This document shows, piece by piece, positions 1 to 35,831 of a stretch of DNA of 35,831 nt. The DNA comes from an uncultured Nitrosospira sp. (GTDB taxonomy: Bacteria; Nitrospirota; Nitrospiria; Nitrospirales; Nitrospiraceae): the NCBI GenBank assembly GCA_900696515.1, contig CAADGK010000086.1, positions 1 through 35,831 of the forward strand, read 5' to 3'. Under the pieces are notes generated by a model that saw nothing but the letters and a program-made list of their open reading frames with translations, was not told the DNA's origin and did not search any database. How positions within the stretch are numbered: position 1 is the stretch's first letter; the number at the start of each line of letters is the position of its first letter. A program made the position numbers and the translations under genes.

Positions 1-790
<790 letters not shown>

Positions 791-829
791 CAGTTACGAA
801 GCCATCAGCTTGGCTTCAGTCTGTCGCGA

Positions 830-1978
830 CTACTGCCCGGCGTCCTTCTGCAAGGACTTGACCTTGTCGGTTTTCTCCCACGTGAACTCCGGCTCGTTGC
901 GGCCGAAGTGCCCATAGGCCGCGGTCTTCCTGAAAATAGGCCGCCGAAGTTTGAGATGATCAATAATGCCACGCGGCGTCATGGGGAAGTGCTTGCGCAC
1001 GAGCTTGTCGAGCGTATCAACCGATACCTTTTCCGTGCCCTTGGTATCGACCAGCACGGAGACGGGATCGGCGACGCCGATGGCATAGGCCAGCTGTACC
1101 TCACACTTGTCGGCCAATTCGGCGGCGACAAGGTTCTTCGCGATATAGCGCGCCATATAGGAGGCGGACCGGTCGACCTTTGTCGGATCCTTTCCGGAGA
1201 ACGCTCCGCCGCCATGGCTGCCATGACCGCCGTACGTGTCGACAATGATCTTTCGTCCGGTGAGCCCGGTATCGCCCATGGGGCCGCCGACCACGAATCG
1301 ACCGGTCGGGTTGATGTGATGCTTCACACCGGTCGGGTCATACAGACCTTTCGGCATCACCGGTTTGATGACCTTTTCCATGATATCGCGTTCAATTTGC
1401 TTGTTGGTCACATCGGGGCTGTGTTGTGTGGACACGACGATCGTATCGATTCGTACGGGCCTTCCGTTTTTGTACTCGACCGTGACTTGAGATTTCCCAT
1501 CAGGCCGAACCCATTTGAGAATGTTTTTCTTGCGCACTTCGGCGAGACGCTTGGTCAAGCGGTGAGCCAAGACGAGCGGCATCGGCATAAGTTCGGCGGT
1601 TTCGTTGGTGGCGTACCCGAACATCAGTCCTTGATCGCCGGCTCCGCCGGAGTCGACGCCCATCGCAATGTCACCGGATTGCTGGTGAATCGCGGTGAGA
1701 ACGGAACAGGTGTGGTAGTCGAATCCCCAGGAGGCATCGCAGTACCCGACGTCTTTAATGACTTCCCGGATAATGTCCGGGATTTCAACGTAGGCCTTTG
1801 TCGAAATTTCTCCGGCCACCAGCGCGATGCCTGTCGTGAGAATTGTCTCGCAGGCGACACGCGAATACTTATCCTGGGCAATAATGGCATCCAAGATGCC
1901 GTCTGAGATCTGATCGGCGATTTTGTCCGGATGCCCTTCAGTCACTGATTCGGAGGTAAAGAGGAAATTGTCTCGCAT
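830..1978 (-). CDS. metK: S-adenosylmethionine synthase
   Basis: Makes S-adenosylmethionine from ATP and methionine; a cytosolic homotetramer in known members. The 382 residues match the usual 380-400. Seen in order: [20 protein letters not shown] at the N-terminus (substrate and metal binding), [12 protein letters not shown] in the middle, [20 protein letters not shown], and the ATP/phosphate loop [16 protein letters not shown]. The ATG at 1978 follows GAGGGG about 4 bases upstream. The downstream partner ahcY removes the S-adenosylhomocysteine formed when SAM is used. The putative promoter leaves a leader of only about a dozen bases, so there is no room for a SAM riboswitch. Confidence 0.98.
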
Positions 1979-1997
1979 AGGCCCCTCGTGGGTTGAG

Positions 1998-2026
1998 GTT
2001 ATAGAAATCCAGCGCTGATCTGTCTA
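1998..2026 (-). promoter_or_regulatory. putative sigma70-type promoter of metK-ahcY
   Basis: On the minus strand TAGACA (2026-2021) and TATAAC (2003-1998) are separated by 17 bases, each one mismatch from the -35 and -10 consensus. The predicted start lies near 1991, about 12 bases before the metK ATG. Confidence 0.6.
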
Positions 2027-2048
2027 AGGAATCTGGAATGTGAGAAAC

Positions 2049-2069
2049 TAGTGGCGAGTGACAAGCCAC
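2049..2069. repeat. two heptad units (TAGTGGC GAGTGAC) with a small inverted repeat
   Basis: The 7-base units at 2049-2055 and 2056-2062 match the family NARTGRC seen in five copies at 29921-29955. GTGGC (2051-2055) and GCCAC (2065-2069) also form a small inverted repeat in the divergent metK/tlpA gap. Confidence 0.4.
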
Positions 2070-2158
2070 GAATAAGCAAAGCCGATTCTAGAGGAGATTG
2101 GTGGGCGTTGTCCATCATTTCATGCGGTTCACCGGAGGGAACGTCGAGTCTCGTTTAC

Positions 2159-2186
2159 TTGACTCAGGATTTTATGGACTTGTAAC
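2159..2186 (+). promoter_or_regulatory. weak putative promoter for the tlpA-ccdA pair
   Basis: TTGACT (2159-2164) and TGTAAC (2181-2186) are 16 bases apart. The -10 is only a partial match, so this is tentative. A start near 2193 would give a leader of about 110 bases. Confidence 0.3.
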
Positions 2187-2300
2187 ATGAACTTGAAGAG
2201 TGAGAGAACGGCTTGATTACAGGTGCAGCTGTAGTTGTGGGGACTGCAGTGCTCCAGCTGTCGAGGGGAGCCTCGTAGAATTGCGTTCTGAGTTTTGAAC

Positions 2301-2858
2301 ATGCAGTCTATTCGAAAAATCTCGATTCTTCCGGTGCTGCTCGCTGTCGGCGGGCTAGTCTCGGCCGCAGCCGTCGATGCGCAGCCACCGCAAGCGGTCA
2401 AGCGGGCGCCTGTTGAACGCGGGATCGTCCAAATCGGTGATGAAGCGCCGAATTTCATGTTGCGAGATCTCGCCGGGAATGTCATTAGTCTCTCGCAGCT
2501 CAGGGGAAAAGTTGTGCTGCTGAATTTTTGGGCGACGTGGTGTGGGCCATGTCGGGTTGAGATGCCGGCGATGGAGCAACTCTATCGGACGTTGCCGAGA
2601 AGAGAGTTCGAAATTTTGGCCGTGTCGACGGACTCCCAGGGAGCAGCGGTGACACGCCCGTTCCAGAAACAGATGGGCTTTACGTTTCCGATTCTTCATG
2701 ACTCGGAGTATCAGGTTGGTTTGGCTTATGGAGCCCGAACGATTCCGATCACCTTCATGCTCGATCGGCAGGGCGTCGTGCGGCAAAAAATCTTTGGCGC
2801 CCGGGATTGGGATTCCCCGGAGGCCCGCGACTTGATTCGTGCCCTGATGAAGTCGTAG
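2301..2858 (+). CDS. periplasmic TlpA/ResA-family thiol-disulfide oxidoreductase
   Basis: A 185-residue exported thioredoxin-like protein. Residues 1-27 form a signal peptide (basic start, hydrophobic stretch, then SAAAVDAQ), probably cleaved. The thioredoxin fold follows, with the redox motif WCGPC (Cys81 and Cys84) in the context LLNFWATWCGPCRVEMP and the cis-Pro loop near TIPITF. In the AhpC/TSA-TlpA family such proteins reduce disulfides in the periplasm, often on apocytochrome c before haem attachment. ccdA starts 3 bases after its stop, and CcdA is the usual membrane electron donor. ATG 2301 is preferred over the in-frame TTG at 2295; the ribosome-binding site is weak. Its exact substrate cannot be read from sequence, so I give no gene symbol. 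Confidence 0.9.
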   Translation: MQSIRKISILPVLLAVGGLVSAAAVDAQPPQAVKRAPVERGIVQIGDEAPNFMLRDLAGNVISLSQLRGKVVLLNFWATWCGPCRVEMPAMEQLYRTLPRREFEILAVSTDSQGAAVTRPFQKQMGFTFPILHDSEYQVGLAYGARTIPITFMLDRQGVVRQKIFGARDWDSPEARDLIRALMKS

Positions 2859-2861
2859 CTG

Positions 2862-3608
2862 ATGATGCAATCTCTCCCACAGATTTCGCTGATCGCGGCC
2901 TTTTCCGCCGGGCTTCTTTCGTTTGTGTCTCCGTGTGTCCTGCCGCTGGTGCCGAGCTATATTTCCTATATCACCGGACTCTCGGTCGAACAACTCACCG
3001 ATGCTTCCGAACGTGAAAAGTTCAAGAAAGCGATCATCGTCAACTCTCTGCTCTTCATCAGCGGGTTTTCATCGGTATTCATCGCATTTGGCGCCTCCGC
3101 GAGTTTTCTGGGACAGATTCTGATCAGCCATCAGGATCTCATTCGCCGCATCGGCGGCGTGGTGATCATTCTGTTTGGGCTGTATTTGCTCGGGATCCTC
3201 AACCTCACATTTCTCAAGATGGAGCACCGGTACCAATTTCGAAATCGGCCGGCCGGGTACCTGGGATCGTTCTTGATCGGTGTGGCGTTCGCGGCTGGGT
3301 GGACCCCCTGTGTCGGACCGGTCCTCGGGTCGATTCTGCTCTATGCGAGCACGACCGACTCCCTGTTCAGCGGGGTTGTGTTATTGACCTGTTACTCACT
3401 GGGGTTAGGCCTGCCGTTGTTTCTGACCGCATTGGGAGTTGATCGATTTTTGGCCTACTTCAAAGAAGTGCGGGCGTATTTGTGGGGCGTGTCGACCGTG
3501 AGCGGAGTGATGTTGATCGTCGTCGGTTTGATGATCTACGCCAATTCGTTGACGATGATCACCAGCTTCTTGGAGCGATACGGGATCGGCTGGTATCTGG
3601 GACAGTGA
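2862..3608 (+). CDS. ccdA: cytochrome c biogenesis protein CcdA (thiol-disulfide interchange membrane protein)
   Basis: An inner-membrane protein of 248 residues with about six membrane segments. CcdA takes electrons from cytosolic thioredoxin and passes them to periplasmic thioredoxin-like proteins. The family cysteines are present: one in the first segment (FVSPCVLPLVPSY) and one in the fourth (AAGWTPCVGPVLGS), both next to prolines as expected. The gene is 3 bases downstream of the TlpA-like gene and clearly in the same operon. Two ATG codons stand in tandem at 2862 and 2865, and either could start. The c-type cytochromes encoded at the right end of this window are plausible final beneficiaries, but that link is inferred. 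Confidence 0.95.
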   Translation: MMQSLPQISLIAAFSAGLLSFVSPCVLPLVPSYISYITGLSVEQLTDASEREKFKKAIIVNSLLFISGFSSVFIAFGASASFLGQILISHQDLIRRIGGVVIILFGLYLLGILNLTFLKMEHRYQFRNRPAGYLGSFLIGVAFAAGWTPCVGPVLGSILLYASTTDSLFSGVVLLTCYSLGLGLPLFLTALGVDRFLAYFKEVRAYLWGVSTVSGVMLIVVGLMIYANSLTMITSFLERYGIGWYLGQ

Positions 3609-3613
3609 ACGAG

Positions 3614-3645
3614 GGTATCGAGAGACCTATTCGATAACCATTTTT
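3614..3645 (+). terminator. probable intrinsic terminator of tlpA-ccdA
   Basis: GGTATCGA (3614-3621) pairs with TCGATAACC (3631-3639, one bulged A), followed directly by ATTTTT (3640-3645). It lies in the convergent gap between ccdA and bamD, 6 bases after the ccdA stop. Confidence 0.5.
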
Positions 3646-3689
3646 CTGCCAAGTAGCCTTGCCTCTACTCAGCACTCGGTTCTTCAGGA

Positions 3690-4679
3690 TCAGCACCAGG
3701 CGCCAAGGCGGCAGGCGGTGAACCCTGATTTCAGTGAATGGACCGCGGCTCCGTTCAGCGAATCGGGTGACGGGCTAGGTGTTCCCATCGTAGATGATGG
3801 AAGGAAGGAACCTGCAGATGGTTGGGAGGGGAGACTGGATGGGCTGTTTTGTGTCAGGCCCGACCCGGCATCCGAGAGCGAGGCTGATTCCGATCGCTGT
3901 GCCAGGAGAGTTTTGGGTTGATCGGCGCTGATTCTTGCGAGCAGGTGCTTCCCGTCGCTGGCGAATTTGCTGTCCGGATACTTTTCCAGCAAGACCACGA
4001 GCTGGTCCCTTGCCCAATCGTCCGCACCCATATCATGGTACGACTTGGCGAGGAAGTACAAGGCGTCTGAGGCGACGGGTTTGTCGGGATAGGCTTTGAG
4101 TATCTGCTCGAATCGGTGCGCCGCCGCCAGGTACGAGCCCCTTCGATAGTAGAATTGCCCCACGAACAGATGCATCTGCGCCAGCCAATCGTGGCATTCT
4201 TCAAGCTTTTTCTGTGCTTGCGCATCATAGCGACTACCGGGAAACTCTTTCCGCATCTGGTCGAATGCGATGATCGCCTTTTGCATCGGTTCAGGGTCGC
4301 GATCAATAGTTCTGGCCATTTTGACATGAATTTCCCCAATCCTGAAGGCGGCATAGGGAGCGAGGACGTGATTACGATGGAGCTCCAGGAAGTGTTTGTA
4401 TTCGACGAGCGCTTCCGAATACTCTTCCTTTTCGAAATAGGCCTCGCCACGTTTCATGATCACATTGGGGTGATAGTGGTTATCGACCGTGTCGCCGAGA
4501 AAGATTTGCTCATCCGTGCCACTGAGGGCTTTTTTAATGCCACTGCGGACGTCACTTGGGGAAAAATCACCGGCGCAGGAGGCGAGGACAAGACAATGGA
4601 GTCCCAGCCAGACCGCTAAGCGCAGACCCGAAGATCTGCCTTGAACAGGAGAGTCTGTATGCACAAGAGGCTTCTGCAT
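3690..4679 (-). CDS. bamD: outer membrane protein assembly factor BamD (TPR lipoprotein)
   Basis: BamD is the essential lipoprotein of the BAM machine that folds beta-barrels into the outer membrane. From the ATG at 4679 the protein has 329 residues. A signal peptide ends in the lipobox LASC with the lipidated Cys near residue 35. TPR-type helical repeats follow, including a region like YFEKEEYSEALVEYKHFLEL, FRIGEIHVKMARTIDRD, FPGSRYDAQA and YYRRGSYLAAAHRFEQILK, which match BamD/ComL. The last roughly 75 residues are rich in Ser, Pro and Gly and look disordered, making the protein longer than E. coli BamD (about 245). A TTG at 4709 could add 10 residues but the ATG gives a more ordinary signal peptide. 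Single gene, convergent with ccdA and divergent from fabH. Confidence 0.9.
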   Translation of the reverse strand: MQKPLVHTDSPVQGRSSGLRLAVWLGLHCLVLASCAGDFSPSDVRSGIKKALSGTDEQIFLGDTVDNHYHPNVIMKRGEAYFEKEEYSEALVEYKHFLELHRNHVLAPYAAFRIGEIHVKMARTIDRDPEPMQKAIIAFDQMRKEFPGSRYDAQAQKKLEECHDWLAQMHLFVGQFYYRRGSYLAAAHRFEQILKAYPDKPVASDALYFLAKSYHDMGADDWARDQLVVLLEKYPDSKFASDGKHLLARISADQPKTLLAQRSESASLSDAGSGLTQNSPSSLPSQPSAGSFLPSSTMGTPSPSPDSLNGAAVHSLKSGFTACRLGAWC

Positions 4680-4733
4680 CACTAACACAGATAACAAGGA
4701 TGCCGGCAAAAAGCAATCGGGAGACCGGTTTTA

Positions 4734-4762
4734 TTGACCTGCCTTCTTGCGGTCCCTATAAT
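4734..4762 (+). promoter_or_regulatory. strong sigma70-type promoter of fabH
   Basis: TTGACC (4734-4739), a 17-base spacer, and a perfect TATAAT (4757-4762). The predicted start near 4769 lies about 60 bases before the fabH ATG. Confidence 0.75.
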
Positions 4763-4829
4763 CCCGCTCTACATCTGACGCGGGATGTGGGTGATCTCGC
4801 TGGTCATTGAGGGGGTGACGGTTAGGGCC

Positions 4830-5822
4830 ATGATTCGAACACGAGTAATTGGGACAGGCAGCTACCTGCCCTCTCGAGTCGTGCCGAACGAGGAGATCGC
4901 TCAGGCTGTCGGGGTGTCTCCAGCCGACATTCGACGGCTGACCGGCATTCAGTCACGCCATTGGGCGGGGGACCAGGAGGCGGCTTCAGACCTGGCGATC
5001 GCTGCGGGACGCCTGGCGCTGGAGGCTGCCGGTTGTGAGCCCTCGGCCATCGACGCGATCGTGCTTTCTACCACTTCACCGGATATGGCATTTCCCTCAA
5101 CCGCATGCTTGGTGCAGCGGGGGTTGGGGTGCGGGCAGGTGGGGGCCTTTGATGTCTCGGCTTCCTGTTCCGGATTTTTGTATGGGCTGTCGATGGCGCA
5201 GGCCATGATTCAAAGCGGGCAGGTGAAGACCTGTCTGGTCGTGGCGGCTGAAGTGAAGTCTCGCACGCTCGACTTTCAAGATCCTGCGACCGCGCTGCTG
5301 TTCGGGGATGGAGCCGGAGCGGTTATTCTTCGAGGGGAACACGATCCCAATCCGGAGTGGAGAGGGATCCTCGGAATCAGGCTGTACGCGGACGGGTCGG
5401 CTCACGGACTCATTCGAATCCCCGGCGGGGGATCACGGAGTCCCGCATCAGCGGACACAGTAAGGAAGCGGGAGCATATGTTGCGCATGCGCGGCTCGTC
5501 GCTGTTTCGGGTCGCGATTCGACGAGTTGAGCAGTCCGTGCACGAGATCCTGAAGGAGTTCGGCGTACGTGCGGATGATCTGAAACAGGTGGTATTGCAC
5601 CAGGCGAATGGGCGAATCCTGGATCAGATCGCTGATCGAATAGGAATTGAACGGTCCAGAGTCGCATCGGTCATTGAACGGTACGGCAATACCTCCTCGG
5701 CCTCACTTCCCATCACGTTGGATGATGCAGTCCGCCATGGACACATTTCAGCGGGGGATTTGGTGCTTCTCGGCAGTTTCGGTGGGGGACTCACCTGGGC
5801 AACGAGTCTCGTTCGCTGGTAG
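4830..5822 (+). CDS. fabH: 3-oxoacyl-ACP synthase III (KAS III)
   Basis: Condenses an acyl-CoA primer with malonyl-ACP to start fatty acid synthesis. The 330 residues have the thiolase fold with the KAS III catalytic triad: Cys113 in SASCSGFLYG, His257 in LHQAN and Asn287 in YGNTSSAS. The C-terminal GSFGGGLTW loop is also present. ATG 4830 gives the canonical start MIRTRVIGTGSYLP; an upstream in-frame extension to 4785 would add 15 residues unlike the family and is rejected. It stands alone rather than beside fabD/fabG/acpP. It could therefore be the housekeeping KAS III or a paralogue that primes a special product; sequence alone does not decide. Convergent with the histidine kinase. Confidence 0.93.
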   Translation: MIRTRVIGTGSYLPSRVVPNEEIAQAVGVSPADIRRLTGIQSRHWAGDQEAASDLAIAAGRLALEAAGCEPSAIDAIVLSTTSPDMAFPSTACLVQRGLGCGQVGAFDVSASCSGFLYGLSMAQAMIQSGQVKTCLVVAAEVKSRTLDFQDPATALLFGDGAGAVILRGEHDPNPEWRGILGIRLYADGSAHGLIRIPGGGSRSPASADTVRKREHMLRMRGSSLFRVAIRRVEQSVHEILKEFGVRADDLKQVVLHQANGRILDQIADRIGIERSRVASVIERYGNTSSASLPITLDDAVRHGHISAGDLVLLGSFGGGLTWATSLVRW

Positions 5823-5915
5823 CGGCGACGATCAGCCGGTAACGGCATCTTTCGGCTCAAGATTCTTTTCACCCAGCGTCACCCTACAAGGTCCCGTCTG
5901 CCGGGGGCCCGGCGC

Positions 5916-7763
5916 TTATACGATCCCGTCTTGATTCCATTGAGCGGGGAATCTCTTTCCGCCCTTGATCGGCAGCCGAACGACGAAACGGCTGCCCTGA
6001 GGGTGGTTGGCTTCCACCCACACCTGGCCGCCATGTCCCTCAACCAGGTGCTTCACAATGGCGAGTCCCAGCCCTGTGCCGCCCAGGTCTCGGGAGCGAG
6101 CCTTATCCACCCGGTAGAACCGTTCAAAGATACGGGGGTGATCCTTTTCGGGGATCCCGATTCCGGTATCGGAGACGGTCAAGTCTATGGCGGCGGGTAA
6201 CGGATCGGACGGGGAGGGCGTGCCGCCGACCGTAATGGTTCCGCCTTGAGGAGTATACTTGATCGCGTTATCGAGCAGGTTTGTGAGGACCTGCACAAGC
6301 CGGTCGTCATCGCCTGCAATCAGCGGCAGCGAAGGGTCGAGAGCAGTCACGAGCCGGTGGCTTTTTCGGTCGGCAATCGGTTTGATCGTGGACAGGGTCC
6401 GGTCGACCAGGGCTCGTAAGTCGATGGGTTCTTCCTTGAGCGAGATCTGGCCCGATTCAATCTTGGAGAGTTCGAGGAGGTCTTCAATAATCAGGTTGAG
6501 CCGGTCGCTCTGCTTCAGGATGATGTCCAAGAACCGTCCGGCGACCGAGGGATCGTCCTTGCCGCCGTCCAGGAGCGCTTCAACATAGCCCTTGATCGAG
6601 GTCAAGGGAGTTCTCAGCTCGTGTGAGACATTCGCGACAAAATCTTTCCGAATTTTTTCGAGCCGCCGGAGATCCGTCACGTCGTGAAACACCAGAACGA
6701 GACAGGCTTCGTTGTCCCGCTCGCCTCCTGCGGGAGACGCCTCGATGTGGAGATGACGCCCGCTGAGCGGGAGCACGATCTCATCGTCATGCGGTGTGCG
6801 AGCGAGAAGAATGGCTGTTACCAGGTTGTTGAGCCGTTCGTGGCGAAAGAGTTCGGCCCAAGGGCGCCCGCGTGCTTCCATCCGGGAGATACCGAACATC
6901 CGTTCGAGTGCAGGATTGATCTGCAGCACATGGCCGCGAGCGTCCAGCACCATGACGCCTTCAACCATCGATGTCAGCACGGCCAAGAGCTGTGCGCGGT
7001 CTTCGGAGAGCTCTTCAATTTTGGTGTGGAGCTGGTCGGCCATTTGATTCAATGTCGATGCAAGCAGTCCCACCTCGTCCTGGGCCGTCGTCCTGATGCG
7101 CATCGTCGGGTTTCCCGCACTCAAGGCTTGAGCCGCAGAGGCGATCTCGGAGAGGGGCTTTGTAATGCTGTGAGCCAGCCAGATACTCAGCATGACGGCA
7201 AGGAGAACGGCGGCGCCGATGGCGAGCAAAAGCTGATGTTTGAATGTGTCCCTTGCGTCGTCCAGTTGGGCCAGCGGCAGCGACAGATGCACGACCCACG
7301 GGGCTGTGTCATGCGGGACCCGCAGCAGTCTCGCGTGATACATCGTCCGCTCGCCGGTTGGGTGGCTGGGGCGAATATCTTGTCCATGACCGGTTGCAAG
7401 CGCTTGTATGACCTCCGGACGCGAGAACGGACTGTCCGGAGTTGCAATGCCGACCTCACGGACGGCACTGTCTGCCAGAACGGCGCCGTCCGCCGCCATC
7501 AGCGTAATATGCGCGGATGAACGGCCGCCGAGATCTCGTGCGATCTCCTGCAGGAGAGACGGACTGACTGAGGGAGTGGACGAGTGAAACAGCGCCAGAA
7601 ACCCGTATTCGACGAGTTTTGCCTTTGCCTCCAAGGTCTCGCCGAATTGTGTGAGGTGGCGCTGTTCAAGCGCTTGGACCGTCATCCAGCCGGCGATCAG
7701 CAGACCACAGGCTACTGCCGCGAGTGTGCCTGCCGCGATTTTCCATCGAATCGACCACGACAT
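5916..7763 (-). CDS. PhoR-like membrane sensor histidine kinase
   Basis: 615 residues. Membrane segment 1 is at about 8-30, a periplasmic sensor region at about 31-175, and membrane segment 2 at about 176-197. HAMP follows at about 198-250, PAS at about 256-365 (ending in VFHDVTDL), and HisKA at about 371-435 with the phospho-acceptor His381 in VSHELRTPLTSIKGY. The ATPase domain has the N box (LDNAIKYTP), G1 (VSDTGIGIP), F box (IFERFYRVD) and G2 (GGTGLGLAIVKH). All catalytic boxes are intact, so the kinase should be active. The PAS-HisKA arrangement is that of PhoR, but no phosphate genes are nearby, so the signal is unknown. It starts 5 bases after the stop of the degenerate regulator just upstream, so it may now act on another regulator. 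Confidence 0.93.
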   Translation of the reverse strand: MSWSIRWKIAAGTLAAVACGLLIAGWMTVQALEQRHLTQFGETLEAKAKLVEYGFLALFHSSTPSVSPSLLQEIARDLGGRSSAHITLMAADGAVLADSAVREVGIATPDSPFSRPEVIQALATGHGQDIRPSHPTGERTMYHARLLRVPHDTAPWVVHLSLPLAQLDDARDTFKHQLLLAIGAAVLLAVMLSIWLAHSITKPLSEIASAAQALSAGNPTMRIRTTAQDEVGLLASTLNQMADQLHTKIEELSEDRAQLLAVLTSMVEGVMVLDARGHVLQINPALERMFGISRMEARGRPWAELFRHERLNNLVTAILLARTPHDDEIVLPLSGRHLHIEASPAGGERDNEACLVLVFHDVTDLRRLEKIRKDFVANVSHELRTPLTSIKGYVEALLDGGKDDPSVAGRFLDIILKQSDRLNLIIEDLLELSKIESGQISLKEEPIDLRALVDRTLSTIKPIADRKSHRLVTALDPSLPLIAGDDDRLVQVLTNLLDNAIKYTPQGGTITVGGTPSPSDPLPAAIDLTVSDTGIGIPEKDHPRIFERFYRVDKARSRDLGGTGLGLAIVKHLVEGHGGQVWVEANHPQGSRFVVRLPIKGGKRFPAQWNQDGIV

Positions 7764-7768
7764 GCGGA

Positions 7769-8389
7769 TCAGTCGGAATCTTTCTGTTGATACCCAAGTG
7801 ACTTCACGGACACGACGGCGTCCTCCAGGAGCGGCAGCTTCTGCTTCAGCCGGCTGATAGGCACGTTCTGTTGACCGGGATCGATCTCATGTCGAGCCGG
7901 ATTCATCGACAGCGGACCATAGCGGTAGTGCGTCACCCCATTTGATGGGGCCAGGTCAGTTCGATGCAGGAGGGCTCTTACGCGGGCGACCAGCGCTGTG
8001 GGCCCGAAGGGTTCGGTGACATAGTCGTCGGCACCCAAATCCAAGCCGACGATCGTATCGGACTCCTGAGCGCTGGCCGTCAGCATAATGACGGGAATTT
8101 TCGCGGCATCCGGAGCGGGCCGCACATGCTGGCAGACGTCGAGTCTATCTGCTCCGGACAACATCAGGTCGCGGACGATCAGGTCTTGCTTCTCTCCTTT
8201 TATTTTCTCCAAGGCCCCGACTTCGCTCATGGTCGTGATCGAACGAAAGCCTTCCTTCTGTAATTGGACGAGTTGCGCGATAGCCTGATCGCCTTCGACG
8301 ACCGGGATTGTCTTGCCGACGCTGGCTTCCATGCTGTTGTTCAGCGTACGGGGGAGGGGAGAGGGTGTCAAGTGAAGCGAGGGAGACAT
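7769..8389 (-). pseudogene. PhoB-like response regulator with a degenerate receiver and an internally deleted DNA-binding domain
   Basis: 206 residues compared with about 225-240 for an OmpR/PhoB regulator. The receiver keeps the phospho-acceptor Asp74 (IVRDLMLSG), Thr104 (IMLTAS) and GADDY. The acidic pocket reads VVEGD instead of VVEDD/E, the Pro after the phospho-Asp loop is Ser78, and the conserved Lys of the T-K-P motif is Glu126 (YVTEPFG). After the linker (YRYGPLSMNPARHEID, a typical wing-domain start) the sequence jumps at about residues 179-180 from the first strand (NVPIS) to what looks like the end of the last helix and the C-terminal hairpin (RLKQKL, then VVSVKSLGY). About 55 residues, including the recognition helix, are missing. 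The frame stays open, so a short protein may be made. It sits between a methyltransferase gene (12 bases upstream) and the kinase gene. It may be a decaying gene or a non-DNA-binding modulator. Confidence 0.7.
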
Positions 8390-8401
8390 GCCACCGGAAG
8401 G

Positions 8402-9427
8402 TCATTTGTAGGCCACGGCCGCACTGGATGGTCCGGCCAGATGAATGACCTCGAATCGTGTGAAGCCAGCCTCACTGCACCACCGGCGAAAGTCCGCGCC
8501 GGAGTAGTCGAATGCATCGCCGAACTCGATGAGCATATTCAGGGACATGAGCAGGCCCTGCACGTTTTCACGGCGGGCATCGTCGATCAACGCTTCGATG
8601 GCGACCAGCGCTCCACCTGGCGGCAGGGCTTCGTAGGCGGATCGGATTAGGTGTAGCTTTTTCTCGAGATTCCAGTCATGCAGAATCATTCCCATGGTGA
8701 TGAGGTCGGCCTTCGGTAACTGGTCTTTGAAGAAATCACCGGATGCCGTCCTCACGCGAGATCCTAGCCCAGCGGCCGCGATGTGCTTCTTCGCAATCGG
8801 TTCGACAGCGGGCAGGTCAAAACTGATGCAAGAGAGATGTGGATGGCGCGTGGCCACTTCAATGCTGAGGAGACCAGTCGCCCCCCCGACATCACAGAGC
8901 GTTCTGAATGGGGAGAAGTCAAACCTCTCCGAAAATGCCTCGAAGTTGATGCGGGAAATCCCGGTCATGGCACCCATGAATTGTTCCAGCCTGGATCGGT
9001 CTGAATAGAGTTCCTCGAACATCCCTTTCCGTCCGTGTTTGATCTCGTTCTGTGGCCGTCCTGTTCGCAAGGCCTCAGGGAGATCGTTCCAGAATTTAAA
9101 CAGCCGTGAGTTGAGCATGATGAGAATCCCGCCGATGTAGCGGGGGCTCGCTTCATCGAGGAACATCGCCCCTTCCGGCGTATTGCAATACTTGCCCATT
9201 GGGCCGTCACCTTCGCGGTCGAGAAACTTCATGGCCACGAGCGCATCAAAGAAGTCGAGGATGGCGCGAGGATGGAGGCGTAATTCCTTGCCGAGTTCTG
9301 CAGCGGTGAGATGTCGAGTGCCGAGAATGGTAAACAAACCGAAGTCGACGGCGGTGAGCAAGACTTTTGATTCCCAAAAGCCAAAGGCCGTCTGCAGAAT
9401 GGACGAGGGGCTTGGAGAATGGCTCAT
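8402..9427 (-). CDS. SAM-dependent O-methyltransferase-type enzyme with N-terminal dimerisation domain
   Basis: 341 residues. The first roughly 100 form a winged-helix dimerisation domain (LLTAVDFGLFTILGTR, LTAAELGKELRLHPRAILDFF), as in acetylserotonin O-methyltransferase and plant-type O-methyltransferases. The Rossmann methyltransferase domain follows, with motif I CDVGGATGLLS, an acidic strand end ISFDLPAV, GDFF and the later motif MILHDWNLEKKLHLI. Enzymes of this group methylate hydroxyls of small aromatic, polyketide or carotenoid substrates (the carotenoid enzyme CrtF is related). No partner biosynthesis gene is adjacent, so the substrate is unknown. It begins the minus-strand run methyltransferase, regulator, kinase, with short gaps. 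SAM would come from metK. Confidence 0.85.
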   Translation of the reverse strand: MSHSPSPSSILQTAFGFWESKVLLTAVDFGLFTILGTRHLTAAELGKELRLHPRAILDFFDALVAMKFLDREGDGPMGKYCNTPEGAMFLDEASPRYIGGILIMLNSRLFKFWNDLPEALRTGRPQNEIKHGRKGMFEELYSDRSRLEQFMGAMTGISRINFEAFSERFDFSPFRTLCDVGGATGLLSIEVATRHPHLSCISFDLPAVEPIAKKHIAAAGLGSRVRTASGDFFKDQLPKADLITMGMILHDWNLEKKLHLIRSAYEALPPGGALVAIEALIDDARRENVQGLLMSLNMLIEFGDAFDYSGADFRRWCSEAGFTRFEVIHLAGPSSAAVAYK

Positions 9428-9502
9428 AAGAATGAGACCTCGCGGGTGTGAGTAAGAAGCACAACTGAGAGTCCTGCGCCACGATGTGGTGATGGCTCGG
9501 TC

Positions 9503-9886
9503 TTAGACATCGACGAGCATGCCACAGAGATTGATGAACACCCGCACGTTGCCAGTGGCCTCTTTACGCGCGACCGAAAAGATGAGATCAGACTTTGGGT
9601 CTGCATAGAGCATGGCTTCCTGGCTCCCAAAATACCTTGTCGGAAATTCGGGCTCGGCGAGTTCAGAAATGCCGGTCGGCGCAACGGGATAGATGCCGTG
9701 GACGGATTTCGTCGTCACCTGCAGGGCGTAGAAGAGGGGCTGGTTCGGATGTCCAAAGCCGTTGATGCCGAGAAATTTGATCTCGAATCGTTTCTTGGCA
9801 GGGATCGTACACACGACGGCATCTTTCACGCTTTCTCCGGCAGTCAGATTGACGACCGCGCCCGTTTGAAAAGGTCGTTGAGCCAT
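9503..9886 (-). CDS. conserved-looking small protein of unknown function
   Basis: 127 residues with no signal peptide or membrane segment. The composition fits a compact beta-rich domain: alternating stretches such as GAVVNLTAGESVKDAV, RFEIKFLGINGFG, FYALQVTTKS and VRVFINLCGMLVDV. The start is well supported because AAGGAGA lies about 8 bases before the ATG at 9886. I do not recognise the family. It lies upstream of the methyltransferase on the same strand with a 75-base gap and is divergent from ispH across a 259-base promoter region. No function is proposed. Confidence 0.75.
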   Translation of the reverse strand: MAQRPFQTGAVVNLTAGESVKDAVVCTIPAKKRFEIKFLGINGFGHPNQPLFYALQVTTKSVHGIYPVAPTGISELAEPEFPTRYFGSQEAMLYADPKSDLIFSVARKEATGNVRVFINLCGMLVDV

Positions 9887-10038
9887 GTGAGTGTCTCCTT
9901 TTTACGATTCAGGAATCGAAGAGACAACAGTATCGGAGCTCATCATGAGAAGAAGCCTCACTCAGCACTGAGCCTACGGAGTAGGGGGGCGCGAGTCAAG
10001 CGGGCGAGTAGGGAGTGGCAGATAGTACATCATGCTGC

Positions 10039-10091
10039 CCGTCAATTCGGTTGACGGACCCCATGGATCTGACGTATCGTGAGCGATCCAT
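10039..10091 (+). promoter_or_regulatory. putative ispH promoter wrapped by two inverted repeats
   Basis: TTGACG (10051-10056) and TATCGT (10075-10080) are 18 bases apart. CCGTCAA (10039-10045) and TTGACGG (10051-10057) are a perfect 7-base inverted repeat over the -35. ATGGATC (10063-10069) and GATCCAT (10085-10091) are a second 7-base inverted repeat flanking the -10. A start near 10087 leaves a leader of about 59 bases. Confidence 0.45.
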
Positions 10092-10145
10092 ATTGTCAGC
10101 GTACAGGCTGTCTTGTAGAGCCTAAGCCAAGGAGCTACGACGACC

Positions 10146-11108
10146 ATGAAGATATACCTCGCCAATCCTCGTGGGTTTTGCGCCGGTGTCGATCGGGCGA
10201 TCGATATCGTGGATCTGTCGCTCAAGAAATACGGCGCGCCGATTTATGTTCGGCATGAGATCGTTCATAGCCGCCATGTCGTGAATACCCTTCGCCGGAA
10301 GGGCGCAGTCTTCGTGGAAGAGCTGAACGAAGTTCCTGAAGGGTCGGTGGTGATTTTCAGCGCACATGGTGTCGCGAAGTCGGTCTGGGAAGAAGCGAAT
10401 CAGCGGCGTCTGCATGTCATCGATGCGACCTGCCCGCTAGTGATCAAGGTTCATAATGAAGTGAACCGTGACTACACCCAGGGCTATGAACTGATTCTCA
10501 TTGGGCATGCCGGTCACCCGGAAGTGATCGGGACGCTCGGGCAGGTGCCCGACAAGTTCCACCTCGTGTCATCGGTCGAAGACGTGGAAAAACTGAAGGT
10601 GGAGAATACGGTCAATCTCTCGTACGTGACCCAAACCACGTTGAGCGTGGATGAATGTCGGGATATTGTCGGCGCGCTGCATAAGCGGTTTCCGAATATC
10701 AAGGGCCCTCATCAAGAAGATATCTGTTACGCCACGCAGAACCGCCAGAATGCAGTCAAAGAGTTATCACGTCTCGTGGATGTCATTCTGGTCATCGGGT
10801 CTCCGAACAGTTCCAATTCGAACCGGCTACGAGAATTGGGAGAGCAGTGCGGCATTCCCTCCTACCTTATCGACTCGGCTGCCGATATTGATCCGGTCTG
10901 GCTTGAAGGAGCCAAGGCAGTCGGCATTGCCGCTGGCGCGTCGGCGCCGGAGATCCTGGTCACGGAAGTGGTCGCATTCTTGCGAGCGGCAGAGCCGTTC
11001 GAAGTCGAGGAGTTAACTGTGATCGAGGAAGATGTCGAGTTCCTTCTGCCGAAGGAGTTGGTTCAAATCGAGTCCTCGAAGAAGCCGATGGCCGGTATTC
11101 CCAGATAG
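10146..11108 (+). CDS. ispH: 4-hydroxy-3-methylbut-2-enyl diphosphate reductase
   Basis: Last step of the MEP pathway: the iron-sulfur enzyme reduces HMBPP to IPP and DMAPP. The 320 residues carry the three cluster cysteines Cys12 (NPRGFCAGV), Cys96 (DATCPLV) and Cys194 ([11 protein letters not shown]). Family motifs [34 protein letters not shown] and GASAPE are also present. AAGGAG lies 11 bases before the ATG at 10146, longer than ideal, but the start gives the canonical N-terminus [15 protein letters not shown]. The gene is monocistronic and has its own promoter. dxs and ispG of the same pathway are 12-15 kb downstream, and the products feed the squalene-hopene route encoded between them. 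Confidence 0.98.
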
Positions 11109-11132
11109 CGTAGAAGGTGAAAACAGCGATCG

Positions 11133-11190
11133 CTTGCCCGGTTCCCCCGCCCGAATGAAGGGGGCACCGGTGCAGGCAGCTGGTGGGCAA
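11133..11190. other. structured stem region after ispH
   Basis: CCGGT (11138-11142) pairs with ACCGG (11166-11170) and CCCCC (11144-11148) with GGGGG (11160-11164), with one mismatch between them and an 11-base loop. An outer TTGCCC (11134-11139) could pair with GGGCAA (11185-11190) as an alternative. No T-run follows directly. It may slow or end ispH transcription. Confidence 0.35.
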
Positions 11191-11232
11191 CCGCTGATGT
11201 TTTATTTCCATTCCTAACAAAATCTATAAATT

Positions 11233-11259
11233 GTAGGGGGATTGATGGCTGCCCCCTAC
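11233..11259. terminator. hairpin in the ispH-smc gap, terminator-like
   Basis: GTAGGGGG (11233-11240) and CCCCCTAC (11252-11259) form a perfect 8-base stem with an 11-base loop. A T-rich tract (GTGTTTTGATTTTGATTT) follows, starting about 6 bases later, so termination is plausible but not classical. Confidence 0.4.
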
Positions 11260-11275
11260 CTGCTGTGTTTTGATT

Positions 11276-11304
11276 TTGATTTCCTCAGATCGCTATGGTA
11301 CAAG
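11276..11304 (+). promoter_or_regulatory. putative smc promoter
   Basis: TTGATT (11276-11281) and TACAAG (11299-11304), 17-base spacer, each 4 of 6 to consensus. It lies just behind the hairpin at 11233-11259, with a leader of about 65 bases to smc. Confidence 0.35.
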
Positions 11305-11376
11305 GTCGCGGAGTTTTCCGTTCCCGAGGTGTGTGCGTGGCGTGTGGGAATCTTACGTAATGACTAGGGTGAGCTG

Positions 11377-14300
11377 ATGCATTTAAAGACCATGAACATG
11401 ACGGGCTTCAAGTCGTTTGCTGAGGCGAAGATTGAATTTCCCGAAGGAGTGACTGCGATCGTCGGTCCGAATGGCAGCGGGAAAAGCAACGTCGTGGATG
11501 CCATCCTCTGGGTGTTGGGTGAACAGAGCACCAAGACGCTCAGAAGTGAAAAAATGGAGGATGTCATTTTCAACGGGACCGAACTTCGAAAGCCTCTGGG
11601 GATGGCCGAAGTCTCTCTGGTTATCGGCGGGCTTGATCCCACGATGATGAAGCTCGACGGAAGCTCGAGTCTTCCCAACGAGTTGACCGACATGCAGGAG
11701 ATGATGATTACTCGCCGCTTGTACCGTAACGGTGAAAGCGAGTATCTCCTGAACAAAGTCCACTGCCGGCTTAAGGATATTCGCAGTTTGCTGCTCGATA
11801 CGCGCGCGGGAAGCAAAGGGCACACGGTGATTGCCCAGGGGCAGATCGATCAGATCTTGAATGCGTCTCCTCAGGACCGGCGTGAGTTGATCGAGGAGAC
11901 CGCCGGCATCGTGCGTTACAAAAAACAAAAGGCCGAAGCGCTTCGTAAGCTGGAAGCGACGCAACAGAATCTTCTGCGTGTCAGAGACATCGTGGCCGAA
12001 GTCAAGAAGCAGTTGAATTCTCTTGAGCGGCAAGCGCGCCAGGCGCGGACCTATCAGACCTTGCAAGGGGAAGTTCGTGAAATTGAAGTGTCGCTGCTGA
12101 CCAAGGAGTTTCGAGTTTTGCGGAGCACCTTGCAGGAGGTCGAGAGCGAAGTCGTGAATCTCGACCAGCAAGAATCGGAGAAGGCGGCTGAACAGGCTCA
12201 GCTCACGACGGAGCTTGAACAGGCTCGTCTTGATGCGATCGGCATGTCCGACACCATAGGCGGGATCCGTGAAGAACTGGCAGGGATTGAACAGCAGCAA
12301 GCCCACGCGTTGACTGCGGCGGAGGTGGAACGGAGCCGTGGGCAATTGTTCGGGCAACAACAAGTACAAGAGTCGGCCGAACTCGAGGAACTGGTTCGTT
12401 CACAGGGCCAGGTTTCCGAGACCCTGCAGACGATTGAGGCGTCCTTGCGGTCAGCGGAAGAGGAAATGACGCTTCGGGTTCAGGCGCTCGAAGAGTTGGA
12501 TCAGGAGCTGACGCGATTGGTCGCTCAACGGGCAGCTGCCGTCTCGGAAGAGGAACGAGGCCGCAAGGATGTCTTGCAGCTGGCCGTTCTCGTGGCGAAT
12601 ACCGAGCAAGCTATCTCTCAATTAGCCAGACGGATGGAAGATCTCGTGGGGCGCGGCACACGGTTGACCGCGGAGCGGGAGGAGCTTGTCAGCCAGCGTG
12701 TCACGGCAATCGATCGGCATGAGTCCTTACGGAAAGAGTACGGCGAGGCCGACCGGCGTGTGTCGGAACTGCGTGCGGAGTTGCGGGCGGTGCAGGAAGA
12801 GGCGGCCCAGGCTGCGGGGAGCCTGCAATCGTTGGATCAGGTGATTTTGCGCCGGTCAGAGGAACTGGCGGGCGTCGATTCACGTCTTGAGGCACTTCAA
12901 AGTGTGGTGCGTGAAGAGATGGGCTATGGCCGGCAGGGCACACAACAAGGTCCTGCTCTGAAGTCGTGCGAGGGCGTACGGGATGCAATTGCCGAGTGGC
13001 TGGTCATTCCGTCCGGGATGGAGCGTGCGGTCGAAGCGGTGTTAGGGGAGCGCGTTCGCGGATGGTTCGTGGATGAACCGTCAGTCGGCAAACGGCTGGT
13101 CCGGTTTCTCCAGCAGGAGGCGCTTGGACGAGGCAGCTTTATCCCTCAGCGCCCGCGATGGGGCGGGGCCTCGGCACCCCTGTGGTGGCCGGCGATCGCT
13201 GCGGAACCCGGTGTGGTCGGACGAGCGGTGGATTTGCTTCAAACCGACGCGGCTCGAACGGCGGCTCGTGACGCATTGTTCGATCGCGTGGTGATCGTTC
13301 GTTCCTTGGAGCAGGCGGTGCAGCTGTGGGAACGACAGGAATGGGGGGCTCCTCAGGGACCGATCCTCGTCACGTTGGACGGGGAAGTTGTGGATGCCTC
13401 GGGCATCGTCACCGGCGGTCAGGTGAAAAGCACGCCCGGTTTGCTCGAACGTCGCCGAGAGGTGATCGATCTCGAAGCCAAGCGACTCTCGTTTGTGACG
13501 GAGCTTGATCAGAGTAAGCAACAACGGGATATGGTCGTGGCGGAGATTCAGATGCTGACCCAGCGTGACCGTCAGCTCGGAGATGATCTGCGTGAAGCCG
13601 AGATGCAGAATCTGTCGTTGCGCAAGGATGAGGAACAGCTTCAGCATGTGCTGGCCGATCTCGAACAGCGCGTACAAGCCGTGGATGCAGAGATTCAGGA
13701 AGGCTTCAATGAACGGGAGCGGGTGGAGGACGAATCACAGTCGGTGCAGGCTCAATTGGTGCAATGGATCGCGGAGAAAAACGGACAGGATACCCTGGTA
13801 TCGCGAGTACGAGAACGCTTGGGAGTGCTTGACCAGACCATGAATCAGCATCAGGAGCGTGTTACTCAGGCCAAGCTGACCGTGGAAGGGTTACGTGCGA
13901 AACGGGAACATGAACAACAGAATCATACCCGTGTTGTGCGGCAGATTCATGAGGCCGAGGAGCGGCGCCGGGCCTTGGGCGAGCATCTGAACAGTTTGAA
14001 GGGCTTGATCGAACAGTGCCGAGAGCAACAGGCGTTGCAAGAGACGCGTTGCCAAGATCTCGGTGTGACCGCCGGGCGGGTCAAGGGTGAGTTGATTTCG
14101 GCCCAGGAACGCCAGGCGCAGCACGTGGCCACGAGTCAAACGCTCGAAGCAGCCTTGGAGAACGTGCGACGAGGGATGTCGGTCATTCGTGATGCCCGTA
14201 TGACCGTGGAGGTGCGTCGTGCCGAGGTGCGGATGCACCTGGGCACGGTGGAAGGGACGTTGGCAGGGACCTATCAAATTGACCCTCAGGCGCTGGTCGA

Positions 14301-15057
14301 TATCCCGCAGCAAGCAGATGAGTCCGTGGGCGAGCCGGATGTCGTCGTGCGGAAGGAGACGGACGAGCGTTCAGACGTCGAGCTGAAAGAACAGCTGCAA
14401 AAACTCCGTGATCGCCTGGATCGCATGGGCCCCATCAATCTGGCGGCGATCAGCGAGCATCAGGAGTTGGAGGAACGGCACACCTTCCTGTCTGCCCAAG
14501 AGCAAGACCTCTCAAACTCAATTGCCTCTTTGAAAGAGATCATCCAGCGTATCAACCGGACCACGAAGGAGATGTTTGCCGCGACCTACGATGAATTGCA
14601 GCAGAAGTTCACCGAGGTGTTCGGGCAGTTTTTCCCGGGGGGACGAGCTGAACTGCAGTTGATCGAAGAACCGCCTTTGGAAAACGGAGAACCGTCCGGC
14701 AATCAAGAGCCTGGCATTGAGATTGTCGCGCAACCGCCAGGCAAACGGCTCAAAAGCATTACCATGCTGTCGGGCGGAGAAAAAACCTTGACGGCGATGG
14801 CGCTTTTGTTTGCGAGCTTCCTTATCAGGCCGACTCCGTTCTGTCTCTTGGACGAAATCGACGCGCCGCTGGATGAGGAGAATATCGGGCGGTTTACGGC
14901 GGTCCTGAAAGACTTGGCCCAGAATGCCCAATTTCTCGTCATCACACATAATAAACGCACGATGAGTATCGCCGACTCGCTCTTCGGCGTCACCATGGAA
15001 GAACCGGGTGTGTCGAAGCTCGTTTCCGTGAGGCTTGGGGATCTGCAGCCAGCCTAA
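11377..15057 (+). CDS. smc: chromosome segregation protein SMC
   Basis: 1226 residues, slightly longer than the usual 1150-1190. SMC dimers with ScpA/ScpB compact and help separate the chromosome. The N-terminal head has Walker [10 protein letters not shown] (about residues 30-38) and the Q-loop region (WVLGEQS). Two long coiled-coil arms flank the hinge at about residues 520-680, which includes [18 protein letters not shown] and [15 protein letters not shown]. The C-terminal head has the ABC signature LSGGEKTL (about 1130) and Walker [12 protein letters not shown] (about 1155). The His-switch region VITHNKRTM follows. ATG 11377 gives the typical start [21 protein letters not shown] stands just upstream. 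No scpA or scpB is adjacent. Overlapping antisense open frames inside it are shadows of its coiled-coil codon pattern. Confidence 0.98.
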
Positions 15058-15103
15058 ACGGCGGGCAACATGCAAGAGACGCGATGCTCACGGCAAGCTA
15101 TGG

Positions 15104-15128
15104 CAGCAGCTCGCTGGGCGAGCTGCTG
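15104..15128. other. perfect 10-bp hairpin after smc
   Basis: CAGCAGCTCG (15104-15113) and CGAGCTGCTG (15119-15128) enclose a 5-base loop, 47 bases after the smc stop. No T-run follows, so it is either a Rho-assisted end or an mRNA 3'-end stabiliser. Otherwise I see no gene in 15058-15476. Confidence 0.4.
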
Positions 15129-15476
15129 AAGGCTGGTTCTCCAATCTACGGTGTATCCTTCTTGCAGCTGAATCGTTCCGAGATAGACTCGGGCGGTCGC
15201 TCACCCTCAGTCCCTGAGCCGTTTGGCTGTTTCCAAAATTCAGGAATCGATTTTCCGACCGAGTCCGATTCGCGTGGGTAGTCGTTCGTCAACGCTCTGT
15301 CCGGGGAGGGGGCGAGCAATCACCATTGGGAGAACCGGCGGTGAATCATGGGGCAGGAACCTTCATGAAGGGTACGGGCTGGCCGGAAAGATTGTTTTTG
15401 TATGGGAGGCGGAGACGCTGGAGTATTCTGTGAGTATGTCAACCAGGGAGCTGGTACCGATATAAGGGGGATAATC

Positions 15477-15734
15477 ATGACACCTGTCCAAGGATCAGTC
15501 AGACACCCGTGTCCGCCGTCGGTCGACGATCTTGCTCGTGAGCAGGTGCTATTGGAGATACTATCCGCTTCCTGTGTGAGGAGTAATCGAGAGTCTGTTC
15601 GTCGGGAAGATAAGGCGAGACTGAAGCAGCCGGGTGATCATCCATTGGCCCCTGCCATGGGGATTATCAACGGGCTGCGGTTATCGGTTCTCCTATGGGG
15701 GGTTATTCTCTTGGGTGTTATGTTGATATGGTGA
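15477..15734 (+). CDS. small single-pass membrane protein of unknown function
   Basis: 85 residues starting at ATG 15477, chosen because AAGGGGG lies 7 bases upstream; the frame is open further 5' but without a better site. The first roughly 60 residues are polar with many charged residues (SVDDLAREQVLLEIL, ESVRREDKARLKQPGD). The last 20 form one hydrophobic helix ending the protein (LRLSVLLWGVILLGVMLIW), which suggests a C-terminal tail anchor with the body in the cytosol. I do not recognise the family. It stands alone between smc and the hopanoid operon. Confidence 0.5.
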   Translation: MTPVQGSVRHPCPPSVDDLAREQVLLEILSASCVRSNRESVRREDKARLKQPGDHPLAPAMGIINGLRLSVLLWGVILLGVMLIW

Positions 15735-16026
15735 TCCGCCTCTTATGCGGTAGTTTGGCATGGCGTCCGTAGTCGCGCCTCAAAGACGTACCCCTTAAGC
15801 GATCGCGGCACGTGCCGCCTCCGAGCAAACATCACCGGAATGCGATGGGAGGTGCATGAGCTTCATCGGAGTATTCGGAATGTTTTGTCAATGATCCTGT
15901 ATCAATAAGTTGATCAACAATCTGCCGGTAAAGACTCTGGTCGCCATGTTACTCTCCGTCTATTTCCGGATATCTCCGACAACCTGGATCTAGTCGATAC
16001 ATCAGGTACTTCTGTATCCGTCGCGC
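15735..16026. other. non-coding gap with a 14-base palindrome
   Basis: No convincing gene. GCGGCACGTGCCGC at 15805-15818 is a perfect palindrome, about 210 bases upstream of the hopanoid-operon promoter, and could be an operator. The rest shows nothing I can assign. Confidence 0.35.
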
Positions 16027-16055
16027 TTGACTCAATTTTAGGTGTCTGTTATAAC
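16027..16055 (+). promoter_or_regulatory. strong sigma70-type promoter of the shc-hpnG-mla operon
   Basis: TTGACT (16027-16032), 17-base spacer, TATAAC (16050-16055), each one mismatch from consensus. The predicted start near 16062 gives a 98-base leader, which contains a small hairpin AACAGG/CCTGTT with GAGA loop at 16090-16105. Confidence 0.7.
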
Positions 16056-16159
16056 GCTGCAGTACTTGTGTAGGGTTTTTCAATCACATAACAGGGAGAC
16101 CTGTTGTAGATGACGGTTTCTTACCCGCCGCCCTTTATTGTTTTGAGTCCTAATCATTC

Positions 16160-18343
16160 ATGAACCTCATTAAGGCGCTTTTTAACCGCCTCTCCGACAG
16201 TCTGCTCACCGGGACACCGGGAAGACTTGACCCTGCGGCCGAGTTCACCTCCGTGGCACCGCTTCGACTGGTTTCTGAAAATCCGGTCGTGCTTTCCTCA
16301 TTAGATTCGGCAACGGGCCGTCGTCCGATTGGTCATGCTGTGGGGCAGCCGGATTCGGTCGATGATGCGATCAAGCGGAGCCAATCGTGGTTTTTTTCCC
16401 GTCAGCATGCCGAGGGATACTGGGTCGCAGAACTGGAGGCTGATACAACCCTCACATCCGAATATTTGATGCTTCGCCGATTCCTGGATCGCGTGGATCC
16501 AGAACGGGAGGTGAGGGTGGTTCGATATCTCCAGGCCATGCAGCTTTCTGATGGCGGTTGGCCCATCTATTATGGAGGGCCGTCGGAAATCAGCGCCTCG
16601 GTGAAGGCCTATTTTGCACTGAAACTGAGCGGGGTATCCGCTGATGAACCGTTCATGATTCGGGCAAAGGAACGCATTTTAGCCATGGGGGGGGTGCTCC
16701 AGGCCAACGTATTTACGAAGATCACGCTGGCATTGTTCGATCAGTATGATTGGGAAGGGGTTCCCCACATGCCGGTGGAGATCATGTTGCTTCCCAAGAA
16801 TTTTTATTTCAGTATCTATGCCATCTCCTACTGGTCGCGAGCGGTCCTGATTCCGTTGCTGATTGTCTTTGCCCACCGGCCGGTCTGTCGGATTCCGCGC
16901 GATCAGGGGATCGATGAGTTGTATTCGGTTCCGCGCGAGGAGGTTCGGTACTGGAAGTATCCTCCGTTCAATAAAGATCAGGCCTGGTTTACCCCGCACA
17001 ACTTCTTTGTCGCCTTGGACTTCATGTTGAAGTTGTACGACCGCATGCCCATGCGGGCGTTGCGAGAAAAGGCCCTGGACAAGGCCGCGTCGTGGATGGT
17101 GGATCACATCAAAGGATCGGGGGGGCTCGGCGCGATCTATCCGGCGATGGCCAACTCCATCATGGCACTTGAATGTTTAGGGTACAAAAACAGTGATCCT
17201 CTGGTCATCAAGGCTCTGCGTGAGATTGAAGAACTGGAAGTCCATGATGCGGTGATGATGGACGGCGAGTCCGTGTCCACGCTGCACTTGCAACCGTGCT
17301 TTTCGCCTATCTGGGATACGGCATTGTTGACCAATGCGCTGATCGAGGCCGGTGTGCCGCAGGATCATCCATCGCTCCAGAAGGCAGGTCGCTACCTGAT
17401 GTCCCGGCAAACCCGGGCGGTAGGGGACTGGATCATCTCCTCGCCGAATGCACAACCAGGTGGATGGTATTTTCAGTTTGAGAACGAGCTCTATCCGGAC
17501 GTCGATGACTCAGCCGTCGTGATCATGGCGCTCTCTAAATTGAAGCTCCCGGATCAAGAGGGTGAACTGGACGAGTCCATGCACCGCGGCATGCAATGGG
17601 TCTTGGCCATGCAGGGTTCAGACGGCGGATGGGGAGCCTATGATAAAGACAACAACCGGGTTGTCTTCAACTATATTCCCTTTGCCGATCACAAGGCCTT
17701 GTTGGACCCCAGTACGGCTGATCTGGCCGGACGATGTTTGGAAATGCTCGGTGCCCTGGGTTATGACCGGACACATCCCTCTGCTGGACCGGCCCTGGCC
17801 TTCTTGAAGAAAGAGCAAGAACAGGACGGGAGCTGGTACGGGCGGTGGGGAGTGAACTACATCTATGGAACGTGGTCGGTATTGGCTGGTCTACGCGCCA
17901 TCGGTGAAGATCTTTCGGCTCCCTATATCCGCCGTGCCGTGTCCTGGCTGGAATCAAAACAGAATCCCGACGGCGGGTGGGGTGAGTCCTGTCTCTCCTA
18001 TCGAGACGACGGGGATTACCATGGAAAAGGAGAGAGTACGCCATCCCAAACCGCATGGGCACTCATGGGCCTGATGTCGGCCGGAGCGATCGATTCCTTC
18101 AGTGTCGCGCGGGGAGTGCAGTTCCTCATTCGGCAGCAAACGAAGGACGGATCGTGGCAGGAGATTGCCCATACCGGTACGGGATTTCCTCGTGTCTTTT
18201 ACCTTCGATACCATTGGTATTGCCAGTACTTCCCCTTGTGGGCGTTGGCGATGTATCGTAACCTGCGTGCTCGTGGAAAAACGCGGGCCGACGAACTTCG
18301 CCATCATCTCAAAGGGACTGATCTCTCTCGGGCCGAGCATTGA
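16160..18343 (+). CDS. shc: squalene-hopene cyclase
   Basis: Cyclises squalene to hopene/hopanol, the committed step to hopanoids; a monotopic inner-membrane enzyme. 727 residues, longer than the usual 630-680, mainly through about 65 extra residues at the N-terminus that look poorly conserved. The catalytic aspartate motif reads DVDDSA (447-452; family DXDDTA). QW-type repeats are seen as LSDGGWP, QPGGWYF, GSDGGWGAYD, QDGSWYGRWG, NPDGGWGES and KDGSWQE. No strong ribosome-binding site precedes ATG 16160. It is the first gene of the operon and overlaps hpnG by 4 bases. Squalene-making genes (hpnCDE) are not in the window. Confidence 0.96.
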   Translation: MNLIKALFNRLSDSLLTGTPGRLDPAAEFTSVAPLRLVSENPVVLSSLDSATGRRPIGHAVGQPDSVDDAIKRSQSWFFSRQHAEGYWVAELEADTTLTSEYLMLRRFLDRVDPEREVRVVRYLQAMQLSDGGWPIYYGGPSEISASVKAYFALKLSGVSADEPFMIRAKERILAMGGVLQANVFTKITLALFDQYDWEGVPHMPVEIMLLPKNFYFSIYAISYWSRAVLIPLLIVFAHRPVCRIPRDQGIDELYSVPREEVRYWKYPPFNKDQAWFTPHNFFVALDFMLKLYDRMPMRALREKALDKAASWMVDHIKGSGGLGAIYPAMANSIMALECLGYKNSDPLVIKALREIEELEVHDAVMMDGESVSTLHLQPCFSPIWDTALLTNALIEAGVPQDHPSLQKAGRYLMSRQTRAVGDWIISSPNAQPGGWYFQFENELYPDVDDSAVVIMALSKLKLPDQEGELDESMHRGMQWVLAMQGSDGGWGAYDKDNNRVVFNYIPFADHKALLDPSTADLAGRCLEMLGALGYDRTHPSAGPALAFLKKEQEQDGSWYGRWGVNYIYGTWSVLAGLRAIGEDLSAPYIRRAVSWLESKQNPDGGWGESCLSYRDDGDYHGKGESTPSQTAWALMGLMSAGAIDSFSVARGVQFLIRQQTKDGSWQEIAHTGTGFPRVFYLRYHWYCQYFPLWALAMYRNLRARGKTRADELRHHLKGTDLSRAEH

Positions 18344-19167
18344 CCCCCGCCGGTTTTCTTCCTGCGCTATCTTTGACCGGGCAGGCGAGTACGCGCATCG
18401 CCGTCTTTGCTGCGACACCATGGGAAATGAAAGCGATACGGTCGGCCTTTCATCCTGTGGTCGAACGAACTGCCGGTGGAATTCATGCGCTCGTGCATGT
18501 TGCCGGGGAACATGAATACTGGTTGGTTCAGACCGGTGTCGGTCCTGAAAAAGCACGGCAATGTGCCGCCCAGTTGCTTGATCACCAATGTTTCACGCTT
18601 CTGATTTCCACAGGGTTTGCCTGCGCACTGATCCCGGTAAGCATTGGCGCGCTCTTAGTCGGCCATGAGGTGGTGTATGGCGGTAGGGAAGGTCCGGTGT
18701 CCGTATCACCTAGCGATGTTCCGGGCGAAGAACGGGATCGTCTAGTCGGGTGGCTTCAGGCCATAGTGCCTGCGATGCACGTGGGTCGGTTTGTCTCGAC
18801 CGATCATGTGATCGGGAGTGCTCCGGAAAAACGAGCGTTTGCGGACAAGACGCAGGCGATCGGTCTTGATATGGAGAGTGCGGCCCTGGCTGTGGAAGCG
18901 AATCGAGCCCATACGCCGTTTGTCATCATTCGAACGGTCTCGGATCTTCTCGATGAGGATCTTCCGCTTGACTTCAATCTCTTTCTCAGGCCCACTGGGT
19001 GGCTCAAAGGGATCGGGAGTATTCTCGCAGCTCCGTCGTGTCTTTTGGGGCTTGGCCGGCTTCGTCGGCAGAGTGTGATTGCCGCCGAAGCGTTGACGGT
19101 GTTTTTCCGGCAGTATGCCGCGGCGATGGCTTATCACAGGCAGGAGCGTGTATCGGCACCGATGTGA
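18340..19167 (+). CDS. hpnG: hopanoid-associated nucleoside phosphorylase HpnG (adenosylhopane to ribosylhopane)
   Basis: 275 residues in the purine nucleoside phosphorylase/MTA-SAH nucleosidase fold: RIAVFAATPWEMKAI at the start, VGPEKARQCAAQLL, STGFACAL, and the ligand-binding block LDMESAALAVEANRAHTPFVIIRTVSD. In characterised hopanoid producers HpnG removes adenine from adenosylhopane, the product of HpnH, which is encoded 10 kb downstream here. It begins with TTG 18340, overlapping the shc stop (TTGA), which implies translational coupling; an in-frame TTG at 18373 is an alternative. Position right behind shc supports HpnG over a general MTA/SAH nucleosidase. Confidence 0.88.
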   Translation: MTPAGFLPALSLTGQASTRIAVFAATPWEMKAIRSAFHPVVERTAGGIHALVHVAGEHEYWLVQTGVGPEKARQCAAQLLDHQCFTLLISTGFACALIPVSIGALLVGHEVVYGGREGPVSVSPSDVPGEERDRLVGWLQAIVPAMHVGRFVSTDHVIGSAPEKRAFADKTQAIGLDMESAALAVEANRAHTPFVIIRTVSDLLDEDLPLDFNLFLRPTGWLKGIGSILAAPSCLLGLGRLRRQSVIAAEALTVFFRQYAAAMAYHRQERVSAPM

Positions 19168-19169
19168 TC

Positions 19170-19943
19170 ATGAAATTTCTTGAGGCGCTAGGCCGCTGGG
19201 CCCTCACCTGCGTGGCCGAAATGGGTCGCATGCTGATCTTTGTGCTGTCGGCCTTTGGCTGGTTGGCACGTCCTCCGTTTCGAGCCTTTCAAACAGTCAA
19301 GCAACTCCATTTTATCGGCTATAAGTCGACATTTGTCGTCGTGTTGACCGCGACCTTCACGGGCATGGTCTTGGCGTTGCAGGGATATCATACGTTGCGG
19401 AAGTTTGGGTCGGAGGGGTTGCTGGGAGCGGCTGTGGCGGTGAGCATGATTCGTGAGCTGGGGCCGGTGTTGGCGGCGCTCATGGTGACGGCTCGAGCAG
19501 GATCCGCCATGACCGCGGAGATCGGCATCATGCGGATCACGGAACAGATCGATGCACTCGATACCATGGCCGTCAATCCGCTCCAATACCTGATCGCGCC
19601 GAAATTGGTTGCAGGATTGATCGGCGTACCGCTCTTGGTCGCAATTTTTGATGTCGTGGGAATTTACGGTGGCCACGTTGTGGGCGTTGAGCTGCTTGGG
19701 GTGAATGCCGGGACCTATTGGAATTCCATAGAGTCCGCGGTTGAGTGGAAGGATGTCTATGGCGGCATCCTGAAATCCATCAGTTTCGGGCTGATTATCA
19801 GCTGGGTTTGTTGTTATAAGGGATTCTTTACCAAAATGAGCGCCGAGGGGCTGGGCAACGCCACGACCGAGGCGGTCGTGCTGTCGTCGGTCCTCATTCT
19901 CGTGTGGGACTATTTTTTGACCGCCCTTCTCTTTAATCTGTAA
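19170..19943 (+). CDS. mlaE: MlaE-family lipid ABC transporter permease
   Basis: 258 residues with about five or six membrane segments. The MlaE/YrbE signature is at about residues 96-119 (ELGPVLAALMVTARAGSAMTAEIG), followed by MRITEQIDAL. In E. coli MlaE with MlaF and MlaD moves phospholipids between the inner membrane and periplasmic carriers. ATG 19170 is 2 bases after the hpnG stop; a GTG at 19164 would overlap it. An open frame extends much further upstream inside hpnG but is not coding. Its place directly behind shc-hpnG is unusual and suggests hopanoid-related lipid transport. Confidence 0.93.
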   Translation: MKFLEALGRWALTCVAEMGRMLIFVLSAFGWLARPPFRAFQTVKQLHFIGYKSTFVVVLTATFTGMVLALQGYHTLRKFGSEGLLGAAVAVSMIRELGPVLAALMVTARAGSAMTAEIGIMRITEQIDALDTMAVNPLQYLIAPKLVAGLIGVPLLVAIFDVVGIYGGHVVGVELLGVNAGTYWNSIESAVEWKDVYGGILKSISFGLIISWVCCYKGFFTKMSAEGLGNATTEAVVLSSVLILVWDYFLTALLFNL

Positions 19944-19945
19944 TC

Positions 19946-20704
19946 ATGCTGAAGCTTGTCGGGGTGACGAAGATTTTGGGCGGGCAGCAAGTATTGCGAG
20001 GCGTCGATCTCGCGGTGCCGGAAGGGAAACTCACGACGATCATCGGTCGGAGTGGGGAGGGCAAGAGCGTTTTGCTGAAGCACATGATCGGCTTGCTCCA
20101 GCCTGATTCCGGGGAGGTGTGGGTCGATAATGTGGAGATTTCGCGGCTTCGCGGGCATGCGCTGAATGAGGTGCGCAAGCGGTTTGCCATGTTGTTCCAG
20201 GGGGCGGCGCTGTTCGATTCGCTGACGGTATTTGAAAATGTCGCCTTCCCCCTCCGGGAGAAGCTCCGATTGAAAGGACCGGAAGTGACCAGTCGGGTCG
20301 AGGAAAAACTCGATCAAGTCGGCTTGACCGGGATGGGGCATAAATTTCCGGCCGAATTAAGCGGGGGGATGCGCAAGCGCGCAGGATTGGCACGCGCGTT
20401 GGTGATGCAGCCGGAGATCATGCTCTTCGATGAGCCCACCACGGGGCTTGATCCGCTTATGGCCAAGTCGATTCATGACTTGATTACGAGTATGCAGCGA
20501 AGGTTTCGGTTTACCGCCGTGATGGTGAGTCATGAAATTCCGGAAATCTTCGGAATTTCCGATTACGTGGCGATCTTGAAGCAGGGGAAGATCGCGGCGA
20601 TGGCCGAGCCGTCCGAGTTTCAACGCACCACTGATCCGGAAATCAGGGAGTTCATTTCGGTGGGAGGGACGGTGCTGATGGGAAACTCCGGTTCTGCAAG
20701 CTAA
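19946..20704 (+). CDS. mlaF: MlaF-family lipid transporter ATPase
   Basis: 252-residue ABC ATPase of the MlaFEDB type. Walker A GRSGEGKS is at about 34-41. The signature is LSGGMRKRAGLARAL, the MlaF/Ttg2A form with M-R-K-R rather than the common Q-R-Q-R. Walker B is IMLFDEPTTGLDP, followed by the H-loop VSHEIPE. It starts 2 bases after mlaE. A STAS-domain mlaB gene is not found in the operon. Confidence 0.95.
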   Translation: MLKLVGVTKILGGQQVLRGVDLAVPEGKLTTIIGRSGEGKSVLLKHMIGLLQPDSGEVWVDNVEISRLRGHALNEVRKRFAMLFQGAALFDSLTVFENVAFPLREKLRLKGPEVTSRVEEKLDQVGLTGMGHKFPAELSGGMRKRAGLARALVMQPEIMLFDEPTTGLDPLMAKSIHDLITSMQRRFRFTAVMVSHEIPEIFGISDYVAILKQGKIAAMAEPSEFQRTTDPEIREFISVGGTVLMGNSGSAS

Positions 20705-20716
20705 AGGAGTGTCGTG

Positions 20717-21160
20717 ATGGAGAAGGCCAAACTGGAGCTGATCGTCGGGGTATTCGTGTTGATCGGAATCATCTCGTTGGGGTATCTCTCGATCAAGCTT
20801 GGGAAATTGGAATTGATCGGCGGGGATCTCTACGAGGTCGATGCATTGTTCAACTCCGCGACGGGATTGAAATCCGGGGCAGCCGTCGAAATCGCCGGCG
20901 TGGAAGTGGGCCGAGTCAAGGCCATCAGCTTGAAGGAGGATCGGGCTCTCGTTCGACTGGGGGTGCACAATGGGACGAAGCTCTATTCCGATACCATTGC
21001 ATCGATCAAGACAAGAGGGATCATCGGTGAAAAATACCTGGCCTTGTCGCCGGGTGGAGGGGGTGATCCGTTGAAGCCGGGTGAGACCATTCGAGATACC
21101 GAGTCCGGCCTCGATTTGGAGGAACTGGTGAGTCAATATGTACACGGGAAAGTCAATTAG
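20717..21160 (+). CDS. mlaD: MlaD-type MCE-domain lipid carrier protein
   Basis: 147 residues. One N-terminal membrane helix (about 8-27, LIVGVFVLIGIISLGYLSIK) is followed by a single MCE domain with the family core ATGLKSGAAVEIAGVEVGRV and TRGIIGEKYLALSPGG. MlaD hexamers form the periplasmic channel on top of MlaE. ATG 20717 lies 7 bases after AAAGGAG; the adjacent GTG at 20714 is only 4 bases away. The C-terminus is short after the MCE domain (LDLEELVSQYVHGKVN). Confidence 0.93.
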   Translation: MEKAKLELIVGVFVLIGIISLGYLSIKLGKLELIGGDLYEVDALFNSATGLKSGAAVEIAGVEVGRVKAISLKEDRALVRLGVHNGTKLYSDTIASIKTRGIIGEKYLALSPGGGGDPLKPGETIRDTESGLDLEELVSQYVHGKVN

Positions 21161-21222
21161 TTTGAAGGCATGGATTTCCGCACGTAGGGGTGAGCCGTCG
21201 AATTAAGGGAGCAGGTGAGAAT

Positions 21223-21864
21223 ATGACAATGAGGAAGTGGTGGAACAGCGAGGCCATGTTCCGTGGGGCTGTCGTGGTGTGCTTGCTCATGGCGCTGGAG
21301 AGTGTGGCCCTGCCGCTCCCAAGTGCCGCAGGGGAACCCACGGCGGCCATGAAGACGACCATCGATGAAGTGCTCAGAATCGTGCGGGATAAAGAACTCA
21401 AACAGCCGGCGAAAACCGAAGCGCGTCGACACATGCTTGAAACAGTGGTGGCCGCGCGATTTGATTATGCGGAAATGTCTCGGCGGGCTCTTGGGGCTCC
21501 CTGGAATCAGTTGACGGATCAACAGAAGCAGGAGTTCGTTGATCTGTTTCGAACGCTCTTGACGAATTCGTATGCGGACAAGATCGAGACCTATTCCGGT
21601 GAAGGCGTGGAGTATCTTAATGAGCGTACGGAAAAAGAGTATGCCGAGGTTCGTACCAAGGTGCTTTCCGGGAAAACCGAAATTCCACTGGATTACCGAC
21701 TGATCAATAAAGCCGATGAGTGGCGGGTCTACGATGTCGTCGTGGACAATGTCAGTTTGGTGAATAACTACCGTGGGCAGTTTACGAAAATTCTTCGAGC
21801 TTCTTCCTATTCGGACCTCATCGACCAGCTCCGAAAGAAATCCGACAAGCTCAAGGCACCATAG
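21223..21864 (+). CDS. mlaC: MlaC-type periplasmic lipid-binding protein
   Basis: 213 residues with a signal peptide: basic start, hydrophobic stretch VVVCLLMALESVAL, then PSAAGEP. The mature part matches MlaC/Ttg2D: FDYAEMSRRALGAPWNQL, QKQEFVDLFRTLLTNSYADKIE, VRTKVLSGKTEIPLDYRL and VYDVVVDNVSLVNNYRGQF. MlaC shuttles a lipid across the periplasm between the inner-membrane Mla complex and the outer membrane. ATG 21223 is preferred over GTG 21190 because AGGTGAG lies about 6 bases upstream and it gives a regular signal peptide. Confidence 0.93.
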   Translation: MTMRKWWNSEAMFRGAVVVCLLMALESVALPLPSAAGEPTAAMKTTIDEVLRIVRDKELKQPAKTEARRHMLETVVAARFDYAEMSRRALGAPWNQLTDQQKQEFVDLFRTLLTNSYADKIETYSGEGVEYLNERTEKEYAEVRTKVLSGKTEIPLDYRLINKADEWRVYDVVVDNVSLVNNYRGQFTKILRASSYSDLIDQLRKKSDKLKAP

Positions 21865-21892
21865 CGCCGGTCCCGAAGTGATAACGACGTGT

Positions 21893-23089
21893 ATGCGTAG
21901 CCTTGCGATCAGCACTATTCTTGTATTGCTCCTGGCCATTTGTCCGGTATCTCCCAACCAGGCCAGGGCGGAAGTGAAACTTTTCCCGATCCCTGCCATC
22001 AGCAGCAGCAAAAACGACGGCAACGACATCGGCCTGATCGTACCGGCCCTGTTTACGGGGCCGGATGGGGATCTCAAGTATCTGGTCGCGCCGATGGTGG
22101 TGTACAACTCAATCGTGGGGACGCGCGGCACCGTCAATTTATTTCGGTATGAGCCGGGAGGGAAGGAGCTGCGAGGGATCGCGTCATGGACGGAGCGGAT
22201 CGAGAGGAAGTTCCTGTTGAGCTATGTGGACCCAGGATTCAGCAACGGCCGATACAGCATTGGATTCAGTGCGATGCATTTCAAGAATGCGACGGTACGG
22301 TTTTTCGGGCTAGGACCAACAACGGACAAGGATGATGAAACAAACTATACGGCGGCTGAAACCAGACTGAATTGGAAGTTCGGCGTCTACGCCAACGAGG
22401 TGACGCAGATTGCGGTGAGTCAACGACTCCGTCACATGCAAGCCATTCAGGAAGGCGCGACGGATCTTCCGTTTTCGGGCGCGAATTTTCCGAATGCTCC
22501 CGGCGTCGGGGGAGCAACCGTACTCGGCCAGCGGATCAGCTTCCACTACGATACCCGGAACAATCTCGTGACGCCGACCGATGGCATGGCGGTGACGGCC
22601 TATGCCGAGCTGAACTACAACTTCAAGAACGGCGACCACCCGCTCTACTCGCGGTATGGGCTTGATGTGAAGAAAATGTTCGCCAGCGAGTCCAAGCGAG
22701 CTATTTTGGTGGTTCACGGAGAGCTGCAAGCCACAATCGGCACGGACGTGCCGTTTTTTGAGCAGAGCTCGCTTGGCGGACAAAATACGTTGCGTGGTTT
22801 TGGCGTGGATCGATACATCGACAAACAGATGATTGCCTTTAGTGTCGAAGAACGGATTCATATCTTGCGAGCACGTCTTGCAGGAGTCATGGCGGATTTT
22901 GAAATTGCCCCGTTTATCGACACCGGCCAAGTATTCAACTCGTTCAAAAATGTCAGCTTCAAAGACTATCGCATCACACCGGGCATCGGATTTCGAGGCA
23001 TCATTCGGCCGAACGTCGTGGGACGGATCGACTATGGTTTCAGTAAGGAGGGGGGGGCTATTTTTGCGGGACTGGATTTCCCATATTAG
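21893..23089 (+). CDS. Omp85/BamA-like outer-membrane barrel without POTRA domains
   Basis: 398 residues: signal peptide (1-26, LVLLLAICPVSPNQARA), then directly a beta-barrel of the bacterial surface antigen (D15) type. No POTRA domains are present. The Omp85 loop-6 motif RGF is at 301-303 in SLGGQNTLRGFG. The C-terminal strand ends in F-A-G-L-D-F-P-Y, close to the usual aromatic-ended BAM signal. Start ATG 21893 is 28 bases after mlaC. Omp85-type barrels insert proteins or, in some cases, are proposed to move lipids; in the Mla system of E. coli the outer-membrane part is MlaA with OmpC/F. Here this barrel could be the outer-membrane end of the Mla chain, which is an inference from position. 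Confidence 0.85.
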   Translation: MRSLAISTILVLLLAICPVSPNQARAEVKLFPIPAISSSKNDGNDIGLIVPALFTGPDGDLKYLVAPMVVYNSIVGTRGTVNLFRYEPGGKELRGIASWTERIERKFLLSYVDPGFSNGRYSIGFSAMHFKNATVRFFGLGPTTDKDDETNYTAAETRLNWKFGVYANEVTQIAVSQRLRHMQAIQEGATDLPFSGANFPNAPGVGGATVLGQRISFHYDTRNNLVTPTDGMAVTAYAELNYNFKNGDHPLYSRYGLDVKKMFASESKRAILVVHGELQATIGTDVPFFEQSSLGGQNTLRGFGVDRYIDKQMIAFSVEERIHILRARLAGVMADFEIAPFIDTGQVFNSFKNVSFKDYRITPGIGFRGIIRPNVVGRIDYGFSKEGGAIFAGLDFPY

Positions 23090-23161
23090 CAGGACGGTGC
23101 CAAACGCTTCCCGTTCCCAATGGCCGTTAGGGGATCAGAGTGCCGGAGATCGAATTGAATA

Positions 23162-23327
23162 ACCTCCCCCTGAGATGCTCAATATGGCGTCCGGCAAGGT
23201 TCCTCCCCGTAGAGATGCAAGGACACGCACAGGCATTCATTTGGTGGAGCCTCTTGAGCCTCTGAACCGAGGGTGCGCAAGGCTCAAGGATCTTTCGGTA
23301 TCGAGTGCGCGAGGAGCAGGGCGAGGT
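23162..23327 (+). ncRNA. possible structured RNA (6S-like shape) upstream of dxs
   Basis: ACCTC-C-CCCTG (23162-23172) can pair with CAGGG-C-GAGGT (23317-23327): ten pairs with one C-C mismatch closing a 166-base segment. Inside, CTTGAGCCT and AGGCTCAAG form a 9-base hairpin in the 3' half. A long closing stem, a large open middle and a hairpin on the 3' strand resemble 6S RNA, and CCCTGAGATGCTC recalls the 5' side of known 6S RNAs. No convincing promoter precedes it. This is a shape argument only; it may just be leader or spacer. Confidence 0.25.
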
Positions 23328-23522
23328 CAACGACTGCGGCAGAGTTCGTACCACGGACAGTGCGAGCGGGCTCAGAGGGCCGGGAACCTTCCATAAGTGC
23401 TTGACTTCATGTGGTTCCTGTGTGAAACTTCACCAAAAATTCGCCCCTAAGTCATGTACAGGGTAGCGTATCCCTGCCAAAGGCGGTGATCGTCGATGGT
23501 AGAAAAACGAAGGAGACCATCC

Positions 23523-25469
23523 ATGTCCATCTTGAAGAAGATCCATAGTCCGGCTGATCTGAAACGACTATCTCCAGACCGGTTTCCGGCCTTATGCCAA
23601 GAGATTCGTGAACAGATTATCGGCGCGGTCTCCAACGTCGGAGGGCATTTGGCCTCAAACTTAGGGGTCGTCGAGCTCACGGTCGCGCTCCAGTATCTTC
23701 TGAATACACCGGCCGACAAGATTGTGTGGGATACCAGTAACCAGTCCTATGCGCATAAACTGCTGACCGGTCGTCGGGAACAGTTCCATACGCTTCGTCA
23801 GTATGGAGGACTGAGCGGGTTCTGCAAGCGAGAGGAAAGTGAATACGACACATTCAATGCCGGACATGCAGGGACCGGCGTGTCGGCGGCTTTCGGTATG
23901 GTCGAGGCCCGTGAACAGTTGAAGCAAAGGCACAAAGTTGTGTGTGTCGTCGGTGACGGGGCGATGACGGCCGGCATGACGCTGGAAGGCCTGCACCATG
24001 CCGGAGGGCTCGGAAAAGATTTCCTCGTGATCCTGAACGACAATCAGATGTCGATTTCGAAAAATGTCGGGGCGATTTCCGCCTATTTGAGCCGAACGAT
24101 TACGGGCGAGTTTTACGGGAAGATGCGTGAAGAAACAGGGCAGTTGCTGGGAAAGATCCCTCATATCGGCAGTGATATGCAAAAGCTTGCCCGTCGTGCC
24201 GAAGAACTCGCGAAAGGCGTGATTCTCCCCGGATTGCTGTTTGAGGAGCTTGGGTTTCAATACAGCGGCCCAATCGATGGACACAACTTCGAACATCTCC
24301 TTCCGACCCTTGAGAACGTACTAAAAATGAGGGGACCGGTCCTTCTCCATATCATTACGAAGAAGGGACTGGGGTATGAGCCGGCCATGAAGAATCCCGT
24401 GTGGTTCCATGCCTGCCCGCCGTTCGTTCGCGAGACGGGTGCCCCCGCGAAAAAAGCCGCGCGCCCTTCATACACGACGTTCGCGATGGATGCGCTGGTC
24501 AAATTGGCCCGGGAGGACAACCGCATTGTCGCCATCACGGCGGCCATGTGTGAAGGCACAGGGTTGACGGCGTTCGAGAAGGAATTCCCCGATCGTCTCT
24601 ACGATGTCGGGATTGCTGAACAGCATGCCGTGACATTTGCGGCAGGGCTTGCGGCGCAAGGGTTAAAGCCGGTCGTGGCGATGTACGCGACGTTTCTTCA
24701 GCGGGCGTATGATCAAGTCGTGCACGACGTGGCGACGCAGAATCTTCCCGTGGCATTCTGTATCGATCGTGGCGGTCTCGTGGCAGAGGATGGAACCACT
24801 CATCACGGTGCGTTCGACTACGCATTCCTGCGTCACGTTCCCAACATGGTCGTGATGGCGCCAAAAGATGAGAACGAGCTGCAGCATATGATGAAAACCG
24901 CCCTGGAATATAATGGCCCGATTTCGGTCCGGTATCCGCGAGGAGTGAGCCTGGGCGTCAAGATGGACCCGGCTCCGCACGCGCTCCCCATCGGGAAAGG
25001 CGAGTTACTGAAGGATGGGACGGATGTGGCGATCATGGCGATCGGTGTATCCGTCTGGCAAGCGATGGAGGCCGCGAAGCGGCTCAGCGAAGAAGGCATC
25101 TCTACGGCGGTCGTCAATGGCCGGTTTGTGAAGCCGCTCGATCAGGAACTGGTCGTGGATGTGGCGAAGCGGGTCCGGCACGTCGTGACGGTTGAAGAAG
25201 GCTGTAAGATGGGCGGGTTCGGTTCTGCGGTGCTTGAGACCTTGGCGGAGGCAGGTGTCTCCGGTGTGAGGACCAAGATTCTTGGTTTGCCTGATTGGTA
25301 CATTGAGCAGGGGCCGCAAGACTTGCTCCGGGAGCGATATGGGCTGACGGCGGAAGGAATTTATCAAGCTGTCAAGGCGCTCATCGGGAAGGCGTCGGCA
25401 GAAACAGTGCAATTTGTCGGGACCGCACATGCGGGCCACCTTCCGCATGGAGATGAGCAAGGTAGTTAA
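23523..25469 (+). CDS. dxs: 1-deoxy-D-xylulose-5-phosphate synthase
   Basis: First step of the MEP pathway: thiamine-diphosphate-dependent joining of pyruvate and glyceraldehyde 3-phosphate. 648 residues. Seen: GHLASNLGVVELTVAL, the ThDP motif GDGAMTAGM (about 144-152) continuing to NDNQMSISKNVG, YSGPIDGHN, the transketolase-type middle domain with DVGIAEQHAVTFAAGLA and the ARG-type phosphate loop RYPRGVSLG, and the C-terminal domain VVTVEEGCKMGGFGSAVLE. ATG 23523 follows GAAGGAGA by about 6 bases; an in-frame ATG at 23496 has no such site. ispG follows after 44 bases. Confidence 0.98.
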   Translation: MSILKKIHSPADLKRLSPDRFPALCQEIREQIIGAVSNVGGHLASNLGVVELTVALQYLLNTPADKIVWDTSNQSYAHKLLTGRREQFHTLRQYGGLSGFCKREESEYDTFNAGHAGTGVSAAFGMVEAREQLKQRHKVVCVVGDGAMTAGMTLEGLHHAGGLGKDFLVILNDNQMSISKNVGAISAYLSRTITGEFYGKMREETGQLLGKIPHIGSDMQKLARRAEELAKGVILPGLLFEELGFQYSGPIDGHNFEHLLPTLENVLKMRGPVLLHIITKKGLGYEPAMKNPVWFHACPPFVRETGAPAKKAARPSYTTFAMDALVKLAREDNRIVAITAAMCEGTGLTAFEKEFPDRLYDVGIAEQHAVTFAAGLAAQGLKPVVAMYATFLQRAYDQVVHDVATQNLPVAFCIDRGGLVAEDGTTHHGAFDYAFLRHVPNMVVMAPKDENELQHMMKTALEYNGPISVRYPRGVSLGVKMDPAPHALPIGKGELLKDGTDVAIMAIGVSVWQAMEAAKRLSEEGISTAVVNGRFVKPLDQELVVDVAKRVRHVVTVEEGCKMGGFGSAVLETLAEAGVSGVRTKILGLPDWYIEQGPQDLLRERYGLTAEGIYQAVKALIGKASAETVQFVGTAHAGHLPHGDEQGS

Positions 25470-25482
25470 AGGAACGCGAGGG

Positions 25483-25503
25483 GTAAAGGGTAAGGAGTAA
25501 GGC
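25483..25503. repeat. three tandem heptads GTAARGN in front of ispG
   Basis: GTAAAGG (25483-25489), GTAAGGA (25490-25496) and GTAAGGC (25497-25503) repeat without spacers in the dxs-ispG gap. They contain the AAGGAG that could act as an ispG ribosome-binding site, though it is some 15 bases from the ATG. Confidence 0.5.
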
Positions 25504-25513
25504 GAGCCACTAG

Positions 25514-26698
25514 ATGCATATCACGAGGCGAAAGACTCGGCAGATTCAAGTCGGCACGGTGAAGATCGGTGGTGATGCACCGGTGTCGGTTCAGTCGATG
25601 TGCTCGACCGATACGCGCGATGCCAACGCGACTATTGAGGAGATCCGCCGCCTTGAAGAAGTCGGCTGCGAACTCATTCGCGTTGCCGTGCCGGACCAAG
25701 AAGCGGCGGCTGCCTTGCCGAAGATCAAAGCCGCAATGACGGTGCCGTTGATCGCGGATATTCATTTCGATCATCGTCTCGCATTGCAAGCGGCAAAGAT
25801 CGTTGATTGTGTCCGTATCAACCCGGGCAATATCGGCGCCTGGTGGAAAGTCGAAGAAGTTATCAAGGCTGTCAATGACCACGGCATTCCGATCCGTGTC
25901 GGAGTGAACGGTGGATCGCTCGAACGGCATTTGTTGGAGAAATACGGCTGGCCCTCCCCAGAAGCCTTGGCAGAGTCCGCGTTGAACGCGGTTCGTTCAC
26001 TCGAGGATGTCGGATTCACCAATATGAAGGTGTCGCTCAAGGCATCCGATGTGCATCATGCGATCGATGCGTACTATCTCTTTGCGATGCAGTCGAACTA
26101 TCCCTTGCACATCGGTATCACCGAAGCCGGCACGGCAATGACCGGCGCCGTGAAGTCGGCCATGGGCCTTGGGTATCTTCTCTCGCAAGGCATCGGCGAT
26201 ACGTTGAGGGTGTCGCTTGCCGCAGATCCGGTCGAAGAAGTGAAGGTCGGCTACGAGATTCTGAAGTCACTTGAGCTGCGCCATCGCGGAATTAATGTCA
26301 TCGCCTGTCCGACTTGCGGAAGAGTTGAAATCGACGTCGTCCGTATGGCGAACGAACTTGAGAAGAAGCTCGGTCACATTAAGACGCCGTTGAACGTATC
26401 CGTACTCGGCTGTGTCGTGAACGGGATCGGAGAAGGGAAAGAAGCCGATATCGGGATCGCCGGCGGTGAGGGGAAAGGCATCTTGTTCAAGAAGGGGAAG
26501 CTTGTCCGAAAGGTCCCGATGGAAGAATTGATGGACACGCTGATTGTGGAAGTGGAGCAGCTCGCAAAGGAAAAAGAAGCGGAAGGGAACGGCGAGCCGG
26601 TTGCAGCTGTTGCTACCGATGGGTGGGAACCTCTTATTCCTCGGGGCGATCAACCCTCAACGCTCGGCAAAGAAATTCCAGTCTTGCCGCACAGATAA
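25514..26698 (+). CDS. ispG: (E)-4-hydroxy-3-methylbut-2-enyl-diphosphate synthase
   Basis: Penultimate MEP step, turning MEcPP into HMBPP, the substrate of IspH. 394 residues, bacterial short form. A TIM-barrel domain (VSVQSMCSTDTRD, LIADIHFDHRLAL, RINPGNIG) is followed by a 4Fe-4S domain with ligands Cys265, Cys268 and Cys300 (CPTCGR, SVLGCVVNG) and Glu307. A tail of about 35 residues after the conserved region is variable. Start ATG 25514. In operon with dxs. Reductant is probably ferredoxin or flavodoxin, neither of which is nearby. Confidence 0.98.
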   Translation: MHITRRKTRQIQVGTVKIGGDAPVSVQSMCSTDTRDANATIEEIRRLEEVGCELIRVAVPDQEAAAALPKIKAAMTVPLIADIHFDHRLALQAAKIVDCVRINPGNIGAWWKVEEVIKAVNDHGIPIRVGVNGGSLERHLLEKYGWPSPEALAESALNAVRSLEDVGFTNMKVSLKASDVHHAIDAYYLFAMQSNYPLHIGITEAGTAMTGAVKSAMGLGYLLSQGIGDTLRVSLAADPVEEVKVGYEILKSLELRHRGINVIACPTCGRVEIDVVRMANELEKKLGHIKTPLNVSVLGCVVNGIGEGKEADIGIAGGEGKGILFKKGKLVRKVPMEELMDTLIVEVEQLAKEKEAEGNGEPVAAVATDGWEPLIPRGDQPSTLGKEIPVLPHR

Positions 26699-26728
26699 TT
26701 CAGCTCCCGTACTACGGCGTGTGGCACC

Positions 26729-26749
26729 TGTCCAGCGTTCTTCTGGACA
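26729..26749. other. stem-loop after ispG
   Basis: TGTCCAG (26729-26735) and CTGGACA (26743-26749) with a 7-base loop, 31 bases after the ispG stop. No T-run follows, so it is only a weak terminator candidate. Confidence 0.3.
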
Positions 26750-26808
26750 TGGTTGATCAAAGAAACAATTGACGTGTCGTTCTGGCGCATGGCACTGTGC
26801 GTGGCAGC

Positions 26809-28155
26809 ATGCAATTGCAATCGGTCATTCATTGGATTTGTGCCCTCGCCGAGTCGCCGTTTTTTATCCGATTAGCAAAACTCGGCCTTGCCATTGCTGC
26901 AGTCGTACACGGCTACATCATTTCTTTTGGGCGGTCGTATCACTTCCGGGACATCGATATCCATCGTGAGATCGGGCGGCGCTTTCTCACCGGCGAATAC
27001 CTCTACGCCAACGACTACTGTTACATGTATTTGCCCACCACCGGCATCTATTTTGCCCCACTGCTCATGCTGGATAGAAATCCAAGTCTGGCCCTGCGGT
27101 ATGCGGTGGCTATCGGATGTTTAGTCATGACGGTGATATTCTTTCACCGGATGGTGTGCGGTTCATCCGTAAGGCAACCATGGAGCCGATTACTGATGGG
27201 CGTCGGCGCAGGGGCATTAACGCTCCAGTTCATCTTGAACGATCTTGATGACGGCGGTCCACATCTCATGCTGTTGGGGATTATCGCCGGTGGAATCTAT
27301 GCGATATGGGTCGGGAGAGAGCGGCTGGGCGCTGCCTTGATGGGGTTCAGCATCGTCCTCAAGATTACGCCTGCGCTCTTCGTGCTGTTCTTTCTCTGGA
27401 AGCGGCAGTGGCGGCTTGCCTCGTACACGGTCCTCGCGACCGTTCTTTGGATGCTGCTCCCCATTCTCTATATGGGGCCGACGAGTTGGTGGGATCATCA
27501 CGTGGAATGGACAAGGAATGCGGTGTTATCAGTCCTCGATCGACAGGTGGAGGGGCGACAGGAAAATGAGCTGCAGAAGGCCAATCTTTCGCTCCGCCAT
27601 ACCATGCTGCGGTACCTTGTGACGTATCCCCCGACTCATCGACTGCGACAAATAGATGAGAGTTACAAGCCGGTGTTAGACCTTCCTGCACCGCTGGCGA
27701 ACGCCATGGTCGGGGTGGCTGCAATCGGTATCGTCGGATTATTCGCCTGGTCTAGTCGACGAACATTTCAAGGATTAGGAGATTCGGAATGGGGGCGAGA
27801 GTGCGCCGGAGTCCTTTTTTTGGCATTGTTTCTTTCGCCCATCACGTGGGACCAGCATCTTGTCTGGATGATACCGGCGGCCTGTATCGTCGCCGCCGCC
27901 GCAACAAAGATGAGCGGAACATTGAGCCGCACAGGATACACGATGCTGGCGGTATACGTAGTCCTGACGATGGTGCTGAATTATGAAGTCGTGGGGAGAG
28001 TCCGATGGGAAGCCTTGAAAAGCTATCACCACCTCGGTATCGCCATGCTCATCTTATATGGTTTACTGCTCAGTACGAAGGACCGGGTGGTTTCCTCTAA
28101 ATTCCGGTCAGAACCTCTGCTTCCTTCCTCTCCTCGAATGGCAAATGAGATCTAA
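26809..28155 (+). CDS. GT87-type (DUF2029) polytopic membrane glycosyltransferase
   Basis: 448 residues with about ten hydrophobic segments. The early periplasmic loop FRDIDIHREIGRRFLTGEYLY, with its Asp residues, followed by YMYLPTTGIYFAPL, matches the DUF2029/GT87 pattern (family examples are polyprenol-phosphate-mannose mannosyltransferases). Later landmarks: NDLDDGGPHLMLLG, FSIVLKITPALFVLFFLWKRQW, and SPITWDQHLVWMIPA near the C-terminus, all typical of the family. The donor would be a polyprenyl-phosphate sugar on the outer face of the inner membrane; the acceptor is unknown. ATG 26809 or GTG 26797 could be the start; neither has a clear ribosome-binding site. Lying between ispG and hpnH, it might modify a hopanoid or a cell-envelope glycan, but that is speculation. 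Confidence 0.8.
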   Translation: MQLQSVIHWICALAESPFFIRLAKLGLAIAAVVHGYIISFGRSYHFRDIDIHREIGRRFLTGEYLYANDYCYMYLPTTGIYFAPLLMLDRNPSLALRYAVAIGCLVMTVIFFHRMVCGSSVRQPWSRLLMGVGAGALTLQFILNDLDDGGPHLMLLGIIAGGIYAIWVGRERLGAALMGFSIVLKITPALFVLFFLWKRQWRLASYTVLATVLWMLLPILYMGPTSWWDHHVEWTRNAVLSVLDRQVEGRQENELQKANLSLRHTMLRYLVTYPPTHRLRQIDESYKPVLDLPAPLANAMVGVAAIGIVGLFAWSSRRTFQGLGDSEWGRECAGVLFLALFLSPITWDQHLVWMIPAACIVAAAATKMSGTLSRTGYTMLAVYVVLTMVLNYEVVGRVRWEALKSYHHLGIAMLILYGLLLSTKDRVVSSKFRSEPLLPSSPRMANEI

Positions 28156-28176
28156 TGTGCTGGTGTCGTTCTTGTC

Positions 28177-28206
28177 TTGAGTTCTCGAAAACGAAGCGCT
28201 TATAAT
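28177..28206 (+). promoter_or_regulatory. promoter of tRNA-Cys
   Basis: TTGAGT (28177-28182), an 18-base spacer and a perfect TATAAT (28201-28206). The predicted start is about 5 bases before the mature tRNA end. Confidence 0.7.
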
Positions 28207-28217
28207 GCCGATCCCGG

Positions 28218-28292
28218 GGCGCCGTACCCAAGTGGTAAGGGAGCAGTCTGCAAAACTGCGATGCAGCGGTTCGAACCCGCTCGGCGCCTCCA
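28218..28292 (+). tRNA. tRNA-Cys (anticodon GCA)
   Basis: Cloverleaf seen directly. The 7-bp acceptor stem GGCGCCG/CGGCGCC is perfect, the anticodon stem GCAGT/ACTGC closes loop CTGCAAA (anticodon GCA), and the T arm AGCGG-TTCGAAC-CCGCT is perfect. Discriminator U73, which identifies cysteine tRNAs, is followed by an encoded CCA at 28290-28292. The D arm is short with GTGGTAAG. Confidence 0.96.
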
Positions 28293-28726
28293 ATCTCTCG
28301 CTTCTCTCGTTCAGCTCATCGAACCCCATTCTTCATCCACTCTTCAAGAGTTCTTTGGGTTGCCACCTGCTCTCTTCCCTTTGATCCATTGACTGTGGGT
28401 GCCTTCTTGTTGGTCGTTGCTGCTCGCACAAACAAAAACTGGGACGCTCTTCGGTTTTGCCAGTGAATCGGGTTGAGCGTTCGTACCCGCACAAGATGGA
28501 GTTTCTTACTCATGCTCCTTTCATGTGATGCCTATCCGAGGCAGGGGCAAAATCCTGTCGCCGGCATTGCGTTCACCAAGGACATCGTTCTCGTCTATAG
28601 TGTCTGGGAAAGCCCTGACAAGAGAGGAGGCTTCAACGAGCAAATACGTGCTGAGGTCGGGCCGGTGGAAATGAGTCGGGAAGCAATCATTGGGTAACTT
28701 CCCGCGTAGTATGGTCGATAAGAAAA
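28293..28726. other. gap between tRNA-Cys and the hpnH promoter, no supported gene
   Basis: A few short open frames occur on both strands but none has a matching start site and family-like sequence (see rejected items). The first 60 bases after the tRNA are pyrimidine-rich without a clear terminator hairpin. Confidence 0.5.
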
Positions 28727-28755
28727 TTGACGACCTCTAGATGAGATGTTACAAT
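28727..28755 (+). promoter_or_regulatory. strong sigma70-type promoter of hpnH
   Basis: TTGACG (28727-28732), 17-base spacer, TACAAT (28750-28755), each one mismatch from consensus. Predicted start near 28762, giving a 92-base leader. Confidence 0.7.
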
Positions 28756-28780
28756 CCCGAACATTCTTGTGCCTCCAAGT

Positions 28781-28801
28781 ACAGCCACTTGATGTGGCTG
28801 T
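28781..28801 (+). promoter_or_regulatory. perfect hairpin in the hpnH mRNA leader
   Basis: ACAGCCAC (28781-28788) and GTGGCTGT (28794-28801), loop TTGAT, about 20 bases after the predicted transcription start and 52 bases before the ATG. No T-run follows. It may be an operator for a dimeric repressor or a leader stem. Confidence 0.5.
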
Positions 28802-28853
28802 TCAGATATATAGGGTTCTTAAAAGTACAATCAGTTAGGTGAAGGAGAGCGGA

Positions 28854-29870
28854 ATGGCTGTTCCGATTTCCCAGATGTATACCGTGGCGACGTATGTCCT
28901 CTCCCAGAAGTTCAAGGGAGTGAGGCGATATCCTTTAGTCCTCATGCTGGAACCACTCTTTCGCTGCAATCTCGCTTGTGCGGGATGCGGGAAAATTCAG
29001 TATCCCGACCATGTGCTCGATAAACGGTTGACTCCCGAGCAGTGCTGGGCTGCTGCTGAAGAGTGCGGTGCTCCGATGGTGAGTATCCCCGGAGGGGAGC
29101 CGCTCATTCATCCTGAAATCGCAAAAATCGTCCAAGGCTTGGTGGATCGGAGAAAATATATTTATCTCTGTACGAATGCCATCCTTTTGGAACGAAAGCT
29201 CGATGAGTTTACGCCTTCTAAATATTTAACGTTTAGCGTCCATATGGATGGACTCAAGGACGAACACGACTTGGCGGTCTGTCGTGATGGAGTCTATGAT
29301 GTCGCCGTGAAGGCAATCAAGGCGGCAGTCAAGCGTGGGCACCGAGTGACGACCAATACGACGTTATTTGATGATGCCAATCCGGAACGAGTCAGAACGT
29401 TTTTCGATGAGATGATGGCTCTTGGTGTCGAAGGGATGACCATCTCGCCGGGCTATAGTTATCAAAAAGCTCCGGATCAGCAGCATTTCTTGAAACGGTC
29501 ACGAACCCAGGAGCTGTTTTCGAAAATTCTGAGCCGTCCCAAACCGGGCTGGCACTTTAATCAATCCCCCCTGTTTTTGGACTTCTTGATGGGGCGACGC
29601 GAATATCAATGTACGCCCTGGGGAAATCCGACGTACAACGTCTTTGGATGGCAGAAGCCCTGTTACTTACTTCAGGAAGGTTATACCCGAACTTTTCGAG
29701 AGTTGATGGAATTGACGGAGTGGGAGAAGTATGGGACTGGGCGAAACGAAAAGTGTGCTGATTGTATGGTCCATTGCGGCTATGAGGCGTCGGCGGTTGA
29801 AGATACGTTTAGTACCGCCTCAGGATTTGCGAGAACTGCCAAGTTGACCCTATTGCCTACCTCGCGGTAA
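28854..29870 (+). CDS. hpnH: adenosylhopane synthase HpnH (hopanoid radical SAM enzyme)
   Basis: 338 residues. HpnH adds the 5'-deoxyadenosyl group to diploptene, giving adenosylhopane, the first step to extended (C35) hopanoids. The start MAVPISQMYTVATYVLSQK is nearly diagnostic. The radical-SAM cluster motif is CNLACAGC (Cys38, Cys42, Cys45), with GGEPLIHPEI as the SAM-binding GGE block. The C-terminal cysteine region includes QCTPWGNPTYNVFGWQKPCY and CADCMVHCGYE. ATG 28854 follows AAGGAGA by about 6 bases. HpnG, which processes its product, is encoded in the shc operon. Separate promoter from shc. Confidence 0.97.
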   Translation: MAVPISQMYTVATYVLSQKFKGVRRYPLVLMLEPLFRCNLACAGCGKIQYPDHVLDKRLTPEQCWAAAEECGAPMVSIPGGEPLIHPEIAKIVQGLVDRRKYIYLCTNAILLERKLDEFTPSKYLTFSVHMDGLKDEHDLAVCRDGVYDVAVKAIKAAVKRGHRVTTNTTLFDDANPERVRTFFDEMMALGVEGMTISPGYSYQKAPDQQHFLKRSRTQELFSKILSRPKPGWHFNQSPLFLDFLMGRREYQCTPWGNPTYNVFGWQKPCYLLQEGYTRTFRELMELTEWEKYGTGRNEKCADCMVHCGYEASAVEDTFSTASGFARTAKLTLLPTSR

Positions 29871-29874
29871 TGCG

Positions 29875-29955
29875 GTCACTGGTCATCTGTCATGATGAGG
29901 CACTTCTGTGCAAGACCGTGCAGTGGCTAGTGACTAATGACCAATGACGAGTGAC
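29875..29955. repeat. heptad repeat array with inverted arms after hpnH
   Basis: Five tandem 7-base units CAGTGGC, TAGTGAC, TAATGAC, CAATGAC and GAGTGAC (29921-29955; consensus NARTGRC) face three units on the other strand, GTCACTG, GTCATCT and GTCATGA (29875-29895). GTCACTGGTCAT (29875-29886) and ATGACCAATGAC (29937-29948) match as an inverted repeat in 11 of 12 positions, so a long hairpin is possible. Two related units lie at 2049-2062. Confidence 0.65.
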
Positions 29956-29966
29956 GTTCTCTGCCC

Positions 29967-30359
29967 ATGACTGATACCAAGAATCACGCCGTTGCGATTT
30001 CAAGTTCACTTGAGGGGCGGGCGTTTACGCCGGTCTCCGCGTCCGATACGATCGAGGCCGTTGAACTCGCATTCGACTATCGTGGCGACGTGACGTTGAC
30101 GCTCCGCTCCGGTGAATCGATCACCGGCTATATTTACAATCGCCATGTCTCCGCCGCTGATTCCTACCTTGAATTGTTTCCCGCCGACCGTCCGGAGGCT
30201 CAGCGCGTTCCATATGCCGACATCGCCACGATTGCATTCACGGGTGAGGATACGGCCAACGGGAAATCCTGGGAAAATTGGGTGTCTAAAAAGGAATCCG
30301 AGCGTCAGGCGGAAGCGGCAAAGCTGGAAGCGGATGCACGCACACGGGGCTACCTCTAA
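29967..30359 (+). CDS. small cytosolic protein of unknown function, downstream of hpnH
   Basis: 130 residues, no signal peptide or membrane helix. The middle (FDYRGDVTLTLRSGESITGY, then IYNRHVSAADSYLELFPAD) has the beta-strand rhythm of a small Sm/SH3-like barrel, with VPYADIATIAFTGEDTA closing it. The last 30 residues (SKKESERQAEAAKLEADART) are a charged helix. ATG 29967 has no strong ribosome-binding site. It lies 97 bases after hpnH on the same strand with the heptad repeats between. I do not recognise the family; the barrel fold is a guess from pattern only. Confidence 0.7.
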   Translation: MTDTKNHAVAISSSLEGRAFTPVSASDTIEAVELAFDYRGDVTLTLRSGESITGYIYNRHVSAADSYLELFPADRPEAQRVPYADIATIAFTGEDTANGKSWENWVSKKESERQAEAAKLEADARTRGYL

Positions 30360-30394
30360 CGAGCCTCGAAAAATGAAAGTGCGTCTCGCCAGCG

Positions 30395-30425
30395 GAGCCC
30401 TGGAGCAGTGGGCTCGGTTTTCTCT
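30395..30425 (+). terminator. probable intrinsic terminator
   Basis: GAGCCC (30395-30400) and GGGCTC (30410-30415) enclose a 9-base loop and are followed by GGTTTTCTCTCT. It ends the hpnH-side unit 36 bases after the 130-residue gene. The remaining gap to 30730 shows nothing assignable. Confidence 0.5.
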
Positions 30426-30730
30426 CTCATCCCATCCGGATAATCATGCATATCTCGCCATCATGTTATTTGCGCGCAGGCTTTCCGTCTGTCGGAATGC
30501 CTTGACCAAGTAGAGCCGCCCTGAGCCGAGGGGAATGACGGGGCAGGAGGCGTGAATTTCAGCTGCGCTGCGTGAAGGAGCGAGGTCTCCGCAGGCGGGT
30601 GCCGCTGGAAAGGTGAACGAGACCGACGAGTTTCTCATCCGCGCTAACAGCATCATCTATGCGTGTATTCTAGATCCTAACAAACGATGATTCACGCATC
30701 ATCGTTTCGTACGGCGGGCCTGTCTTTTCA

Positions 30731-30759
30731 TTGACAAAGAGTAGTTGCTGTGCTAGAAA
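30731..30759 (+). promoter_or_regulatory. promoter of the respiratory cluster
   Basis: Perfect TTGACA (30731-30736), 17-base spacer, TAGAAA (30754-30759). Predicted start near 30766, about 62 bases before the GTG at 30828. Confidence 0.6.
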
Positions 30760-30827
30760 CCCGTGCCCCGATGCAGCGCGTTCGGGCTCCGGCGGTGTGT
30801 GTTGTCTAGGGAGCGAGGAGTCCGCAC

Positions 30828-31361
30828 GTGAGTGTGAGGTTTGGTAAGAGAGCACTGGGACGATTGCTCGCAGTCGCGGGTTGTATCGCAGTGAGCGTCG
30901 GCTTTCCTCCCATCGCTTCTGCGACGCACGAGGCGGATCATCGCTTCATGGTCGAAGGGTATGTCTGCGGGGCGGGTGGCGCGGGCCTCTCAAATGCGGA
31001 GGTGCTCGTCAAGGATACTCGGATTTCCTACGGCCAGGTCGTCAAGACAGACGGAGATGGTTATTATAAGGCCATGTTCCATCTGCATAACGACAATCTT
31101 GGGGATCCGCTGCTGGTGGAGGCGCTGGGGGAGCAAAAAAAACTGAAAATTGAATTTGATCCCAAGGATCTTGAAAGTGATAGGAAGGTCCGCGTTGATT
31201 TCGGGAGTGGATGTAGTAGGGCTAATTCTCCACCCTGGATGTGGTGGGGAGGTGGAGCGGTTCTTCTGGCGGCTGGTGGGGCGATTGGGTTGAGGCTTCT
31301 CAGTTCATCCGGAGGAAAGGCGAAGGGGAAGGGAAGATTGCAGGGTAAGAAAAAAGGGTAA
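30828..31361 (+). CDS. exported protein with carboxypeptidase-regulatory-like beta domain and C-terminal membrane anchor
   Basis: 177 residues. The signal peptide (1-32, LLAVAGCIAVSVGFPPIASA) is followed by one compact domain: YVCGAGGAGLSNAEVLVKDT, VVKTDGDGYYKAMFHLHND, LLVEALGEQKKLKIEFDP. This is the pattern of the transthyretin-like CarboxypepD regulatory fold. A hydrophobic segment (WWGGGAVLLAAGGAIGLRLL) and a Lys-rich tail follow, so the domain faces the periplasm with the tail in the cytosol. GTG 30828 follows GAGGAG by about 8 bases. The cytochrome c gene starts 55 bases downstream, so it may be an accessory of the respiratory module. The fold assignment is from pattern only. Confidence 0.65.
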   Translation: MSVRFGKRALGRLLAVAGCIAVSVGFPPIASATHEADHRFMVEGYVCGAGGAGLSNAEVLVKDTRISYGQVVKTDGDGYYKAMFHLHNDNLGDPLLVEALGEQKKLKIEFDPKDLESDRKVRVDFGSGCSRANSPPWMWWGGGAVLLAAGGAIGLRLLSSSGGKAKGKGRLQGKKKG

Positions 31362-31416
31362 TTGGAGAAAGCTCCAAGGGTCCTGGTTATTTATTGTCAG
31401 ATAGGCGTTCGTCTTC

Positions 31417-31899
31417 ATGAAGTTCGGAATTTTCCATGTCCAGGTCGCTCTGAGTCTGGGCTTGTTGCTTGGATGCAGTGGAGGTGATGAGGGTGATGGG
31501 CCGATCGTGCCTCCCCCTCCGGCGCCCGCTGAATATGCGGATAAGCATATGCCCCCGGGTTGGTGGGGAGATGCGCAGAAACTGGAAGAGGGGCGCAAGC
31601 TGTTCGTGGGCGAAGCGAATCCGGATGTCAATTGTGCCAGCTGCCATGGGAAAGATGGGAAACCTGTCAAGGCGGGGGCTACGGACTTTCGAAATCCAGA
31701 ACGCATGAAGCTCTATTCGGACTCCGTGTGGTTTTGGCGCATCTCGGAGGGTGTGCCCAATACCAAGATGAAGGGTTGGAAGAGCAAGCTTTCCGATGAT
31801 GATCGGTGGAAGCTTGTGCTGTTTGAACGAAGCTTTGGCTTGTCCGGAAAAATGTGGAGCGTGGAAACGAATCAATGGATTGATGCGGGCGCCAAATGA
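31417..31899 (+). CDS. monoheme cytochrome c lipoprotein
   Basis: 160 residues. A lipoprotein signal ending in the lipobox LLLGC (Cys20) is followed by a Gly/Pro-rich linker and a class I cytochrome c domain with CASCH (haem Cys73, Cys76 and His77). A probable axial Met is near 118 in NTKMKGW. The domain start EEGRKLFVGEANPDVNCASCHGKDG is typical of cbb3/SoxX-like small cytochromes. It would be anchored in a membrane facing the periplasm and pass electrons among the complexes encoded downstream. No strong ribosome-binding site is visible before ATG 31417. The next large gene starts 384 bases later. Confidence 0.92.
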   Translation: MKFGIFHVQVALSLGLLLGCSGGDEGDGPIVPPPPAPAEYADKHMPPGWWGDAQKLEEGRKLFVGEANPDVNCASCHGKDGKPVKAGATDFRNPERMKLYSDSVWFWRISEGVPNTKMKGWKSKLSDDDRWKLVLFERSFGLSGKMWSVETNQWIDAGAK

Positions 31900-32021
31900 C
31901 AATTCGATCAATGCAAGGGGTCGTCGCCGGCATGGGCTCTATCGGATTGGGAATGCAGTGCTGTAATGAATCTTCTGCTTTCTGCGTGGGCGAGATGAAG
32001 GAAGTTCATGGGTTTTTGTGA
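31896..32021 (+). CDS. possible 41-codon ORF overlapping the cytochrome c stop (ATGA)
   Basis: ATG 31896 overlaps the TGA of the cytochrome c gene by 4 bases, the usual form of translational coupling. It encodes a short protein with three cysteines (MQCCNES, AFCVGEM). No family is recognised and coding evidence is thin; the overlap may be chance. Confidence 0.2.
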   Translation: MTIRSMQGVVAGMGSIGLGMQCCNESSAFCVGEMKEVHGFL

Positions 32022-32282
32022 GGCGCTCAGCGATTCACTTGTTCAATTGTACTCGGTGAATCTGATACTATTTGCGCCGGCCTGAAATATTGTTTGGAGC
32101 TGTATCGACCAACGGTCATCACGCAAAGGCGATGTAGGTTATCTGATGGCAGGCCCTGGGTTGAGTGGGGCTCGCGCCCTGTGGGAATTCTGGTGGTTTG
32201 CAACTGGCAGCTGCGGTCGTGAGTCATAGGCTCCTCAGTGTTGGGTTCTTCTATATACAAGGATAGGGGGCATCGAGGCACC

Positions 32283-33995
32283 GTGAAAACACATTCGAGC
32301 AGTCTCCTGGCTCTGACTCTGGTGGCGTTATCGTGCGGCTTGGGTATTTCAGACGTATTCGCGCAAGAGGCTGGAACATCTCCTGTAGACTTCCCGTATA
32401 CCGGAAATAGAACGGCTGTTTGGATCGTCGCGCAGCTGCACATCCTGTTCGCAGCCTTCATTCTTGGCGCTCCGATCTTTGTCGTGATCTCGGAATGGTT
32501 AGGCTACCGGAAGCAAGATCCTCGATACGATCGTCTTGCAAAAGAAGTGACAAAGGTGACGGTCATTCTTTTCAGCATGACGGCGGTAACCGGCGGATTG
32601 TTCATCTTTGTTCTCCTTGCTGCCTATCCACAGTTTACGACGTCCTTCATTAATCAGTTCTATGTAGTCTTCGCGATCCTGTACCCGGCCTTGTTTATCG
32701 CGGAGACGATCCTTATGTATGCCTATCTCTACACATGGGATATTTGGAAAGGCGAGAAGAAGGGGCGCCATATCGCACTGGGCGTGCTGCTAAATCTCGT
32801 GTGCCTGCTGATTCTGTTCGTGATCAACGGACCGACATCATTCATGAATACCCCGCCGAAGGCCGAGGGTGTTTCGCCGCAGGACTTCATCGCTGCGGCG
32901 ACCTTGTGGGACAAGATTGCAAATCAAAGTTGGTTCCCGCTCAGCCTCCATCGAATCGACGGGAATGTCGCATTCGGCGGCTTCATTGCAGGCATGATCG
33001 CCGCGTACATGTACATGGCGGCCAAGACGAAGGAAGAGCGGGCGTATTACGACTGGATGGGATTCGTCGCGATCTGGATCGCCGTCGGCGGATCACTATT
33101 GCAGCCCTTCACAGGGCTTTTGTTGGCCTATGAGATGTGCGATTACGATTTCTCGTTCTGTCCGTACATGATGGCCGATCAGCTTTCCATGTTTTTTGAG
33201 ATGCAGGGGATCATGATCGGGCTGCTCTTCCTGGGCGTCAACTATTACAGCTGGCTGAGTGTTAAGCGTATTGAAGGTGCCGACAATGTTCGGATGAGCA
33301 TCCTGGCTCCCATTGTGCTGATCGTCTTGCTCCCGGTGACCATGTGGGTGATGAACAGCTGGTGGATTCCGGACCCGATGTCGCTGGCGTTCCTCCTGCC
33401 TCTGACGCTGTCCCCGTTCCTGCTCGGGCGTTTTATTCCGGTAACGGTTTCTGCCAGGACAGTCATCAAGATCGGATTTATCGTCATGCTCATCAGCGAT
33501 GCGGTCTGGCTCACTCCTGCCGGCTTTGTGGCCACCGGTACGGATATGCCTGATGAGCTGAAGTTGCCGGAAGGGTGGGACTATCTCTCGTCGATGCCGG
33601 CGAAGTTGTCTGCCATCTTTACGCTGGTGTTCGTCACGATCGTCAACTTTGTTCTGTACAATCGCGCGATTAAGCAAGGAACGATTGTCTGGGGAAAGAT
33701 CGACTTTGCGGCTCAATTCGTCTTGATTTTCCTGGCGTTCACGTCGACCTGGATTATGGGGCTTATGGGCGCTGTGCGCTCGCTGTTGAAAAAGTATTTC
33801 CATACCTACAGTCTGGTGTCGGATCTCAGCGCGGAGTCGTTTACTCCGACGCTTTCGTATTCCGCCGGATGGATCACTGCTATTACGGTCTTTTTTATCG
33901 CTGTTGTGACAGTCGCAGCACTGATTGCCATTCGGCCTTCTGTGGCGCCGGCCAAAGAGCCTGAAGGGAGTCCTGTTCCTGTTCCGGTCAAATAA
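32283..33995 (+). CDS. cytochrome bd-like oxidase subunit I (Nitrospira-type), with signal peptide
   Basis: 570 residues. A signal peptide (1-28, LLALTLVALSCGLGISDVFA) is followed by about 13-14 membrane segments. The first segment (WIVAQLHILFAAFILGAPIF, His53) and the block SLHRIDGNVAFGGF (His223) align by eye with the CydA haem ligands near its first segment and at E. coli His186. His163 and His507 are further candidates. The CydA quinol-loop motif is not recognised, and the sequence is clearly distant from ordinary CydA. In Nitrospira such proteins have been proposed as a novel bd-like terminal oxidase receiving electrons from cytochrome c. GTG 32283 is chosen because it gives a clean signal peptide and GAGG lies about 5 bases before it; an upstream in-frame start at 32238 would not. 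No cydB is adjacent; cytochrome c and Rieske genes follow instead. Confidence 0.82.
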   Translation: MKTHSSSLLALTLVALSCGLGISDVFAQEAGTSPVDFPYTGNRTAVWIVAQLHILFAAFILGAPIFVVISEWLGYRKQDPRYDRLAKEVTKVTVILFSMTAVTGGLFIFVLLAAYPQFTTSFINQFYVVFAILYPALFIAETILMYAYLYTWDIWKGEKKGRHIALGVLLNLVCLLILFVINGPTSFMNTPPKAEGVSPQDFIAAATLWDKIANQSWFPLSLHRIDGNVAFGGFIAGMIAAYMYMAAKTKEERAYYDWMGFVAIWIAVGGSLLQPFTGLLLAYEMCDYDFSFCPYMMADQLSMFFEMQGIMIGLLFLGVNYYSWLSVKRIEGADNVRMSILAPIVLIVLLPVTMWVMNSWWIPDPMSLAFLLPLTLSPFLLGRFIPVTVSARTVIKIGFIVMLISDAVWLTPAGFVATGTDMPDELKLPEGWDYLSSMPAKLSAIFTLVFVTIVNFVLYNRAIKQGTIVWGKIDFAAQFVLIFLAFTSTWIMGLMGAVRSLLKKYFHTYSLVSDLSAESFTPTLSYSAGWITAITVFFIAVVTVAALIAIRPSVAPAKEPEGSPVPVPVK

Positions 33996-34034
33996 TCACT
34001 TTGTGGGGCATCTACCGAGGCAGCGAGAAATCAC

Positions 34035-34844
34035 ATGTGGAATTTATTTAAAAAGCTAGCGGTTGGCTTAGTAGTCGGCGGGGCTCTTATGGCCATCGCC
34101 AATTCACAAGAAGTGCCGGTGAGCTTCCAGATTTTGTTCTTTGTTGTCTCGCTGATCGGGGCCGGTATCTTTGCGCTTCTTGACGCAAAGACCGTGAACG
34201 TGATGAGCGGAGGGATGTCCTTTCTTGCCGTGACCGTGTTTTGGGTTTTTCTCATCTCGGTGTGCGTCGCCGGCGCGTCATTCCTGCCGCAGTTCGACCC
34301 TGAAGATGAAAAGGCTAAGATCGGCAAACTCCTTGACAAAGAGCGTAAGCAGTCGGCCCAGGGAAAGACCGAAGAGCTGATTGCTCGTGCCAAAGCCCTC
34401 GATGCGCAAGTAAAAGCGTTGGAAGATCGCCTCAAGGGTATCGGGGGTGGACAGGCGGTGGCAGCGGTTCAAGTTCCTCCAGCTGGAGAAAAACCTGCTG
34501 CTGCGGGGGGTGGCGCTTCCGGTGACATCATGAAAATCGGCGAAGAGCAGTGGCAACTGCAGGAATGCTACAACTGTCACAAGTTGAGGGGCGAGGGGGG
34601 CAAGAAGCGGGGTCCTGAGTTGGATAATATCGGCACCTTGCTGACGGTCGAGGAGATTCAGCAAAAAATTGCCGACCCGAAGAGCTTCATGGCCGAAGGG
34701 TATGACAAGGAGTGGCAAAAGGGCATTATGCCCGACAAATTCAAAGATCTCATGGATCCCAAAGAAATGCTGGCGCTGGCTACCTGGTTAGGTTCCTTCA
34801 AGAACACCGCAATCAATACTCCCAAGCCAATCAAGAAAAAGTAA
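34035..34844 (+). CDS. membrane-anchored monoheme cytochrome c with coiled-coil linker
   Basis: 269 residues. Up to three hydrophobic segments lie at about 9-23, 32-50 and 62-83. A charged helical stretch at about 88-135 (KTEELIARAKALDAQVKALEDR) should form a coiled coil, and a Pro/Ala/Gly linker follows. The C-terminal cytochrome c domain has CYNCH (Cys178, Cys181, His182), the KRGPELDNIG block and a probable Met ligand in GIMPDKF. The haem would sit in the periplasm near the bd-like oxidase encoded 39 bases upstream. Its stop overlaps the Rieske start (TAATG), so the two are translated together. Confidence 0.9.
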   Translation: MWNLFKKLAVGLVVGGALMAIANSQEVPVSFQILFFVVSLIGAGIFALLDAKTVNVMSGGMSFLAVTVFWVFLISVCVAGASFLPQFDPEDEKAKIGKLLDKERKQSAQGKTEELIARAKALDAQVKALEDRLKGIGGGQAVAAVQVPPAGEKPAAAGGGASGDIMKIGEEQWQLQECYNCHKLRGEGGKKRGPELDNIGTLLTVEEIQQKIADPKSFMAEGYDKEWQKGIMPDKFKDLMDPKEMLALATWLGSFKNTAINTPKPIKKK

Positions 34845-35779
34845 TGCTGCAACCCAAATTGAAATCTAAGGTCCGTTGCACGGACCAGGACATCGGCGAA
34901 GTCACTCGGGTCGTGCTTGATCCGCTTTCCCATGAAATCAGTCATATCGTCGTCTCCATGAACGGCAGTGGAGAGCGACAGGTCATGATGACCCAGGTTC
35001 AGGACGTTACGGAGGACGCGGTACAGCTACGGGGTCCTTCCTCGGATATCTTGGCGTTGCCTCCCTTTAAACGTGAAGACTATGTCACGACACACGAGGT
35101 GGAGATCTCGCATCTGGAAGACCATATCCATGTCACGCCTGGCGAGGTGTTGGTCCCTCTTCCTGATCTGGAGAAGAACGTCAAGCGTCGAACATTTTTC
35201 ATGAACTTTACCCATGTTATTGGGTTTCTGATCGGACTCCCTCTTGCCTACCCCATCCTTCGCTTTTTGATGAAGCCGATGTATGCAGATTTTGACAACG
35301 CCTGGCTCAAGGTCGGGAACGTCAGCAAAATTAAGCAAGAGGATGTCGGGACGCAGTTTAAATACAAAAAACAGGTCAAAGAGGCATACATGCCCGAGTA
35401 CGAAGTCGAGAAGAACGTCTGGGTGCTCCGGGCGACCCCCGACCTGCTGGAGAGGGTGTATCAGGGTAAAGATGTCGAATTCCACGATGCTAAGGGGAAG
35501 GCCATCTGGACCAACAAAAAAGATGTTCCCTATATCGCATTTTCCGGTAAGTGCCCCCATCTTGGCTGTGGCTTCAAATGGCGACAGCATAAGGCCTTGG
35601 GCCAGGTGTTTCTCTGCCCCTGCCATTTGAGTATCTATGATGCGGGGGGGAAAGTTCTTGATGGACCGGCGCCCCGTGGATTGGATGCCTTGCCGGTAAA
35701 GGTGTCGCCTTCCGGCGAGGTTGAGATCATCGATATGGAATTTAAGGCCGGCACGAAGTCACAAATTCGGATTGTGTGA
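34844..35779 (+). CDS. Rieske iron-sulfur protein with N-terminal PRC-barrel-like domain
   Basis: 311 residues, longer than a usual bc1/b6f Rieske protein (about 170-200). Residues 1-80 (KSKVRCTDQDIGEVTRVVLD, HEISHIVVSMNG, and a loop after LQLRGPSSDI-like sequence) resemble a PRC barrel. A hydrophobic segment at about 118-142 then anchors the protein. The C-terminal Rieske fold has CPHLGC (Cys237, His239, Cys242) and CPCH (Cys258, Cys260, His261); the cluster ligands are Cys237, His239, Cys258 and His261, and the disulfide is Cys242-Cys260. ATG 34844 overlaps the cytochrome c stop by 1 base; the open frame further upstream is not used. A cytochrome b gene probably follows. It would be part of a bc-type complex III. 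Confidence 0.9.
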   Translation: MLQPKLKSKVRCTDQDIGEVTRVVLDPLSHEISHIVVSMNGSGERQVMMTQVQDVTEDAVQLRGPSSDILALPPFKREDYVTTHEVEISHLEDHIHVTPGEVLVPLPDLEKNVKRRTFFMNFTHVIGFLIGLPLAYPILRFLMKPMYADFDNAWLKVGNVSKIKQEDVGTQFKYKKQVKEAYMPEYEVEKNVWVLRATPDLLERVYQGKDVEFHDAKGKAIWTNKKDVPYIAFSGKCPHLGCGFKWRQHKALGQVFLCPCHLSIYDAGGKVLDGPAPRGLDALPVKVSPSGEVEIIDMEFKAGTKSQIRIV

Positions 35780-35791
35780 GCGCGTAGCATC

Positions 35792-35831
35792 ATGGATATG
35801 AAACACTCATCGCCTGCCGTGATCCCTGATC
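35792..35831 (+). CDS. start of the next operon gene, probably cytochrome b (partial)
   Basis: ATG 35792, 12 bases after the Rieske stop, opens MDMKHSSPAVIPD and runs off the window. Thirteen codons cannot identify a product; cytochrome b is expected only because it normally follows the Rieske gene. Confidence 0.4.
   Translation, partial: MDMKHSSPAVIPD

Follow-up and report, generated by a model that had tools for sequence, protein, structure and literature searches.

A CydA-like protein without CydB in a conserved complex III gene cluster of Nitrospirales

To our knowledge, the usual haem-copper oxidase is missing from most Nitrospira, and the route that electrons take from nitrite to oxygen, in one of the main steps of nitrogen cycling, is therefore a question. 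The locus described here raises it in concrete form: what does a cytochrome bd-like subunit do when it is encoded among cytochromes c and a Rieske protein? The window, that is, the whole stretch of DNA analysed (35,831 nucleotides), is one entire contig, and an exact overlap of 114 bases joins its end to contig C79. Open reading frames and Pfam matches place the following genes within positions 30828-35831:

30828..31361, + strand: tmCpr, an open reading frame for a small exported protein with a C-terminal membrane helix; first gene of the cluster
31417..31899, + strand: cytc_lipo, a lipoprotein monohaem cytochrome c (Pfam Cytochrome_CBB3, E 7.6e-08)
32283..33995, + strand: bd1, a CydA-like membrane protein of 570 aa with a GTG start (PF01654, Cyt_bd_oxida_I, E 3e-24)
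34035..34844, + strand: cytc_tm, a membrane-anchored monohaem cytochrome c with one CYNCH motif (PF00034, E 2.1e-08)
34844..35779, + strand: Rieske iron-sulphur protein of complex III (PF00355, E 4e-08)
35792..35831, + strand: first codons of cytochrome b; the full gene is on contig C79 (L038:75-1202)

Every gene that a first-pass annotation of this segment had named is in place, including the lipoprotein cytochrome c, the membrane-anchored cytochrome c and the Rieske protein, and the cytochrome b that it expected next does begin at 35792. tmCpr has a weak match to a carboxypeptidase-regulatory-like domain (PF13620, E 0.003, below the cut-off), and cytc_lipo carries the lipobox LLLGC and a single CASCH motif. 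The Rieske protein has its two motifs at residues 237 (CPHLGC) and 258 (CPCHL) and matches TIGR01416 with an E value of 2.5e-16, under the curated cut-off; cytochrome b (PF00033, E 9.7e-49; PF00032, E 4.5e-08) has four haem histidines and PEWY. The Rieske protein, and cytochrome b with its haem histidine pairs and PEWY, are those expected of complex III. The candidate for its c-haem subunit is cytc_tm, whose gene ends with a stop codon that shares one base with the start codon of the Rieske gene, and which has no match to the cytochrome c1 family. Beyond cytochrome b, C79 continues with a 331-aa membrane protein, a second CydA-like gene (bd2), two further cytochromes c (cytc_a and cytc_b), an EB_dh protein (alt_NxrC_1) and a dihaem cytochrome c. 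The first-pass annotation missed bd2, which has been proposed as the terminal oxidase, because this part of the cluster was outside its view.

The window thus holds the first half of a conserved Nitrospirales complex III/bd-like oxidase cluster, the one known in N. moscoviensis as CIII_1, bd-like_1, bd-like_2 (putative complex IV) and alt_NxrC_1. Gene set and order are identical in the two, nothing of substance differs, and the two bd1 proteins share 71% identity. For that organism a supercomplex of CIII_1, both bd-like proteins and alt_NxrC_1 has been proposed and co-expression was seen (Mundinger 2019, PMC6606698); the published idea rests on gene order and expression (PMC6606698), and for Nitrospira a backward flow of electrons through complex III has been described as well (PMC12324825). 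The reading of the locus as a supercomplex is plausible, but it is not new: both the locus and the idea are already in print.

The gene order is kept in all testable Nitrospirales loci. Among testable relatives, bd1 is accompanied by cytc_tm in 77/77, by the Rieske gene in 76/76, and by cytochrome b and cytc_lipo in 73/73 each; tmCpr is found in 68 of 69. As this synteny is unbroken, a chance arrangement is ruled out. The linkage of the bd-like gene to complex III, which the first-pass annotation had made central to its reading, likewise holds in every locus of the order that could be tested, and bd1 and bd2 share one cluster in nearly all Nitrospirales. In the class Nitrospiria, the bd1, cytc_tm and cytc_lipo genes adjoin a Rieske/cytochrome b pair for which no separate cytochrome c1 gene was recognised.

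bd1 is a membrane protein of the CydA fold without the CydA quinol loop or a CydB partner. The bd1 model matches ten CydA structures with Z 29.8-33.3 over 338-359 residues at 3.4-4.0 A, and the sequence has 13 long predicted helices. The protein had been annotated as a bd-like subunit without cydB; this holds, for no cydB was found in the cluster and the genome has only two CydB genes, both elsewhere and each adjoining a canonical CydA. A conserved quinol loop, which would have spoken against that annotation, is absent from bd1, where one helix ends at residue 288 and another starts at 299 with no long loop between them, and the GRQPW motif was not found in the sequence. bd1 resembles canonical CydA in its subunit I fold and in its equivalents of H19 and H186, but differs from it in lacking CydB, the quinol loop and GRQPW and in its 13 long predicted helices. 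None of the genomic findings that the first-pass annotation named as refuting its reading turned up. The haem ligands, whose alignment it proposed, can be followed in part. H53 and H223, the equivalents of CydA H19 and H186, are invariant. The profile comparison to CydA ends at residue 274, so the C-terminal half could be aligned by eye only, and there E445 appears to be replaced by methionine (M495). The E107 equivalent is glycine in 19/115 sequences and the E99 position is tyrosine. In the tree the bd1 clade has support of 100/100, and bd1 and bd2 form sister clades. For bd2 the model has low confidence (pLDDT 63.6), so that we rely on it for no more than the general match to CydA; the bd2 E107 equivalent is kept in 98% of sequences, and it has extra invariant histidines.

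Comparison with more distant genomes indicates which of these genes belong together. The conserved gene unit consists of bd1, cytc_tm and cytc_lipo. In three families outside the class (genomes G092, G228 and G050) it shares an operon with genes for the alpha and beta subunits of a DMSO-reductase-family molybdoenzyme, that is, with a different partner from the complex III of the window. These operons contain no bc genes and have no bd2 nearby; no NrfD- or NarI-type anchor was seen in the stretches read, and the CydA-fold protein with its c haems is present. In G228 and G050, cytc_tm and cytc_lipo are fused. By its gene neighbourhoods, bd1 is thus linked to these two cytochromes c over a wider range than it is to complex III, a point absent from the first-pass annotation. 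Tentatively, the three proteins may make up a membrane module for electron transfer that belongs to the cytochrome bd superfamily and is portable, being set on complex III in Nitrospiria and on several different molybdoenzymes elsewhere in the phylum. In each case the substrate-converting enzyme would be linked through c haems to a CydA-fold protein that lacks the canonical quinol site, independently of bd2; we judge this general form somewhat short of probable. A search of titles and abstracts with partial coverage returned no plain description of a bd-like protein with a molybdoenzyme, and we could not find a publication of the unit, of its occurrence in these operons of three families or of its two cytochrome fusions.

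bd1 and bd2 are also separable. Four genomes of one family, f4, keep bd1 and the bc genes and lack bd2, and also lack haem-copper oxidases and canonical CydA, so that only one other bd-like protein, bd3, is left besides bd1. Conversely, bd2 is present in G212 and G263, where nothing matched bd1 at the threshold applied. Two other apparent losses of bd2 were rejected: in L088, bd2 begins and then runs into a stretch of N at a scaffold gap, and in G375 it lies on a different contig. In three loci bd2 is fused to the neighbouring cytochrome c, cytc_a. We could not find either this fusion or the separability of bd1 and bd2 in the literature. Judged by gene content, a fixed bc-bd1-bd2 complex is not universal, because the bd1 unit occurs without bc genes, and bd1 with bc genes occurs without bd2. 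This sharpens the supercomplex idea: it defines the minimal set of genes conserved with bd1, speaks for bd1 being independent of bd2, and points to cytc_a as the likely donor of bd2.

What, then, does the locus encode? Most likely it is a cytochrome-c-linked complex III-oxidase assembly. In its full form, which we think probable if only just, cytc_tm would be a c-haem subunit common to the Rieske protein and bd1, and electrons would therefore pass from the Rieske protein to cytc_tm and then to a c pool with bd1 and bd2. Nitrite would supply electrons at the level of cytochrome c, and these would reach oxygen through the bd-like proteins, more likely through bd2 with cytc_a; a share of them would be driven in reverse through the bc proteins and onto quinone, to serve carbon fixation. 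In this scheme bd1 would be the membrane subunit that couples c haems to the assembly, whether by taking part in electron transfer or as a second subunit that reacts with oxygen. We count in favour the synteny, the cytc_tm/Rieske overlap, the haem and iron-sulphur motifs of the bc proteins, the absence of CydB, the CydA fold with H53 and H223, the bd1 unit outside the class, the cytc_tm-cytc_lipo and bd2-cytc_a fusions and the co-expression in N. moscoviensis; the loss of the E107 equivalent in part of the bd1 sequences counts against, as do the bd1 unit without bc genes and the bd1 and bc genes without bd2.

Alternatively, bd1 might itself be the oxygen reductase, fed by cytc_tm and cytc_lipo regardless of whether a bc complex or a molybdoenzyme feeds those. 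The f4 genomes, with so few other oxidases, and the invariant haem ligands favour this. However, the substitutions at the E107 and E99 positions, the better conserved E107 equivalent and extra histidines of bd2, and the presence of bd3 in f4 make it rather unlikely. In another view, bd1 and bd2 would together make a heterodimeric CydAA' oxidase, with bd1 as its obligate second subunit (CydA'). The shared cluster and the sister clades would fit, and such a pairing is proposed for OR-N1 and OR-N2 (PMC12342949 and PMC10839748). According to these papers, which cite Murali et al. (2021), the OR-N family shares with bd1 a CydA-like sequence without CydB or quinol loop and is expected, as is bd1, to use cytochrome c; the OR-N labels and the proposal of a copper site are thus second-hand. 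bd1 and bd2 are not always together, as the partners of an obligate CydAA' pair should be if bd1 is one of them: bd1 stands without bd2 in f4 and with no bd2 nearby in the molybdoenzyme operons, and bd2 without a bd1 match in G212 and G263, so an obligate pairing seems unlikely.

It is improbable that bd1 is a quinone-reactive, NrfD-like anchor that connects c haems with the quinone pool, as reverse electron transport, for one, might require. Its next-best fold matches are indeed PsrC (Z 14.6) and, at Z 20-22, the NrfD-like ActC/ActF proteins of alternative complex III, it sits in other classes where molybdoenzymes usually have such an anchor, and a role like that of alternative complex III has been suggested for bd-like proteins (PMC3578206). 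Yet CydA is a far better fold match (Z about 30-33), the cluster contains no act genes, bd1 does not have the quinol loop of CydA, and a quinol site (PEWY) is already provided by cytochrome b next door. Least credible is that bd1 is an ordinary CydA that oxidises quinol and has its CydB partner at a distance, which the CydA fold and Pfam match might suggest but which, short of an unrecognised CydB homologue, the CydB positions and the missing quinol loop and GRQPW refute.

Clusters of families f8 and f9 hold a relative of alt_NxrC_1 in genomes where NxrB was not found. The idea that the cluster serves nitrite only and that alt_NxrC_1 anchors NXR in general is therefore unsupported; we could not find the presence of the cluster in genomes without detected NxrB reported. 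The f4 genomes and the molybdoenzyme operons are settings in which bd1 could be studied apart from bd2. Finally, the signal peptide that the first-pass annotation considered unusual in bd1 does exist as a signal-peptide-like N-terminal stretch, but by eye bd1 of N. moscoviensis has one of the same kind and so does bd2, so it looks like a feature of the family.

The window is one entire contig (G000:C86, 35,831 bases) of a genome most closely related, among named ones, to Nitrospira MAGs such as RBC100 and UW-LDO-01. All gene calls of the first-pass annotation at its right end (30828-35831) stand, including the cytochrome b expected next after the Rieske gene:

30828-31361, + strand: tmCpr, small membrane-anchored protein, first gene of the cluster
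31417-31899, + strand: cytc_lipo, lipoprotein cytochrome c
32283-33995, + strand: bd1, CydA-like protein
34035-34844, + strand: cytc_tm, membrane-anchored cytochrome c
34844-35779, + strand: Rieske protein, CPHLGC and CPCHL present
from 35792, + strand: cytochrome b, start only

The first 114 bases of contig C79 are identical to the last 114 of the window, and C79 carries the remainder of the cluster:

C79: cytochrome b, whole gene, 375 aa, four haem histidines (spacing x13, x14) and PEWY
C79: 331-aa protein, no Pfam match
C79: bd2, second CydA-like protein
C79: two cytochromes c, hydrophobic stretches at the N-terminus
C79: EB_dh-domain protein
C79: dihaem cytochrome c

As also claimed at first pass, bd1 lacks a cydB: the two CydB of the genome each adjoin a canonical CydA. 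The Rieske protein has a ~110-residue N-terminal extension ahead of its membrane helix, PRC-barrel-like by eye and with no Pfam match there. Genes for an HpnH-type radical SAM protein (28854-29870; TIGR03470, E 2.3e-166) and a 130-aa protein (29967-30359) lie upstream of the cluster in almost every Nitrospirales locus that extends that far, and not in families f4, f8 and f9.

The cluster is real and was read correctly; both the locus and the hypothesis of a supercomplex are already published, described from N. moscoviensis by Mundinger et al. 2019 (PMC6606698), who proposed it for this complex III with both bd-like proteins and alt_NxrC_1. Gene order in the N. moscoviensis locus (L102) is the same as in the window plus C79, so bd1 is the counterpart of bd-like_1 and bd2 that of bd-like_2; a CydA-like pair on contig C77 matches bd-like_3 and bd-like_4 with alt_NxrC_2. 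Reverse electron flow via complex III to a methyl-plastoquinone has been published as well (PMC12324825). Later papers (PMC12342949, PMC10839748) assign proteins of this kind to the OR-N family and suggest a CydAA' oxidase made of an OR-N1 and the NIDE0901-like OR-N2 subunit; bd1 and the further CydA-like protein bd3 both fit as candidates for OR-N1. The present analysis adds that bd1 and bd2 can occur apart and that the bd1 unit is also found with molybdoenzymes; we found neither described in the literature searched, which covered papers other than the central one on the family.

Across 80 loci from named genomes, counting testable loci only, the order around bd1 was unbroken: cytc_lipo in 73/73, cytc_tm in 77/77, Rieske in 76/76 and cytochrome b in 73/73. 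Downstream of cytochrome b came bd2 in 64 of 65 testable loci; the exceptional locus has a scaffold gap there, which rules out a true loss. The Rieske and cytochrome b (bc) genes lie beside bd1 in every cluster read from the class Nitrospiria (f1-f4, f8, f9, f41). In Nitrospirales f1-f3, all 70 of 70 testable loci have the 331-aa membrane protein (L038:1227-2222) between the genes for cytochrome b and bd2; no counterpart was recognised in the clusters of f8, f9 and f41, and f4 has only a weak trace.

The AlphaFold2 model of bd1 is confident (pLDDT 80.3, pTM 0.81) and has 13 long helices following the signal-peptide-like one. Its strongest structural matches are to CydA (Z 29.8-33.3; the best covers 351 residues at 3.6 A), ahead of ActC/ActF of alternative complex III (Z 20-22) and PsrC (Z 14.6). 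CydA has a quinol loop, whereas the bd1 model has no long loop at the corresponding place (residues 288-299). H19, H186, E99, E107 and E445 are functional residues of CydA. In the alignment with CydA proposed at first pass, H53 and H223 correspond to the CydA haem ligands H19 and H186; neither varies among 115 bd1 sequences, nor do H163, M188, M492, M495 and H507. In the same alignment E141 corresponds to E107 and is Glu in 96/115 and Gly in 19/115, while every sequence has Tyr at the E99 position; M495 stands at the place of E445 by eye only, because the profile alignment ends short of that region. The Gly sequences all come from Nitrospira-type loci (e.g. L079-L085, L095-L100, L149-L150). 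A cysteine pair (C286, C293), a possible disulphide or metal site, occurs in 105/115 sequences and is missing from those of f4, f8, f9 and outside the class. bd1 and bd2 are clear homologues and sister clades (support 96/94). In bd2 the E107 equivalent (E158) is kept in 98%, and extra histidines (H268, H373, H389 and H390, invariant; H538, in 98%) have no counterpart among the invariant histidines of bd1. The source-genome branch is long for bd1 (0.70) and not for bd2 (0.25); bd1 seems to be evolving faster than other cluster genes in this Nitrospira group.

bd1 and bd2 are separable. Four f4 genomes (completeness 73-96%) carry bd1, together with bc genes, cytc_a and cytc_di (further cytochromes c) in the three with loci long enough. 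Genome-wide searches of these four found neither bd2 nor canonical CydA, nor any match to haem-copper oxidases; the CydA-like matches were bd1 plus, in 3/4, bd3. In f8 and f9, which lie outside the order, bd1 and bd2 both accompany the bc genes, so loss of bd2 is the simplest account of f4. The reverse holds in G212 and G263, each with two bd2 loci and, at the search threshold applied, no hit to bd1; in G375 bd1 and bd2 lie on separate contigs. Fusions of bd2 with cytc_a in three loci (L105, L152, L161) are good evidence that these are partners. In G114:C7 and G191:C10 (genus g12) bd2 is reported within an 834-aa frame that has one in-frame TGA; instead of recoding, this may reflect cytc_a continuing in the frame of bd2.

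The bd1 clade (support 100/100, though the G228 and G050 branches are long and join each other in the tree) extends to three families outside the class. There, relatives of cytc_tm and cytc_lipo lie alongside bd1 within operons of DMSO-reductase-family enzymes, in three independent operons only, and the sequence read around them contained no bc genes:

G092 (f20): alpha 888 aa, beta 230 aa, haem protein, TorD-like chaperone, cytc_lipo, bd1, cytc_tm
G228 (f38): alpha 916 aa, beta 330 aa, bd1, 407-aa protein (cytc_tm joined to cytc_lipo)
G050 (f14): chaperone, tetrahaem protein, bd1, 372-aa cytc_tm–cytc_lipo fusion, beta, alpha

Gaps in the G092 operon are about 50 bases or less, and G087, of the same genus, shares its order as far as the contig end. 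Both halves of each fusion were confirmed by BLAST. The molybdoenzymes are of three different types: that of G228 is a DMSO reductase type II, its beta subunit scoring over the curated cut-off, and the best matches, below cut-off, are PhsA- and TtrB-type for G050 and formate-dehydrogenase- and DmsB-type for G092. Next to the Rieske gene, cytc_tm could be taken for a substitute of cytochrome c1; its presence in operons without bc genes indicates that it accompanies bd1 more widely than complex III.

From gene content, linkage, fusions, conserved residues and predicted fold we infer a physical complex, most likely a cytochrome-c-linked assembly of the bc complex and the CydA-like proteins. Quinol or quinone would be handled at cytochrome b, and electrons may pass by way of Rieske and cytc_tm to a c pool with bd1 and bd2, in a direction that is likewise putative. 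The better oxidase candidate would be bd2 with cytc_a. bd1 is doubtful as an oxygen reductase mainly because E141 is lost in 19 sequences, whereas the f4 genomes are the chief argument against naming bd2 as the sole oxygen reductase.

The bd1–bc cluster is not restricted to nitrite systems. With NxrB of the source genome as query, G022, G027 and G036 yielded relatives of full length and the f2 genomes short pieces at contig ends; at E 1e-20 the query found none in the f4, f8, f9 and f41 genomes bearing bd1–bc, an absence repeated in ten genomes, all incomplete metagenome genomes. A relative of the EB_dh-domain protein alt_NxrC_1 is part of the cluster in f8 and f9, where NxrB was not found, so this protein is not solely an NXR anchor. 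Genomes of f4 encode a long protein with iron-sulphur features, a 660-aa open frame at L170 (G025:C14), which matches the NarH type weakly, contains a single CxxCH and differs from Nitrospira NxrB.
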